Below, piece after piece: positions 1 through 64,000 of a stretch of DNA of 64,000 bases. Position 1 is the stretch's first letter. Every line of letters begins with the position of its first letter. The notes under the pieces were generated by a model. That model made no database searches, had not been told where the DNA came from, and was given only the letters and a program-made list of their open reading frames with translations. The DNA lies in contig NZ_UHDZ01000001.1 in assembly GCF_900458815.1 (NCBI RefSeq), positions 2,282,515 through 2,346,514 on the forward strand, in the 5' to 3' direction. A program made the position numbers and the translations under genes. This DNA is from Staphylococcus saccharolyticus (GTDB taxonomy: Bacteria > Bacillota > Bacilli > Staphylococcales > Staphylococcaceae).

Positions 1-151
1 CTATAAAAAATATTGACTCTTCACAAGTGTTAATCTTCTTAAAATCTGATTGATTCTAAGATATTGAGTAACAAACATTCATTTATATCAACGATAGTGT
101 TCTAACTTTTTCACACAAAAAAGCTTAGTATCTAGATAAGTGTTCGTGTAT

Positions 152-189
152 GTAAATAAAAAAATAACCGTATCAATTAAGATACGGTT
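152..189 (-). terminator. Rho-independent terminator of the NYN nuclease gene
   Basis: A perfect 9-bp inverted repeat (AACCGTATC at 166-174, GATACGGTT at 181-189) with a 6-nt loop. On the minus strand it is followed by a run of T (plus-strand A run at 159-164). It lies 36 bp past the stop codon of the NYN gene and probably ends that transcript. Confidence 0.85.
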
Positions 190-224
190 AAAGTTAAAAA
201 GATTTATATTTAGCTAGTATTAAT

Positions 225-896
225 CTAATTAATTTTATACTTATCGTCACAAGTACGTCTACCATCTATATGCAGCGAAAGGCTATCTCTAATATCAGAA
301 CCTAAAGAATCTAACACAAAATCAATCCCTTCTGTTCTTGCTAATTTAGCAGCAGGCACAAAATCACTATCCCCAGCTATTAAAACAATTTTATCTACTT
401 GATGTTTAAATGCTAATGAAGCAATGTCTAAACCTATTTTCATATCAACACCTTTTTGTTTCAATGATAAGGTGAAGTCTTTTTCTTCCAAATCGTTTAG
501 CTCAATACTTCCATTCAGTAATTTTTTTGTACTAGAGTATTTTAGATTATATTCAACTGAAGATTCACTTAATTCCCCTAATCTTAATGCAACTTTTCTC
601 TTTTTACTTATTTCTTTGAAAAAATCTTCTGTCCATTTTTTAGTATCACTTTGAGCAAAATTTATATTTCTTTTCAATAAAGGGTGATAAACTTGTTTAT
701 CAATTGGAGGACAATCATAGTAAAAAATTCTATATAATTTATTATGTATTTCTTCTTTAAAATGTTTATCCTTTAAGTGTCTATTACAATATCTATATAA
801 TTCATCAGCTCTTTCTTTCGCCGTAACCTTACCATAAACTTTTGCACTTCTTTTTCTATAATACCCACCATCTACTAAAATAGCTACTTTTTCCAT
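225..896 (-). CDS. NYN-domain (LabA/DUF88-like) putative endoribonuclease
   Basis: This 223-residue soluble protein has the NYN fold signature of the PIN-like nuclease superfamily. Beta-strand 1 ends in VDGGYYRKR with Asp9. FYYDCPP is at 58-64, KGVDMKIGLDI at 148-158 gives Asp151 and Asp157, and LIAGDSDF at 172-179 gives Asp176 and Asp178. The acidic residues that normally hold the metal ion are therefore all present, so it should be an active, metal-dependent RNase. No membrane segment or second domain is visible. The start is fixed by an AAAGGAG box seven bases upstream. The gene is the last of a leftward unit whose upstream 1.3 kb is a hairpin array, and it ends in its own terminator. I infer that it binds or cuts those hairpins or is held in check by them. 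Family assignment is firm; the role is inference. Confidence 0.85.
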   Translation of the reverse strand: MEKVAILVDGGYYRKRSAKVYGKVTAKERADELYRYCNRHLKDKHFKEEIHNKLYRIFYYDCPPIDKQVYHPLLKRNINFAQSDTKKWTEDFFKEISKKRKVALRLGELSESSVEYNLKYSSTKKLLNGSIELNDLEEKDFTLSLKQKGVDMKIGLDIASLAFKHQVDKIVLIAGDSDFVPAAKLARTEGIDFVLDSLGSDIRDSLSLHIDGRRTCDDKYKIN

Positions 897-916
897 TTCA
901 TCACTCCTTTATATGA

Positions 917-971
917 CAAAAAACCCATGATTTCGAAAGCCCCATATGGTGGGGTTCCTACTCTCATGGGT
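917..971 (-). terminator. Nested hairpin with U-tract just upstream of the NYN gene
   Basis: On the minus strand an 8-bp stem (ACCCATGA with TCATGGGT; 923-930 and 964-971 on plus) encloses an inner CCCC/GGGG hairpin (940-943 and 951-954) and runs straight into TTTTTTG. The nuclease ribosome site follows after about 10 bases. This looks like an intrinsic terminator or attenuator between the hairpin array and the nuclease gene, so that most transcripts would stop before the nuclease. The inner G-rich stem could alternatively be a protein-binding hairpin. Termination is inferred, not shown. Confidence 0.7.
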
Positions 972-983
972 GGATTTACTAAG

Positions 984-1001
984 ATATCTATAACTAGATA
1001 T
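984..1001. promoter_or_regulatory. Palindrome, possible operator or second promoter region
   Basis: ATATCTA-TAAC-TAGATAT is a 7-bp perfect inverted repeat. Just upstream on the minus strand (about 1000-1030) is a weak promoter-like pair, TTGAAA, 17 bp, TAATAT. The two together could give the nuclease gene its own regulated start, but the promoter match is only 4 of 6 in each box. Confidence 0.35.
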
Positions 1002-1009
1002 TATCACTA

Positions 1010-1183
1010 TTAAACTAATTTTTCAATAATTTTCTCCATTTCAAAAATAATATTCTTTATTCCTCAAATCTACCTAATATCATCAATATGAAACTCTGAA
1101 TTTGGATATTATTTATTTAGGCTTTCTAAATCTCTCTCATTCTTTTCATCATCTTTATCAACAAAATATTGGCGTTGGTACAT
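1010..1183 (-). pseudogene. Decayed 3' end of an unknown gene between hairpin array and nuclease
   Basis: One minus-strand frame of 58 codons reads like protein (VDKDDEKNERDLESLNK, then YPNSEFHIDDIR, then GIKNIIFEMEKIIEKLV) but carries three internal stops (TAA, TAG, TGA). A stop precedes its first ATG. It sits exactly between the array and the nuclease hairpin. I read it as the charged C-terminal end of a lost gene, perhaps a former partner of the nuclease. I do not recognise the family, and chance coding character in AT-rich DNA is possible. Confidence 0.4.
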
Positions 1184-1263
1184 TCACTTATCTAACATTA
1201 CAAATTACAATACATGGTTGAATATTTTGTTCGTTTCTTAGATCAGGTTACTTAAGACATCGT

Positions 1264-2230
1264 GTTCCCCTACTCACTTTACGGAATTACTCATGTAGCT
1301 GCCGTCACAAATTGTTACATAAGCTCATGCACTAAAGTGGTGCGTCAGCTTACACGCTAAAATACTGTATGAGATGTATACAAATTTGTATATATCACTG
1401 TCCATATTTGGACTGTGAAACTCACTGCGCAAATCTGCGCCACGAGATCATACATCATAAATATATTTCGACTATAAGCTGCGTACTCATTGTAGGTACA
1501 TAGCTTTCATTCCTCAGATTTGGGGAGTGATAATATCCCACATATTAAAATTTTCATTTTAAGCTGCGTAGCCAAATTGACTACGCACATCTATAAGTTA
1601 GATAACCGATATTTCGGTTTTCCAAAGTAACGTTTTAGTAGTTTGGATATAAGAGAACTCATATTTGAGTTTTCTAGCTATATATATTCAGACAAGCCAC
1701 ATTTGGCTTGTCAGAACTTATAGAACGGATATAGTCGTTTTCTGATTTACCGTTGTGATATATCTACTAGTGCCGACATTTCGGCTGTATTCAGCTTAAT
1801 TTTAGAGAACGAATATTTTCGTTTTCTAATGCACTGACTTAGTGCGTCAGCATTTGTATTATTAATTAATACGCTCATTTGAGCTGAGTAAATATATAGA
1901 GCTATTCAGTTCTATTATTGAACCCACATTGGGGCTGTGTATAAATCAATATCCCCAAATTTGAGGATATTAAGCTAAGTAGATAATACGTCCACTTACG
2001 GACACATTTAACGAAACCACATTGGGTTCGGTTATACACAAAAAGGTACCCCTAATTTGGAGCACCCTTTATTCTAATATCAAACCACTTACCTATTTTA
2101 AGGTACTGGTTACAAACCTACTTTTAAATCTGTTTGTAACTTTATGAAATGTACAGTTTTGACAAGTTAAAAAGACTACATCTAACGGATACAGTCATTT
2201 AAAGGATACTCAATTTTGAGTAGTACATTT
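1264..2230 (-). ncRNA. Array of about 26 tandem hairpins, candidate structured RNA
   Basis: No ORF of note lies here. Instead the DNA is packed with short palindromes averaging one per 36 bases. Approximate hairpins (plus coordinates): 1303-1318, 1321-1351, 1373-1396, 1395-1418, 1421-1446, 1476-1506, 1507-1530, 1565-1587, 1600-1623, 1621-1647, 1652-1675, 1687-1716, 1722-1743, 1772-1785, 1804-1827, 1830-1852, 1873-1884, 1907-1937, 1949-1970, 1990-2003, 2010-2033, 2042-2070, 2083-2111, 2109-2140, 2155-2177 and 2207-2222. The last two are enclosed by a long-range stem (AAATGTAC 2147-2154 with GTACATTT 2223-2230). Many units are 22-24 nt with a one-base mismatch near stem position 4 or 5. On the minus strand most loops read AAAU or AAUA/AAUG. 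Stem sequences differ between units while pairing is kept. The array lies between a minus-strand promoter and the nuclease gene, so I infer one leftward RNA of about 1.2-1.3 kb. Orientation is inferred from the promoter and loop motif; G-U wobbles do not decide it. Confidence 0.75.
1600..1827 (-). repeat. Paralogous 22-24-nt hairpins with covarying stems
   Basis: Units at 1600-1623, 1652-1675 and 1804-1827 share one plan on the minus strand: (A/G)GA, a mismatched A, a 6-bp stem beginning AAC, the loop AATA, the matching stem ending GTT, a mismatched base and TCT. The inner stem differs (AACCGA, AACTCA, AACGAA) and the opposite strand changes with it. A shorter relative lies at 1722-1743. They look like copies of one ancestral hairpin that diverged under pressure to stay paired. 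Confidence 0.75.
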
Positions 2231-2244
2231 CAGTAGATACGTTC

Positions 2245-2273
2245 ATTATCTTTAAGAAAACTATAATTGTAAA
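2245..2273 (-). promoter_or_regulatory. Sigma-A-type promoter for the hairpin array
   Basis: On the minus strand TTTACA (plus 2268-2273) is followed after exactly 17 bp by GATAAT (plus 2245-2250). Each box matches the consensus at five of six positions. The predicted start near 2238 falls just before the long-range stem that closes the first array domain. Together with the hairpin before the nuclease it defines a leftward unit. Confidence 0.65.
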
Positions 2274-2382
2274 TGTTAAACATCTACTTTTGTGTTTATA
2301 AATCACACTTACATTTATTTTTTTATTTTAGTATTATTTCTGTATAATATCAAAGCAAGAGGAAACTCGTTTTCAACTCGCT

Positions 2383-2730
2383 TCAAAAACCCTCCTGATT
2401 TTTAGAGAAAAATTCTCTTATTTCATCGTCTTTAATAAAATAATATGCCATCTTTCCCTCTTTATAAAAATCAAGTACCTCATTTTTATATAAAAGTCTT
2501 AAATGATGTGAAGTTGAAGCAACACTCATTTTCAATATCAAAGAAATATCACAAACACACAACTCATCTTCTTTAATCAAAGATAATATAATTTTCAATT
2601 TCTTCTCATCACAAATTTTTTCTAAAATGTTAAGTAATTTCTTAGATTTATCATCTTCTAAAAAACTTAAAGCATTGTTAACTTTATCCTCATGTACACA
2701 GATCACATCACAAGCATTTTCATAACTCAT
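2383..2730 (-). CDS. cadX: CadX/CadC-type ArsR-SmtB metal-sensing repressor
   Basis: A 115-residue winged-helix regulator that releases DNA when it binds Cd, Zn or Pb. Metal ligands of the CadC kind are visible: Cys7 and Cys11 at the N-terminus and the ELCVCD motif with Cys58 and Cys60. The recognition helix lies around SVASTSHHLRLL (69-80). It follows cadD by 18 bp in the same leftward operon, as in staphylococcal cadDX pairs. It probably acts at the palindrome before cadD. Length and motifs are normal for the family. Confidence 0.9.
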   Translation of the reverse strand: MSYENACDVICVHEDKVNNALSFLEDDKSKKLLNILEKICDEKKLKIILSLIKEDELCVCDISLILKMSVASTSHHLRLLYKNEVLDFYKEGKMAYYFIKDDEIREFFSKNQEGF

Positions 2731-2748
2731 ATGAAATCACACCCTAAA

Positions 2749-3366
2749 TTAAAATATAAATCCTAAAATTGTTTGAATAGTGTCATTTTCTATAATAATA
2801 AATAAACCTAAAGCTATATAAATAACAGCCATAATCCAACGGCTAAATTTCTCAACAATTTCTCCAACTCCTGGAATATTAGCTAATTTTTGTGCAGTAA
2901 ATACCAAGAAGAAAATTAAAATTAAAAAGACAAACAAAGTAATGAATAAATTAGTAACACTTAATGTCACAAAATACGGAACAAATAAACCAATATTATC
3001 AGCACCACAACTTGCTATCGTAACAATTGCAACCGTACCAACTAATTTAGACAATCCTTTTTCATTCAATTCTTTTTTAGCTCTCTTTTCTCCTTCACAA
3101 TCATCATAAATAGCCACTTTAATTCCTAAATAAATCGGTATTAACCCTAATAATCCTAATATCCATTTTTCAGGAACATAATTTAAGACAAAGGCAAAGA
3201 ATAAACTTACGACAATCAATGTCACAGATCCTACATATTGACCAATATAAATATCTCGATATTCCTTTTTAGTCTTTGCTTTAGCAAAAAATATTAACAA
3301 AATCACTAATAAATCTACTGCTGTCGCAATATAAAGAATAGCAGCAGTTACAATAGTCTGAATCAT
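2749..3366 (-). CDS. cadD: CadD cadmium resistance transporter
   Basis: A 205-residue integral membrane protein of the CadD family, which confers low to moderate cadmium resistance by efflux or binding. Five or six hydrophobic segments are visible. Between them lies the charged cytoplasmic stretch YDDCEGEKRAKKELNEKG (about 87-104), and VTIASCGADNIGLF (about 115-128) is typical of the family. It is the first gene of the leftward cadD-cadX unit, downstream of terS in the island, so it is island cargo. Confidence 0.92.
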   Translation of the reverse strand: MIQTIVTAAILYIATAVDLLVILLIFFAKAKTKKEYRDIYIGQYVGSVTLIVVSLFFAFVLNYVPEKWILGLLGLIPIYLGIKVAIYDDCEGEKRAKKELNEKGLSKLVGTVAIVTIASCGADNIGLFVPYFVTLSVTNLFITLFVFLILIFFLVFTAQKLANIPGVGEIVEKFSRWIMAVIYIALGLFIIIENDTIQTILGFIF

Positions 3367-3377
3367 AATTACACCTC

Positions 3378-3397
3378 ATTCAAAAATATTTTTGAAT
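3378..3397. promoter_or_regulatory. Palindromic operator of cadDX
   Basis: ATTCAAAAAT directly abutting ATTTTTGAAT is a perfect 20-bp palindrome 11 bp upstream of the cadD start. It resembles the ATTCAA-rich dyads bound by CadC-type ArsR repressors. A TATAAT-like box lies just beyond it on the minus strand (about 3400-3405), so repressor binding would cover the transcription start. Confidence 0.8.
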
Positions 3398-3506
3398 ATA
3401 TTATAACTTATGTTTTCAAATAATCATAGATGCTTTATTCCAATTGCTTTATTGATATCGATACTTAGAATTTTTAACAATTTCAAAATCAACATAAATG
3501 AGCAAT

Positions 3507-3695
3507 TTATTTTTGTGAATACTTCTTAAAAATTCCAATAATCCAATTAATTAAAAATACAGTTAAAACACCAAAAGCAAGCCCATCTAAAATTTTAAAA
3601 GTTATTGTATCAGATGACGGAAGTAAATAATTCATGGTACAACGAAGCATAATTACCAATACTAAAGCTTTTAAAAAGTAATTAACTTTGTCCAA
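3507..3695 (-). CDS. Small two-segment membrane protein, unknown
   Basis: A 62-residue protein with two hydrophobic helices (about 6-24 and 35-53) and a basic tail (KKYSQK). I do not recognise it. It lies between terS and cadD on the same strand, in the island cargo zone. An AGGAG-like site precedes the ATG. Confidence 0.55.
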   Translation of the reverse strand: MDKVNYFLKALVLVIMLRCTMNYLLPSSDTITFKILDGLAFGVLTVFLINWIIGIFKKYSQK

Positions 3696-3796
3696 TTACC
3701 ATTCTCCTATTATTTTTTAATCTTACCCCTTTTAGATTATCATTTATTAATCAATTAAAATACTAATAAAATAATATCTCAATTAAAATCAAAAAT

Positions 3797-3822
3797 GCCC
3801 ATCTGAATATTTTCAGATAGGC
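3797..3822 (-). terminator. Terminator after terS
   Basis: GCC, one mismatch, ATCTGAA, a TATT loop, TTCAGAT, one mismatch, GGC. On the minus strand it is followed by ATTTTTGATTTT. It ends the packaging operon. Its shape (mismatch at stem position 4, AATA loop on the minus strand) resembles the hairpins of the 1.3-2.2 kb array, perhaps by chance. Confidence 0.8.
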
Positions 3823-3827
3823 TCTAT

Positions 3828-4400
3828 TTAATCCTCTAACGGTACATTATTAACAATCATTTTTCTATTAGGATAGTTTTCTTTTATTTTATCTAGCTCT
3901 CTCTGTTGATCTTCTTCATCGCCCTCATTCCATTCACCAATATTAACAATTACTGGAGTATCACCAGTGAACTCTTTTTTCTCGGTAAATAGTTTATGAT
4001 ACTTGCCAAGCATATCTCTAGCACGTAAACGGTCACTCGGCTTAATAGGTACTTCTACCATTTCTACATGCTCATTATAAACTAGGTTCATTCTGTCAGT
4101 ATCGGGATTGCGTTGAAATTCACCACGTTTAACGACAACCTCTCTCACTTCACTCTCATCACCTACTGCTGCATTACTTAAGATATGAAGTAATTCGTTA
4201 GCAGATAGCACGCCTTCGTCAATGATTCTCTTACGTTGCTCGTCAATATACTTAGCTACTTTCTTATTCTTTAGCAGCCTACTTCCCTGTTCACTTGCAG
4301 TATGAGGACTATAACCAGCTTTAATAGCACTTTGTGTAATGTTCAGTGTCTTTAGGTACTCTGACACAAATTTTTCTTGTCTAGGATTTAATTTACTCAT
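3828..4400 (-). CDS. terS: Terminase small subunit of the island (TerS)
   Basis: This 190-residue DNA-packaging protein lets a SaPI-type island redirect helper-phage terminase to its own genome. The N-terminal NPRQEKFVSEYLKTLNITQSAIKAGYSP region (about 5-32) is the usual terminase small-subunit helix-turn-helix. The C-terminal half has charged oligomerisation segments. It is the last gene of the leftward packaging operon and is followed by a strong terminator. TerS is a hallmark of pac-type islands. Confidence 0.93.
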   Translation of the reverse strand: MSKLNPRQEKFVSEYLKTLNITQSAIKAGYSPHTASEQGSRLLKNKKVAKYIDEQRKRIIDEGVLSANELLHILSNAAVGDESEVREVVVKRGEFQRNPDTDRMNLVYNEHVEMVEVPIKPSDRLRARDMLGKYHKLFTEKKEFTGDTPVIVNIGEWNEGDEEDQQRELDKIKENYPNRKMIVNNVPLED

Positions 4401-4441
4401 TTTTTACCTCCTTTCCAATAATTATTAAGAGAAAAGGTAAT

Positions 4442-4657
4442 TTACTTATCTTTGATAATTCGATTTGCTTTAGCTAACTCTGAAAATCTTTTGCTATTTT
4501 TCGATTGTTGGGTTAGCTCATCTTTACGTAGGTCTCTAAGATTTTGTGAAAACTGTTCTTCTACAACATCCAATAAATCACTGCATTCTTCTCCAGAAAG
4601 TGTTGTTTCAGTCAAAATGTAATTCTTAACTTTATCTAAATTGTATTTTCTAGCCAT
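4442..4657 (-). CDS. Small island protein upstream of terS
   Basis: A 71-residue charged, mostly helical protein (KYNLDKVKNYILTET near the start, RDLRKDELTQQSKNSKRF later). Its start touches the end of the next gene upstream, and it lies 41 bp before terS. Position in the packaging operon suggests a role in capsid redirection or interference with helper phage, but I cannot assign a known family. Confidence 0.7.
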   Translation of the reverse strand: MARKYNLDKVKNYILTETTLSGEECSDLLDVVEEQFSQNLRDLRKDELTQQSKNSKRFSELAKANRIIKDK

Positions 4658-5244
4658 TATTTAGCACCTCTATTTTTCAATTTATTTCTTGTATCAACGA
4701 ATGGTAATTCATCTGCCCCAATATAGTTACTGTATTGATTCGGATTAAAATGATTTCTTATTTCATTTCTTACGACTTCATCTTCTTCAAAGTTTTCTAG
4801 GTCATAAAGTCTTACATATCTATAAAACTCAGCTCCATATTTATCATTTAACATTTCGATTTCATCTATTACTTTATTATATTCATCTATGATTGGTTTA
4901 AATTTCGACAGTATGCGTTCTTTATCATTCTGATATAAATTGGGAAGCTCTCCCTGATGTTTGATAATATCTACAGCTTTTTTACGTCTGGCTTCATCAA
5001 AGACCTCTTTTTTAGTTGCTAAACGTTTTTCTAATGCTTTTAATTTTTTCTCGTTACTATCAAATGTAGAATAAAGTTTATCAGCTTCATCATCTTTTGA
5101 GTTTGCAATTAGTTCTTTATATTTAACTTTATCTTCTTTAATTCGTTGCGTGAGTTCTTGACGTTCTTTTTCAAGTTTATTGATATTCTCTCTTTGACCT
5201 GTCACATATTCATTGTATTCATCAAAGTATTTAGCTGTTTTCAA
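4657..5244 (-). CDS. Coiled-coil island protein in the packaging operon
   Basis: A 195-residue very charged protein. About residues 15-85 form a strong coiled coil (NKLEKERQELTQRIKED, then NEKKLKALEKRLATKKE). The C-terminal part is more globular. It overlaps the 71-residue gene by one base, so the two are co-translated. The place and helical character fit a capsid-assembly or scaffold-like role in the island's packaging module, but this is inference. Confidence 0.7.
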   Translation of the reverse strand: MKTAKYFDEYNEYVTGQRENINKLEKERQELTQRIKEDKVKYKELIANSKDDEADKLYSTFDSNEKKLKALEKRLATKKEVFDEARRKKAVDIIKHQGELPNLYQNDKERILSKFKPIIDEYNKVIDEIEMLNDKYGAEFYRYVRLYDLENFEEDEVVRNEIRNHFNPNQYSNYIGADELPFVDTRNKLKNRGAK

Positions 5245-5322
5245 TGATATACCTCGTTTCAGTTATATTTTTTAAAATTATTACTCTTGTGCAATCTCAG
5301 CAGCACCACGTACTAGATAACC

Positions 5323-5655
5323 TTAAATATCCATTTTCTTTAATGCCTCATATCGCTTCATACTACCCTCAATATGACGCTTGATACTTCTTAAAGCTAA
5401 TTCTTTTTGTTCATCAGATTTAACCATAAAATAGCCTTTTGAGTCCTTTTTATAGCTATATCCTATAGCATAACCATAATCAACAACTAGGCTATGGATT
5501 GTGTTTCTTAACCATCTATCGTTGTTTTTATTAAATTCTATGTTTAGTTGGTTAAAAATACTTTGTTTCGTAATAATCTCTTGCTTAGTATTGCGTAACA
5601 CATTTAATACCTTAATGTGATCGCTCGTTAATTCTTTTTCAATTGTAATTGTCAT
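5323..5655 (-). CDS. Island protein, first gene of the SOS-controlled operon
   Basis: A 110-residue protein with a winged-helix look in its first 60 residues (DHIKVLNVLRNTKQEIITKQ, then RWLRNTIHSLVVDYGYAIG). It is the first gene after the LexA-type promoter at about 5.8 kb. DNA binding is possible, but no family is recognised. Confidence 0.7.
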   Translation of the reverse strand: MTITIEKELTSDHIKVLNVLRNTKQEIITKQSIFNQLNIEFNKNNDRWLRNTIHSLVVDYGYAIGYSYKKDSKGYFMVKSDEQKELALRSIKRHIEGSMKRYEALKKMDI

Positions 5656-5770
5656 AAATTATTCCTCTTTTCATCTTTAATGAGGAGGCACTATATAGAC
5701 AATAACTAAAACCACAAATATTCAATCCTTATTTTTGTCCGATATATAGAAGTCATTTACTTCCTAACAC

Positions 5771-5816
5771 TATTATACTAAATTTACACCTAAATAACAA
5801 ACGTATGTTCCGATAT
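5771..5816 (-). promoter_or_regulatory. LexA-controlled promoter of the packaging operon
   Basis: On the minus strand TTGTTA, 17 bp, TATAAT. GAACATACGTTT, a two-mismatch relative of the Gram-positive SOS box GAACATATGTTC, directly overlaps the upstream side of the -35. LexA control of the packaging operon is established for several SaPIs, and this site fits that. Confidence 0.7.
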
Positions 5817-5910
5817 TTATAGAATTTAAATAACTCCTTAACAATCTATAAAGTGTTGTTATATACGTATTTCCATAGATTTTCACACTGTTCCACAGAC
5901 ATTCATCAAT

Positions 5911-5924
5911 GGAACAAATGTTCG
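5911..5924. promoter_or_regulatory. SOS (LexA) box
   Basis: GGAACAAATGTTCG; read on the minus strand it is CGAACATTTGTTCC, with both GAAC and GTTC half-sites intact. It lies about 100 bp upstream of the packaging promoter and could be a second LexA site for it. The 5.66-6.02 kb gap otherwise holds only this promoter and the next gene's terminator. Confidence 0.6.
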
Positions 5925-5984
5925 TTTTATGCCTGGATTATTTCTTGAATAACTAACAAATCTTAACAATTACGATTTACATAT

Positions 5985-6013
5985 AAAAAAGCCATGCACC
6001 TACTAAGTGCATG
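5985..6013 (-). terminator. Terminator of the island replication-side operon
   Basis: CATGCAC, 7-nt loop, GTGCATG (5993-5999 and 6007-6013). On the minus strand it is followed by GCTTTTTTAT. It lies just past the stop of the gene at 6024 and separates that operon from the SOS-controlled packaging operon. Confidence 0.85.
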
Positions 6014-6023
6014 ACCTATAAAT

Positions 6024-6608
6024 TTATACATATTCTTTTAGATTTTTAATTTGTTTAATATTCATTTTATAAATTGGTTTAGATTTACCATTTACATTAT
6101 AAGTACGTTCAATCAGATTTTTAGGTAATTGAGCAATTTCATATGCTCGACTTATCGGCATATCTGCATTAGGCATATCATCTGGCGTTCTCTTAATTCT
6201 TTCTAACACCCACTTATACTTATCATAGTTTTTTAAGTTGATACCATTCAACACACAATATAATTTCCATGCTGCAAACTCAAAATATTTTTCTACCTGT
6301 TCTAATTCTAAGCAAATATTAATATATTTAGCTTTTCTGTTATCCCATTTGTAAGGAATAGTTGGAATAATATTTTTATCATAGTAAGTAATAGTAGCAA
6401 CTTCTACACGCTCACATGTTACATATGATTTATTTAAATCTAATGCGACGACCAATGGCAATATGTTACCTACTACATTATCATGATGATCTATCAATAC
6501 ATATTCATTACTATTTAGCGTATAATCTTCTTCATTTAGTTTTAAAAATTCTATCAACACATCATCAGTTAGATTTAAGTTTTTAATATCCTTACCAACT
6601 ATTGTCAT
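6024..6608 (-). CDS. Island protein of unknown function
   Basis: A 194-residue protein with alternating hydrophobic strands (NEYVLIDHHDNVVGNILPLVVALDL at 33-57) and a helical C-terminal half. It has no signal peptide or membrane segment. It overlaps the preceding gene by four bases and is the last of the operon that begins with the Cro-like regulator. Proteins like this are common at this place in staphylococcal islands, but I cannot give a function. Confidence 0.75.
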   Translation of the reverse strand: MTIVGKDIKNLNLTDDVLIEFLKLNEEDYTLNSNEYVLIDHHDNVVGNILPLVVALDLNKSYVTCERVEVATITYYDKNIIPTIPYKWDNRKAKYINICLELEQVEKYFEFAAWKLYCVLNGINLKNYDKYKWVLERIKRTPDDMPNADMPISRAYEIAQLPKNLIERTYNVNGKSKPIYKMNIKQIKNLKEYV

Positions 6609-7249
6609 TGTTTCACACCCTTATAATAAGAGTGTTTCAACTCATTTAATCGTTCAATTAATACTTTACTATCATCTTCATTCGCCTTCTCATTCTGAAT
6701 AAACTCAGTAATGATTTTCAAGCCCTCTACTAATTCTGGTGCTGGTTCATTAATTCCAGTAGCTAACTGATACAATGCCTCCATATTACCTATAACATCA
6801 GCATTACTAGATTGAACGCCTTCAAGTTCGTCTATATTGAAATCTCTACTCATGTAGTCGAACATGTAACTATTATTACTTTCTGCGAACGTCTCAAGTC
6901 CATACATGAAATACTCATTATCAAACATGAAACTAGCCATCATATCGCTTATAGTGTCATGTGTACCATCATGTAAATCATATCCAGTATAATGCCCCTC
7001 AATGCTCTCAATGAGTTTCTCAGTATGCTTTTCTGACGCAATCTCAAAAGTTTTTCTCACTTCACAATCTTTTATTAATACATGAGCATACATTTTACCT
7101 TTACTTACTAGATACACAATATTAAACGGATCGTTATATATCTTAAATGCAAAAGGTAATTTATAACTACTTTCACATAAGCCCGTAAAATATCTTAATA
7201 ATGTTGCTGCTCTAGTTTCAAATTCATTTGCGATAATCTCTACATTCAT
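6605..7249 (-). CDS. Island protein of unknown function
   Basis: About 214 residues starting MNVEIIANEF. I chose this ATG because AAGGAG lies about eight bases upstream; longer starts would run back through the neighbouring gene. It is acidic, with a central TGYDLHDGTHDTISDMMASF stretch and several aromatic residues. It lies in a tightly packed leftward operon, its start just past the preceding stop. No family is recognised. Confidence 0.7.
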   Translation of the reverse strand: MNVEIIANEFETRAATLLRYFTGLCESSYKLPFAFKIYNDPFNIVYLVSKGKMYAHVLIKDCEVRKTFEIASEKHTEKLIESIEGHYTGYDLHDGTHDTISDMMASFMFDNEYFMYGLETFAESNNSYMFDYMSRDFNIDELEGVQSSNADVIGNMEALYQLATGINEPAPELVEGLKIITEFIQNEKANEDDSKVLIERLNELKHSYYKGVKQ

Positions 7250-7250
7250 T

Positions 7251-7532
7251 TTATTCATCTCCTTCATTTTTTGTTTTACTGAATTGTTCAAATTTACCTG
7301 TCTTGGGATTAAATTTTTTAATATAACGAGCAGGAGCCTTATCAATACATCCCATATCATCACTGTCATAGAAATTAATATGGTGTGCTTTTGTTAAAGC
7401 CATACATACGATTGGCGAATACCATATTTCTTCATCATCTATATATTCAACAAATAAATTCTCTGGTGCTGGTATAAGTTGAATCGGAGCATCATAGTCC
7501 AGTCGGCTATATATTTCATCTTTTTTATTCAC
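7251..7532 (-). CDS. Small island protein, probable GTG start
   Basis: About 93 residues. The open frame extends further upstream, but a GTG start one base past the preceding stop, preceded by GGAG, fits better than the earlier ATG inside the neighbouring gene. Sequence features include IQLIPAPENLFVEYIDDEEIW and a basic end (KKFNPKTGKFEQFSKTK). Function unknown. Confidence 0.65.
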   Translation of the reverse strand: MNKKDEIYSRLDYDAPIQLIPAPENLFVEYIDDEEIWYSPIVCMALTKAHHINFYDSDDMGCIDKAPARYIKKFNPKTGKFEQFSKTKNEGDE

Positions 7533-7533
7533 T

Positions 7534-7896
7534 TTAAACGCACTCCATTTCTTTCTTACAAATATTAAATGCAACGGGCAACCAATGATCTGTTTTAATA
7601 TATTTAGACTTCACTATCGGTAAGTCCAACCCTTTACCATCAACTAGATAAATAATTGGTGGACAAATATCCATCTCAATTAATCCATCTCGTTTAAGTT
7701 CGGCAATTATATTAAACGCTTCTTGGTTCCATCCAATCCAAAACACTATATTTGGATGTTGGCCACTTGTATATGCTCCATCACCTTTATAATTAAAGTT
7801 ATTTTCTTCAAATACATTTTCTATTTCTACAAAAGTAGTTCCATCGTGTGATTCTATATATTCTAAAATTTCTGATTTTAATTGATTTTTATTCAT
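7534..7896 (-). CDS. Island protein with probable winged-helix fold
   Basis: A 120-residue protein. The start (LKSEILEYIESHDGTTFVEIENVF) reads like a small winged-helix domain. The middle (GQHPNIVFWIGWNQEAFNIIAELKRDGLIEM) is common in staphylococcal island proteins. It is the first gene past the replication origin. Function not assigned. Confidence 0.7.
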   Translation of the reverse strand: MNKNQLKSEILEYIESHDGTTFVEIENVFEENNFNYKGDGAYTSGQHPNIVFWIGWNQEAFNIIAELKRDGLIEMDICPPIIYLVDGKGLDLPIVKSKYIKTDHWLPVAFNICKKEMECV

Positions 7897-7914
7897 TTTT
7901 TCCTCCTAAAATTG

Positions 7915-8185
7915 TATAGGTGTCTCACTGTCTTATTTGCATTGTTTTTTTAGGACACACAAAGACACCCTTCAATTCTTACTCCCTCAAGAGTTTCGAT
8001 TAATCTGTCTTACTGTCTCCCTACTTACTACCTATATATATCTATATTTCGTACTTTGTGTATATATATTCTGTAAAACTTTTAACTAAAAACTATCAAG
8101 ACACCAAGACACTTATAGCATGGCATTACTGCCACAAGGGATTAAAGGTGTCTTAAACCTGTCTTATAAGTGTCTTACTGTCCTA
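7915..8185. other. Island replication origin with iterons
   Basis: No gene fits here. The stretch holds many copies of a short word based on TGTCTTACTGTC and GTGTCTT, in both orientations. One set is at about 7918-8008 and another (including AAGACACCAAGACACTTA) at 8096-8185. They flank a very AT-rich stretch (8030-8090, many TATATA). SaPI origins are built this way, two iteron sets around an AT-rich melting region just downstream of rep, and this one lies directly downstream of the Rep gene. Confidence 0.8.
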
Positions 8186-8189
8186 AAAT

Positions 8190-9656
8190 TTATGACGATT
8201 CGACTTTAAGTTCCTTATAGTAAGAAGATAAATCTATGCTAAAACCATACTGCTTGCCTATGCCTTCACCATATCGCGTTTGCTTTTTCACTGTGCTACA
8301 ATATCGTGTATTTCTTAACGCTTTATCAATCTTTCTTAAATGATGTTGTTGTGGTTGGTCATCTCGTTTCATCATCACTTTCCAAATTTCCATACTACAT
8401 ACTTTGTCACGCCATACATAAGCACCTGGTTTTGTATTTGGTAATTCAATTAATTTACCGTCACCATATAATTTAATATAATCTTGGTCTATAACATCGT
8501 GAGCAGATATTCTTTTTTCTTCTAATGTTCTATACCAATAGTCAGATGGAATAGGACGCTCAAGAAATTCTTCAATTTCACCGACTAAAGCATCTTTTTC
8601 AGAATGTTCTTCTTGGACTTTCAATGCTGTTTCACTAGCTTCTTTATCTAACAACAATGCTTTATCCGTTGGATCATCATCAAAATAAACTTTAGCTTCA
8701 GCAAACATTTGTTGAACAATGTCTTGTGTTAAATCGTCAAACGGACTTTTAGTTGCTTTATTTTTATCTGTCGTAATAGGAAAGAAACGACGGTTACCTG
8801 TTTGGTCTTTTAGAAATTCATAATTATTTGTCGTACCTATAAACACACATTGGCGTGGATGTCGCTCAATACGTTTACCGTATGAAGCTCTATATATATC
8901 TACAATCGCACTAATGAAACTTTTAATATCTTCAATAGTAGACTTTTGAAATGCTGCGAGCTCTTCTATCTCACACAACCAGGAACCTTGTATTTTTTTA
9001 TAGGACTCATCCCCTTTAAACGTTTTTAAACTTTGGTTATACCAATGACCACCTAATTTACTTACTGTCGTAGACTTTCCATCACCTTGCCCGCCATATA
9101 AAATAATCATGGAATCGTATTTGATACCAGGATGATAAATTCTAGCAACCGCACCCATCATCCATTTTTTAGTCACTTCACGATTGTAGTGATTATCTTC
9201 GGCACCTAAATAATCAATAAATAGTGTTTCAATTCGCTTATTGCCATCCCATGTTTTAGATTCAATCATGGACTTAATAGGATGAAATTTATTATGATAA
9301 GCTTCTTTTTCAATGACACTATCCATAATGTCACGACTAAATTGCACATTATAATATCTATCTATATGAGAAATGACATGAGTTGTATCAATATCAGCCC
9401 AATAATAATTATTATCATCGTTGGTACGCCAATATGGTAGACGTTTTAGTTTAGTAATTTTTTCAAAGGAATCGTATTGTACTAACCCTTTTAAGCTTTC
9501 ATCATTTTCCATTATTAATTCTGCGTTTGCAGTGGTCTTTTTAAGGGCTTGTGTTGTGGCTGATCGTCTTAATTTACTACGCCAATCATCACTATTGGCC
9601 AAATAATTATTTTCATCAATCAACTCAAATACTTCTTCTTTGGTTACATCTTCCAA
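8190..9656 (-). CDS. rep: Island replication initiator/helicase (VapE-type Rep)
   Basis: A 488-residue replication protein with a virulence-associated-E helicase domain. Walker A is GGQGDGKS at 188-195, the acidic Walker B-like WLCEIEELAAF lies about 229-239, and GTTNNYEFLKDQTGNRRFFP (sensor and arginine region) about 276-295. The C-terminal part probably binds the iterons that lie directly downstream. The start is a TTG with GGAGG about eight bases before it. Known relatives initiate and drive autonomous replication of SaPIs after induction by helper phage. Confidence 0.88.
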   Translation of the reverse strand: MEDVTKEEVFELIDENNYLANSDDWRSKLRRSATTQALKKTTANAELIMENDESLKGLVQYDSFEKITKLKRLPYWRTNDDNNYYWADIDTTHVISHIDRYYNVQFSRDIMDSVIEKEAYHNKFHPIKSMIESKTWDGNKRIETLFIDYLGAEDNHYNREVTKKWMMGAVARIYHPGIKYDSMIILYGGQGDGKSTTVSKLGGHWYNQSLKTFKGDESYKKIQGSWLCEIEELAAFQKSTIEDIKSFISAIVDIYRASYGKRIERHPRQCVFIGTTNNYEFLKDQTGNRRFFPITTDKNKATKSPFDDLTQDIVQQMFAEAKVYFDDDPTDKALLLDKEASETALKVQEEHSEKDALVGEIEEFLERPIPSDYWYRTLEEKRISAHDVIDQDYIKLYGDGKLIELPNTKPGAYVWRDKVCSMEIWKVMMKRDDQPQQHHLRKIDKALRNTRYCSTVKKQTRYGEGIGKQYGFSIDLSSYYKELKVESS

Positions 9657-9668
9657 ATAAAAACCTCC

Positions 9669-10541
9669 TCACTTATTCTTGTTATCTTTCTTCAAAATGC
9701 TTTTGAATGTACGATTAACTTCCTTTTGTTCAATAGGTGGTCTGCAGGTCATCGCCCATGCGCTTACCAATCCGTAAACAAGGTTAGCGTCCACATAACG
9801 ACGCAATAGGTATCCTGTTAAAGAAGCTAATGTTTGGTTGCGTTCACCTTCACCTACACCAAATGCAATTTCGCGCCAATATGAACTATCGCGTTTATGA
9901 AAATGATTTGAATAATCGACAGTTATTGGCTCATTTTTAACAACCATCTTGTTTAACTCTTCTTTTTTTATTACTGGTGCGTCATTATATTTAAAAATGT
10001 AAATTGATTCCTTTGATTTTTTTACTGGTAAGGCCATAGCTTGTGATGGTACAAAACTAGCTTCATCTACTGGGTAACCAATATAACGTGCTAATCCATT
10101 TGAATACTTCCGATAGTCTGATGCACTCACTGGCTCATTTAAAGGTACTATAAGACGAATACGAGGCTTTTCAACAGTATATGAATACGTTGTGTGAAAT
10201 ACCCAAGATACATGTTCCAATTTAGTTTTCAGCACTTCATAAAGGCCTCTAAAATCTTTGATTTCGTCATAGTCCAATGTAATAGCAGTTCGATTGATTA
10301 AAGTTTGATCACTACGATATTTACTAATAGTTTGATTATCTTTTTCAACATCTTCAAAATCACCATATACACATAAACCACGTATATATTTATCTGAGTT
10401 GATTCTTGGTGTTTGTAGTTTATCTAACCACTTAGACCATTCACATAAGCCAGAACCATTACATGAATTTGAATACAAATTTTTATATTGAACAATTTGA
10501 ATTTTAAAATCGTTATTTAATTTCACTTTTTGAAAATCCAA
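9669..10541 (-). CDS. Island primase-like replication protein
   Basis: About 290 residues. I prefer the TTG start (LDFQKVKL) with GGAGG seven bases upstream over the further ATG. The central region ITLDYDEIKDFRGLYEVL, then VFHTTYSYTVEKPRIRLIVPL (roughly 80-135) matches the primase/polymerase-like N-terminal domains found next to VapE helicases in islands and phages. The C-terminal GEGERNQTLASLTGYLLRR is the usual primase C-terminal helical domain. It lies 12 bp upstream of rep. Confidence 0.78.
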   Translation of the reverse strand: MDFQKVKLNNDFKIQIVQYKNLYSNSCNGSGLCEWSKWLDKLQTPRINSDKYIRGLCVYGDFEDVEKDNQTISKYRSDQTLINRTAITLDYDEIKDFRGLYEVLKTKLEHVSWVFHTTYSYTVEKPRIRLIVPLNEPVSASDYRKYSNGLARYIGYPVDEASFVPSQAMALPVKKSKESIYIFKYNDAPVIKKEELNKMVVKNEPITVDYSNHFHKRDSSYWREIAFGVGEGERNQTLASLTGYLLRRYVDANLVYGLVSAWAMTCRPPIEQKEVNRTFKSILKKDNKNK

Positions 10542-10634
10542 TTTTATACCTCCATGTATTAAAACAAGAGCAAAGATGTTATAATACAAATGGAGTATTT
10601 TCTTATTGCTCTTGTGTTTTATAAATTTTGTAAA

Positions 10635-10976
10635 TTACGCGTTATCTGATTTAGTCGCCAAACTATTCACATCAGATGACGCTCTTTTTAATTCTTCCAT
10701 TGCATTGTTGTAATGATGTTCCACTTGTTCAATCATTGAACTCACATCAGTAAAGATTGAATTGATAACTGCAAGACAAACAAAATGATTTTGAATGCTT
10801 TCATTTGCAGTATATGTTGCTACTTGATCGTTAGACGCAACTAGCATTTTCTTATATTTCTCAGCACGTTCCATTTCATCTGCTACTAAGTTTCTGAGTG
10901 CGCTGAGTTTAGAAGTTAAATCTGCACTTACTACTTCATCTTTGATTTCGTGAATTTGATATTTTAATTTTTTCAT
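10635..10976 (-). CDS. Helical island protein, unknown
   Basis: A 113-residue, almost entirely helical protein (SKLSALRNLVADEMERAEKY, later EQVEHHYNNAMEELKRASS). Such proteins are frequent in staphylococcal islands upstream of the primase gene, and some are described as toxin-antitoxin partners. I cannot tell whether this is one. It is separated from the next gene upstream by three bases. Confidence 0.65.
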   Translation of the reverse strand: MKKLKYQIHEIKDEVVSADLTSKLSALRNLVADEMERAEKYKKMLVASNDQVATYTANESIQNHFVCLAVINSIFTDVSSMIEQVEHHYNNAMEELKRASSDVNSLATKSDNA

Positions 10977-10979
10977 TTA

Positions 10980-11336
10980 CTACTCCTCCAATCTTTCAAC
11001 AAAAACTAGCATTTCTTCAACAGCTAATTTTAATTCTTCAATATCGTCTTTAGTTAAGAACTTACTAATATTAGAATCTTCGTAAATGATAGGGAAATCT
11101 GTAAAAGTTTCAGTAGCTTGAACAAGATTTTTGTATTCTTGATAATCATTAGTGATTTCTAAAATCTCATTATTATTTAAATAAGGGTACATTTTTTTAA
11201 TAATTGAAATATCTTTGTTACGACGTTTTTGTAATAGTTTCGTCATTTTTTTAATATGCTTTTTGTCTTTAAAAATTAAATCGCCACTTACTTTACTTTC
11301 AATATTTTTGTAATCATTTTTAGTTAAATTTTTCAT
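10980..11336 (-). CDS. Small charged island protein, unknown
   Basis: About 118 residues starting MKNLTKND, chosen for its GAGGAG site about ten bases upstream. The N-terminal half is very basic (FKDKKHIKKMTKLLQKRRNKD) and the C-terminal half acidic (DDIEELKLAVEEMLVFVERLEE). A nucleic-acid or partner-protein role is possible. No family is recognised. Confidence 0.6.
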   Translation of the reverse strand: MKNLTKNDYKNIESKVSGDLIFKDKKHIKKMTKLLQKRRNKDISIIKKMYPYLNNNEILEITNDYQEYKNLVQATETFTDFPIIYEDSNISKFLTKDDIEELKLAVEEMLVFVERLEE

Positions 11337-11337
11337 C

Positions 11338-11550
11338 TTATTCATTCTCCTCATTGATATTAAAATTTTTCTCTAACTCTTGGACTGCCCATTTCATTAT
11401 TATTTCAAGATGTTTTTCTCGATTAATTTGTGAAACTACTTCTTGACCGTCTTTAAACTCGGTGTGCTCATAACTTTCAAAGTGATTATAAATACTTGTT
11501 TTAAGTTGATATTTCACGTGTTCTAATACATCAATTTGTTCTTGATTCAT
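11338..11550 (-). CDS. Small island protein, possible antitoxin-like
   Basis: A 70-residue acidic protein starting MNQEQIDVLEHVKYQL. The start is chosen over an upstream ATG because it follows an AGGGTGA site. EKHLEIIMKWAVQELEKNF near the end is typical of small staphylococcal island proteins. The acidic character next to a basic partner (10980) would fit a toxin-antitoxin or regulator pair, but this is only a guess. Confidence 0.6.
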   Translation of the reverse strand: MNQEQIDVLEHVKYQLKTSIYNHFESYEHTEFKDGQEVVSQINREKHLEIIMKWAVQELEKNFNINEENE

Positions 11551-11554
11551 TTTA

Positions 11555-11710
11555 TTAATCACCCTTTTTGTATTCGTACTTATCAACAATTGGTAATGTT
11601 AAAGTTTGTATTAGTGCAGTTATTGCAATCCCATGAATAAAATCAATAGAATATGCATATAAACAACCAATTGTTATAGCTAGTACAGAAATCAAAATAT
11701 ATAATCTCAT
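11555..11710 (-). CDS. 51-residue membrane peptide of the island
   Basis: A short gene with GGAG eight bases before the ATG. The product has one or two hydrophobic helices (YILISVLAITIGCLYAY at the start, then FIHGIAITALIQTLTLPIV) and a charged end (KYEYKKGD). Its stop lies five bases upstream of the next start, so it fits the packed operon. Function unknown. Confidence 0.6.
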   Translation of the reverse strand: MRLYILISVLAITIGCLYAYSIDFIHGIAITALIQTLTLPIVDKYEYKKGD

Positions 11711-11725
11711 TTGTTTCACTCCTTT

Positions 11726-11998
11726 TTACATCCAATCTTTATGACGTTTTTTCATGTACTCTTCAAAACGTGGAATACTGATAACTGTCATCGTTGATGA
11801 TAGAGAGTAATATAAATCATCAATACCTTTATGATCTTTTTCCCACTCTATTAGTATTCGTCTAGTTGATGAATAGCTAATACCAAATATTTCGCTTAAT
11901 GCCGACGGTTTAGCAAATAACGGATTGACTACAACTTGCTTTGGTTCTGTAATTACATTTTCTTCACTAGGTATATCTTGCAATTTTGTTCTTGGCAC
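11726..11998 (-). CDS. Excisionase-like DNA-binding protein
   Basis: A 90-residue protein whose centre (FAKPSALSEIFGISYSSTRRIL at about 28-49) is a MerR/Xis-like helix-turn-helix. In staphylococcal islands a gene in this place, just after the Cro-like regulator, is usually the excisionase or a related regulator. It directly abuts the upstream gene (12,000). Confidence 0.65.
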   Translation of the reverse strand: MPRTKLQDIPSEENVITEPKQVVVNPLFAKPSALSEIFGISYSSTRRILIEWEKDHKGIDDLYYSLSSTMTVISIPRFEEYMKKRHKDWM

Positions 11999-12211
11999 TT
12001 ATTTAACCCCCTCTTTTTCATTGATTCCAAAAAATTCGTTCAAAGTTACATCAAGGGCTTTACACAATTTTGAAACAGTACTAAAACTTGGATTAATTTG
12101 TTTTTCGTGATACAACTCGTGAATTGTCGTTCTAGAAACACCGGTATCTTCACTTAATTTTGTAGCTGTAATCCTCTTTCGCCCCATAATCATACTTAAA
12201 TTATTTTTCAT
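11999..12211 (-). CDS. Cro-like XRE regulator (Str-type)
   Basis: A 70-residue single helix-turn-helix protein (TKLSEDTGVSRTTIHELYHE at about 18-37). It is transcribed divergently from the Stl-like repressor, as in the genetic switch of SaPIs, and is the first gene of the leftward replication operon. It probably binds the shared control region. Confidence 0.82.
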   Translation of the reverse strand: MKNNLSMIMGRKRITATKLSEDTGVSRTTIHELYHEKQINPSFSTVSKLCKALDVTLNEFFGINEKEGVK

Positions 12212-12224
12212 ATTATCACCTCTA

Positions 12225-12261
12225 TTTGTAGGCTTTCATATTTTTGGGAATTGCCTACAAA
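12225..12261. promoter_or_regulatory. Inverted repeat in the divergent regulator switch
   Basis: TTTGTAGGC (12225-12233) and GCCTACAAA (12253-12261) form a perfect 9-bp inverted repeat with a 19-bp centre. A leftward promoter candidate (TTGACT, 18 bp, TACATT on the minus strand, about 12265-12295) lies right next to it. This should be the operator by which the Stl-like repressor shuts off the leftward operon. Confidence 0.7.
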
Positions 12262-12354
12262 AAGAATGTACCACAAAACATATTTTACAGTCAACACTTT
12301 TATTCTTTGGAATCAATCCCTATAATTGTTGTATAATGACCTAGAGGTGATTTT

Positions 12355-13050
12355 ATGAAATTTGGAGATATATTAAAGGAATATAGAAAACAATTAAAGT
12401 TATCTGTAAATCAACTTTCTAAACTATCAAACGTATCAGTAGGCTATATTAGTAAACTTGAAAATAATAAAAGGAAATTCCCGACTACTAGAACATTGTT
12501 TTTATTATTACTAGGATTTAAAAACTCAAAAATAAATGATCAATCTAAATCAACACAAGATGTAGACAATGAAATCAAAGATATTTTAAATGAGTTTATA
12601 AAAGCTGAAGATAGCGACATAGATAGTGAAGAACTGGAAAATTTATACAAAGATTTCAATACTTTCTATGAGGGTTTACACAAAAAAGTTGGAAATAAAG
12701 ATGAAAGAAATAAAAATATGAATATATTCGTATATGAGGATGACGAAAAAGAGAAACACTCTGTTAATTTAGAAAAACCTATAAACGATATAGCATTTCA
12801 TCTTAAAGATAATGAAAATCAAAAATTTTATAACGGTGTAATGTTAAATGAATATGATAAAAACATGATAAATGAAATCATTAATTCATTTTTAGTTACT
12901 AAATTATCGCAAGAACAGGTCGATTTAAGTGAAGATATAGAACAACTTCAAAAAGATTTTAATGATTTCAAAAAAGAATCTATGTTAAATAAAAAGCAAT
13001 TAAAAATGTTTGCTATTCACAACAATATTCAATCACTTAAAGATAAATAA
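12355..13050 (+). CDS. Master repressor of the island (Stl-like XRE protein)
   Basis: A 231-residue protein. The N-terminal helix-turn-helix is LSVNQLSKLSNVSVGYISKLEN (about 15-36); the rest is acidic and helical (DVDNEIKDILNEFIKAEDSD; later a coiled coil QVDLSEDIEQLQKDFND). In SaPIs the Stl repressor is removed by binding a specific helper-phage protein, and the variable C-terminal part decides which one. AGAGGTGA precedes the ATG. The anti-repressor partner cannot be predicted here. Confidence 0.78.
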   Translation: MKFGDILKEYRKQLKLSVNQLSKLSNVSVGYISKLENNKRKFPTTRTLFLLLLGFKNSKINDQSKSTQDVDNEIKDILNEFIKAEDSDIDSEELENLYKDFNTFYEGLHKKVGNKDERNKNMNIFVYEDDEKEKHSVNLEKPINDIAFHLKDNENQKFYNGVMLNEYDKNMINEIINSFLVTKLSQEQVDLSEDIEQLQKDFNDFKKESMLNKKQLKMFAIHNNIQSLKDK

Positions 13051-13080
13051 TAAAATAATATAACAAAGGGGAAATGTAGA

Positions 13081-13314
13081 ATGTACTTCAATGATTGGAA
13101 AGTTACTATTAACGGAAAAGGATCACATGATGTTGTGACAAATGAAGATACTTTGTTAATTTTGCAAGATTATCAACATGTTGAAATAGCATTAAAATTA
13201 GTAAACGATACTATTCAAGTAAAATCATTAGGCTATGGAGAGGATGTAAGCATTAACCCTACTACAAAAGAAATAACGGTTAATGTAACAAATTTATTAG
13301 AAGATGATGAGTAA
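13081..13314 (+). CDS. Small island protein between repressor and integrase
   Basis: A 77-residue acidic beta-rich protein (DWKVTINGKGSHDVVTNEDTL, then VKSLGYGEDVSINPTTKEI) with a good AAAGGGGAAA site. Small ORFs of this kind are common between stl and int in staphylococcal islands. Function unknown. Confidence 0.65.
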   Translation: MYFNDWKVTINGKGSHDVVTNEDTLLILQDYQHVEIALKLVNDTIQVKSLGYGEDVSINPTTKEITVNVTNLLEDDE

Positions 13315-13337
13315 TTAAACAAAGGAGACTTTTACAC

Positions 13338-14558
13338 ATGTGGCATGAGAAATTTACTAATAAACATGGTGATACTAAATATCGCTATTATGAGAAGTAT
13401 AAAGATCCACTCACAAACAAATGGCGACGTGTTAGCGTGGTACTTAATAAGAATGGTAAACAGTCACAAAAGGAGGCTCAGAAACTCTTAAATAAGCGTA
13501 TAGAGGCGAAGTTGAACGATAAGACACCTACTACACTTAAGTCACTAACTTTCCATGCTGCATGTGATGAGTGGTTAGAGTATTATAAAAATCATTCTGG
13601 TTCAAAGGCTACAACAATCAAAGAAAAGATTAGCAATACAAACACAGTTAAAAATGCTATTGATAAAGAAGTGCTGATAAACAACATCACGCATACATAC
13701 CTACAAGATATTATTAACGAGTGGGCTAAATTACACAGTAAAGGTCATGTTCAATCACTAGTTATCATTATTCGTTCTGTGTTCAAATATGCGTTTAAAT
13801 ACTATGATCTACAAGATATAAGTGTACTAGATAAAATTGATATCCCTAAAAAAGCTAAAACTAGAGATGAACTACAAGCTAAACGAAACAATTATTTAGA
13901 AGATAGTGAAGTTAAAGAGTTATTGGATTGTTTCGACTATCTAATAAAGCATAAAAACCATTCATCTCGTAAACGTAACTACAATATGGTTAAAGCTATA
14001 GTACAGTTTCAAATTGCCAATGGCATGCGTATCGGCGAGCTACTAGCTATTAAATCAGACAATATAAACTATGCAGATAAAACTCTAGATATCGACGGTA
14101 CAATTAATTGGGTAACTGATAAAGAAACGGGAGCATTTGGAGTAAAAGAAACTACTAAAACAAGTAAAAGTTATAGAACAATAGGACTAACTACTCAAAG
14201 TATCAACTTACTTAAAACACTTATTTTGGATAATAAGAAAGAAAACCAGTGGAATGAAGATTTTATTGATAGAGGGTACATATTTACAAATACAGCTGGT
14301 AGTCCTATCGACTTGAATAAAATAAACAACATTATCAAAGAGGCTACTGATATTAGTTCAATAAAGAAACGTGTTACAACGCACACATTACGTCACACGC
14401 ATATATCCACACTTGCGCAAATAGGCATTAACCTAAAAGCTATACAAGACCGTGTAGGCCACTCAGACTATAAAACCACCCTAGAGATATACACACATGT
14501 TACTGATCAGATGGCTAAAGATATGATGAATAAATTAGAAACTATCAATATTGTTTGA
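13338..14558 (+). CDS. int: Tyrosine-recombinase integrase of the island
   Basis: A 406-residue site-specific recombinase. The N-terminal arm-binding domain starts with the usual KDPLTNKWRRVSVVLNKNGK region. The catalytic set is complete: Arg231 in NGMRIGELL, Lys about 274-277, His349 and Arg352 in THTLRHTHIS, His375 in GHSDYKTT and the nucleophile Tyr385 in IYTHV. It reads towards the rpsR end and lies 142 bp from the att-like site, as expected for an element integrated at rpsR. Confidence 0.95.
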   Translation: MWHEKFTNKHGDTKYRYYEKYKDPLTNKWRRVSVVLNKNGKQSQKEAQKLLNKRIEAKLNDKTPTTLKSLTFHAACDEWLEYYKNHSGSKATTIKEKISNTNTVKNAIDKEVLINNITHTYLQDIINEWAKLHSKGHVQSLVIIIRSVFKYAFKYYDLQDISVLDKIDIPKKAKTRDELQAKRNNYLEDSEVKELLDCFDYLIKHKNHSSRKRNYNMVKAIVQFQIANGMRIGELLAIKSDNINYADKTLDIDGTINWVTDKETGAFGVKETTKTSKSYRTIGLTTQSINLLKTLILDNKKENQWNEDFIDRGYIFTNTAGSPIDLNKINNIIKEATDISSIKKRVTTHTLRHTHISTLAQIGINLKAIQDRVGHSDYKTTLEIYTHVTDQMAKDMMNKLETINIV

Positions 14559-14658
14559 AATACGTCTATATCAAAGGCGTATTTTTTAGGTTTATAAAGC
14601 AAAACTTTCATATAATGCCCTTTTTCTGCCCTTTTTAAATATTCCAAAACACAAAAAC

Positions 14659-14686
14659 AACCCCGTAAGCCTATACTTACGGGGTT
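14659..14686 (-). terminator. Terminator downstream of rpsR
   Basis: AACCCCGTAAG, 6-nt loop, CTTACGGGGTT. On the minus strand it is followed by GTTTTTGTG. It lies on the island side of the att-like site, so after integration the rpsF-ssb-rpsR transcript ends in island DNA. The opposite strand may help stop the integrase transcript. Confidence 0.8.
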
Positions 14687-14700
14687 TTACAATAATCGAT

Positions 14701-14718
14701 ATATTATTGTTCTTCTTT
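14701..14718. other. Attachment site of the island at the 3' end of rpsR
   Basis: ATATTATTGTTCTTCTTT, whose complement AAAGAAGAACAATAATAT agrees with the att core I remember for rpsR-integrated SaPIs (SaPI4 type). It covers the last codons and stop of rpsR, so the gene is kept intact by integration. No second copy was found in this window, so the other end must lie left of position 1. Confidence 0.75.
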
Positions 14719-14946
14719 AACATATGGTAATAAAGCCATATGACGAGCACGTTTTATAGCTGTAGTCAACATACGTTGATATTTAGCTGAAGTGCCTGTT
14801 ACACGACGTGGTAAAATTTTACCGCGCTCTGAAATAAATCGTTTCAATAATTCAGTGTCTTTATAGTCGATGTGTGTAATACCATTTGCTGTGAAATAGC
14901 ATACTTTTTTACGACGACGTCCGCCTCTTCTTGGTCCACCTGCCAT
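14704..14946 (-). CDS. rpsR: 30S ribosomal protein S18
   Basis: An 80-residue protein ([20 protein letters not shown] start, then KLRRFIS-like [18 protein letters not shown] and [11 protein letters not shown]) of normal staphylococcal length. It is the last gene of the rpsF-ssb-rpsR operon. Its stop codon lies within the att-like core, so the C-terminus is specified by DNA shared with the island. Confidence 0.97.
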
Positions 14947-14992
14947 GGTTAACTGCCTCCTTTAACTCAATTTTATTTTTACTCGTTCATTA

Positions 14993-15502
14993 TTAGAATG
15001 GTAAATCATCGTCACTAATATCAATCGGGCCATTAGCGTTAGCAAATGGATTATCTAATTGATTAGAGTTTGATGAGTTATTGTTATTATAAGACGTATT
15101 TTGTCCTGATTGTTGGCCACCAAATCCTTGACCATAGTCTTGGAAATTATTGTTCTGCGAACGTTGGCCGCCTTGTTGTGCATTTTTAGGTTCAAGGAAT
15201 TGAACACTATCACATACGACTTCAGTAACAAAGATACGACGACCTTCTTGATTTTCATAACTACGTGATTGTATGCGACCATCAACACCAGCTAAACTAC
15301 CTTTAGATAAGTAGTTATTAACATTTTCTGCTTGTCTACGGAAGACAACACAGTTAATAAAATCAGCTTCGCGTTCCCCTTGAGCATTCGTGAAAGTACG
15401 ATTAACTGCTAGAGTAAATGTCGCTACACTTACGCCTGAGGGAGTGGTTCTGTATTCTGGATCTTTCGTTAAACGACCTACTAATACAACTCTATTTAGC
15501 AT
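14993..15502 (-). CDS. ssb: Single-stranded DNA-binding protein
   Basis: A 169-residue protein. The OB-fold ([18 protein letters not shown], then [10 protein letters not shown] and [16 protein letters not shown]) fills residues 1-105. A Gln/Asn/Gly-rich linker follows, ending in the acidic tip DISDDDLPF that recruits replication and repair partners. It is the middle gene of the S6-SSB-S18 operon. Confidence 0.97.
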
Positions 15503-15523
15503 TAAAACGCCCCTATCTAATTA

Positions 15524-15820
15524 TTACTTATCTTGGTCTTCGCGGATAACGATGTAACGAATGATATCATCGTTGATTTTAGCTAAACGTTGGAATTCAT
15601 CAGTTGATTTACTGTTATCAGTTTTAATACGTACGATGTTATAAAAACCTTCTTTGAAATCATTGATTTCATAAGCTAGACGACGTTTACCCCAGTCTTT
15701 TTCTTCTAAAACTTCTGATCCTTCTGAAGATAAGATACCGTTAAAACGTTCTACTAAGGCTTTTTTAGCATCTTCTTCAATACTAGGACGTACGATGTAC
15801 ATAATTTCATATGTTCTCAT
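15524..15820 (-). CDS. rpsF: 30S ribosomal protein S6
   Basis: A 98-residue protein of normal length ([20 protein letters not shown] start; [20 protein letters not shown] core; [10 protein letters not shown] end). First gene of the operon, with a strong GGAGG site. Confidence 0.97.
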
Positions 15821-15824
15821 AGTT

Positions 15825-15890
15825 TATTTGCACCTCCTTATGGTCTATACGGCTTATCAGCTTATAGTATGATAAGCAAGGAATAATTTT
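15825..15890 (-). promoter_or_regulatory. rpsF leader, possible S6:S18 autoregulatory hairpin
   Basis: On the minus strand CTTATCA and TGATAAG form a stem, and the following AAGCCGTATAGACC contains the CCG trinucleotide expected of the S6:S18-binding leader. It sits directly upstream of the ribosome site of rpsF. The match is by eye only. The rest of the 15.84-16.2 kb gap shows nothing else clear. Confidence 0.45.
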
Positions 15891-16228
15891 CATTACTCAC
15901 AGACAAAAATTATAGCATAGAGTATTACTTTTTACAATAAAATTCTTGTTAATCTTAATTTTAAATCGCATTTTAATTATTAACATTGCACAACACAGTT
16001 ACTCATTTAAATAACTTAAGACTACCATCAGACTTACCAAGCTAATAATAAGCTAACTTCATTTTATTTTCCTACAAAATATATCCTGTATTACTTTATG
16101 TTCTAATTATATTAATCATATAAAATACACAGTTGCTAATCCGTTTTAATTGTAATAACATCAAAATTATATTTTACATATAATTGCACTTAATATTAAA
16201 TCAAATGATAAAGGAGCACATTTATTTT

Positions 16229-17044
16229 ATGTTAAAGAAAATCTCTTACTTGATGATTTCATTTTCAATATTAGCAACAAGTTTTGGAACGATAAATGCT
16301 CATGCTCAAGAATCTTCACATAATCAATCAAATAGAGAAAAAGGAACTATGGGTTATGGTTACCAAAAATATATAGAGAAACATCCTCATCAACAGAATA
16401 ACGAGACACAAAATCGTTCTACATTCTCAACAAAATCAAGATCTATGAAGACAGATACTGGTAAGAGAGTGTTAGATATTTCTGAATGGCAAGATAATTT
16501 AACAAATGCTCAAGTAAAAAAATTAAAACAAAATTATGATTTTATTATTATTCGTGCTCAATATGGATCAGAATATGTAGACAAATCGTTAGAGCATAAC
16601 GCTGCGTTATTAGATCAAAATCATATAAAATTCGGTGTTTATTCGTATAGTATGTATGAAAATGCGCAAGATGCACGATATGAAGCAAAAACTTTATATA
16701 ATCGTGCGCCTAAAGCTGAATTCTATGTAAATGATTATGAACAACAAACAGTTACATCTGGAGATGCTGAAATTGCTACTAAAGCTTGGGCTAATCAAAT
16801 GAGACAACTCGCTGGTAATAAGAAAGTTCTATTTTACTCATACGAGAATTTTATGTTAAATAATGTTCCTAATGCTTTAGGATCATATGACGGTTATTGG
16901 CTAGCTGCTTATCAAGCAGAAGAACCAAACAGAGAAAAAGTATTATGGCAATACACAAATAGCTATTATTCTCCTGAGTTACAGCAAAATGTTGACGCTA
17001 ATTATATAGATAACAATATAAAATCATCTTGGTTCACCTCATAA
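16229..17044 (+). CDS. Secreted GH25 muramidase (lysozyme-like)
   Basis: About 271 residues from an ATG with AAGGAG upstream. A signal peptide (LKKISYLMISFSILATSFGT, cleaved after AHA) is followed by a Gln/Asn-rich linker. A glycoside hydrolase family 25 domain then begins VLDISEWQDN (first catalytic Asp), with FIIIRAQYGS, FGVYSYSM and the catalytic FYVNDYEQQ. It would cleave N-acetylmuramic acid bonds of peptidoglycan outside the cell. No cell-wall anchor or LysM is seen. Confidence 0.85.
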   Translation: MLKKISYLMISFSILATSFGTINAHAQESSHNQSNREKGTMGYGYQKYIEKHPHQQNNETQNRSTFSTKSRSMKTDTGKRVLDISEWQDNLTNAQVKKLKQNYDFIIIRAQYGSEYVDKSLEHNAALLDQNHIKFGVYSYSMYENAQDARYEAKTLYNRAPKAEFYVNDYEQQTVTSGDAEIATKAWANQMRQLAGNKKVLFYSYENFMLNNVPNALGSYDGYWLAAYQAEEPNREKVLWQYTNSYYSPELQQNVDANYIDNNIKSSWFTS

Positions 17045-17116
17045 GACGAACAAAATAGAACAATAGCACTTCACATTCGCGAACATCCGTTCTAAAATAA
17101 TACTGAGGTGTTTAGC

Positions 17117-17420
17117 ATGAACTTAAATTTAGATTGGAATAAGGATTTCCAAGAATTTCAAGATATCTTAAATTGTGGTATTCACCCTGAGTGGCTATAT
17201 TGTGCTAAAGCTAATTTGGTATTGGAACCTGCTTACACTGGCGAAGGCAAACAATTTTTTAGCACACAAGACATAATTGAAGCAAGCAAAATCATTCCAT
17301 TTTTTTAAGAACTTGGAAATGGAATTTATACAATTTTCCTCTAATAATAGATTCATTTAGGCATAAAGAATGCCGCGATCTTACTAAAAAAGGGTTATGA
17401 CATTTTTTGGTCTTAATTGC
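17117..17420 (+). pseudogene. Unknown small gene, probably frameshifted
   Basis: The open part encodes about 63 residues (LNLDWNKDFQEFQDILNCG, then PEWLYCAKANLVLEPAYTG) after a GAGGTG site. It stops in a run of seven T. Past this run another frame continues with coding-like sequence (FRHKECRDLTKKGYDIFW). I read it as a gene broken by an indel in the T run. Family not recognised; the acidic, tryptophan-bearing character recalls immunity proteins, but weakly. The 17.42-17.52 kb stretch shows nothing else. Confidence 0.4.
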
Positions 17421-17537
17421 AAGCTTTTTAGGGATAAAATTTTCAATAATGACCTTATGTTAAGTCCAATAATAAATATATTAACATTATCTTTATTTAT
17501 AATATGTTACATATATAGATGAAGGAGGAATTTAAAC

Positions 17538-17627
17538 ATGTTAATAACTATTATAAGTTGGATAATTACATTTTTAGTTCTTGTTGCAATAGGTTCCTTG
17601 GCAAGTAAGTTGTTAAATAAAAAATGA
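17538..17627 (+). CDS. 29-residue hydrophobic peptide
   Basis: GAAGGAGGAATTTAAAC gives an excellent ribosome site for a 29-codon gene. The product has one transmembrane helix (ITIISWIITFLVLVAIGS) and a basic end (SKLLNKK). The layout is like Fst/SprA-type type I toxins or small membrane-active peptides of staphylococci. No antisense RNA was identified. A 72-residue ORF overlapping its end (17,624-17,842) is less convincing and is not called. Confidence 0.5.
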   Translation: MLITIISWIITFLVLVAIGSLASKLLNKK

Positions 17628-17884
17628 TCACATTAAACGTGTTAAATAATTTTTTCTATTCCTTCTTAGTTAATATTTCAAAATGCATCGGTTCTTTTTA
17701 TTCAGTTATTATGTTATCTGTTTTTATCAAGTTAATCTTATATCAAAACCAAATCGATAATCTAAATAATATGATTAAAAGAGAACTTGTTCATACTGAT
17801 TTAGACATTCTCTTAATTAAATATAGATATGTGAATAGCTAATATAAAAAAACTATTCCCAAATACTTCCCCCAAATTTAAAAG

Positions 17885-17924
17885 CACCCTAAAAGTTAGA
17901 CTAGCATCTAACTTTTAGGGTGCA
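17885..17924. terminator. Strong terminator after ychF
   Basis: A perfect 17-bp stem (GCACCCTAAAAGTTAGA with TCTAACTTTTAGGGTGC) and 6-nt loop, with A/T runs on both sides. It serves ychF on the minus strand and could also stop rightward transcription. Confidence 0.85.
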
Positions 17925-17953
17925 CATTCATAAAAATAAATCTCACGTACTAA

Positions 17954-19051
17954 TTAAACATTAAAACGGAAATGTACGATGTCTCCATCTTGCATAATGT
18001 AATCTTTACCTTCTAAACGTTGTCTACCTGCTTCTTTAGCTCCATTCTCACCGCCATGTTCAACATAGTCGTCATAACTTGTTACTTCAGCACGTATAAA
18101 TCCACGTTCAAAGTCAGTATGAATAATACCCGCACATTGTGGCGCCGTCATACCTTGTCTAAATGTCCAAGCACGTACCTCTTGAACACCAGCAGTAAAA
18201 TAAGTTGATAAGCCTAATAAATCATAAGTGGTACGAATCAATCTATCTAGACCAGGTTCTTCAATGCCTAAATCTTTTAAGAACATTTCTTTATCTTCAT
18301 CGTCTAATGTCGCGATTTCTTCTTCAATTTTGGCACTTATGACAATAACTTCTGAATCTTCATTTTCAGCATATTCACGAATAGTTTTTACCTTTTCATT
18401 ATCTTCATCACCAATCTCATCTTCTCCCACATTGGCAATGTATAACATTTTTTTAGAAGTTAATAATTGCGCTTGATTGACCCATTTTTGATCATCTTCA
18501 TTAAAATCGATACTACGTACAGGTTTACCATCTTCTAAAGCTTCTTTTATTGTAGTTAAGATGCGCAATTCCATTTCAGCTGTTTTATCTTTTTGACGTG
18601 CCATTTTTTCTATCTTAGGTAAGCGTTTGTCTACAGATTCTAAATCTGCTAAGACTAATTCCATATTGATAACTTCTATATCATCTAATGGATTTACTCG
18701 ACCAGAGACATGTGTCACGTTTTCATCATCAAATGCTCTAACGACTTGACAAATCGCATCCACTTCACGAATATGAGATAAGAATTTATTACCTAAACCC
18801 TCACCTTTAGAAGCTCCTTTAACAATACCTGCAATATCAGTAAACTCGAAAGTTGTAGGGATTGTTTTTTTAGGTTGCACCATTTCTTCTAGTTTAAGTA
18901 AACGTGAATCTGGCACTTCAACGATTCCAACATTGGGATCGATTGTAGCGAATGGATAATTCGCTGCTAATGCACCAGCTTTAGTAATTGCATTAAATAG
19001 GGTAGACTTACCTACATTTGGTAAACCTACGATACCTGCTGTTAAAGCCAT
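17954..19051 (-). CDS. ychF: Redox-regulated ATPase/GTPase YchF (OLA1 family)
   Basis: A 365-residue, ribosome-associated P-loop protein. Walker A is GLPNVGKST (8-16), DIAGIVKGASKGEGLGNKFL is the G3 region, a helical insertion follows, and the C-terminal TGS domain ends in the usual DIVHFRFNV. Normal length and complete. It heads nothing further downstream, being followed by a strong terminator. Confidence 0.96.
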   Translation of the reverse strand: MALTAGIVGLPNVGKSTLFNAITKAGALAANYPFATIDPNVGIVEVPDSRLLKLEEMVQPKKTIPTTFEFTDIAGIVKGASKGEGLGNKFLSHIREVDAICQVVRAFDDENVTHVSGRVNPLDDIEVINMELVLADLESVDKRLPKIEKMARQKDKTAEMELRILTTIKEALEDGKPVRSIDFNEDDQKWVNQAQLLTSKKMLYIANVGEDEIGDEDNEKVKTIREYAENEDSEVIVISAKIEEEIATLDDEDKEMFLKDLGIEEPGLDRLIRTTYDLLGLSTYFTAGVQEVRAWTFRQGMTAPQCAGIIHTDFERGFIRAEVTSYDDYVEHGGENGAKEAGRQRLEGKDYIMQDGDIVHFRFNV

Positions 19052-19062
19052 TAATCATTCTC

Positions 19063-19266
19063 CTAACTTTCTTTATCTTGATGAGATTCAAGAACTTTTT
19101 TCAATTTCTTATTAAACGTTTGACGCGGAATCATAATATTACGCTGACAATGTTCACATTTAATTCTAATATCAGCGCCCATTCTAATGATTTTAAAGCG
19201 ATTAGTTCCACATGCATGTTGCTTTTTCATTTCTACTATATCATTTATTCCATAATTTGACGTCAT
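19063..19266 (-). CDS. DUF951 family small protein
   Basis: A 67-residue protein with the family pattern DIVEMKKQHACGTNRFKIIRMGADIRIKCEHC (about 9-40), including paired cysteines that may bind zinc. It lies between mscS and ychF, the conserved place in staphylococci and bacilli. Function unknown. Confidence 0.9.
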   Translation of the reverse strand: MTSNYGINDIVEMKKQHACGTNRFKIIRMGADIRIKCEHCQRNIMIPRQTFNKKLKKVLESHQDKES

Positions 19267-19293
19267 AAAATGGCCTCCAATGATAATTAGCTA

Positions 19294-20169
19294 TTACTTT
19301 TGTTTCTCATTATATTGAGAAAATACAGGTTGTGGCATACGTATGCCTTCTTGTACAAACATTCTTTGAGCTTCTTTTCTAATAATACGCGCTCCTGAAG
19401 CTCCCTCACCTGGAATCGTTTCAGCAGAAACACGAATTGTCGCTTTGTTATTTTCAATAGCATCGATACCATCAACGACAGGATCGTTTACAAATAAATA
19501 ATATTTACCGCGTAGAGTGGCAAATAATTTATTTAATTTTTTCTCAACTTGATCTAAATTCTCCTCAACAGAAACAGGCAGCTCGACAATTGATGTTCCG
19601 TTTGTAATTGAATAGTTTGTAATTTCACCCATACTTCCATTTGGTAAAATTGTTAACTCACCCGAAATGGTGTTAATGCGCGTAGATCTTAAACCAATTG
19701 ATTTAACAGTACCTTCAGCAACAGTTGTTCCTGAACTATTGATTTTAACATAATCACCAACGTCAAATTGATTTTCAAAAATAATAAAGAACCCAGTAAT
19801 AATATCTTTCACAATTGTCTGAGCACCGAAACCAACTGCGATACCAACAACTCCTGCACTTGCAATAATGCCTTCGACACTAATACCAAACTTACTTAAA
19901 ATAGTTGTAACTACAATAAACCATACAATATATTTTACTACGTTTTGCACAAGCGAAACGAGTGTTTTTGAACGTTTCTTGTTTCCTTTTTTACTTTTAT
20001 TTTGAATTTTAAATGCTTGCTCTATGATTTTATTTAAAATAGCTATAACTAGGATAGCCACAAGAATATAAATTAAAATCATAATAATCTTTGTAATTAA
20101 ATTTTCATAGGTTTCAACCTTTGTTAAAGGTTCAAACAACGAAGATAAAATATGCTTCACTTGATTCAT
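19294..20169 (-). CDS. mscS: Small-conductance mechanosensitive channel
   Basis: A 291-residue MscS-family channel. Two or three N-terminal membrane helices; the pore helix and beta domain are in ASAGVVGIAVGFGAQTIVKDIITGFFIIFENQFDVGDYV (about 97-135). The cytoplasmic vestibule follows. It would open under osmotic downshock. Normal length for staphylococci. Confidence 0.92.
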   Translation of the reverse strand: MNQVKHILSSLFEPLTKVETYENLITKIIMILIYILVAILVIAILNKIIEQAFKIQNKSKKGNKKRSKTLVSLVQNVVKYIVWFIVVTTILSKFGISVEGIIASAGVVGIAVGFGAQTIVKDIITGFFIIFENQFDVGDYVKINSSGTTVAEGTVKSIGLRSTRINTISGELTILPNGSMGEITNYSITNGTSIVELPVSVEENLDQVEKKLNKLFATLRGKYYLFVNDPVVDGIDAIENNKATIRVSAETIPGEGASGARIIRKEAQRMFVQEGIRMPQPVFSQYNEKQK

Positions 20170-20326
20170 TATCTCATAACCTCCCCTTTTCTTTAGATTT
20201 ATAATTCATACATTATAACGTAATTTAGTGTTTATATTAATCGGTCTTCGGTTTTATAATACCGACATTTCACACCCACAGTTTATCAAATGATAAATTG
20301 AACTCTATCTTGCTCAAATTTTAGTT

Positions 20327-21166
20327 CTAATCATTATGATTTTTATTCAGTTGTTGAATCAAACGCTTAAATTCTGCTTCTGATTTAAATTCAAAAGTAA
20401 TTTTACCAATATTTTTAGCAGTTGAAATTTCAACCTTTGAACCATATCGTTCTTTCAATCGTCTTTCCTGTTGATGAATAAATTTAGGTTTATGGCTTTG
20501 TTTAGTCTGTTTATTACCCTTAATTGCATCTTGACTTGTTAGTTGATTGACCACTTGCTCTAAATATCTAACACTCCAAGACTCCCGGGAGGATTGTTTT
20601 GCTATTTTTTTCATTGTAGTTTCATCTTTTAGAGCTAATAGTGTACGTCCATGTGCTCCTGAAAGTTCACCTTGTTGTACCATTTGTGAGATGTTTTTAG
20701 GTAAGTGTAACAATCTCAACATATTAGCAATGTATGGTCGTGATTTACCCAATCGTTTCGCAACTTCCTGCTGAGTAATATTTAAGTCAGTCATCAGCTT
20801 CTTATAACTATCAGCCTCTTCAATAACGTTCAAATCTTCTCGTTGCAAATTCTCAATGATGGCGAGTTCCATCATATCTTCATCAGACAGTTTCTTAACT
20901 ATTGCTGGCAATTCATTTAAACCTATAATTTGAGAAGCTCTGAAACGACGTTCACCAACTACGATATAATATCCTTGTATCGTTCGACGTAACACAATAG
21001 GTTGTAATATACCATGTTGTTTAATCGATTGAGCTAAATCATTTAATCGTTCTTCATCAAACGTTTTACGAGGTTGATATGGATTAGGTTTAATTAATTC
21101 AATGGATATTTTTTGCACACTTTCATCATTATTTAATTGCAATCTTTGATCATCCGCATGAGTCAT
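20327..21166 (-). CDS. parB: ParB/Spo0J-type chromosome partition protein
   Basis: A 279-residue CTPase and parS-binding protein. The N-terminal domain has LIKPNPYQPRKTFDEERL (about 24-41) and VVGERRFRASQIIGL (about 69-83), with IENLQREDLNVIEEA following. The DNA-binding helix-turn-helix is TQQEVAKRLGKSRPYIANMLRLL. A second paralogue, Noc, is encoded at 57.5 kb. The conserved place before the methionine operon supports the call. Confidence 0.93.
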   Translation of the reverse strand: MTHADDQRLQLNNDESVQKISIELIKPNPYQPRKTFDEERLNDLAQSIKQHGILQPIVLRRTIQGYYIVVGERRFRASQIIGLNELPAIVKKLSDEDMMELAIIENLQREDLNVIEEADSYKKLMTDLNITQQEVAKRLGKSRPYIANMLRLLHLPKNISQMVQQGELSGAHGRTLLALKDETTMKKIAKQSSRESWSVRYLEQVVNQLTSQDAIKGNKQTKQSHKPKFIHQQERRLKERYGSKVEISTAKNIGKITFEFKSEAEFKRLIQQLNKNHND

Positions 21167-21464
21167 CTCTCTTTCACATCTTTCTATTGTGATTTAACGA
21201 TATTTTTCAATATATATATTTGCTTTTTACTCTATATTTATTTTAAAAACTTCATTCGTATTGTACAAGCTTTTCAAATTTATAAATTCATTTATTTTAA
21301 AAAAATTTTCAACTTAAATTATTCAAGTCGAACTGTCATACCTTTTAAAATTGATTGTTAAATCAAAATTTTCAGAAAAATTATTGACAAATCTTTTTAA
21401 ACTATGTAACCTATGTATTAACAATTACAAAACAAGACATTTTACACACCGTAAAAAGGAAAGT

Positions 21465-21871
21465 AGAACTTACACTGCTAATACAGAGAGTCTTCACTAG
21501 CTGAGAGAAGGCATTGAAAGAAAGTTTGAAAATGGCCTTGGAGTGTTGATGCCAATATGAGGTATCAACGGGTTCGCCCGTTATAGCGATACAGTATTAA
21601 CATTGATGTTAAATGGCGTACTGGGAAATGGTACAAGCCACATTTTATCGTTAATACTCATTTATTCACTACAGATTAAATGAGTTTTTTAGTTACTCAA
21701 TACTAATAACGATAGAGTTTTAAAATTTTCAGTTCACATTAACATTGTGGCGTACTGATAGAGGTTACTTTAGCAATAAAGTGACAAACAAAGGTGGTAC
21801 CGCGAAGTTGAAGCTTTCATCCTTTAAACCCGAGTGAATCGAATGTAAAGGACGAAAGCTTTTTTATTTTT
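21465..21871 (+). promoter_or_regulatory. Methionine T-box riboswitch leader
   Basis: A long leader of about 400 bases. The T-box core AGGTGGTACCGCG lies at 21792-21804. It is followed by a terminator (AAGCTTTCATCCTTTA paired with TAAAGGACGAAAGCTT, then a T run, 21811-21871). An ATG in CCAATATGAGG (about 21550) is a plausible methionine specifier. Staphylococcal met operons are known to have such a leader, which reads uncharged initiator tRNA. A TTGACA at 21384-21389 may be the -35. The leader looks intact although all genes behind it are broken. Confidence 0.9.
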
Positions 21872-21889
21872 AATTAGGAGGGTCTAGAA

Positions 21890-22994
21890 ATGAAGGATAC
21901 AGATTTAGCTCAAATTGCTTTAACTCAAGATCACACTGGTGCTATCGCCAATCCCATTTATTTATCTACTGCATGCCAACATCCTCATCTAGGTCAGTCA
22001 ACAGGATATGATTATACAAGAACAAAGAATCCTACACGTTCAACATTTGAAGAGGCCTTTGCAAAACTTGAAAAAGGTGTTGCATCTTTTGCTACATCTA
22101 GCGGAATGGCTGCCATACAACTGATTTGCAATTTATTCAAACCAGGTGATGAAATTCTTGTTGCATTTGATTTATACGGTGGGACTTTTAGATTATTCGA
22201 TTTTTATGAACAACAATATGGCGTGAAATTTATATATGTAGACTTTTTAGATTACGAAGAAGTAGAAAAGACTATCACACCACAAACAAAGGCATTATTT
22301 ATAGAACCCATTTCAAATGCGCAAATGATTGAAATTGATATAGAACCTTATTACGTACTAAGTAAGAAACATCATTTACTAACAATTATAGATAACACTT
22401 TCCTAACACCTTATCTTTCAACACCACTTGAAGAAGGTGCAGATATTGTTCTTCATTCCAGCGACAAAGTATATAGGCGGCCATAATGATGTGTTAGCAG
22501 ATGTAGTAACGGTCAAAGATGAAAGATTAGCTGAACAACTATTACAATTTCATAACATGATTGGCGCTACCCTATCACCATTGGATAGTTACCTCTTACA
22601 GAGAGGTCTAAAAACGTTGCATTTACGCATAGAACGCTCTCAAGACAATGCTCAAAAGCTTGCACAGCGATGTCGTCAATCAGAATCCATTGATGAAGTT
22701 TTATACACCGGTCGTACTGGAATGCTAAGTTTAAGATTAAATAAGACTTTTAGCGTTGCTAAATTTTTAGAAAATTTAGATATTTGTATATTTGCAGAGA
22801 GCTTAGGTGAAACGGAAACATTCATCACATTTCCATATACACAAACTCATGTTGATATGCCAGATGCAGAAAAAGACAAACGTGGCATCGATGAATATCT
22901 CATCAGATTATCTGTTGGAATTGAAGATTATAGAGATATCGAAACAGACATTATTCAAACATTAGAGAATTCTAAAGTAGGAGTGATTTCATGA
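21890..22994 (+). pseudogene. metI: Cystathionine gamma-synthase MetI, frameshifted
   Basis: PLP-dependent enzyme of trans-sulfuration/O-acyl-homoserine use. The first frame covers residues 1 to about 190 (KDTDLAQIALTQDHTGAIAN to EEGADIVLHS) and then breaks: CATTCCAGCGACAAAG has one C more than the expected HSATK coding. The other frame then resumes with ATKYIGGHNDVLADV to the end. The lesion falls right at the PLP lysine. An otherwise complete gene, first of the T-box operon. Confidence 0.88.
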
Positions 22995-24166
22995 GTTTAA
23001 CTAAAAACACAGAAGTTATATTTGATTCACGTAGAGGCATTGACTACAACTCAGCCAATCCACCACTTTATGATTCATCCACATTTCATCAAAACGTGCT
23101 TGGTGGCGAAACAGAATATGATTACGCAAGAAGTGGAAATCCAAATCGCACATTGCTAGAAGAAAAACTTGCACGTTTAGAAGGAGGCACATACGCATTT
23201 GCTTATGCCTCTGGTATCGCAGCAATCTCAGCTGTGTTATTTACTTTGAAATCAGATGACCATGTCATTTTACCTGATGATGTGTATGGAGGGACTTTTC
23301 GATTAACTGAACAAATACTGAATCGATTTAATATTCAGTTTACTACAGTCGATGCTACACAAATCAAAGAAATTGAAAATGCTATACAGCATAATACTAA
23401 GCTTATCTATATATAGACGCCTTCAAATCCACTTTTTAAAATTACTGATATTCGTGCGGTAGCTAGAGTTGCAAAGCAAAATCATTTACTCTTAGCCGTC
23501 GATAACACATTCATGACACCTCTTGGTCAATCACCATTAGCATTAGGTGCTGATATTGTCGTTCGCAGTGCTATTAAGTTTTTAGGTGGTCATAGTGATG
23601 TGATTGCAGGGGTAGCCATTACCAATGATAAAAAAATAGCCGATACATTATACTTACTACAAAACGGTACAGGTACAGCTCTCTCAGCACATGATAGCTG
23701 GGCACTAGCAAAGCATCTTAAGACATTACCTGCACGCTTTAAACAATCTATCAGTAATGCTGAACGTTTAGTAGAATTCTTAAATCAGCGTGAAGAAATC
23801 TCTGAAGTATATTATCCAGGAAATAACTCAACGCATATAAGACAAGCTTCTACAGGAGGCTTTGTCATAGGTTTCAGATTAAAATATGAATCCAAAGCTC
23901 AAGCTTTCGTTGACTTCCTAACTTTGCCTCTCGTATCAGTAAGTCTTGGCGGTGTAGAAACTATTCTCTCACATCCTGCCACAATGTCTCACGCAGCTGT
24001 CCCAGAAAATGTGAGAGATGCACGTGGTATAACTTTCGGATTATTCCGTTTAAGTGTAGGTCTTGAGGATCTAGAAGAACTCATCGCAGATTTTAACTAT
24101 GCTTTAAAGGAGGCTTTCAATGAGTCAATTTCTAAACCAATTACAGAACAACATTTTGGTAGCTGA
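22991..24166 (+). pseudogene. metC: Cystathionine beta-lyase MetC, nonsense mutation
   Basis: The frame is interrupted once, at 23414-23416, where KLIYI is followed by TAG and then TPSNPLF; relatives have Glu (YIETPSNP). Everything else is in one frame: PLP-site IKFLGGHSDVIAG, and LGGVETILSHPATMSH near the end. It overlaps metI by four bases. Its 3' end overlaps the metF start by 47 bases, possibly because the native stop was also lost. Confidence 0.88.
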
Positions 24167-25822
24167 CGGCGCTATCGGAACTATATTTTATTCTGAAGGA
24201 CTTGATACATGTCCTGAAGCTTACAATCTCACTCATCCAGATAAAGTTGAACGCATTCACCGCTCTTATATAGATGCTGGCACTGATGTTATTCAAACCA
24301 ATACGTATAGAGCTAATTTTGAAAAGTTAAAAGCTTTTGGACTTGAACACAAGGTAAAAGAAATTCACAAAGCTGCAGTGAAAATTGCCAAACGTGCTGC
24401 ACATAAAGATACCTTTATCTTAGGTACTGTAGGTGGTTTCAGGGGTGTAAAGCAAGAAGATATTACGTTTTCTACGATTCAATATCATACTGAACTTCAA
24501 ATCGACACACTCATCGATGAAGGTGTAAATGCCCTTCTATTTGAAACATATTATGACTTAGACGAATTACTTAGTTGATGGTACTGAAATAAATGAAGCA
24601 TTACAGCTTCTTGTTGAATGTGGCGCTAATATAGTTGGACTCAACTGTCACCATGGTCCACATCATATGCAACGTTCATTTTCACATATAGAACTTCCTA
24701 AACAAGCATATTTGTCCTGTTATCCAAATGCGAGTCTTTTAGACATTGAAAATAGTGAATTAAAATATAGTGACAATGCGCAATATTTCGGAGATATCGC
24801 TCAAGAATTAATCAATGAAGGCGTGAGACTGATTAGCGGATGTTGCGGTACAACGCCTGAACATATTCTCTACATTAAATCTGCTGTACAGGATGTGAAA
24901 CCTGTTAAAGATAAAAAAGTTATTCCCATTACTAAAACTGCTACACATAAGCAAACTCGTATACTTAAACAAAATCTCACAACCAAAGTAAAGAACGGTC
25001 CAACAGTCATAGTCGAACTTGATACACCCAAGCACTTAGATACTGATACAATTTTCGATAATGTTGGCAAATTAGATGAATCAGGTATCGATGCCGTAAC
25101 ACTAGCAGATAATTCATTAGCTACTGTAAGAGTAAGTAATATCGCCGCTACAAGTTTAATTAAACAACGGTATGACATCGAGCCACTTGTACATGTCACT
25201 TGTCGAGATCGTAATTTAGTCGGTTTACAGTCTCATCTTTTAGGATTATCACTCATAGGAGTCAATGAAATATTAGCCATCACAGGTGATCCTTCAAAGG
25301 TTGGGCATTTGCCTGGAGCAACCAACGTTTATGATGTGAACTCAAAAGGTCTCACAGAACTTGCCTTACGATTTAATCAAGGTATTAACACAGATGGTGA
25401 TGCGCTGAAGAAACACACAAACTTCAACATCGCTGGTGCGTTTGATCCTAATGTACGTAAACTTGACGGAGCCGTTAAACGACTAGAGAAAAAGGTCGCT
25501 AGTGGCATGAGCTATTTCATTACACAGCCCGTATACAGTAAAGAAAAAATTATACAAGTTTATGAAGAAACAAAACATTTAAACACACCTTTCTTCATTG
25601 GTATTATGCCTATTGCAAGTTATAACAATGCACTTTTTTACATAATGAAGTGCCAGGCATCAAAATGTCAGAAGATGTATTAAATCAATTCAAAGCTGTT
25701 AAAGATGATAAAGAAAAAACAAAAGAACTTAGTTTAAGACTTTCTAAAGAATTAATTGACACAGTGCATGAATACTTTAATGGTCTGTACATTATCACAC
25801 CTTTTCAAAAGGTAGATTATTC
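24120..25822 (+). pseudogene. metF: Homocysteine methyltransferase/MTHF reductase MetF, multiply broken
   Basis: In staphylococci this is a two-domain enzyme of about 610 residues: homocysteine S-methyltransferase (DGAIGTIFYSEGLDTCPEAYN start; GCCGTTPEH zinc site) and methylenetetrahydrofolate reductase (VELDTPKHLDTD; LLGLSLIGVNEILAITGDPS). Three lesions are visible: an internal loss of part of the first domain with frameshift near 24,570 (DELL joins VDGTEI), a T-run indel near 25,638 (NNALF frame changes to HNEVPGIK), and a 3' truncation fused to another gene near 25,822. AAGGAGG precedes the start. Confidence 0.85.
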
Positions 25823-26274
25823 TAAAGAAGTAGCTGAAAATCCTGACTTCATCTACACGTCAGCATTTAGAAGATAGGGAACAACAACACGGTCACATCG
25901 AAGCAGGTACTTTTGTCGTATTACGTACTGATTGGTCAAAACGTTGGCCAGATATAGAAAAATTTAAAAATAAGGACGCCGAAGGCAATCAGCATTTACC
26001 TGGGTGGGGTCTAGATGCATTGAAATTTCTTATCGAAGAACGTGGTGTAAAATCTATCGGCCATGAAACCTTTGATACTGATGCTTCTATTGATACTGCT
26101 AAAAATGGTGATATTGTAGGAGAAAGGTATGTATTGGGGCAAGATACATTTCAAGTTGAATTACTCATAAACTTAGACCAATTGCCTACAAGAGGTGCAA
26201 TTATCTATGCTATCAGTCCTAAACCTAAAGATGCGCCAGGATTTCCAGTACGTGCATTTGCCATGAAACCTTAA
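25823..26274 (+). pseudogene. Cyclase-family (kynurenine formamidase-like) 3' fragment
   Basis: The stretch from AENPDF onward, after a frame slip near 25,855, encodes GHIEAGTFVVLRTDWSKRWPD and GLDALKFLIEERGVKSIGHETFDTD, typical of the cyclase/kynurenine-formamidase family (metal-dependent hydrolases). The N-terminal half is missing. It is joined directly to the broken metF, so a deletion removed the metF end, any metE and the start of this gene. Confidence 0.75.
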
Positions 26275-26394
26275 TCAATTGTAACCAATTATCTAAGTAA
26301 TCACTCGCCTGTGATTTAAACTATAATTGTAGTAATGGATAGAGCCATTTAGCTACATTTCAATTCAATAATTATTAAACTTTCCTATTTATGT

Positions 26395-26445
26395 AAAAAG
26401 CTATAAGTGACGTCTCAAAAGTTAGACATCATTTATAGCTTTTTT
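26395..26445. terminator. Convergent terminator between met locus and thiolase
   Basis: AAAAAGCTATAA pairs with TTATAGCTTTTTT around an inner GTCT/AGAC helix, with runs suited to both strands. It separates the rightward met remains from the leftward thiolase gene. Confidence 0.75.
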
Positions 26446-26509
26446 AATATCATTAATGCTCAAAATATGAATATTAGACAGACAGCAGCCTAACCTATTT
26501 ATACATTAA

Positions 26510-27691
26510 CTATTTGTATTGAGATACAACAGTAGCAATGCCTTGGCCACCACCAATACACAATGAAGCAACACCCGTTTGCTTAGTTTCACTTAATTGA
26601 TGTATTAAAGTTACAAGAATACGCGCACCAGATGCTCCAATTGGATGACCTAGTGCAATCGCTCCACCTTTAACATTAACCTTATCTTGAGGCAATTGTA
26701 GTTCACGATTTACAGCCAATGATTGTGCTGCAAAAGCCTCATTCAATTCGAAAATATCAATATCATTTAAAGAGTTGTGTATACGATGCAAGGCCTGACG
26801 AATTGCTTCCACTGGTCCAATGCCCATAATAGAAGGGTCTACACCACTCGTACCAAAGCCGTCTAAAGTCGCAATAGGTTTAATCCCAAGCGCTTTCGCT
26901 TTCTCTTCTGTCATCACTAACATTGCAGCAGCACCATCATTAATACCTGATGCGTTACCTGCTGTTACTGATCCATCTTTTTTAAATGCTGGACGTAAAT
27001 GACTTAACTTTTCAGCAGTCGTTCCCGGACGAATTCCTTCATCACGCGATACGATTAAAGGATCTCCTTTTCTTTGTGGTACTTCAACAGGTACTATTTC
27101 TGCATCAAACGCACCAGCAAGTTGTGCTTGTTCTGCTTTATATTGAGAATGTGCTGCAAATTGATCTTGTTCTTCACGGCTTATATCATATTTTTCCGCT
27201 AAATTTTCGGCAGTGATACCCATGTGATAATCATTAAATTGATCAGTAAGTCCATCTGCTACCATGCTATCTTCTAATGTCTGATTTCCCATTTTAAAAC
27301 CGAAACGACTATTTTTAAGTAACATCGGCGACTGAGACATACTCTCCATGCCCCCAGCAATCACTATATCATTATCACCTGCTTTAATTGATTGGTAAGC
27401 AAGTTGAATTGCTTTTAATCCGGATCCACATACTTTATTGACAGTAAATGAAGGCGTAGTTTCAGATAATCCACCTTTAATAGAAGCGATTCGAGCAGGA
27501 TTTTGTCCTTGTCCTGCTTGTAAAACATTACCTAAAATAACTTCATTGACTTCATTAGAATCAATTTGACTATTTTTTAAAATTTGGCGAATTACAGTCG
27601 ATCCTAATTCATATGCAGGTATATCTTTAAAGACACCGCCAAAATCGCCAATAGGTGTGCGATATGCTTCAGCTAATACTACTCGTGACAT
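26510..27691 (-). CDS. Acetyl-CoA acetyltransferase (thiolase)
   Basis: A 393-residue thiolase II. The active-site cysteine lies in [14 protein letters not shown] (about 85-98), NEAFAAQ is the second block, [11 protein letters not shown] the third and CIGGGQGIA the C-terminal cysteine motif. It joins two acetyl-CoA to acetoacetyl-CoA, or the reverse. Complete, and in the same neighbourhood as in S. aureus, next to the met operon. Confidence 0.94.
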
Positions 27692-28388
27692 GCCTTTTCA
27701 TCTCCTTATTTTGAAATTTTTTGAAAATGAGGGTAGAACCAAATTATCTTAATCTATAAAATTATCTAAAACAGTATTTATTCAATATCTAAGAATCTCT
27801 CTCTAACCTTCATTATTAATATATGAGTATTAAGTTCTGCTACATTATCTTACTCATTACAAACTATAGTACAAAATCCTCTAAAATTTTTCCATTCTCA
27901 TCATACGTATATTTTTCTAAAGAGAAACTTAAGAATATTGGCTTACATCATCTTCATTATAATAATCTGACAAATATACTTATCACACATTTAAATTGTA
28001 AAATAAGAAATAGGAAACTATAAAAGAAAGCCATAAGTATAAATAATCAAGCATTAGGTTTGACTGCCCGATAGACTTATTACTTAATTTCTTAATATAA
28101 TTTCCTCATATACTTTACTTTTACATCTACGAAGATAACCTTTTTAAATGATTTATGTGAATCTTGCGATGAATACTTACTTTCCTTTTTATTTGTTGAC
28201 ATTGCTTATTTTAATCTTGGACAATTGTACCAAATTATAAATTCTGCTTTTCTCAAATAATGTATAAATGTATCATTTGCAATTCTTCCCTGAAAGTTAA
28301 TGATATCTGCGCATATGTATTTAATTATTCATATTTTAAAACCCTGAGCGATAATATGACTATTAATGCTATTTTTTAATAAAGTCAT

Positions 28389-28589
28389 TTACTGATCTTG
28401 ATACTGTTTAATCGCATCTTGAATGGTATCGTGTAAACTTGGTTCTTGTAGCCAATGTTGAAATTTTTCCATAATATCTCTTGGAGATGTTATATTTTCA
28501 GGAAAATTAATATCCTTCATACCCTCAAACAAATCACCGAAATGACTTTTTTCACCCTCATATTTTTCCATAAAGTGATAAAAACTCAA
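28389..28589 (-). CDS. Small YozE-like protein
   Basis: A 66-residue acidic protein (SFYHFMEKYEGEKSHFGDLFE, then FPENITSPRDIMEKFQHWL). The SFYHF start and size recall YozE/SAM-like small proteins of Firmicutes. The 27.7-28.39 kb gap before it holds no convincing gene; a 66-residue plus-strand ORF there (27,823-28,023) has no ribosome site and looks spurious. Confidence 0.6.
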   Translation of the reverse strand: MSFYHFMEKYEGEKSHFGDLFEGMKDINFPENITSPRDIMEKFQHWLQEPSLHDTIQDAIKQYQDQ

Positions 28590-28870
28590 TACCTATACCT
28601 CCTGAATTTCACAACAATAGCTATATATTACCAAAATTAGTTCGTTTGCAAAATACATTTGTTTAAATTTAAGCAAAATTTTAATAGATTTAGTCTAGTT
28701 TATATATTAAAAGTAACTTCTTTTTATAACTCACTCAAATTAGATAGGTTTCAAATTTGCTAAAATTTGTAATAATTTTTCTAAAGACAATAATATACGT
28801 CATTTTGACTAATATAATTGTCAAAATGATAAAAGTCGTATATGTTATAGATGTAAGGGGCTGATAAAAC

Positions 28871-29074
28871 TTGCGAAATCGACTTAAAGAATTACGCTCA
28901 CGCGATGGTTACAACCAAACACAACTTGCTCAAAAGGCAAAGATTTCACGACAAACGGTATCCTTAATTGAACGAAATGATTTTACTCCTTCGATTTTAA
29001 CCGCTGTCAAAATCGCTAGAATTTTTAATGAGGCAGTAGAAGACGTTTTTATCATAGAGGAGGAGGACTTATAA
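28871..29074 (+). CDS. Small XRE-family regulator
   Basis: A 67-residue helix-turn-helix protein (RSRDGYNQTQLAQKAKISRQTVSLIERNDF at about 9-38; acidic end EDVFIIEEEDL). It starts at TTG with AAGGGG upstream. Proteins of this exact type commonly lead operons with a membrane protein and an ABC transporter, as here, and control them. Confidence 0.85.
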   Translation: MRNRLKELRSRDGYNQTQLAQKAKISRQTVSLIERNDFTPSILTAVKIARIFNEAVEDVFIIEEEDL

Positions 29075-29096
29075 AAGTAAATCTAATTTAAAAGTA

Positions 29097-29498
29097 ATGA
29101 AAGTACGATATATCTATATCACTCAATTATTAATCAGTTTAATACCAGTAAAGGAAAACGCATCAGAAAAGTATATTGGTTTGATATTCTTACCTTTCGT
29201 TATAGCTATTGTATCTTCTATAATGATCGTTTTATTTCATAGAAAATTCGATTCTAGATATCCTAAGATAGGAGAGAAACACTATACAGAAAAAATATTT
29301 AAAACAATGGATGAAGGCGAACGTCGCATCACACTTGTTTCAATGTATAAAGTGAACCAAAACAATACAGCCCTATTATTAATAAATATTATACTTATTG
29401 GTGCATTCTCAATATTATCAGACGTGAATCAAACTGTAACATTAATTATTTTAATCATCTTATTTACCTATAATCGGTTATTTATTAAAGGTGAATAA
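29097..29498 (+). CDS. Membrane protein of the XRE-ABC operon
   Basis: A 133-residue protein with about four hydrophobic helices (YITQLLISLIPV, LIFLPFVIAIVSSIMIVLF, then two near the end). The best ribosome site (AGGAGG at about 29,060) lies too far from this ATG, and the frame is open upstream as far as that site. The native start may therefore have been lost and the protein may be shortened. Unknown function. Confidence 0.55.
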   Translation: MKVRYIYITQLLISLIPVKENASEKYIGLIFLPFVIAIVSSIMIVLFHRKFDSRYPKIGEKHYTEKIFKTMDEGERRITLVSMYKVNQNNTALLLINIILIGAFSILSDVNQTVTLIILIILFTYNRLFIKGE

Positions 29499-29555
29499 AT
29501 ATTATAAATCAGATGAATAGCAAACTATGATTTTTGAAGAAAAGAGGGGATAACA

Positions 29556-30399
29556 ATGGAGAACATATTAGAAATTAATAATCTGAACACATCGTATCAC
29601 AACTCAGAATTTCGACTTTCTGACATTTCTTTCTCTATCAAACCTGGGGAAGTAGTAGGTTTAATAGGGAAGAACGGTTCCGGTAAGTCTACTTTAATTA
29701 ATACACTCGTAGGAAACAGACTTAAAGACTCTGGTTCGATGACATTTTTCGATGAAGAAGTAACTAATAGTGACTTCAAGTATAAAAGAACACATCGGCG
29801 TTGTATTTGACGATTTACGCATCCCAAATAAATTGACACTTCAATCTATCGATAAAGTATTTACTCATATCTATGAAACTTGGAATAGCCAAACATTATT
29901 TTCATTAATTAAAGAATTTGAATTGCCATCAATAAATGAAATTAAGACCTTCTCTAGAGAGATGCGTATGAAAGCTGCTTTATCTATTGCTTTAAGTCAT
30001 GATTCGAAATTACTCATTCTTGATGAAGCAACAGCAGGCATGGATGCGTCAGGGCGTGAACAAGTCATGGAAATTCTTGAAGATTACGTCGGTGAAGACC
30101 GTGCGATATTAATATCTTCACATATATCTGACGATATCGAACAACTTGCGACTCAATTGTTGTTTATGCGTGATGGAAAAATTATTTTACAAGAAGACAA
30201 AGATGTATTACTTAACAACTATGGTATTGTGGATCAACCTCTAGAAGCATTTAATATTCCAAATGAACTTCTTATTGCATCACGCAAACGTAAAAACAGA
30301 CAAATAAGTTTAGTAAGTAATTATCAGGACATTTTAGAGGCGAAACCTATTCGCAGTTTAGATGATGCTACAAAAATAATCATGCGAGATGATTACTAA
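29556..30399 (+). pseudogene. ABC transporter ATPase, frameshifted
   Basis: Walker A GKNGSGKST is in the first piece. The frame breaks at about 29,788 (FKYK followed by one extra A in the AAAA run; relatives read KEHIGVVFDD). The second frame continues with Walker B LLILDEATAGMD and the H-loop ISSHISD to the end. The signature region (TFSREMRMKAALSIAL) is atypical, as in bacteriocin/YtrB-like transporters. One indel separates it from a working gene; the partner permease overlaps its stop (TAATG). Confidence 0.85.
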
Positions 30400-31025
30400 T
30401 GAAGGGACTTATACTTAGTATATTTTATTCAGCAAAAAGGTCATTTTTCATATACTTAATTGTAGGGATTATTGCTGCGATTGTGTTTTCCTTTTTAAAT
30501 CCGACGATGAATAGCTTTCTTGCTATTATCTTCTTAATTGGTCCTATTACAGATAACTTTAACCGTGAAAAAGATTCAAGATGTATGAATTATATATCCA
30601 CACTACCTGTAAAAAGAGCTGACTACGTTAAAAGTTATTATATGATATTTATAATGTGTTTGATTATTGGTATTGTAGTTGGTGTCCCAAGCGTTGGCAT
30701 TATCACACAAAGTTTAAGCATGGTATTTATATCGCTATGTGTGGGCATTGGTAGTGCTGGAACATATTCAATAATGTTCCCTCTCACATTTAAATTTGGC
30801 TCTGACAACTCAAATGTCATTGTAATGTCTACAACCTTTGCTGTCATTATCATCTATTTCGTGTTTTATATCTCATCAATGATATTTACTAATAATTATA
30901 GTGACTCTTTTGCTTCTATGCTTAGCAACACACAAAGTTACATGATTTATGGCATATTTGGATTGATATCATTGATGAGCTCTTTTATTTTATCTATAAA
31001 GATTTTTAATAAACAAAAACTTTAA
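30399..31025 (+). CDS. ABC-2 type permease
   Basis: A 208-residue membrane protein with about six helices. The cytoplasmic NFNREKDSRCMNYISTLPVKRADYV (about 49-73) is typical of small ABC-2 permeases paired with YtrB-like ATPases in Firmicutes. Its ATG shares a base with the stop of the ATPase gene. Intact, but its ATPase is broken, so the exporter should not work. Confidence 0.82.
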   Translation: MKGLILSIFYSAKRSFFIYLIVGIIAAIVFSFLNPTMNSFLAIIFLIGPITDNFNREKDSRCMNYISTLPVKRADYVKSYYMIFIMCLIIGIVVGVPSVGIITQSLSMVFISLCVGIGSAGTYSIMFPLTFKFGSDNSNVIVMSTTFAVIIIYFVFYISSMIFTNNYSDSFASMLSNTQSYMIYGIFGLISLMSSFILSIKIFNKQKL

Positions 31026-31032
31026 TATAGAT

Positions 31033-31063
31033 TAATCCTCAATTTTCGACTATTGGAAATTGA
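31033..31063 (+). terminator. Terminator of the XRE-ABC operon
   Basis: CCTCAATTTTC and GAAATTGAGG form a stem, followed by ATTTTTTTAA. It directly follows the permease stop. Confidence 0.85.
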
Positions 31064-31182
31064 GGATTTTTTTAACTTCAACTACTTAAGAAATTTAATT
31101 TAAATTTTAAAAATTGTTTAAAGAGATTTGCAAACAACGTTTAATATTTATTAATATAATAATAAATAAAAGGGATGTTTAT

Positions 31183-31443
31183 ATGAGCTTATTAACAAAA
31201 ACATTAGATGCCTTAGCAAGCGTGTGCGTAGCTTTATTATTTACAAAGTACTTTATACATTACGCAAATGATATGTTCGATTGGCACTTAAGATGGTATT
31301 TCCTAGAAAATATTCCTCACCTAGCACTAATACTATTTATTTTGACATTTATTTTCGCGGTACCTTCTGAGATGATAAAGGACAAAGAGAAAAAATTGAG
31401 TAGCATTGTTTTAATACTACTTTATGTTTTAAGTCACAATTAA
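31183..31443 (+). CDS. Small membrane protein, unknown
   Basis: An 86-residue protein from an ATG with AAAGGGA upstream. It has two or three membrane helices (LASVCVALLFTKYFI, LALILFILTFIFAV, IVLILLYVL). It lies 13 bp before a broken membrane-protein gene and probably belonged with it. No family is recognised. Confidence 0.6.
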   Translation: MSLLTKTLDALASVCVALLFTKYFIHYANDMFDWHLRWYFLENIPHLALILFILTFIFAVPSEMIKDKEKKLSSIVLILLYVLSHN

Positions 31444-31456
31444 GGAGTTTTATTAT

Positions 31457-32035
31457 TATTTAAAATTGATGATTCTAACTATCTAAAGAGAGCTTTAAAG
31501 TTTTTTATTTTCACTCTAATTATCTTAATTACTTCTACTATCCTAGCAACAATCTTTGTACCAACTTTTACCGATTTAAATCATATCTCAAATAAGATTC
31601 CTAAAAGTATTTCAGAAGCACATGGTCTTAGTAAAATTTTTCAATATGTTCAGCATAACGACTTTAAAATACCATCACAAATGCTTTTTTATCCATAATT
31701 TTTATCCCTTTTTTATATTGTTTAATTCTAATTCCTACTTCTGTACCTCGAGGTATTTTATTCGGCTTTATTTTACGTATTAATTTAGATAAAGGAATCC
31801 CTATTATCATTGCTTCAATGCCACATCCATTTATTGAAATATTTGCTTATTGTCTTTTAGCAAGTGCTTTATATAAATTAAATCCCGCCATTACTCGAAA
31901 AGTTTCAAATATTTTTAGAACAAATAAAAAATCAAATATATCATTTAAATCAACGTTTACTAATTTTTTGAAAATATATATTTTTTTAGCATTACCATTA
32001 TGTATAATAGCTGCATTCTTAGAAACATATGTGTG
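31457..32035 (+). pseudogene. Membrane protein (possible SpoIIM family), frameshifted
   Basis: The first frame reads LKRALKFFIFTLIILITSTILATIFV onward and stops at about 31,698 in a TTTTTT run. One base on, another frame continues SIIFIPFLYCLILIPTSVPRGILFGF and ends after FLALPLCIIAAFLETYV. GILFGF followed later by PHPFIEIFAYCLLASALYK resembles stage II sporulation M-type membrane proteins. AAGGAG lies just upstream; the start codon itself is unclear. Confidence 0.7.
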
Positions 32036-32087
32036 AAATTGGATATATCAAATTAATAGTCTAAAAAGTGATAAAAAATTGATTTAT

Positions 32088-32633
32088 TTATAGTACTCTG
32101 CTCTTAACAAAACTATATACATAGCTGTCAGAAAATTGACCTTGTATACGTTCATTACTTCTAAGAATACCTTCTTGAGTGAATCCAAGGCGTTCAAGTA
32201 TAGTGCGACTTCTAACATTATTTGTAGACATTCTGATTTCAATTCTATTAATATCTAACTCTTCATAAATATAATAAATGAGGGCGTCAGTACATTGGGT
32301 CATAATTCCCTTTCCTTGAAAGTTCTCTGCTAGATAATAACCAATTGAAGTCTTTTTATTAGTTAAATCTATATAATGTAAACCTATGACTCCTATCAAT
32401 TCACGATCGTACCATATACCACAGTGGAATCCATCACCACGAATAAATTGTTATAACGCCACCTGAATAAACTTCTTACTGTGAGCAACCCCAGTTGTGT
32501 ATGATTCAAATGGCAAGAATTTACTTAAATAGTCACGATTGTCATCCACTAACTTAAACAATTAATCTGTTTCATGTTCTTCTAAAATTTTTAACTTTAA
32601 TCGTTCATTAATTTGTGTAAACCTAACATATTG
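32088..32633 (-). pseudogene. GNAT acetyltransferase (RimJ/RimL type), broken
   Basis: The intact 3' part encodes the acetyl-CoA-binding region (GYYLAENFQGKGIMTQCTDALI) and the RIEIRMSTNNVRSRTILERLGF strand-helix. Upstream the same frame has two stops (ETD stop LFKLVDDN; QVAL stop QFIRGDGFHCG). At the start ATGTTAGG lacks one T relative to the coding frame (MFRFTQINERL). At least three lesions make it dead. GGAGGAG precedes the ATG. The 32.64-32.96 kb gap shows no gene. Confidence 0.85.
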
Positions 32634-32964
32634 AACTCCTCCACACACCTGTTTTCACTAAATTTTCTGTAAATTAATGATACATTTATGTATATATTTC
32701 ACACCTACTAATATCATGAAATACAATAATTAAGAATATTTACGAATATTAATAAACCTTATTATTATTAAATACCCTGCTTGGTAGCTTTTATCATTTT
32801 TCTTACTTTACCAATTTTTAATATATATTCTCTTATCTCTCCTTCTTTCCAGATTTCCGTAATTATTACTACCTTTTAATCACACATTAATTTGTAAGCT
32901 AACATAATCAAAATTCTCAAAACAAAAGCAATAATTATTTTTTACTATTTATAAAATTTAAAAA

Positions 32965-32983
32965 CCAGGTCATAAAGACCTGG
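32965..32983 (-). terminator. Terminator of the Sdr-type adhesin gene
   Basis: CCAGGTC, 5-nt loop, GACCTGG. On the minus strand it is followed by a T-rich stretch (TTTTTAAATTTTA). It lies 30 bp past the adhesin stop codon. Confidence 0.8.
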
Positions 32984-33012
32984 ATAAACTGCAATTGAGT
33001 TAGATAGTAAAA

Positions 33013-35415
33013 CTATTTTTCTTTATTACCTTTTCTACGACGTTTACCTAATAATAACGCCCCTATAACTGCAAACAATGAACCAATTAATGTGCTATTG
33101 TATCCATTATCGCCAGTATCAAGTAATTTCTCATTTGAATCGGAGTCATTGCCTGAGTCAGAGCCACTGTCGGAATCCGCATCATAGTATCCATTATCAA
33201 TACTGAAATCGTTATGATCAGTTATTGTTACATTAACATCTTCACCATCAGTGTCCTTCTCATCGTCACTTGAGTTAGTTGTTGTCTGAGTTAAACCTTC
33301 TGGTGTTTCGAAATGAACAATGTAGTCTCCACTATCTAAATTATCAAATTGATATTTACCATTTTCATCAGTAGTTGTTTCACCAATGATATTTCCATTA
33401 CCATCTTTTAATGTTACTTTTACACCTGAGATACCCTTTTCATCATTATCTTGAATTCCATTTTTATCTAACCATACATAATCTCCAAGACTATATGTAG
33501 GTGTATCTCCCGAAGCAGATGATGAACCATTCAAGTAACTTACTGATGTTGATTTTGTTGCACGATAAAAACTATTTGTATTTTCAGTACCATCACGCGT
33601 TAACCAATATTCAGTATAAACATTTCCTGTACTAGTCGGTCTAACTGCTTGAGATACAATATATTTCTTACCCTTTGCCATATTACCAGCAAAATTAATG
33701 TCTACTCTAGTACCATCAGCATTATATTTAGGTGTAAATTGGCTTGTCACATCTTTTACAGCAGAGCTATTTAAATCAGGATTAAAGCTATCTACCATCG
33801 CATTAGTATCTAATACTTCATAAACTTTTACTTCACCTGGTAAGAATTTGCCATTTTTAACCGTTGAGAAATATTTAGCATATTGTGGATTTTGATTATT
33901 TTGATTTAAATATACAATTTCGTTATGCTTGTTGTTCACATTATCCACATTTGCCACTGCTGCAGTAGTTGTGTTGTCTTTTTTATTACCATAATCTACT
34001 ACAAAGTCTTGATTTACAGTAGTGTTAGCAATATCGACTTCCATAGGATATGTTTGATTATCCTTTATAGCTGTTTCTCTTTTCGATGTAGCAATAAGAT
34101 TAAAACTACCAATAATATTCGAATATTGATCTACATAATTTGTAAAAGTGTAAGTAGTAGTATTCGTAGATTTGTCATAAACACCATTAGCTACTATTGA
34201 ACCATCATCACTACGAAGTTGGGTATGAGTTGCCGGAAATTCTAAACCACCTGGTCGAATATACTTTCCATATTTTATAGTAAAAGTATCTCCTTCTTTT
34301 ATACTATCATCTAATGAATAGTTTGCTTTTAAGTTAAATTGCTCATTACTTGTAGGCCATATAACATTATTAGGGTGAGAATTGCTCTTCTTAAGTGAAA
34401 TTGAAGGATTTGTAATTGTAACTTTATCATTCACGTTAGTTCCTGAACCTGATTCAGCTGCTAAACTCATTAACTTCATACGTGGACTAGTTTTACTCAC
34501 TCGAGATGTTGTTGAACTTGTTGAGTTTAATGCCAACGGTGTATCAGCACCATAGTCAGAATGATTTAAATCTTCTTTTATTGCCTCAGTTAAGACAGCA
34601 TTTTTGATAGTACCTTGAAAAGATTTTTCTACATCGATATTATTACCTACATCATTTTTATTACTAGCATCAGCACCTAATTTATTAACGGTACGATTCA
34701 TATAATTTTGTTTATCTGCCACTGAGTGATTTGCAGAGCTATCTGTAGTTTTAACTTCTACTTTGCTATTTGTAACACCCGTGGTTGATGCATCATCAGT
34801 TTTTTTATTGGTCGCTTTTTGCTCAGATACATCCACATTTAAAGCATCTGTATATGGTGATTGATGATGAGTTGAATTCGTTGATTGTTCTGACATACGC
34901 TCTTGAGTTGTTGGCGTATCGTCTTTTTCTGAAATAGTATTTTTTGTAGTCACTTTTTCTTGTTCATTTGAAAGTTGACTTGTATTACTTTCTTTTCCAG
35001 TAGTTTGAGAAGTTGTATTTTCCTTCGTAGATAAATTTTGTGTTGAAATATTTTTTTCTGAAGCAGATTCCGTTATCATTTGTTCTTGTGTAGCTGTATC
35101 TGAATCTGAATTTGAATTTTAATTAGTTACAGTTTGAGGTAATTCTGATGCTCTAGTTAGATTTTCTGTAGTTGTTACATCATCCACATTTGACTGATTT
35201 GAATTTCTAATATCATTTTCATTTGTTTTTGTAGTCGATTTTGCTTGATTTTCTACTGCTGCTTTAGCGTTATTGTTTGCAACGCCAAACATCATTGTTG
35301 CCCCCACTAATATCGAGGCTGTACCTACAGTGAATTTCCTAATAGAGTATTTGTTTAATTTGTTCGATAACAAATCCACCTGCTTACTCGTTGTTCCTTG
35401 CCTTCTTTTTTTCAT
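33013..35415 (-). pseudogene. Sdr/MSCRAMM-type cell-wall adhesin, nonsense mutation
   Basis: About 800 codons in one frame with a single TAA at 35119-35121 (TVTN stop NSNSDSD). The N-terminus is a YSIRK-type signal ([17 protein letters not shown]). A Ser/Thr-rich spacer follows, then ligand-binding N2-N3 folds of the SdrG/ClfA kind (about residues 325-620), one SdrD-B-like domain ([20 protein letters not shown]), an Asp-Ser repeat of only some 16 residues and a sorting signal. That signal reads LLDTG in place of LPXTG, followed by a hydrophobic helix and KRRRK. The stop truncates the protein after about 98 residues. Even if it were read through, anchoring by sortase A would be doubtful. Confidence 0.88.
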
Positions 35416-36082
35416 CCTTTGACCTCCAGTTAAATTAAATAAAATAATTTACAAATAAACTATATGAATAATTACTTGTAAATTGCATTCGCATTTTTAT
35501 GCGAATATATAATAACCATAATTTAACAAGCAGCACAATATAATAAATTTTATAAAAATTATTATTAGCAGTATTTAATTAGTGTCAATTAGTTTTATAT
35601 TCGGAACGTTTTTAAACTTATATCTTTTTTAGATTTTACTAATATTTTAATTTTATGTTTTTGTGTTTATTGATATTTTTTATATAATTTGGGTTAAAAT
35701 GATGTATGAAAATTATATAAAGAGAAAGAATATTTAGTTTAGATACTTATGTGAGGTGTGATTAATGAGGAATAAGCTAAGTCGAGTCTTTTACCTAAGC
35801 GTTTTAAAAATTAAAAATATAATTTTAATTTATTAGGAACTCTTCAAATAGTTATAATGCTAAAGACGATTGCCATTTAGAAGTAACCTCCAGTTTAATA
35901 ATCATTAAAGCTTAATATACGGCTTTAATAGATTTAATTAAGATAAAATATGTTTAGTAATAACTATAAATCCTAGGTAATCAACTCATATAAACTGGTA
36001 AGGTATATCCGCTTCTCTTAATCCTTAGATACTGCATCTAAACTACAGCTTTTAACCAGTTATTTTCAAACAATTCTGTTAA

Positions 36083-36180
36083 TTATCAACATGTTAATAT
36101 AGACTTGTGGATAATTCTTAAATTTCTCAAAGAACTACTATTATTAGCTTTTTAAATATTTATCCAAATAGTTATCCACA
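36083..36180. other. Cluster of DnaA-box-like 9-mers far from oriC
   Basis: Within 98 bp lie TTATCAACA (36083), TGTGGATAA (36106, perfect box, reverse), TTATCCAAA (36160) and TTATCCACA (36172, perfect). The 35.42-36.29 kb gap that holds them is AT-rich and has no other clear feature apart from the divergent gene promoters. It may bind DnaA (as a titration site or regulator of the transporter gene) or be a coincidence of AT-rich DNA. Confidence 0.45.
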
Positions 36181-36291
36181 TATTTTATATAATTATGTTA
36201 CTAATGTTAATAAAATTTTAAACTTAGATTCATTTTAAATTAATGCAATTAGATTACGCTTAAGAAGAAAATAATTTAAGGGAATGATAAT

Positions 36292-37650
36292 ATGGAGATT
36301 GTAAAATCAAAAAAAGATTTATTCAGAATTATTGATAATGCAGATCAGAAACACACATCTAAAATTTTACTTTTCATGATATTGGGAACGATTTTCTTAG
36401 ATGCGTACGATATCACAATTCTTGGAACAATGACAGATCAACTTACTAAACAGTTCAATTTATCGCCAGCCATGCTTTCAGTTGTTATGACGTCTCTTCC
36501 TATCGGTGCGCTCTTTGGTGCGATATTAGGTGGTACTCTAGCACACAAATTTGGTCGTAAGCGTATTTTATCTATTGCTTTACTCTTGCTCACTCTGACG
36601 TCTCTTGGCGCAGCACTTGCCCCAAATTTAGTTGTTTTACTTATATGTCGTTTAATTATGGGATTTGCTATCGGTATGGATAGTCCAGTTGCATTTACTT
36701 TTATTGCAGAAATAAGTAATAAATGGCAAAAAGGTCGGAACGTTAACTATTGGCAGGTCGTATGGTACGTTGCCATTGTCATTTCGGCACTAGTCGTTAT
36801 TGCATTCTTTATGATGGATACTGGTCAACATTTATGGCGCTTTGCGGTAGGCTTTGGTTCATTAATTGCATTAGTGTTATACATATTACGTATTAAATAT
36901 TTACATGAAAGTCCGACTTGGATGATTAATCATCATTGTCTAGAAGAAGCTACTGAATTTGTAAGAAATAACTACCACGTTGATTTAGAATTAGAAGATA
37001 CTGATCATCCATTTACAGAAAATGACAGGCCTAAACCATCGTGGACACAATTATTCAAACCTGGCTATTTGAAAAGAATTGTTCTAGCGACAGCAGTTGC
37101 AACTTTACAAGGTATGCAATACTATGGCGTTGGCTTATATATACCAATAATTGCAACTTACATAATAAGTAAAGATAAAATGGGAGTATTATTAGGTACT
37201 GCAATTGTCAATATCGCAGGTATTATAGGGGCTTATATCAGCTCACAATTGACATATAAAGTCGGAACACGAAAACTAACGATGATTGGTTTCTCACTTG
37301 TATTAATTTCAATGGTATTAACTGGATTGTTCTATCATAATTTACCGATGATTATTAATACATTTCTCATAGGACTATTCTTATTCGGACATTCAGGAGG
37401 TCCAGGAACGCAGGGTAAAACAATAGGCGCATTATCATTTCCAACAGACCTACGTTCACAAGCTACTGGATTCGTTGAAGCTGTAAGTCGAACAGGGAGC
37501 ATCATAGGTACTTTCGTTTTCCCTGTTATTTTAGCTGTGGTAGGTTTAACAAATACAATGTTAATCTTAGCTATCGTACCTTTAGTCGGATTAATCATTA
37601 CCACTTCAATCAAATGGGAAGCTGTTGGTAAAAACGTAGAAGACGAGTAA
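36292..37650 (+). CDS. MFS transporter, metabolite:proton symporter type
   Basis: A 452-residue, twelve-helix transporter. DAYDITILGTMTDQL starts helix 1, the GTLAHKFGRKRIL loop 2-3 signature is at about 82-94 and the MGFAIGMDSPVAFTFIAEIS motif in helix 4-5. The family (sugar/organic acid porters such as aromatic or dicarboxylate carriers) is clear; substrate unknown. A GGGA site precedes the ATG and a two-way terminator follows. Confidence 0.85.
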   Translation: MEIVKSKKDLFRIIDNADQKHTSKILLFMILGTIFLDAYDITILGTMTDQLTKQFNLSPAMLSVVMTSLPIGALFGAILGGTLAHKFGRKRILSIALLLLTLTSLGAALAPNLVVLLICRLIMGFAIGMDSPVAFTFIAEISNKWQKGRNVNYWQVVWYVAIVISALVVIAFFMMDTGQHLWRFAVGFGSLIALVLYILRIKYLHESPTWMINHHCLEEATEFVRNNYHVDLELEDTDHPFTENDRPKPSWTQLFKPGYLKRIVLATAVATLQGMQYYGVGLYIPIIATYIISKDKMGVLLGTAIVNIAGIIGAYISSQLTYKVGTRKLTMIGFSLVLISMVLTGLFYHNLPMIINTFLIGLFLFGHSGGPGTQGKTIGALSFPTDLRSQATGFVEAVSRTGSIIGTFVFPVILAVVGLTNTMLILAIVPLVGLIITTSIKWEAVGKNVEDE

Positions 37651-37670
37651 TTAGCTAGTTATAAATTATT

Positions 37671-37727
37671 AAAAAACCTCTTAGTGTGTAAGAGTTCTTT
37701 TGAACGACTACACAACTAAGAGGTTTC
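37671..37727. terminator. Two-way terminator between MFS and signal peptidase genes
   Basis: AAACCTCTTAGT pairs with ACTAAGAGGTTT around an inner GAGTTC/GAAC helix. T runs lie at the right end (TTTCTTTTT) and A runs at the left, suiting both converging genes. Confidence 0.8.
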
Positions 37728-37730
37728 TTT

Positions 37731-38309
37731 TTAGTTAGGAAAAGTACCCGAATTAAATCCACCTTTCCACTGATTAAACGGCCAGTATCTAAATGTAACC
37801 TTACCTACGATTTGATCTTTATCAACGAGACCCACTTCTTCATAACGACTATCCACACTATTTTCTCGATTATCACCTAATACTAAATATTTATTTTTAG
37901 GAATTTTTATATTATCATTTGAACCTTTTAACTTTTTAGAAGTGAAGTTCTCAGTCAAATATTTACCTACTTTGTGCTTCTTATTGTAATCTAAATATGG
38001 TTCTGATACCTTTTTACTATTTAAATAAAGTTGGTCTTTTTTATATTGAACTGTATCTCCTGGCTTACCAATCAAACGTTTAATATAATCTTCACTTTTA
38101 GTGGCATGAAAGATTACTACATCACCACTTTCAATGTGATTAAGCGTTTTTGATATACGATTCACTATGACTCTATTTTTATCTTCAAAAGTAGGATGCA
38201 TAGACTCCCCTTTAACGGTATAAGATGCAAATAAGAATTTTTGAACTAAACCTACGATGATAAGCGCAACTGCAATAGCAATAATCCATTCTAATATTTC
38301 TTTTTTCAT
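37731..38309 (-). CDS. Type I signal peptidase
   Basis: About 192 residues from MKKEILEW, chosen for the AAGGGAG site upstream. One N-terminal membrane anchor (IIAIAVALIIVGLVQKFLF). Catalytic Ser36 is in VKGESMHPTF and Lys77 in DYIKRLIGKPGD. The box GDNRENSVDSRYEEVG follows, and the C-terminus is FRYWPFN. It cleaves signal peptides outside the membrane. It is SpsB-like but lies outside the usual spsAB place, beside a secreted Ser-rich protein it may serve. Confidence 0.9.
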   Translation of the reverse strand: MKKEILEWIIAIAVALIIVGLVQKFLFASYTVKGESMHPTFEDKNRVIVNRISKTLNHIESGDVVIFHATKSEDYIKRLIGKPGDTVQYKKDQLYLNSKKVSEPYLDYNKKHKVGKYLTENFTSKKLKGSNDNIKIPKNKYLVLGDNRENSVDSRYEEVGLVDKDQIVGKVTFRYWPFNQWKGGFNSGTFPN

Positions 38310-38405
38310 GATTGAAGCTCCCTTGCTAAATGTTTTTATTTTTCTATTATGCAAATTTCAAAATAGTCATCATAGATATTTTTGATCCTTCGATTATCTT
38401 GATTA

Positions 38406-39023
38406 TTACACAATTCCATTTTTTATTTTGATGTGCTGACCCGTTTTAATCTGGTCGTATTGTTTTTTAGATACTACAACGACCCGTTTCCCATGCTTAG
38501 TTTGAACCGTAATAGTATATAACTTTTCATGAGGTTTCATCTGTTGCTTTAACATATTCATTTGATAATCGATGTTATTTTTCTTTTCATGTTGGCTTTG
38601 TGACATTGATGCGAAAAGATAAAAGTACAACCAATTATTGTAGTAAGAAGTGGTTACAAACTGAGATGAATAAGACGTTCCTGAGCTATAAGGTCTTTTT
38701 GAAGGCATCATTGATCTCGATTTAAACTGTTGATTGCGTGTCGATTGATGATACTTTGATGCAACCTTATTCGATGACATACTGCTTGATTTAGCTGCTT
38801 GTTGTGCTGCACGTTGACTCGATTGTTGAGCATTGCGCGACGCATTAACAGCACTTGAACGGCTCATTGAAGAACTTGAAGATGTTGAACCTCTGGCTGA
38901 AGATGATGCGCTACTACTTGAACCTCCAGATGTTGCTGCATTCAATTCTGACGATAATGTGCTTAAAGAGGCTACGCTGATAATCATCATGAAGCAACTT
39001 AATTTAAATACAATTTGTTTCAT
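38406..39023 (-). CDS. Secreted Ser-rich protein, unknown
   Basis: A 205-residue protein. A signal peptide (IVFKLSCFMMIISVASLS) is followed by a low-complexity Ser/Ala/Gln region (about 30-110), then an aromatic patch (FVTTSYYNNWLYFYLFASM) and a basic beta-like end (YTITVQTKHGKRVVVVSKK). AAAGAGGTGA precedes the ATG. It lies between a signal peptidase gene and the remnant at 39.0 kb; the two were probably one operon. Function unknown. Confidence 0.7.
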   Translation of the reverse strand: MKQIVFKLSCFMMIISVASLSTLSSELNAATSGGSSSSASSSARGSTSSSSSMSRSSAVNASRNAQQSSQRAAQQAAKSSSMSSNKVASKYHQSTRNQQFKSRSMMPSKRPYSSGTSYSSQFVTTSYYNNWLYFYLFASMSQSQHEKKNNIDYQMNMLKQQMKPHEKLYTITVQTKHGKRVVVVSKKQYDQIKTGQHIKIKNGIV

Positions 39024-39037
39024 CTTCTCACCTCTTT

Positions 39038-39358
39038 TTATTTAGATACTTCATCTTTCGAGACTGCTTTACCCTCTATATCATCGTCGCCATATATCAT
39101 ATAAGGTGGACGGTACACATGAATCTTTTTACCATCTTTAACAATATAAGGCTTTTTATTTCCATCATCTAAAATATGTTCATATACATGTTCCAAAGTT
39201 GTTTTTTCTAAATGCGAATGACCTTTCTTATCTTTGTACTTAATTTCTACATTCGGAGAATCTGAATTACCATTGTTTAAAACTTCATAGTATTCATACT
39301 CATATTTATCAGTTTTCTGACTTTCTATGGTTCCTTTTGTTTTCCGGAACTTACACTA
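39038..39358 (-). pseudogene. C-terminal remnant of an unknown gene
   Basis: A minus-strand frame without an early ATG encodes about 105 residues that read as real protein (SQKTDKYEYEYYEVLNNG, then HVYEHILDDGNKKPYIVKDG and PPYMIYGDDDIEGKAVSK). An in-frame TAG lies just upstream, and the expected N-terminal part is absent. Its stop lies 15 bp before the ATG of the Ser-rich protein, so it was the upstream gene of that operon. Confidence 0.6.
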
Positions 39359-39626
39359 AATTATAACAAATGATTTTTAAATTCATATTAATGTTTAGAT
39401 AAAACAGAATTATTGAAAAGAAAATCTACAACTATAATGCATAAAATAATTATGCAATTCAAACGTAAAAAGTAATTATTTACTATAATATAAGTCATTT
39501 TAATATCTTGATTTTAAAAATCTTTCAATCATGTAAGTTTGAACCTCTTAATTGTAAGTTTAGATAAAGGCACCTACAGTTGACTCATTCTACAATTGAA
39601 ATATAAACAAATCAAGGAGTGAGAGG

Positions 39627-40385
39627 ATGACTATTTTAAAAGTAAATCAATTATCAAAAGTTTATGGAGACAAACAAAAATATCAAGCTTTAAAAGATGT
39701 AAGTTTCTCTGTAGATAAGGGAGAATTTATTGCTATCATGGGTCCTTCTGGTTCGGGTAAAACTACTTTACTTAATGTACTAAGTTCAATTGATGATATA
39801 TCCAGTGGATCTGTTGAAGTCGAAGGTAAAGAAATAACTCAATTAAGCAATAAAGAACTCGCAAAATTTCGTAAAAAGCGTCTTGGTTTTATCTTCCAAG
39901 ATTACAGTGTCTTGCTTACATTAACCGTTAAAGAAAATATTATGCTTCCTCTTTCAGTCCAAAATTTTCATAAATATGAGACGGAACAAAACTATAAAGA
40001 AGTTGCTGAAGCTCTTGGTATTTATAACCTAGGAAATAAATATCCTAGCGAAATTTCAGGTGGTCAACAACAACGTACGGCTGCAGCACGTGCTTTCGTT
40101 CATCAACCGACAATCATTTTTGCTGATGAACCAACTGGAGCTTTAGATTCTAAAAGTGCGCAAGACTTACTCAATCGTCTTGAAGACATGAATAATCAAT
40201 TTAATTCTACAATTATTATGGTGACACATGATCCTTCCGCTGCAAGCTTTGCCCAAAGAGTCATCATGTTAAAAGATGGAGGTATTCATTCTGAAATTCA
40301 TCAAGGAGAGGATTCAAAACAAGATTTCTATCAAGAAATCATCAAACTTCAAACCGCATTAGGTGGTGTCAGCCATGACATTTAA
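39627..40385 (+). CDS. vraD: ABC transporter ATPase of the VraDE (BceA) type
   Basis: A 252-residue ATPase. Walker A is GPSGSGKTT, the Q-loop FIFQDY, the signature ISGGQQQR and Walker B IIFADEPTGALDSKS. This family detoxifies cell-wall-active peptides such as bacitracin, nisin and daptomycin with its large permease. It overlaps the permease start. A GGAGTGAGAGG site precedes the ATG. Induction by a BraRS/VraRS-type two-component system is known for relatives, but no such system lies in this window. Confidence 0.9.
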   Translation: MTILKVNQLSKVYGDKQKYQALKDVSFSVDKGEFIAIMGPSGSGKTTLLNVLSSIDDISSGSVEVEGKEITQLSNKELAKFRKKRLGFIFQDYSVLLTLTVKENIMLPLSVQNFHKYETEQNYKEVAEALGIYNLGNKYPSEISGGQQQRTAAARAFVHQPTIIFADEPTGALDSKSAQDLLNRLEDMNNQFNSTIIMVTHDPSAASFAQRVIMLKDGGIHSEIHQGEDSKQDFYQEIIKLQTALGGVSHDI

Positions 40386-42255
40386 TCAAATTATCCTTAA
40401 AAAATTAAGACAAAACATTAAACACTATGGCATGTTTCTATTTTCATTACTTATAAGTATTGTACTTTACTTTAGTTTTTCAACTTTAAAGTATTCACAT
40501 AGTATAAACAACTCAGAATCTATGAAAATTATTAAAAATGGAGCCACAATCGGTTCAACAATTTTATTTATAATTATTATCATATTTTTAATGTACGCTA
40601 ATCATTTGTTTGTGAAACGACGAACAAAAGAGTTTGCGCTTTATCAGCTAATTGGTTTGACTAGAAAAAACATACTTCGAATGCTTGGTATTGAACAATT
40701 AGTGATTTTTATTGTAACTGGTATTTTAGGCGTACTGATAGGTATATTTGGTTCACAACTCTTACTCATCATTGCTTCTAAAATGATGAAACTAACAGCA
40801 CATATCTCAATCGGTTTTGAGCCTCAAACATTAATGATTACCATTGTTATGTTAGTCATTGCATTCATACTTCTAATGATTCAAAATTTTATCTTCTTAA
40901 AAAGACGTACTATCTTAGAAATGATGAAAGACAGCCATAAGACTGATTCAACTCAAACACGTCTCACCACTTTTGAGGTTGTGGGGGGTATTTTAGGAAT
41001 TTGCATGATTGTCTTCGGTTATTATATGTCTACAGAAATGTTTGGAGTATTTAGTGGATTAACAACTGCGATGATTTCACCATTTATTATTTTATTCTTA
41101 ACAATCGTAGGTGCCTACTTGTTCTTTAGAAGCTCCGTATCACTGATTTTTAAAACGATGAAACGTTTAAAACAAGGTCGGATAAATATTACAGATGTCG
41201 TTTGTACCTCATCGATAATGTACAGAATGAAGAAAAGTGCGATATCACTAACAGTTATTGCTGTAATTTCAGCTTTTACTGTAAGCATTCTTTGTTTCGC
41301 AGCAATCACCCAAGCAAATGCAGACTATAGCTTGGTCTCTACCTCTCCACAAGATTTTAATATCTCAAAAGATAAGCCTGCAAAGCAATTTCAACAACAA
41401 TTAGATAAAGCAAAGATTAAATACCAGAAATCAACTTTTGAAGTTATTAATCCTAAAACCATTAAAGATCAAGTGATAACCACGAAAAATGATTCCGTTG
41501 GATTATCTAGTGTTACTTCATTAATGCTCAATAAAAATTTAAAAGGTCATGATGCTAAAATTACGAATACAAAATCAATGGCAGGCGTCATGGACATTCA
41601 TTTAAATAATAAGATTACCGTCAAAGGAAAGTCTAAAGAAACCGTTACAGTCACAGACAAAGATGATACAAAAGTTTATCCATCACAATTGTCATTTGCT
41701 GCACCTATTATTGAAGTCAGTCCAGACGTATATCAATCTGTAAAAACAAATAAAATCGTTAATAAGACATATGGTTATGATTTAAAAAATCACAAAGACA
41801 TGACAAAAGCTGAACACATTACACAAAAAATAAATCCAGATATTGTTTCAAAAGACGAATATAAAAAGTTCATAGACCAAAGCAATGGCATCCTTATCTT
41901 TGTAACGTCATTCTTAGGACTAGCATTCTTAATAGCAGCTGGCTGTATTATTTACATTAAACAAATGGATGAGACTGAAGATGAAATAGATACCTTTAAA
42001 ATATTACGTCGAATTGGATTTACGACTTCAGATATGTCTAAAGGGTTATTAATAAAAATATTATTCAATTTTGGATTACCGCTTCTAGTAGCATTATTAC
42101 ATGCCCTATTTGCAGCACTTGCATTTATGAAATTATTAGGAAACGTGACAATGACACCAATATTTATAGTAATGATTGCCTACGCCATCGTTTACTTCGT
42201 CTTTGCGATGATTGCCTTTATTCACTCAAATCAAGTGATTAAACGTTCTATTTAA
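40375..42255 (+). CDS. vraE: ABC permease of the VraDE (BceB) type
   Basis: About 626 residues from MTFNQIILKKL (start chosen at the AGGTGG site; the ORF begins four codons earlier). It has ten predicted membrane helices. A large extracellular domain of about 200 residues between helices 7 and 8 (SPQDFNISKDKPAKQF to HKDMTKAEHITQKI) is the mark of bacitracin-type peptide-sensing permeases. It overlaps vraD by 11 bases. Confidence 0.9.
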   Translation: MTFNQIILKKLRQNIKHYGMFLFSLLISIVLYFSFSTLKYSHSINNSESMKIIKNGATIGSTILFIIIIIFLMYANHLFVKRRTKEFALYQLIGLTRKNILRMLGIEQLVIFIVTGILGVLIGIFGSQLLLIIASKMMKLTAHISIGFEPQTLMITIVMLVIAFILLMIQNFIFLKRRTILEMMKDSHKTDSTQTRLTTFEVVGGILGICMIVFGYYMSTEMFGVFSGLTTAMISPFIILFLTIVGAYLFFRSSVSLIFKTMKRLKQGRINITDVVCTSSIMYRMKKSAISLTVIAVISAFTVSILCFAAITQANADYSLVSTSPQDFNISKDKPAKQFQQQLDKAKIKYQKSTFEVINPKTIKDQVITTKNDSVGLSSVTSLMLNKNLKGHDAKITNTKSMAGVMDIHLNNKITVKGKSKETVTVTDKDDTKVYPSQLSFAAPIIEVSPDVYQSVKTNKIVNKTYGYDLKNHKDMTKAEHITQKINPDIVSKDEYKKFIDQSNGILIFVTSFLGLAFLIAAGCIIYIKQMDETEDEIDTFKILRRIGFTTSDMSKGLLIKILFNFGLPLLVALLHALFAALAFMKLLGNVTMTPIFIVMIAYAIVYFVFAMIAFIHSNQVIKRSI

Positions 42256-42303
42256 AGATTTAATTTATAATTAATTATTTTAAAAAAGGAAGGATTTTGT
42301 ACT

Positions 42304-42480
42304 ATGACATTTAAAAATTTGATGAAACAACCTTACGAAGACTTAAAAAATTTAACAATGAATTGGTTCAACATTTTAGCTTTAGTAATAATTATTTTTA
42401 TCTTAAGTAACATTGTTACACCACTTATAGGTGTCCCTGTAGATTTACTTGGTGGCGCATACTTTTTAAAAAGATGCTAA
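42304..42480 (+). CDS. vraH: Small membrane protein VraH
   Basis: A 58-residue protein (TFKNLMKQPYEDLKNLTMNW, then FNILALVIIIFILSNIV and GGAYFLKRC) with two hydrophobic parts, encoded 48 bp after vraE with AAGGAAGG upstream. VraH in S. aureus is the small third member of VraDEH needed for high-level resistance to gallidermin and daptomycin. Place, size and pattern fit. It is too short for many annotation pipelines. Confidence 0.8.
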   Translation: MTFKNLMKQPYEDLKNLTMNWFNILALVIIIFILSNIVTPLIGVPVDLLGGAYFLKRC

Positions 42481-42506
42481 GAAAACAGATAATTTGTCAT
42501 TGAAAT

Positions 42507-42552
42507 AGCCCTCATAAGATAGAAGTCAGTGTGACCGCTCTCTCTGAGGGCA
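42507..42552. terminator. Terminator between vraH and the lipase gene
   Basis: GCCCTCA at the left and TGAGGGC at the right close a hairpin with inner partial pairing. The downstream T content is moderate on both strands, so it may serve both converging genes. Confidence 0.6.
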
Positions 42553-42572
42553 TTAATTTGCTATAAATACAC

Positions 42573-44588
42573 TTATTTATTTGTAATACCGTCTGCTTCT
42601 TCAATTCTCATGATATTATCCATAATACCCATATAGAATTGACCTAGTTCTCTACCTGTATGTGTTAAATCAAATGTATCCATACCAACTAAATCTAAGT
42701 GATCCCAATCATATTGAACTGGTCTAACTTGCCAAATACCTTTATCAGTTGCTGGCAATGTAGCATCAACATTTTCAAAGGCCTGGTTAGAAGGATGTTG
42801 TGATGATACAACTGGAACAACACCGTCATTAGGTCTAATCTCTTTATGTTCATCTGTACCGATAAGACGACTAGGTAAATTTAACATAAGAATTTCACTA
42901 GAATTAGGTAATTCGTTACCAATTAGTCCTGTATGAGTCGCAGCACCAGTGTAAGTAGTGTATACAATATTAGGATTTAGACTTGTTTGTTGATTAATCT
43001 TTTCAGCACCTTGAGTTGTTAAATCGTTAACAGCTTGATCTTCAGTGTTCCAAATTTTACTTTTCGAGACACGTTGTGCATAATCAAGATAACTTTCATT
43101 AGGTTGTTGTTTGAAGCCCCATTGAGAGAAGCCTAAATCTACATCAACATCTTTACCACCACTTAATCTACCAATTCGATTCATCACATCTTTAACAATT
43201 TTACGAGTTCCAATTTTATCAGCAGCAGGTGTACCATTATGAGGCGTACCTAGTGTTGTAATTGAAGCAACCATATTGTCTTTACCACCTGTGAATAAGT
43301 CAGAAATTGTACCACCGTGTTGACGTTGATATTCTATTTCTTCTTGGTTACCATTTCTTAAAAATTCTTCCATTTGACGAATAGTTTGACCACCCATACT
43401 GTGACCTACAAAGTGAATCTTTTTACCAGGTTCCCAATCAGGCATGATGCCTTTATAAGTTCTACCATAACGATTGTGACCATATTTAGCTGCATGTGCT
43501 GCACCATAGTCCACACGTCCACCTTTAATGTAGTGGTAAAGTTCTACAGCGCGATCGTAGTTACTACTGAAAGCACCTACATTTGCCTCATACACATTGT
43601 ATCCTTCATCAGTTAAATTTCTTTCAATATTGTATTTAGTACCACCCCAATATTTAGGAGCTAAACTAAATTGGTTGTCACCCGCTAAACCTAAGAAACC
43701 ATGAACAAAAACTACTGGATATTGATTTTTATATTGTGCTTGATTCGTACTTTTATGAGCTTTATTCGAAGTTTGAGGTTGTGTTTGAGTTACTGTTGTT
43801 GTACTTCTATCAGTTTGTTCTTTTGCAGATTCTTTGTGTGATTTTGGTGTCGTTAATTGATTATTACTAGAATCATTAGTTTGTGATGTTGTAGCTTTAT
43901 CTTTATTTAACTCTTTAGTATCAACATTTTTTTCATTTTTAGCATGAGTTGATTGAGTTTGATTATTTGTTGTGTCTTTTTTAGGTTGAGATTTAGATTG
44001 TGTTTGATATGTACGATCATTAGATGGTTTTTGTAAGTCTACTAATGATTGTTCACCTTTATCAGTGTCCTTATCTTTTAAATCTATTTGTTGATTGTGA
44101 TTTGGAGATGTTTGAGTTTGCCTTTCAACTTTTTCATCTTGTTCATTGTTTTTGTTTGACTGAGAAGCTAAGTTTTGTTGATTTTCATTTTTAGACGGTT
44201 GAGCGTCTTGTTTTACAGTATTAGCCTCTTCTAATTTTGGCTGATTTGTTGTCTCCGCTTTTTGTAGTTCAGCACTTTCGACTGTAGAATGTTGATTGTT
44301 GCGATTTGCTTTTGATTCATCAATTGATTGTGCTTGTTGACTATCAGTCGAACCTTTAGCATCTTGCTTTAGAGTGTTAAGCGCTTCTTCTGGTTTATCA
44401 ACTTTAACTTGTTGTGTTGTTTGTTGTACTTCTGAATGTGCATCCGCATTGTAAACTGACGTTTCAGCTGCTTGAGCTTGTTGTCCTCCAATGAAAATTG
44501 TTACACCTGTAATAATTGATACTGCTCCCACTGCATACTTTCTAATACTGAATCTTTTAATTCCATTATTATTTTTCAAAAAAATCAC
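42573..44588 (-). CDS. Secreted pre-pro triacylglycerol lipase (staphylococcal Geh type)
   Basis: A 671-residue lipase. The YSIRK-type signal ([19 protein letters not shown], cut after AQA) is followed by a hydrophilic Gln/Lys/Asn-rich propeptide of about 250 residues that helps secretion. The mature lipase begins near [13 protein letters not shown] (oxyanion-hole HG). The nucleophile lies in [10 protein letters not shown], and acid/histidine candidates in [11 protein letters not shown] and DWDHLDLVG. The enzyme splits skin triglycerides. Complete, and of usual staphylococcal lipase length. Confidence 0.95.
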
Positions 44589-44856
44589 CTCTATAAGATT
44601 TTTCCCTTATAAAGAATGAAAAAATAACTGCTTCGTTCAAAATAACATAAAACTCTTTAATTTATTTAACTAATTAAGTTAAATTTATGTTAAGTTTTTG
44701 ATATTCTCATTTTTTATTGTTTTTGATAGTTGGATTTAAGTGAATTTAATATATTGTTTTTGTGTAATTTTTCATATTTTATTACATCAAACACAATTTG
44801 AAAAGATATATTACTTTTTTTGTAGAAATTGAATTACCTATATTCGTAGAAGAAAA

Positions 44857-44897
44857 GAGGCGGAATAGAACTCATTCTGAATTCTTAATCCCGCCCC
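44857..44897. repeat. Intergenic GC-rich hairpin, recurrent in staphylococci
   Basis: GAGGCGGAATAGAACTCATT pairs with the following GAATTCTTAATCCCGCC stretch to form an imperfect hairpin. Hairpins with this GGCGGGATTAAGAATTC core are familiar from staphylococcal intergenic regions. It lies upstream of the lipase gene, so it is not that gene's terminator. Confidence 0.45.
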
Positions 44898-45019
44898 ATT
44901 ACTCGCTTTATTTATAGGATTCCCAAATCTCAAATTTTCTTGTTGTCTTTCTAAATTTTGATCGATAGATAATACTCTCGTATGTCCAACAATAATATCT
45001 TTTCATCTCGTAAAATCAA

Positions 45020-45050
45020 AACCACCCGTACGAACGGGTGGTTTGTTTTG
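45020..45050 (+). terminator. Orphan terminator
   Basis: ACCACCCGT (45021-45029), ACGGGTGGT (45034-45042) and then TTGTTTTG. A strong intrinsic terminator on the plus strand with no intact gene before it; it may be left over from a lost gene. Apart from this, 44.9-45.2 kb shows no gene. Confidence 0.6.
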
Positions 45051-45224
45051 CGGCTATAATTCTTTTCTATTGGCCAACCTCTATTAGGACACTGATAGTC
45101 AGCCAACTACACTAATTTTCTAGCACTAATAAAAGATCACTAATTTTCTTGTTTTTCCTGTAAATAATTATAAATACTCTTCCATTGAAATCTAATCTAC
45201 ATCGACATTCTCTTGTAATTAATT

Positions 45225-45370
45225 ACGAATATAATGTTCAATCACTTTATATTTCCATATCTATATTTTAAATTTGCATGTCTATCAAGAATCATTAAAC
45301 GACTTTTATCATCTAAATATCCAACAAGTGAGCCTATTCCATATTTAAAAGGCTTACAAACAGATGAATG
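45225..45370 (-). pseudogene. Short unknown coding remnant
   Basis: On the minus strand one frame reads HSSVCKPFKYGIGSLVGYLD and then DKSRLMILDRHANLKYRYGN, sequence that looks protein-like, with no start and stops nearby. The plus-strand ORF across it (45,234-45,458) is probably its shadow. Family not recognised. Confidence 0.35.
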
Positions 45371-45482
45371 TGATACGCACAATTCTATTTTCTATGTGCT
45401 AAAAAACCATTTGTATCAGATAAAACTAAAGAGCATCTTCATATGTAGACTATTTTAGTTCGCTGACCAATACTAAATTTCA

Positions 45483-46100
45483 TCAAAAAATTAAATGTAA
45501 GATATTTTTCACAATAATCAAACTAACTATAATAACAATAATACTAGATATTTTATTTAATATTATTATATATTTACCAGTCTTATCTATAGACTCCAAC
45601 GTTTTCCCTAGTATAGCTAATAAAATAAACCAGAACCATAAAACCATAATAGTAGAAAGACTAAACAGTAATTTTTCTATACCTGAATAAACTGAAGCAC
45701 TTGTTCCGATAACACCGACTGTATCCATAATCGCATGGGGATTTAATAGTGATACAGATAAAGCAAAACCAATTTGCTTTTTAGTACTCATAGATTCATG
45801 ATTTTATAAATTGTTAGGTTTTTCATTTCATAAAGACCATACCATATATAATAAAAACATAAGTCCTATAATATATATAACCAATTGCAAAATAGGTAAA
45901 GACATTAAAATCAATGAAACACCTAAAACTGCGATTATTATTAAAAATGTATCACATACTCCAGCCGTTATTATGACTGGCAATGATTTTATAAATTTAT
46001 TTTGATTAGCGTCTTGATTAAATACAAAAACATTTTGTGCTCCTAATGGTAAAATTAACCCTAGTGCCAATAAAATACCATGTACAATCGGTTGTGTCAT
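45483..46100 (-). pseudogene. LysE-family amino-acid exporter, two nonsense codons
   Basis: A single frame of about 205 codons interrupted by TGA (after YMVWSL) and TAA (after EKPNNL), consistent with Trp and Gln codons changed by single transitions. The N-terminal LILPLGAQNVFVFNQ and the second-half SVSLLNPHAIMDTVGVIG are the LysE/ArgO signatures. It lies in the leftward group with the broken desaturase and is divergent from a broken MocR gene, a typical regulator of such exporters. Confidence 0.88.
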
Positions 46101-46104
46101 AACA

Positions 46105-47129
46105 TTAACCCTCTTTCATATTACTATTTGGTGTACAAATATCTTTTACTACACTATAAAAACCTGGTAGCGTCGTCTTAAAAAATCCTGTACAATGATG
46201 GGCTTCTCTATATTTTTTATCTTGCATCAAAATGGTGTGTGCCTTTTTTAAATTATAGTGAGGAATAGCTGAAAATAAATGTTGAACCAAGTGATAATTA
46301 TCATGATTTGGATGAAATAAAAATAACGTCCAAGGCATACCGAATGTATTTCTACTTGCTGTTAGTTCAGTATCATTATTTAATCCAGAATGCTCTGCCA
46401 TTTCTGCCCAGTAACGAATAAATTGGAAAGTTGTAAGAAGTGGTACAAACCAAAAAATAATAAGGTATAACCAAAAATTAAATACTATAGATGTTGATAT
46501 CAAAACGAGCCATCAAATATTTCTAGTCCAAAGTTCTGATTTAGGTATATCCTTACTATAAAGATTAGCTGATACGGTACCTAGTATATATTTAGGCACA
46601 TGAAACAGTAATAATACTTTTATAATGTGATCTGTTATAAATTTCTTGGTATTTTCCTGTGGTTTATCTAGTTTAACAATACGATATCTTTTTATATCAG
46701 GATCATTTTCCTCATCCCATAAATTTCTATGGTGTTGAAAGTGAGAATTGCAGTATGTAGTAAAACTTGTGAAAATGGGGAATGCAACAAAAATACAAGC
46801 AACCCATTTATTATAAAACTTATTCGTAAATAATGATCGATGACATGCTTGTGCATTAAATTGTCAAAAGCGCACATTTGACTTCCAATTAAAATAATAC
46901 TAAGTAAATAAACTATTATATTTTCTGTATAGATACTGAAATAAGCACTTCCAAAAATAACCAACCAATCAAAAAATAAAGCCAAAACATTATGATAATT
47001 ATCTTTTTTCATCAAAGGTTTTAATTCTTTTTTGATTTCCTTAGCAAAAACTGCTTTTTCTAATTTTCGTGCGATCTTAACCCCCTCCTTTAATTTGTAT
47101 GATATAATAATCTGAATTTTTAAAAACAA
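46105..47129 (-). pseudogene. Membrane fatty-acid desaturase-like protein, broken
   Basis: The N-terminal piece ends in CAFDNLMH, where one base is missing in the LMH(x)ACHRSLF box, so the ORF goes out of frame. The correct frame continues with QHHRNLWDEENDPD and meets a TGA in RNI stop WLVLISTS. The rest carries NYHLVQHLFSAIPHYNL. Histidine boxes HxxxH, HxxHH and HxxxH identify the desaturase superfamily. It ends four bases before lysE. Confidence 0.82.
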
Positions 47130-47173
47130 CCAGATTAAAAATAAAATTCCAACCAGATCAAAAGAGAATAAAT

Positions 47174-48577
47174 ATGAATAAATTTCAATATAAAATGATT
47201 ATAGATGATATTATTAATAAAATTAATAAGGGAATTTTATCATATGGAGATAAATTACCTTCTCAAAGAACAATTTCCGAACACGTAAATAGATCTACAG
47301 TTATACAAGCCATAGATATTTTGAAAAGTTATGCCATTTTAGAGTCTATCGAAAAAAGGGGGTATGTATCTCAATATACATAGAATGCTTATATAACAAG
47401 TAATATTCATTGGCAAAACTATATAGTAAATAGCATATCTAAAAACAACCAATATTATATTCAAAGAATCAATGAATTAGAATTTAAACCTAATATTATA
47501 CGTCTAGGTACTGGCGAGCTATCTCCAAAATTAATTCCCAACCATTTGTTCAAAGAATAATATCAAACAGTATTGATAAGTTTATACAGGCAAACTATGA
47601 GGAACCAAAAGGAAAATTAGGTCTTAGATTAGCAATAGTAAATTATATGAAAAAAAAAGAGCGTTATATGTGACGTTGATAATATATGTATCACTTCAGG
47701 GGCTGTTCAAGGATTAAAGCTAATAGCTGATGGGTTATTAATTCCTGAATTTAAAATTATTATTGAGGCACCTTCTTATATCAATTCCATACGTACTTGG
47801 CATAATATCAGATTTCAAATGATACCTTTATCAATTAACAATATAAAGAAAAATATTAATAATATATTTAAAATAAGTAGCGACTATAAAAACAGTATAT
47901 TCTATTGTATACCGACTCTACATAACTCTACTCAAAATACTTATACTAAAAAAGAAAAACAAAAAATTATAAATCAATGTCAAAAAAACGGAATACCTAT
48001 TGTTGAGGACAGTATATATTCTGACTTATGGTTTAATACGGAAAAACAAGTTCCTATGAAGTCTTTGAAAAACAGTGACAATGTTTTATATTTAGGTAGT
48101 CTATCTAAAACAGTGAGTCCTGGTTTGCGTATTGGATGGATAGTAGCGGATAAAAATGTCATCCGTCACTTATCTGATTTAAAAATGCAAAATGACTATG
48201 GTGCTAGTTCTATACCACAGCACATTGCCACAAAATGGCTAAATACTTACCATGAAAAGCATATAGACAAACTAAAAGTAGAATTAGAAACGCGTAAACA
48301 TATATTTATAGAAGCTTTAAAAGAGCATTTATCTATGTATGGTAGTTGGAGTGGTCCTAGTGGTTCCTTTTATATTTGGTTTAAATTCTCTATATCTGTA
48401 AACGTAAAAACATTATTTAATGAAGCTATAAAAGTAAATATACTTATACAACCTGGAGAGATTTATGATTTGAACTATAAAAACTATATTCGATTTTCGT
48501 ATTCATACATTGATAAAAGCGATATCGATAGAAGTTTAAAAAAATTGAGTAATATTATTAATAGAATCAGTATTTAA
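47174..48577 (+). pseudogene. MocR-type (GntR plus aminotransferase) regulator, broken
   Basis: The N-terminal winged helix (GILSYGDKLPSQRTISEHVNRS) stops at TAG (about 47,381). The frame continues (NAYITSNIHWQNYIVNS, then RLGTGELSPKLIP) and shifts at about 47,560 and 47,660. The last 250 codons are open and encode the PLP-aminotransferase-like part with VLYLGSLSKTVSPGLRIGWI, which holds the PLP lysine. It is divergent from lysE and the desaturase, which it probably controlled. Confidence 0.85.
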
Positions 48578-48655
48578 TTTGTAATAGATTTCTTTACTTT
48601 ACATTCCTCCACTGACCGGTATGATAGTCAGAATAAGTATTCACATATACATTAA

Positions 48656-48690
48656 CCCCCCTCTACTCGTAATAGTGAGGGGGGGTTTTA
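48656..48690 (+). terminator. Terminator after the MocR pseudogene
   Basis: CCCCCCTC and GAGGGGGG close an 11-base loop and run into TTTTAGG. The stem is strong. The remainder of 48.58-48.84 kb shows no gene. Confidence 0.7.
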
Positions 48691-48844
48691 GGTGATAGAG
48701 GCTAATATCTCCTATGCTTTCTAATTATCTCGTGTACTTAACCATTACGTATAAAATGCAACAATGTAACCACTAATGGCTGTGTTAACAAGAATTTCGA
48801 CCATATGATATGCACTTTCCGATAAGTCATTCTATGCTGATAGC

Positions 48845-50044
48845 TTATTTAATAATATCGATTAATTCTTTTTTAGAAGCTGAACGCGCAGGAATCCACC
48901 CAAAAATGATAACTATCAAAGTCGATACGTCTACTGCTAAAATAACTGAACCTAGACTTACGGAACTCTTAACCATTTGAGGTGTCACGAGATCAATCAA
49001 TGGTAGTGATAATAATACCTAGAATTAATCCGATGATGCCACCTATGAGACATAACACAACACTATCTACTAAGAACTGTATTTCGATATCTCGACCTTT
49101 AGCACCGAATGCACGACGAATTACAATCTCTTCTGTTCGTTCAGTAACTGAAATATACATGACATTCATCACACCAATTCCTGCAATGAAGAGTGAAATT
49201 CCCGCAACAGCAGCGACAAAGTAAGTAATCGTGTCTAAGACTGAACCTATCGTTTTCATTATCGCCTCATTATCTTCATAACTGTATTGACCTTCAGATA
49301 CGCCAGTTCCTTTTTTATTCAATGCTTTTTCGACTTTTTTACCTACGTCTTTCTTATCTGAACCTTTTTCCACTGAGACTAATAATTGAGGCATCCCTTG
49401 TGTCAAATTGCCCATATATTTATTAAATGTTTGTTGGGTAGGTAATTGAATTAATGATTCAACAGGCATACCACTTTCATCAACTTCTGAGCTGTCAGAG
49501 ATGCCGACGACTTTAAACCCTTCTCCATTTATGTAGATAGATTGACCCATAGCAAGATGATTGAATACTTTTTTAGCAATTTTTTATCTATAACGGCTAC
49601 TTTTTCTAGCACTTCACTATCATCATTCGTAAATCCTTTTCCTTCATCTATGTCTGTCAGTTTATCAACCTTTTTTAAACTAGCATCTTCACTGCCATGT
49701 GTATTGGTAATTTTGACTGTATATGTGCTATCTTTATCCTCTTTTACTTTGGCACTCTTAACGCCATCAACCTGTTCAACTACGCTAATATCCTCTTGCT
49801 TAAATGGATTGTTTTTAGGTGCCTCCATATTTTCAGTCATATAGGAAATTGAAGCTTGATTTTTGCCAGCACCGGCATCATTGAATTGCTCATTCGTTGA
49901 ATTCTTAAAGCCATTCCCCAAAGACATGATAGTAATTACTGATGCGATACCAATAATAATTCCAATCATCGTAAAAATATTACGGCGTTTATTTTTTTAA
50001 ATGGAACGAATAGCAACTGATATGACATTTGAAAAGTTATTCAC
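48845..50044 (-). pseudogene. MacB/YknZ-type ABC permease, multiply broken
   Basis: Starting at GTG (overlapping the ATPase stop) the frame reads NNFSNVISVAIRSI, then TAA, then KNKRRNIFTMIGIIIGIASV. A one-base loss near 49,560 (KKYFNHLAMGQSIYINGEGF is expected) and another frame change near 49,000 (GIIITT, later LVTPQMVKSSVSLG) break it further. The last membrane segments and SASKKELIDIIK end remain. The family is the MacB-like permease with a large extracellular domain, partner of an adaptor and an ATPase. Confidence 0.85.
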
Positions 50045-50719
50045 GTGTCAACACCTCTTCCTCTTGCACACGTCCGTCCAAAATATGAATAATACGATCA
50101 GCTTTGTTCGCCACTTCACGATCATGCGTTACCATAATGATATCGTCATGTTCTTTTCTTTGTTCAGTTTTACGAAAAGCTCCATAATGTCTTGAGATGT
50201 CTTCGAATCAAAAGCCCCTGTAGGTTCATCGGCAATAATAAACTTAGGGTTGTTAATAATTGCCCGGGCAATTGCGACACGTTGTTGTTGACCACCTGAC
50301 AATTTATTTTGTAAAACATCTTCTTTACCTTTTATACCGACGTCTTGAAGTTCGTCTAAAACTTTATCTTTTCGCTATTTACTTCCCATCCCATTATAAA
50401 TAAGAGGAATGCTTACATTTTCTAAAATGGTATTACTTTGAATCAACTTAAAGTTTTGAAAGACAAAACCTACAGTATGATTTCTAATTTCTGTGAGTTT
50501 ATTATCTGAGCTCTTTTGAAAATTCTCATTGTTAAAAAGATATTCACCTTCATAACCTCGATCGATAAAACCTAAGATATTGATTAACGTACTTTTACCA
50601 GAACCTGAAGGTCCCATGATAGCAATAAATTCACCTTCATCAATATGAATATCTTTTAAAATATGATTCGTGTCGTTGCCATTTTTAAAGTGTCGATTGA
50701 TTTTTCTCAATTCAATCAT
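50038..50719 (-). pseudogene. MacB/YknY-type ABC ATPase, broken
   Basis: Walker A GPSGSGKST and Q-loop FVFQNFK are in the first piece. The frame then meets TAG (GMGSK stop RKDKVLDEL). Signature [14 protein letters not shown] and Walker [15 protein letters not shown] follow in that frame, and a further frameshift lies near 50,150 before [13 protein letters not shown]. It is four bases from the adaptor fragment. Confidence 0.88.
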
Positions 50720-51024
50720 GATGACACCTCAACTTTTTCTCCATCATTTAGATTACCTTTTGGATTTTTAATCACTTTATTTCCAGATTTTAAGCCTTTT
50801 TTCACAATAATTTCACCGTTATTACGTTCAATTTTAATATCACGTTTATGAACTTTACTAATTTTATCAACGAGAAAGACATTATTATCTTTCGTTAATA
50901 CACTATTAGGTAATTTCTTAGTTTTTAGCGGAATTTTTGCATTCATAGAGAAGCCAGATCTTATTGGAATATCCAAGTCTCCTATGACTACTCTTTCAAT
51001 CATCGTCATAGGTTTTACGACGAT
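50716..51024 (-). pseudogene. C-terminal fragment of an efflux adaptor (HlyD/YknX type)
   Basis: About 100 codons (IRDIIVVKPMTMIERVVIGD, then FSMNAKIPLKTKKLPNSVL and GLKSGNKVIKNPKGNLNDG) equal to the last beta domain of a membrane-fusion adaptor. The N-terminal two-thirds is missing, cut off at a stop near 51,027 where a different, oppositely oriented remnant begins. It is the first gene of the broken adaptor-ATPase-permease set. Confidence 0.75.
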
Positions 51025-51027
51025 AAT

Positions 51028-51301
51028 ATCTCTTATTCAATTACTATTCTGATTAAGTCTAACTGAATATAAATTAGATAGCTTAAATATCTTTGCAAAA
51101 GATAATAAAGCACTTATGGCAATTAGTTTAACCAATATTTTGAATGCGTTTTTAACAGGTGTTGTTTATTACTCAACAAGTCGCTTATCTAAAAAGGCTT
51201 CTATTATATTAGCTATCGTTGCATTAATATTATTAGTGGGATCTGGTATAATGAGTGGAATGTTTAGTCAATTCAACATCAAACATGAATTAAAAAACTA
51301 A
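51028..51301 (+). pseudogene. C-terminal remnant of a membrane protein
   Basis: The plus frame reads LTEYKLDSLNIFAKDNKALM and then AISLTNILNAFLTGVVYY, SKKASIILAIVALILLVGSG, with a stop soon upstream. Two helices and a basic tail remain, but no credible start. Together with the adaptor fragment it marks a deletion or rearrangement joint at about 51.02 kb. Confidence 0.5.
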
Positions 51302-51455
51302 GAATGAAGTGCTTATAGTTAATATAGGGATACTTCTAATAATAGTTATATGTTGTATGTTCTTACCAATCATTATTAGCATAAACGAAAAGAGAAAAAA
51401 ATAGTGCCTAAAATACAATTCCAACAAGATTTTAGTTGCTGGAGTTGTATTTATC

Positions 51456-52024
51456 TTATAGAAATTTTTCAGATAATAATATACTTAAATAGCTTATTAT
51501 ACATAAAGTTCCCACAAAGAAAACGAAGGACATTAATGATGTAAATATATTTCTAAGCTTGCTTGTTTCAACCGTGTTAGGATCTTTTCCATTCATATAA
51601 GCAACAATTCTATCGTATGTCTCAATATCATTTTTTATTTTAATTTTTTCCACTTTGTTCGAAGCAAAGATACCTATTAAAAAATTAGATATACTATACC
51701 TATGCCCCATCAACTCAAGTAATATATTAGGGGACCTATGAGAATAGCTCCTAATATCATAAGAATTAACATTATCCATGTCCAAAAAGTTAATTCTTTT
51801 TTATCTATTTTTAATTGTGGATTTTCAATGTCTCTCACAATAAGCTCATTTAGAGTAATACTAAAAAGATTACACATGAGTAATAAATTGTGAATATCGG
51901 GATAGCTTTTATTATTTTCCCAATTTGATATTGTTTGTCTTGAAACATACATTTTCTCAGCTAAAAATTCTTGAGAGTAACCATCTCTTTCTCTAAATTT
52001 TTTAATTCGATTACTAATATTCAT
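51456..52024 (-). pseudogene. XRE regulator fused to membrane helices, frameshifted
   Basis: A helix-turn-helix (RDGYSQEFLAEKMYVSRQTISNWENNKSYPD at about 14-44) is followed by one membrane helix. The frame then breaks near 51,730-51,785 (IGPLIYYLS stop; the other frame continues ELMGHRYSISNFLIGIF). Later parts contain two more helices. This is the common architecture of small membrane-bound XRE proteins; one indel breaks it. Confidence 0.75.
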
Positions 52025-52213
52025 TACCTCAACCTCTTTATTTACTTATCAAGTTTTTAATATATTAACCTTTCTTTAGTCAAAATCATACTTATATCAA
52101 AACAATGTTTCTTTCTAGAAGCTATCAAATGGATTTAACCTCGTCATCACTTATATTGTCAAATGCTTTGACATAGTATGATATGTTAACTTTTACACTT
52201 CCTCAAAACTCCC

Positions 52214-52254
52214 TTCGAAAAAAGAAACGTCCCTTTACATTAAGGAACGCAACT
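52214..52254 (-). terminator. Terminator after the tetR gene
   Basis: On the minus strand GCGTTCCTT and AAAGGGACGT pair around a short loop and run into TTCTTTTTTC. Confidence 0.7.
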
Positions 52255-52274
52255 TCTCAACAAAATCGATTCAA

Positions 52275-52820
52275 TTAATCATTGTTATAAACATCTAACA
52301 CTATGTTTAACATTTTCTCAATGTAATTTTCATCTAAAGTTTCCGGCTTTATCAATATATTAAAGTAGATTGGAGAAAAGATTAAATCAATAAATAAATC
52401 TTGATCTTCTTCACTAACATGATTACTTACAATCTTTCTTAACACTTTACGATTATGATTAAAGTAATCAGTCATAAATGTTTCTCTAGCTTCAACTTGT
52501 TGATGACTAATCAGAATTTCTATTACTGCACTGCCAAGTTTTGTTTTATAAATATCTTTTATTTTCACAAGAAACTGAAATAAATCATTATACAAATTAT
52601 TATGATTATGGATAACAACTTTTTGAGATTGTTCGATAAACATTGACATAATTATAGACGATTTATCTTTCCATCTTCGGTATATTGTCGCTTTAGATAT
52701 ACCGGTATTTTCAGCAATCTGATCAATAGTGATATCTCTAAAATGTGTAGTTTCTAATAAACGATTAATTTCACGATATATTTTTTTATTTACTGTTGGA
52801 TCTTTCGGTCTTCCAGCCAT
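52275..52820 (-). CDS. TetR-family regulator
   Basis: A 181-residue repressor. The helix-turn-helix is ITIDQIAENTGISKATIYRRWKDKSSII (about 25-52) and the C-terminal ligand domain is helical. Its start overlaps the second DUF3147 gene by 35 bases, and it is the last gene of that leftward operon, so it probably represses it through the dyad at 53.59 kb. The ligand is unknown. Confidence 0.88.
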   Translation of the reverse strand: MAGRPKDPTVNKKIYREINRLLETTHFRDITIDQIAENTGISKATIYRRWKDKSSIIMSMFIEQSQKVVIHNHNNLYNDLFQFLVKIKDIYKTKLGSAVIEILISHQQVEARETFMTDYFNHNRKVLRKIVSNHVSEEDQDLFIDLIFSPIYFNILIKPETLDENYIEKMLNIVLDVYNND

Positions 52821-53181
52821 TTTTACCCCTTCTTTTATGCGCTATTAATTCCACAATTTCAAAAATAATAACTGCACTTACAAACCAAGCTATAAACCCA
52901 CCAATAATACTTACTAACCACATTTGTATTGCTTGTAATAATCCCCAAGTTGCTAAAATGCTAAACATAACTCCAATCATTCCGAAAACTGCCCCTCTGC
53001 TAACGTGCATAGCCACTTCGTTACCAAATTGCATACCAGTGATACACATTGATACTAAAAATACTGCTGGAAACGTAGCAAATATTCCGCCAAATTCCTT
53101 CCAAGGAAGAATGACAGAGACAATATAACTGATTAAAACAGCTAATCCACCGACTGAAAATTTTATCAATGCTAATTTCAT
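52786..53181 (-). CDS. DUF3147 membrane protein
   Basis: A 131-residue protein with four membrane helices (KFSVGGLAVLISYIVSVIL, GIFATFPAVFLVSMCITGM, FGMIGVMFSILATWGLL, IIGGFIAWFVSAVIIFEIVEL) and a basic end. It is a paralogue of the next gene upstream, with which it probably forms a two-component membrane unit. Confidence 0.82.
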   Translation of the reverse strand: MKLALIKFSVGGLAVLISYIVSVILPWKEFGGIFATFPAVFLVSMCITGMQFGNEVAMHVSRGAVFGMIGVMFSILATWGLLQAIQMWLVSIIGGFIAWFVSAVIIFEIVELIAHKRRGKNGWKTERSNSK

Positions 53182-53196
53182 TTTTTATCCTCCAAT

Positions 53197-53577
53197 TTAA
53201 ATATGTCTTACTAAGAAAATTGCTACTGATATAACAAACCAACATAGAACAGCAAAGACTGTCCCACTCTTATAATTCCTTTTTCCTATAAAGATTGAAG
53301 TGAAGAATACTGTTACAATACATGAGATAATGCCAACAATTGCACCCGTACTTAAATGAATAGACATTTGTATCAGCTGATGTCCTCTATGGTCTATAGC
53401 CAAGGCAATAATAGCAGCCAGGTAGACTGCCGGCATAGTAGCAATGATTCCTCCTAACTTACCTCCAACTTTATCAGCCATTATTGATGCGAGCGCGACC
53501 GCGAAACCTCCGATGACGAAATGAAGAATAGCACTAGAAATCGATATACCAAACACATTAACCCTTCTTATTAACAT
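53197..53577 (-). CDS. DUF3147 membrane protein, paralogue
   Basis: A 126-residue protein with four helices (LHFVIGGFAVALASIMAD, GGIIATMPAVYLAAIIALA, STGAIVGIISCIVTVFF, FAVLCWFVISVAIFLV). The shared pattern GGFAV/GGLAV and IIATMPAVYL/IFATFPAVFL shows it is a tandem duplicate of its neighbour. First gene of the operon, right behind the TetR-type operator. Confidence 0.82.
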   Translation of the reverse strand: MLIRRVNVFGISISSAILHFVIGGFAVALASIMADKVGGKLGGIIATMPAVYLAAIIALAIDHRGHQLIQMSIHLSTGAIVGIISCIVTVFFTSIFIGKRNYKSGTVFAVLCWFVISVAIFLVRHI

Positions 53578-53582
53578 TTATT

Positions 53583-53600
53583 AAACGAAACGTATCGTTT
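53583..53600. promoter_or_regulatory. Probable TetR operator before the DUF3147 pair
   Basis: AAACGA and TCGTTT are 6-bp inverted arms around a 6-bp centre (AACGTA), six bases upstream of the first ATG. A second partial TACGA/TCG motif lies about 20 bp further. The position fits autoregulation by the TetR protein of the same operon. Confidence 0.6.
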
Positions 53601-53678
53601 AGTTTTAGTATATAGCGAATCGTATTTATTGTAAATATTTCACTTAAAATACCTAATATTCTAAAAAATAAATCTTTT

Positions 53679-53694
53679 TGTTTCACGTTAAACA
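53679..53694. promoter_or_regulatory. parS-like site
   Basis: TGTTTCACGTTAAACA differs by one base from the canonical parS TGTTTCACGTGAAACA. It lies in a gene-free stretch about 10 kb from oriC, where ParB-loading sites are usual. It could be a genuine, slightly degenerate parS. Confidence 0.6.
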
Positions 53695-53926
53695 TTCAAG
53701 TATTAAGTTTAATTTTTGTAATCGCTTACCGACTTGTTCTTGTTAACAAGTTAGTTTATATATACAAACTTCTTTTTTAAAAATAAAAATTGGTTGATTG
53801 TACAATTTAATTAAGTACCATAAGTGATTATTTGCATTTTAAAAGTTACTTAAATTTTCTTTTGAAATATTTTTCAAAAGGTGTTACTTTTAACTTGTGA
53901 AAAAAATCACAAAGGAGTTGTTTTAA

Positions 53927-55042
53927 ATGCAAATCGGAATTGTTAAAGAATTAAAACCAGGGGAAGAACGCGTTGCTTGTACACCAAGTAATGCAAAAAA
54001 ATTGGTAGATAATGGAAATGAAGTATTAGTTGAAAAAGATGCAGGTATAGGTTCTGGTTTTACAAACGAAGAGTATGAACAAGCAGGTGCTTCTATCGTT
54101 TCACATCAAGAAAGTTGGCAAGCAGATTTAATTGTAAAAGTTAAAGAGCCAGACCCCAAAGAATTTCAGTATTTTAAAAAAGGACAAGTTATTTGGGGAT
54201 TCCAACATTTAGCTTCTTCAAAGGAAACAGTGGAAGCAATGCAAAAAGCTGAGGTTACAGCTATTGGTGGAGAAACAATCGAAAAAGATGGACAAGCTCC
54301 TTTACTTGCGCCTATGAGTGCAATTGCAGGACGTCGCTCAATGTTAATGGGGGCATATTATCTTGAAGCCCAACACAAAGGTGAAGGTATTTTAATTTCT
54401 GGAATCGATGCAATTTCAGGTATACCATCAGGAAAAGTTGTCATCTTCGGTGGAGGTTCTGCAGGGGTTAATGCTGCAACAATCGCTTTAGGTTTACAAG
54501 CAGATGTTTCAATTATTGAATTAAATGACGATAGAATCAACTGGCTAGAAAATTATTTTAATAATAAAAATGTAAGCGTTATCAAATCGAACGAAAAAAA
54601 CTTAGCTAATGAAATTAAAACCGCAGATATCTTTATTTCAACTATCTTAATTTCAGGTTCTAAACCACCAAAATTAGTCACACGACAAATGGTTCAATCT
54701 ATGAAAAAAGGTTCGGTATTAGTAGATATAGCAATAGACCAAGGTGGTACTGTGGAAGGAATTAGACCAACTACAATTAGCGATCCTGTTTACGTTAAAG
54801 ACGGCGTTGTTCATTACGCTGTCCCTAATCAACCTGGAGCTGTTCCAAGAACATCTACTATGGTATTAGCAGCAGGAAATATTGAATATTTGTTAGAGAT
54901 TGGCAAATTAGGTATTAATCAAGCTATAAAAAATAATAGCGTATTAGCTACTGGTGTAAATATTTATAAAGGTCATGTAACAAACAGAGGACTAGCTGAA
55001 TCACATGATTTAAATTATGAAAGTTTAGAAGGACTATTATAA
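53927..55042 (+). CDS. ald: Alanine dehydrogenase
   Basis: A 371-residue NAD-dependent enzyme turning L-alanine into pyruvate and ammonia. N-terminal MQIGIVKELKPGEERVACTP, catalytic region PLLAPMSAIAGRRS and Rossmann motif VVIFGGGSAGVNAA (about 171-184) are intact. Strong AAAGGAGTTG site. First gene of an operon with threonine dehydratase and a permease. Confidence 0.95.
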   Translation: MQIGIVKELKPGEERVACTPSNAKKLVDNGNEVLVEKDAGIGSGFTNEEYEQAGASIVSHQESWQADLIVKVKEPDPKEFQYFKKGQVIWGFQHLASSKETVEAMQKAEVTAIGGETIEKDGQAPLLAPMSAIAGRRSMLMGAYYLEAQHKGEGILISGIDAISGIPSGKVVIFGGGSAGVNAATIALGLQADVSIIELNDDRINWLENYFNNKNVSVIKSNEKNLANEIKTADIFISTILISGSKPPKLVTRQMVQSMKKGSVLVDIAIDQGGTVEGIRPTTISDPVYVKDGVVHYAVPNQPGAVPRTSTMVLAAGNIEYLLEIGKLGINQAIKNNSVLATGVNIYKGHVTNRGLAESHDLNYESLEGLL

Positions 55043-55076
55043 AAGAACAACACTGTTCTTATGGGAGGAATATTAA

Positions 55077-56117
55077 ATGGCTGTAAACAACATCGTTTTA
55101 GAAACCGAAAAGTACTGCAATATACACGACATTAAAGACGCAAAACATACAATTAATAAATATATTCGCAAAACCCCATTAATTCAATCTATGTTTCTAA
55201 GTAGAAACATCACAGGTGGTAATATTTTTCTTAAATTAGAAAATATGCAATACACCGGATCTTTCAAATTTAGAGGTGCATTAAACAAAATTTTACATTT
55301 AACCGAAGAACAAAAATCAAAAGGTATCATTACTGCTTCAGCTGGAAATCACGCTCAAGGTTTAGCATTAACAGGTAAACTATTAGGAATTAAAGCAACT
55401 GTAGTCATGCCTGAAGAAGCCCCTATTTCCAAACAGAATGCTACAAAAGGTTACGGTGCTGAAGTAATCCTGAAAGGTGAAACATTCAATGATTCACGTT
55501 TATATATGCAAGAATTAGCACAGAAAACTGGTAAAACTATCGTTCATCCATATGATGATTCCCTTGTTATGGCAGGTCAAGGTACTATTGGTCTAGAAAT
55601 TCTAGAAGATATTTGGAATGTCGATACTGTCATTGTTCCAGTTGGTGGAGGTGGCCTTATTTCCGGTATAGCAACTGCTTTAAAATCATTTAACCCATCA
55701 ATTCATATCATCGGTGTCCAATCAGAAAATGTTCACGGCATGACACACTCTATTAAGCAAGGTGAAATCACCCCACAATTTACTAACCATACTATAGCAG
55801 ACGGTACTGAAGTAGCGATTCCAGGCGATAAAACATTTGAAGTTGCAAATCAATTAGTTGATGAATTTGTACTTGTAAGTGAAGAAGAAATTTCTACAGC
55901 AATGCATCAACTTATGCAACGTGCAAAAATTATTACTGAAGGTGCAGGCGCACTACCTACTGCTGCACTTATCAGTGAAAAAATAGATCCAAGATGGATT
56001 AAAAATAAAAGTGTTGTAGCACTTGTTTCTGGAGGCAATGTAGATTTAACACGTGTATCTCATATCATTGATCATTTATTACAACCTGCTGATACACATG
56101 AAGGTGTAATAGGTTAA
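55077..56117 (+). CDS. tdcB: Threonine/serine dehydratase, catabolic type
   Basis: A 346-residue PLP enzyme. The PLP lysine lies in TGSFKFRGALNKIL (about 60-73), the Gly-rich loop is VPVGGGGLISGIA and SGGNVD lies near the end. There is no C-terminal regulatory ACT domain, so it is of the TdcB rather than the biosynthetic IlvA kind. It converts threonine to 2-oxobutyrate and ammonia. GGGAGG site; 34 bp after ald. Confidence 0.92.
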   Translation: MAVNNIVLETEKYCNIHDIKDAKHTINKYIRKTPLIQSMFLSRNITGGNIFLKLENMQYTGSFKFRGALNKILHLTEEQKSKGIITASAGNHAQGLALTGKLLGIKATVVMPEEAPISKQNATKGYGAEVILKGETFNDSRLYMQELAQKTGKTIVHPYDDSLVMAGQGTIGLEILEDIWNVDTVIVPVGGGGLISGIATALKSFNPSIHIIGVQSENVHGMTHSIKQGEITPQFTNHTIADGTEVAIPGDKTFEVANQLVDEFVLVSEEEISTAMHQLMQRAKIITEGAGALPTAALISEKIDPRWIKNKSVVALVSGGNVDLTRVSHIIDHLLQPADTHEGVIG

Positions 56118-56142
56118 TTACTTTTACTAGGAGGAGAATGTT

Positions 56143-57462
56143 ATGAAGGGTGAAACAACTCTAAAAAGAAATATAGGTTTCTTCTCTGCCTTATCACTTG
56201 TCATGGGGTCAGTTATAGGTGCAGGCGTATTCTTTAAAGTTTCAAGTGTAACAGAAATAACTGGATCAACGAGTATGGCTATCTTTGTATGGTTATTTGG
56301 AGGTCTAGTTACAATATGCGCAGGTCTAACAGGAGCAGAATTAGCTGCCGCAATTCCTAAGACAGGAGGTCTAACTAAGTATATTGAATATACTTATGGA
56401 GATTTCTGGGGATTTCTCGCAGGCTGGGCACAAGCATTTATTTATTTCCCAGCAAATATTGCAGCACTAGCTATCGTTTTTTCAACACAAATTATTCATT
56501 TATTACATTTAGGAGATGCATATTTAATACCTATTGCTTTTCTTAGTGCGATATCAATTTTATTAATTAACTGTCTAGGATCAAAAGCTGGTGGTATTTT
56601 GCAAACAATAACTTTAGTGATTAAACTACTCCCAATCGCACTCATTGTTTGTGTAGGACTTTTTCACCAAAGCGAAGTTGAATTCTCTCTCTTTCCAATA
56701 GTCAATGGCACACATTCTAGTTGTATAAGCGCTCTAGGAAATGGTTTACTTGCAACAATGTTTGCATACGATGGTTGGATACACGTAGGTAATATTGCAG
56801 GAGAAATGAAAAATCCTAAAAAAGATTTACCTGCTGCAATTGCTCTAGGTATAGGATTAATTATGATTGTATATCTATTAATTAATGCTACATTCTTAAT
56901 GACACTACCTATCAATCATTTAATAGGCAATCTCAATGCAGCAAGTGATGCATCTGCAGTATTATTCGGAAACTATGGTGGAAAAATTGTCACAATAGGT
57001 ATTTTAATTTCAGTATATGGCACGATGAATGGCTATACTATGACCGGCATGCGTATTCCTTTTGCAATGGCTAAACAAGATCAATTGCCTTTTAAAAATG
57101 GTTTTTTAAGTCTGACACCAGCAGGTACACCATGGTTAGGCGGACTAATCCAAGTAATTTTTGCCATGATTATGATGCTTTTAGGTGCATTTGATACAAT
57201 AACGAATATGTTAATATTTGTTATTTGGACTTTCTATTGTATGGCTTTTATTGCCGTCATTCTATTAAGAAAAAGAAAGCCAAATTTACATCGACCTTAT
57301 AAAGTACCGCTATACCCAGTTATACCTTTAATCGCTTTAATTACAGGTGTTTTCGTGATTATTAATACATTATTGACTCAATTTATTTTAGCTTTAATCG
57401 GTATTTTAATTACTTTAACAGGTATACCTATTTATTATTATAAAAATAAAAAGACTTCATAG
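56143..57462 (+). CDS. APC-family amino-acid permease
   Basis: A 439-residue, twelve-helix transporter. GVFSALSLVMGSVIGAGVFFK-type helix 1 (about 12-30, with unwound GSVIGAG) and the ELAAAIPKTGG loop are typical of SteT/LAT-like exchangers. Encoded 25 bp after tdcB with GGAGGAG before the ATG. It probably imports the serine, threonine or alanine used by its neighbours. Confidence 0.9.
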   Translation: MKGETTLKRNIGFFSALSLVMGSVIGAGVFFKVSSVTEITGSTSMAIFVWLFGGLVTICAGLTGAELAAAIPKTGGLTKYIEYTYGDFWGFLAGWAQAFIYFPANIAALAIVFSTQIIHLLHLGDAYLIPIAFLSAISILLINCLGSKAGGILQTITLVIKLLPIALIVCVGLFHQSEVEFSLFPIVNGTHSSCISALGNGLLATMFAYDGWIHVGNIAGEMKNPKKDLPAAIALGIGLIMIVYLLINATFLMTLPINHLIGNLNAASDASAVLFGNYGGKIVTIGILISVYGTMNGYTMTGMRIPFAMAKQDQLPFKNGFLSLTPAGTPWLGGLIQVIFAMIMMLLGAFDTITNMLIFVIWTFYCMAFIAVILLRKRKPNLHRPYKVPLYPVIPLIALITGVFVIINTLLTQFILALIGILITLTGIPIYYYKNKKTS

Positions 57463-57489
57463 CTCTCATGATAAAGATAAGTACTAAAA

Positions 57490-57530
57490 AACTCCTTTTA
57501 TCGTTATTTTTGATAAAAGGAGTTTCATTT
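57490..57530. terminator. Two-way terminator between permease and noc
   Basis: AAACTCCTTTTATC pairs with GATAAAAGGAGTTT around a 9-base loop, with T-rich sequence on the right. It ends the amino-acid operon and probably also noc from the other side. Confidence 0.8.
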
Positions 57531-58368
57531 ATCCCTTATAGATTTTTATTTTTATTTCATAATAGTCTTCGTGATCTTTATCTTTATGTTCGACACGTAT
57601 GCCTGAGCGTTCGATTGCTTCTATACTTTTACCTACTTCATCTCTTGCTTGAGTCACATCTTGAGAAAATTGAAGCGTTTGAGCTTTAATCTTTTCAGGT
57701 CCTGTTTTCTGACGAACCCTATCCTCTGTCTGCTTGACATTTAACTTCTGATTAATCACTTGTTCAATTAATTCTTCTTGTTCTTTATCAGATAGAACGA
57801 GTACCGCTCGCGCATGTCTTTCTGTAATTTTACCTTCACGTAAACGCTTAATAACATTCGGTGTTAACTTTAATAACCTCAACTTATTAGCAATAAAGCT
57901 TTGGCTCTTACCTAAACTCTTTGCTAATTCGCTTTGAGTTGTATCTCCAATTTCAAGCAACTTTTTATAAGCTTCCGCTTCCTCAACTACTGATAGATTT
58001 TCACGTTGAATATTTTCAATAAGTGCAACAACCGCTGTTTCTTCATCATTCATGTGTCGAATAATAACATCTACTTGTGGCTTATTTAAAGATTGTAAAG
58101 CTCTAAAGCGACGTTCACCTGCAATTATTTCAAACATGTCCTCTTCGATTGGACGTACAACGATAGATTGTAGTAAGCCATGTTCTTCAATAGATTCAGC
58201 TAATTCTTTAATTTTATTTGGCTCAAATACTTGTCTAGGTTGATAACGATTGGGTACGATACGTTCAATATGAATGGATTCTACATTATTATTACGTTCT
58301 TCTTCAGTATAACCAATGATGTCATCTTTATTTTTTAAACCAAATAATTTTGAAAAAGGTTTCTTCAT
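57529..58368 (-). CDS. noc: Nucleoid occlusion protein Noc (ParB paralogue)
   Basis: About 279 residues from MKKPFSKLFGLKNKDDIIG; the amphipathic membrane-binding start is typical of Noc and supports this ATG over the upstream one (AGGGAG box). The ParB-type CTPase part has IVPNRYQPRQVFEPNKI and IAGERRFRALQSL; the helix-turn-helix is TQSELAKSLGKSQSFIANKLRLL. Noc binds its own DNA sites and blocks FtsZ over the chromosome. It lies beside rsmG, as in bacilli and staphylococci. Confidence 0.93.
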   Translation of the reverse strand: MKKPFSKLFGLKNKDDIIGYTEEERNNNVESIHIERIVPNRYQPRQVFEPNKIKELAESIEEHGLLQSIVVRPIEEDMFEIIAGERRFRALQSLNKPQVDVIIRHMNDEETAVVALIENIQRENLSVVEEAEAYKKLLEIGDTTQSELAKSLGKSQSFIANKLRLLKLTPNVIKRLREGKITERHARAVLVLSDKEQEELIEQVINQKLNVKQTEDRVRQKTGPEKIKAQTLQFSQDVTQARDEVGKSIEAIERSGIRVEHKDKDHEDYYEIKIKIYKG

Positions 58369-58410
58369 TATCCATTCTCTCCCTCTCAATTATTTGTAAT
58401 GTACGATGTC

Positions 58411-59130
58411 TTAATTTTCAACTAATGGGGATTTATTTGGCGTACCTGGTTTCCTAGGATACTTCTTAGATGTCTGTCTGCGTTTATCAATAATAATCAT
58501 TTGACGTTCACCTGCGCCTTCAGGTAATTCAAATGAATAAGATTCTTTAACACTTCCACCTAGAATACTAATAGCAAATTCAGCTTCTTGCAATTCCTGT
58601 TCACCTTTTGAAGATTTCAGTGCGATGAACTGACCACCCTTTTTAACAAGTGGTAAGCATAGTTCACTTAATACTGTCAGTCTTGCTACTGCACGTGCAG
58701 TGACAATATCATAAGACTCCCTGTAGACTCCCTTACCAAATGATTCTGCACGATCATGTACAAAACTCACATTTTGAAGTCCAAGTTCAGCTGCTAAATG
58801 ATTTAAGAATTGAATACGTTTATTCAATGAATCAACAATCGTTACTTTTAATTCAGGATAAACAATCTTTAAAGGAATACTTGGAAAACCAGCTCCAGCG
58901 CCAACATCGCAAATGCTTATTGGCCCGCTACAATCAAAGTAAAAGCTAGGTGCAATTGAATCATAAAAATGTTTCAAGTATACATCGTATTCTTCTGTAA
59001 TACTTGTTAAATTCATTTTTTCGTTCCATTCAACAAGACATTGATAGTAAATTTGAAATTGTTCTTTCTGCTTTTCTGTCAATTCTATACCATGATCACT
59101 TAATTTATCTGATAACCATTCTATACTCAT
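58411..59130 (-). CDS. rsmG: 16S rRNA (guanine-N7)-methyltransferase RsmG
   Basis: A 239-residue SAM-dependent enzyme that methylates G527 of 16S rRNA; loss gives low-level streptomycin resistance. The SAM-binding motif is [17 protein letters not shown] (about 68-84). The rest, [14 protein letters not shown] and IALKSSKG, is family-typical. It overlaps mnmG by four bases. Confidence 0.96.
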
Positions 59131-61007
59131 TGTTGACTCACCCTTTGAAGTTTCCCTTGTTCTAAGTAAACAAGTAAAATTGAAATATCAGCTGGATTAA
59201 CCCCTGAAATACGTGAAGCTTGAGCAATATTCAACGGCTTAACTTCCACTAATTTTTCTCTAGCTTCTGAAGCTAAACTATCTACTTTTCTATAGTCCAA
59301 GTCCTCAGGAATTTTTTTCTCTTCCATTCTCTTAACTTTTTCAACTTGTTGTAATGATTTGTTGATATAACCTTCATATTTCGTTTGAATTTCAACTTGT
59401 TCTTCAACTGCCTTTGGAAGACGATGATCTTCTTCTAGGATTTCTAAAATTGTATCATATGTCATTTCAGGACGACGTAATAAATCGATTGCCAATATAC
59501 CATCTTTTAAGCGAGAGCCACCTTTAGATTCAATTACAGTTTGCGTGTGATCATTGGGTTTGATACGTACTTCTGTTAGACGTTGAATTTCATCTTGAAT
59601 TTGTTGACGTTTTTTATTAAAACGAGCGTAGCGTTCTTCAGAAATCATTCCTAGTTCATAACCAACATCTGTTAAACGTAAATCTGCATTGTCATGACGT
59701 AGCAATAAACGATACTCTGCACGAGAAGTCAACAATCTATATGGTTCATTTGTACCCTTTGTAACTAAATCATCAATAAGTACACCGATATATGCATCTG
59801 AACGACTAAGAATTTTCTCTCCGGTACCTAATACTTTTCCAGCAGCATTGATACCTGCCATAATACCTTGTCCAGCTGCTTCTTCATATCCGGAAGTACC
59901 ATTAATCTGTCCAGCTGTGTATAGGTTTTTAATTGCTTTCATTTCCAAAGTAGGCCATAACTGTGTAGGTACAATCGCATCGTATTCAATAGCATAACCT
60001 GCACGCATCATTTTTGCCTTTTCGAGTCCAGGTATTGTTTCTAACATTTGGCGTTGTACATGCTCAGGTAAACTTGTTGATAAACCTTGAACATAAACCT
60101 CATTTGTATTACGACCTTCTGGTTCTAAGAAAAGTTGATGTCTTGGTTTGTCATTAAAACGCACAAATTTATCTTCGATAGATGGACAGTATCTTGGACC
60201 TGTACCTTTAATCATACCTGAATACATTGCTGATAAATGTAAATTATCATCAATGACCTTGTGAGTTTCACCATTAGTATATGTTAACCAACATGGCAAT
60301 TGGTCTAAAATAAATTCAGTTGTCTCAAAACTAAACGCACGCCCTACATCATCACCAGGCTGAATTTCAGTTTTAGAATAATCGATTGTTCTAACATTAA
60401 CTCTTGGAGGTGTACCAGTTTTAAAGCGAACAATATCGAATCCTAATTCTCTTAAGTTATCAGCTAAAGTCACTGAAGGTAGCTGATGATTTGGTCCACT
60501 TGAATATTTTAAATTTCCTAAAATAATTTCTCCACGCAAGAATGTTCCAGTTGTAATGACAATTGCTTTCGAACGATATTCTGTACCAATATTCGTACGT
60601 ACACCTTTGACTTCGTTATCTTCAATAATAAGTTCATCAACTATTCCCTGCATAACATCTAGGTTATTTTCATCTTCAAGCACACGTTTCATTTCTTGTT
60701 GATACAATACTTTGTCTGCTTGAGCACGTAATGCTCTAACTGCTGGTCCTTTTCCAGTATTGAGCATACGCATTTGTATATGTGTTTTATCTATCGTTTT
60801 TGCCATTTGACCACCTAAAGCATCTATTTCACGTACGACAACACCCTTGGCTGGTCCACCTACTGATGGATTACATGGCATAAATGCGATGTTATCTAAG
60901 TTAATTGTTAACATGAGCGTTTTAGCTCCACGTCGTGCTGAAGCTAAACCAGCTTCAATACCAGCATGTCCTGCACCAATCACTATGACATCATATTCTT
61001 GAACCAC
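59127..61007 (-). CDS. mnmG: tRNA uridine 5-carboxymethylaminomethyl enzyme MnmG
   Basis: A 626-residue FAD protein. The dinucleotide motif is [19 protein letters not shown] (about 10-28), the conserved [11 protein letters not shown] lies at about 44-54, and the helical C-terminus binds tRNA. With MnmE it modifies wobble uridine. GGGAGG precedes the ATG. Confidence 0.97.
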
Positions 61008-61086
61008 TTTTTTACCTCCCTGTAATTGCTAAATTATTTAAAAATCAAGACATCCAACCGCCCTATTTGTCTATAATTAAATGTAT

Positions 61087-62466
61087 TTATTTACCTAAAC
61101 AAAATTGACTAAATAATTGATCTATGAGTTCATCACTTGCCGATTCACCTATAATTTCACCAAGAATCTCCCACGTACGTGTTAAGTCAATCTGTATTAT
61201 ATCCATTGGTACTCCAGATTCAGCGGCATCTATCGCATCTTGAATTGAATGTCTAGCTTGTTTTAATAAGAAAATATGACGTGAATTTGAAACATAAGTC
61301 ATATCCTGATTTTGCACTTCTCCTCCAAAGAATAAATCTCTAATTTGAAGTTCTAGTTCATCAATGCCTTCTTGTTTAAGCATTGAAGTCTGTATCAGTG
61401 GTATATCACCAATCATTTCTTTTACTTCTTTAACATCTAAACGTTGCTCTAAATCAGTTTTATTAATAATCACGATGACATCTTCATTTTTAATTACCTC
61501 AAAGAGTGTTTGGTCATCTTCGGTAAGAGGCTCATTATTATTGAGTACAAAGAGTATTAAATCAGCTTCACTCAATGCTTTACGTGAACGTTCAACACCA
61601 ATTTTCTCTACGATATCTTCTGTGTCTCTAATACCTGCAGTGTCTACAAGTCTTAAAGGAACACCTCTTACATTAACATATTCTTCGAGTACATCTCTTG
61701 TCGTGCCTGCCACTTCGGTAACGATTGCTTTATTGTCTTGAATAAGGCTATTAAGCATTGATGATTTACCCACGTTTGGTCGTCCTACAATAACGGTAGA
61801 CAATCCCTCTCGCATAATTTTACCTTGTGCACCTGTATCAAGTAGTCGATTAATTTCTTCTTTGATATTTTTAGATTGCTCGAGTAAAAATTCTGTTGTT
61901 GCATCCTCAACATCATCGTATTCAGGATAATCTATATTAACCTCAACTTGAGCAAGTATCTCGAGTATGGATTGACGTTGACGTTTGATTAAATCACTTA
62001 GTCTACCTTCGATTTGATTCATTGCTACTTTAGATGCACGATCAGTTTTGGATCGAATAAAATCCATTACTGCCTCTGCTTGAGACAGGTCGATACGCCC
62101 ATTTAAAAATGCACGTTTAGTATATTCACCTGGTTCTGCCATTCGTGCACCATATGTCATCGTTAGTTCTAAGATTCGATTGATAGTTAAAATACCACCA
62201 TGACAATTAATCTCAATGATATCTTCGCGGGTAAATGTTTTAGGTGCACGTAGTACAGATATCATTACTTCTTCTACAATCTCATTTGTTTCAGGATCTA
62301 TGATATGACCATAATTAATTGTATGTGTATTAACTTCAGATAATTTTTTCTTTCCTTTATATAGTTTATCTCCAATTCCAATCGCTTGAGGACCCGATAA
62401 GCGTACAATACCTATTGCCCCCTCACCCATTGGAGTTGAAATGCTAGTAATCGTGTCAAAATCCAT
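61087..62466 (-). CDS. mnmE: tRNA modification GTPase MnmE
   Basis: A 459-residue protein. The N-terminal folate-binding domain is [20 protein letters not shown], the G domain has P-loop [11 protein letters not shown] (about 228-238), DTAG (switch 2) and NKTD, and the C-terminus ends FCLGK with the reactive cysteine. Partner of MnmG, 79 bp downstream. Confidence 0.97.
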
Positions 62467-62597
62467 AAGAGTCTCGCCTCCTTATTCAAGTAAAATTTTA
62501 TTATAACATTGTAATTTGTTTCTACTGAAAAAGCTAATAAATTGTCCTATACAATAAAGTAACGCATCGGGTTGTGTGAGGTTAGACTACAGGGAAT

Positions 62598-62960
62598 CTA
62601 AAAAACCTCTCCCTTTTTTATTTTTTTATTAAATACTTTAGCTATTTTTAGAACATGTTCCAAACTATCTTGTATTTCTAATGTAGTCATATCATTCGCA
62701 GGTTGCCTTGCTATTACAATAATATCCTTGGCTATAATATCTTGTTTATGAACCTTGAAGTTTTCTCTAATCGCTCTTTTTATTTTATTTCTCGTTACAG
62801 CATTTCCTAACTTTTTAGAAACACTTATTCCTAAGCGAAAATGTTTATTTTCTTTATTATTATAGGTATAAACAACAAATTGCCTATTAGCAACAGACTT
62901 TCCTTTTTTATAGATAGTTTGAAAATCTGAATTCTTTTTAATACGATATGCTTTTTCCAC
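62598..62960 (-). CDS. rnpA: Ribonuclease P protein component
   Basis: A 120-residue basic protein. The RNR motif region is LGNAVTRNKIKRAIRENF (about 51-68), and the start MEKAYRIKKNSDFQTIYKKGKS is usual. Needed with RnpB RNA for tRNA 5' maturation. Downstream of rpmH, the conserved order. Confidence 0.95.
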   Translation of the reverse strand: MEKAYRIKKNSDFQTIYKKGKSVANRQFVVYTYNNKENKHFRLGISVSKKLGNAVTRNKIKRAIRENFKVHKQDIIAKDIIVIARQPANDMTTLEIQDSLEHVLKIAKVFNKKIKKGEVF

Positions 62961-63123
62961 TAAACATCACTCGCCTATTTCGTTCTCTTCATAAGTAAAA
63001 CTATTCTACTAGTAAACTTAATGTTGATTTTTAATTAGATATATCTACTTTATTTTACTACTATTTTTATTAAAGTATTCTATTATTTAAACAAAAAAAA
63101 GACCACTGATGGAGTCAGTGATC

Positions 63124-63261
63124 TTATGCAGATAAAACTTTACGGCCTTTACGACGACGACGCGCTAAAACTTTACGGCCATTTTTAGTGCTCATGCGTT
63201 TTCTAAAACCATGAACTTTACTATGTTTACGTTTATTTGGTTGATAAGTACGTTTTACCAT
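63124..63261 (-). CDS. rpmH: 50S ribosomal protein L34
   Basis: A 45-residue very basic protein ([20 protein letters not shown], later [18 protein letters not shown]). The start has a GGAGG site. Too short for many ORF callers but certain by sequence and position beside rnpA and oriC. Confidence 0.97.
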
Positions 63262-64000
63262 GCAAAACACCTCCATCTGTATTCAATTATCTAAATATTT
63301 CCAACTTCATACCTAGAAACTGGTTCATATAAATAAATAAATTATCAAAGTAAACATTAGTATTAATAACTAGCGTACTTTATTTAAGCAATTGTTCTCT
63401 TATTGTGATTGCTGTTGAGAAATACTTCTTAAGCTTATTATTATCTAGTCATAATTCAAGCAACTACTACAATATAACAAAATCCCTTTTATAAAGCAAG
63501 ATGATTTTATGAAGATATCTACTCATAAATTTTAAGTCAATAGGCACTTCATCAATTTATTTCTAACCATTTTTCTTAATGCTCTATCCCAAATTAACTA
63601 GTTATGCATGATTCATACATAATCTATAAATTATTTCCCAAAACTAATTTTAAGAAATTGTGAAGTATATATGAAGTTATCCACTTATTCACAATAATAT
63701 ATTGAATTTCTGTGGATAAATTATAAGCCATACACACAGTTATTCAAATTTTAAGAACATACTCACAGTCATTTGACATCTATCGGAGTTAAAAAGTATA
63801 ATTATGTGGATAAGTCGTTTAACTTATGATTTCCAAAGGAGTTATTTATTAAATTTATATACATAAACGGTGTGAATAAATCATAGTATCGTCATAGTTA
63901 TCCACTGATTGTGGTTAACTTGTGGATAATTGTTAACATGCTGTGATTATTTTTATCCACCTATGTTATTTCTGTGTATAAGTCTAAAATTTTAAGAAAG
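63262..64000. other. oriC region (rpmH-dnaA intergenic)
   Basis: A gene-free, AT-rich 740-bp stretch. Seven DnaA-box 9-mers of the TTATCCACA type are found: TTATCCACT 63677 and 63898; TGTGGATAA 63711, 63805 and 63921; TTATCCACC 63953; TGTGTATAA 63973. They crowd towards the right edge, so dnaA probably starts just beyond the window. The rpmH promoter should lie in the left part. Confidence 0.88.

Follow-up and report, generated by a model that had tools for sequence, protein, structure and literature searches.

A TEG147-type hairpin RNA ahead of NYN-domain genes in phages and satellites: a candidate RNA-controlled nuclease module next to a separate hairpin array

The window analysed is a stretch of 64,000 nucleotides of Staphylococcus saccharolyticus (contig NZ_UHDZ01000001.1), which carries near its start an array of hairpins, a single hairpin followed by a U-tract, and a gene for an NYN-domain protein (Table 1). 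The setting is that of a SaPI-type satellite, with integrase, VapE-like (primase-like), SAPI-family, and small-terminase genes recognized by Pfam, and the cadmium genes cadD and cadC situated between the terminase and the array; a quick search of the window found no att sites or island ends. The NYN protein matches Pfam PF01936 at 39.9 bits (cut-off 24.2), and five acidic residues (D9, D151, D157, D176, and D178) are invariant among 45 aligned NYN relatives. NYN is its only Pfam match, with none to the ToxN/AbiQ fold, and a sequence search of solved structures gave no relevant match. The initial annotation had seen here a promoter, about 26 hairpins, a U-tract hairpin, an NYN nuclease with all acidic residues and unlike ToxN, and a terminator, all on a SaPI-type island. 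This observation is confirmed and its features are real, yet they form two modules rather than one operon.

Table 1. Features of the RNA-NYN module and of the adjacent hairpin array, with positions in the window.
Feature	Position	Strand	Basis
Terminator-like hairpin 3′ of NYN gene	about 164-190	-	Read from sequence
NYN-domain protein, 223 aa	225-896	-	ORF; Pfam PF01936; family alignment
TEG147-type RNA, then U-tract	918-971	-	Rfam RF03535 at 917-976; model R3 at 922-972
Promoter-like site of RNA-NYN module, TTGAAA-17-TAATAT	998-1026	-	Sequence; TG one base before -10
terS-related stretch between array and NYN	about 1057-1184	-	blastn matches; ORF positions
Satellite hairpin array	about 1240-2240	-	Ten model units at 1390-2038; weaker hairpins outside
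Conserved array leader	2082-2225	-	Alignment A2, model R1
Array leader parts: first hairpin; U-tract hairpin	2207-2222; 2169-2196	-	
Promoter-like site of array, TTTACA-17-GATAAT	2245-2273	-	Sequence; leader alignment

The hairpin with the U-tract belongs to the Rfam family TEG147 (RF03535), with 84.4 bits against a cut-off of 56.1. It consists of a three-part stem, an AGUA/GAA internal loop, which may be a bulged-G (loop E) motif, and a heptaloop (CCACCAUAUGG region), with the U-tract after it; the apical loop of NYN-leader RNAs may resemble the tRNA-Met anticodon loop. Model R3 scored 35.0 bits at this hairpin and 13.4 bits at the next best place, and this was its sole match with E <0.2 in the 64 kb. 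Two features were missed by the initial annotation, the promoter-like site just upstream of this hairpin and the terS-related stretch. The latter recurs at the 3′ end of satellite small-terminase (terS) genes or in the DNA flanking that end, with blastn matches for query positions 1105-1234 in L097, L098, L100, L101, and L096.

Among 108 Staphylococcaceae genomes, 10 have an NYN match and 17 a TEG147 match; TEG147 is present in all eight genomes with a close NYN and absent from the two with a distant one. The hairpin lies directly 5′ of the gene in all seven other staphylococcal NYN loci, two of which have a broken gene, and a promoter-like site is located just upstream of the hairpin in the seven. 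Among twelve TEG147 loci (L071-L082), a profile search found no NYN match, and in four of these (L071, L072, L073, and L075) the DNA past the hairpin resembles the first NYN codons; this resemblance is less clear in L074. Judged from its map position, one of the genomes with these loci may belong to S. aureus. Teg147 is listed as a 60 nt RNA among the expressed sRNAs of S. aureus HG003 (PMC5826253), and in the available parts of the reports it is an expressed RNA of a genomic island for which no partner is named (PMC5826253, PMC7779021, PMC3053349).

The same arrangement recurs far outside the staphylococci. The NYN protein has relatives in phages of Streptococcus, Lactococcus, Dorea, Moraxella, Escherichia, and Proteus, and in plasmids of Thermus, Campylobacter, and Xanthomonas. 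For viral contigs, the best 80 of 189 relatives were taken, 79 of them with upstream DNA; a second set comprised the best 80 of 213, of which 60 are on contigs already in the first set, and near-duplicate contigs remain in these sets. An automatic rule (closed hairpin of 44-61 nt, dG ≤ -13, plus U-tract) was applied just before these genes and, as controls, before other genes of the same contigs. Such a hairpin with a U-tract was found at 75 of 79 NYN loci versus 15 of 211 control genes, and a strong closed hairpin regardless of the U-tract at 76 of 79 versus 44 of 211. Four NYN loci do not pass this rule; on visual inspection, all 79 have a hairpin of this type. Twelve of 12 phage or plasmid NYN leaders that were folded and inspected by eye have a terminator-like hairpin, some of them diverged.

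Alignment of 72 of these hairpins gave three helices, in which 15 of 15 pairs have a compensatory change on both sides. In the 72 rows, 90.7 % of cells are paired, compared with 70.7 % in shuffles and 22.7-64.0 % when slid, and the covariation score of 0.599 exceeds both the 0.240 of shuffles and the maximum of 0.206 reached by sliding. The unpaired letters that are conserved are AGUA facing GAA across the internal loop, and A-U-A at the apex: on the 5′ side A is kept in 54, G in 52, U in 61, and A in 71 of the 72 rows, on the 3′ side G in 52, A in 65, and A in 46, and the apical U in 70. At six loci (L192, L196, L198, L231, L233, and L242) the hairpin was placed by a second rule and by eye. 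The alignment (A5) omits L180, L185, L188, L190, L196, L198, L204, L243, L254, L255, L257, and L258 as duplicates, without upstream DNA, misplaced, or divergent, and L202 is misplaced within it.

These RNAs extend beyond TEG147 as defined in Rfam, the cut-off being reached by only 2 of 20 such NYN-leader loci. Model R3 matched 7 of 12 named phage or plasmid NYN loci, three of which were in its training set. Among 20 held-out contigs, some of which are near copies of each other, 12 were matched at the expected place, 10 of these with E < 1e-5, and eight had no match. R3 likewise gave no match at L018, L020-L023, L008, L009, L255, L257, L258, L262, and L263, and the Escherichia, Proteus, Thermus, and Campylobacter NYN loci are missed; the hairpin is visible in folds of many NYN loci that R3 misses, whereas L287 by eye has none like it.

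A sigma-A-like promoter with a score of at least 9.5 is found in 88 % of 80 NYN leaders versus 20 % of shuffles, commonly 30-45 bases before the hairpin. About half of the leaders have a second, variable hairpin after the -10 (stem ≥7 in 54 % of 59 versus 18 %), which is not present in the window leader. The next gene downstream of NYN encodes a tyrosine integrase in 30 of 72 loci and a resolvase in 8 of 72, and the next upstream an HTH_3 protein in 18 of 74, therefore the RNA-NYN module is placed in the slot between repressor and integrase. Superinfection genes are usual in this slot of prophages.

Copies of the RNA are also found away from NYN. In 348 Bacillota genomes R3 had five matches, three before NYN genes (the window, L344, and L348), one before a Schlafen AlbA_2 gene (L345), and one before a pair that by eye is RelB/YafQ-like (L347). 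A strict RNA pattern found nine viral stretches, six of which are NYN loci and three of which have no NYN behind (L351, L353, and L356); in L353 and L356 the promoter is present and no same-strand effector lies right behind. In view of these matches before other genes and the three of nine stretches, the RNA-NYN association is strong, not exclusive. RNA copies before other genes or without NYN are as compatible with a shared regulatory RNA as with an antitoxin.

The array has a different distribution. Units of it form no clusters at 93 further NYN loci (L190 among them has no upstream DNA, and L012 and L180 are one contig), with single sites in L012 and L247 only, and it is lacking even at L012, where the NYN protein is 97 % identical. 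It is likewise absent from all seven other staphylococcal NYN loci, where one weak array-type site was seen, in L083. The expectation of the initial annotation that NYN homologues have such arrays upstream is thus contradicted. Conversely, arrays occur without NYN, adjoining other genes, and in two genomes array and NYN are apart, about 12 kb from each other on one contig (G057) or on different contigs (G032). Judged from the sequence comparisons, the RNA partner of NYN is the single hairpin, which has a promoter-like site of its own, rather than the array.

In its own right, the array exceeds chance: at 900-2290 there are 19 perfect hairpins with a stem of at least five, compared with 9.0 (SD 2.5) in 100 dinucleotide shuffles, and 10 with a stem of at least six, compared with 2.6 (SD 1.6). 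The run of hairpins originally reported stands; the count of about 26 includes weaker hairpins from local folding, and the unit model finds 10 on the minus strand. Eight of the places match on the plus strand too, seven of them more weakly. A hexaloop of sequence AAAUNU (AGAUNU in a few) is common to 50 distinct units, whose stems differ. The units were chosen by four inner pairs (alignment A3), so that independent evidence comes from the outer pairs only; of these, pair 7 is Watson-Crick in 38, pair 8 in 46, and pair 9 in 36 of the 50 units. In 39 units 86.6 % of cells pair, compared with at most 40.7 % when slid, and both results indicate that the hairpins are selected as structures. As to selection at the level of RNA or of DNA palindromes, mismatches counted in unselected or partly selected positions give a mixed picture: G-U exceeds A-C by 20 to 3 at offsets 5, 7, 8, and 9, which were picked after looking; over offsets 5-11 the figures are 32 and 23, and an earlier count gave 20 and 22. 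Many units, moreover, match on both strands.

The promoter-like site of the array, as originally proposed, is well kept in the aligned leaders (GATAAT in 10 of 10, TTTACA in 8 of 10; L087, L088, and L096 are unaligned there). Structural conservation was rejected for the second leader part (AACCA...TGGTT), in which pairing is broken in several rows; it is therefore sequence, not structure, that is kept there. Array DNA matches 31 of the 108 Staphylococcaceae genomes, many of the matches very short, and of 157 genomes of the order, 10 match the leader model R1, every one of them Staphylococcus. The exact leader motif is found in 14 viral-contig and eight genome-contig stretches, the genome contigs belonging to Staphylococcus hominis, pragensis, devriesei, auricularis, petrasii, and pasteuri. 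Outside the family, a scan of 299 genomes of the class gave isolated unit matches, no more than two in any of 15 genomes; within it, clusters in satellite-like islands are seen in other genera (L168 and L169).

In staphylococci the arrays are in satellite cargo zones with various genes behind them, mostly on the same strand; L122 has none within the fetched DNA and L125 opposite-strand ORFs only. Adjoining genes recognized by Pfam include DUF3800 (L086 and L095) and Abi_2 (L090), a HEPN family, with Peptidase_M78 (L121) and DUF4411 (L168) genes nearby; several others have no Pfam match. Guesses of a cyclase for L091 and an ADP-ribosyltransferase for L123 were unsupported by Pfam. A phage origin of the array sequence was also rejected, as blastn against the phage collection gave no match to it; the one plasmid record with a match is a circular satellite-like element. 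The array appears to be a separate satellite element, probably brought beside the RNA-NYN module by exchange of island cargo, and may be a sponge RNA that sequesters an RNA-binding protein of phage or host via its AAAUNU loops.

For the RNA-NYN module, a parallel exists in RCd22-AbiF of a Clostridioides difficile prophage, for which the available part of the report demonstrates a sigma-A promoter followed by a short RNA and a terminator, as well as read-through into the toxin gene, with RCd22 lowering toxin expression in cis and binding and neutralizing the toxin in trans (PMC12373285). Because the layout is alike, the NYN RNA is taken as most likely an antitoxin-like RNA and attenuator, the short RNA gene and the NYN RNase gene together forming an RNA-controlled nuclease of prophages; our confidence in this is a little short of even. 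In phages of several bacterial groups the same promoter-like site, covarying hairpin, U-tract, ribosome-binding-site spacing, and NYN gene are repeated, often between repressor and integrase. Transcription would start just upstream of the hairpin, and most transcripts would end at the U-tract, giving a short RNA of roughly 70-100 nt, with a minority reading through to give NYN mRNA. Excess short RNA would bind NYN through the AGUA/GAA loop and the A-U-A apical loop and keep it inactive, and the terminator would additionally hold its level low, a dual control in cis and trans as for RCd22-AbiF. A second phage that disturbs host transcription would cause the short-lived RNA to drop or read-through to increase, and the freed NYN would cleave RNA, stopping the infection. 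We infer nuclease activity, toxicity, RNA binding, and anti-phage defence for the NYN module.

Given the orphan copies and the RNA that precedes other effectors, a cis-acting sensor or an independent RNA is a serious alternative. With a cis-only attenuator or riboswitch-like sensor, an infection signal would lead to read-through into NYN or another effector and the RNA would have no job in trans. Such a sensor would agree with a terminator that is included in the conserved structure, with unpaired conserved loops at which a ligand or protein could bind, and with the RNA preceding the Schlafen AlbA_2 gene and the RelB/YafQ-like pair; the orphans L353 and L356 and the TEG147 copies with a decayed NYN would, however, lack a cis target, and we consider it rather unlikely. 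Those orphans, with their own promoter, and the listing of Teg147 as expressed in S. aureus HG003 (PMC5826253) would suit an independent trans-acting prophage sRNA that lies by chance upstream of lysogeny-module cargo, but this alone would not explain the RNA close upstream of 75 of 79 NYN genes and is very unlikely.

The conserved loops could also point to autoregulation, NYN binding or cleaving its own leader as a mimic of its natural substrate and so setting its own level; the CAUA apical and AGUA/GAA loops would then mimic a tRNA anticodon loop or a loop-E element. RNA copies without NYN nevertheless persist, and this reading is distinctly unlikely. The original proposal, the long hairpin array as inhibitor or sensor of the NYN protein, has in its favour adjacency, the same strand, and possible read-through in the window. 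The array was rejected as NYN partner since arrays are lacking at other NYN loci; they also occur elsewhere without NYN, and a separate promoter-like site and the terS-related stretch lie between the two, which makes the proposal barely credible.

A wider form of the antitoxin-like reading is possible, if on the doubtful side: an RNA class broader than TEG147 would serve widespread prophage immunity by gating RNase-type effectors released on superinfection, most often NYN, Schlafen AlbA_2 in at least one locus, and perhaps others. If the antitoxin-like reading is true, the orphan sRNA Teg147 gains a partner and a history as leader of an NYN nuclease gene, whose decayed start can still be recognized in several staphylococcal loci, and RNA-toxin systems gain a new class of RNA and a new type of nuclease, as a family spread over phages and plasmids of many hosts. 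In the open PMC literature covered, on NYN in the context of toxin-antitoxin systems, noncoding RNA, or superinfection, no description of the RNA-NYN pair was found. The array, taken separately, is a covarying set of satellite hairpins for which no Rfam family was found.

CsrB-type sponge RNAs carry many hairpins with a common loop in one RNA, and the array is likened to them by description, although it has no known binding protein. The PLE satellite IIR, in the part of the source available an abundant noncoding transcript of a phage satellite (PMC7567579), is likewise comparable to the array by description only. The DUF3800-I RNA (RF02969), found just after the DUF3800 gene in L086, is another structured RNA adjoining a gene from a nuclease-like family; its structure and protein differ from those of the NYN module. 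The window hairpin is a member of TEG147, for which the available literature draws no link to a nuclease gene. Type III toxin-antitoxin systems (ToxIN and kin) have, as described in the available part of PMC12373285, the same order of RNA, terminator, and nuclease, and a structured RNA and terminator precede the effector gene in the window and in 75 of 79 relatives. The type III-like layout first suggested is thus retained, with a single TEG147-type hairpin in place of the array as RNA partner. Type III systems have tandem repeats and the ToxN fold, whereas here one conserved hairpin, with no tandem near-identical repeats, precedes an NYN protein, and inhibition is putative. Closest is RCd22-AbiF, likewise prophage-borne, in which a single promoter precedes a short structured RNA that ends in a terminator and, behind it, the effector gene. 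In the available account its toxin is Abi_2 instead of NYN, binding and toxicity are demonstrated there as against layout alone here, and RCd22 carries two abiF motifs (RF03085), whereas Rfam and Pfam searches find neither RF03085 nor Abi_2 in the window.

The model of a single array hairpin had one isolated match beyond the island, found on both strands, and this is probably an ordinary terminator. At the array itself, the cadmium genes cadC and cadD separate it from the terminase, and the order of terminase, cadmium genes and array leader (its conserved start) recurs in five related loci (L084, L089, L092, L125, and L128).

Features in the window and in related loci (L-numbers)
Locus	Position	Feature
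Window	20411-20444	Array unit match, both strands
Window	2383-3366	cadC and cadD
L345	668-1480	Schlafen AlbA_2 gene
L168	5988-6483	Hairpin array
L168	13520-13999	Hairpin array
L086	7086-7202	DUF3800-I RNA
L199	2216-2293	Skipping-rope RNA (RF02924)

Hairpin arrays are also present in other elements. A satellite from another genus (L168) has two, one of which adjoins a Peptidase_M78 and DUF4411 pair, and the S. haemolyticus 'plasmid' NZ_CP033812.1 (L102), which looks like an excised phage satellite, carries an array with integrase and DnaB-like helicase genes. In L086, an array precedes a DUF3800 gene, with the DUF3800-I RNA immediately 3′ of that gene; in L199, a skipping-rope RNA lies close downstream of a NYN gene.

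The TEG147-type RNA, a U-tract hairpin RNA, occurs as orphan copies with no NYN gene behind them in three viral contigs (L351, L353, and L356), in two of which an integrase is close by. In L345, a Schlafen AlbA_2 gene takes the place of NYN downstream of this RNA, with a repressor-like gene on the other side of the RNA. In L347, the RNA is accompanied by a good promoter-like site and followed by a RelB/YafQ-like pair, assigned by eye, and the repeats nearby look like a CRISPR array.
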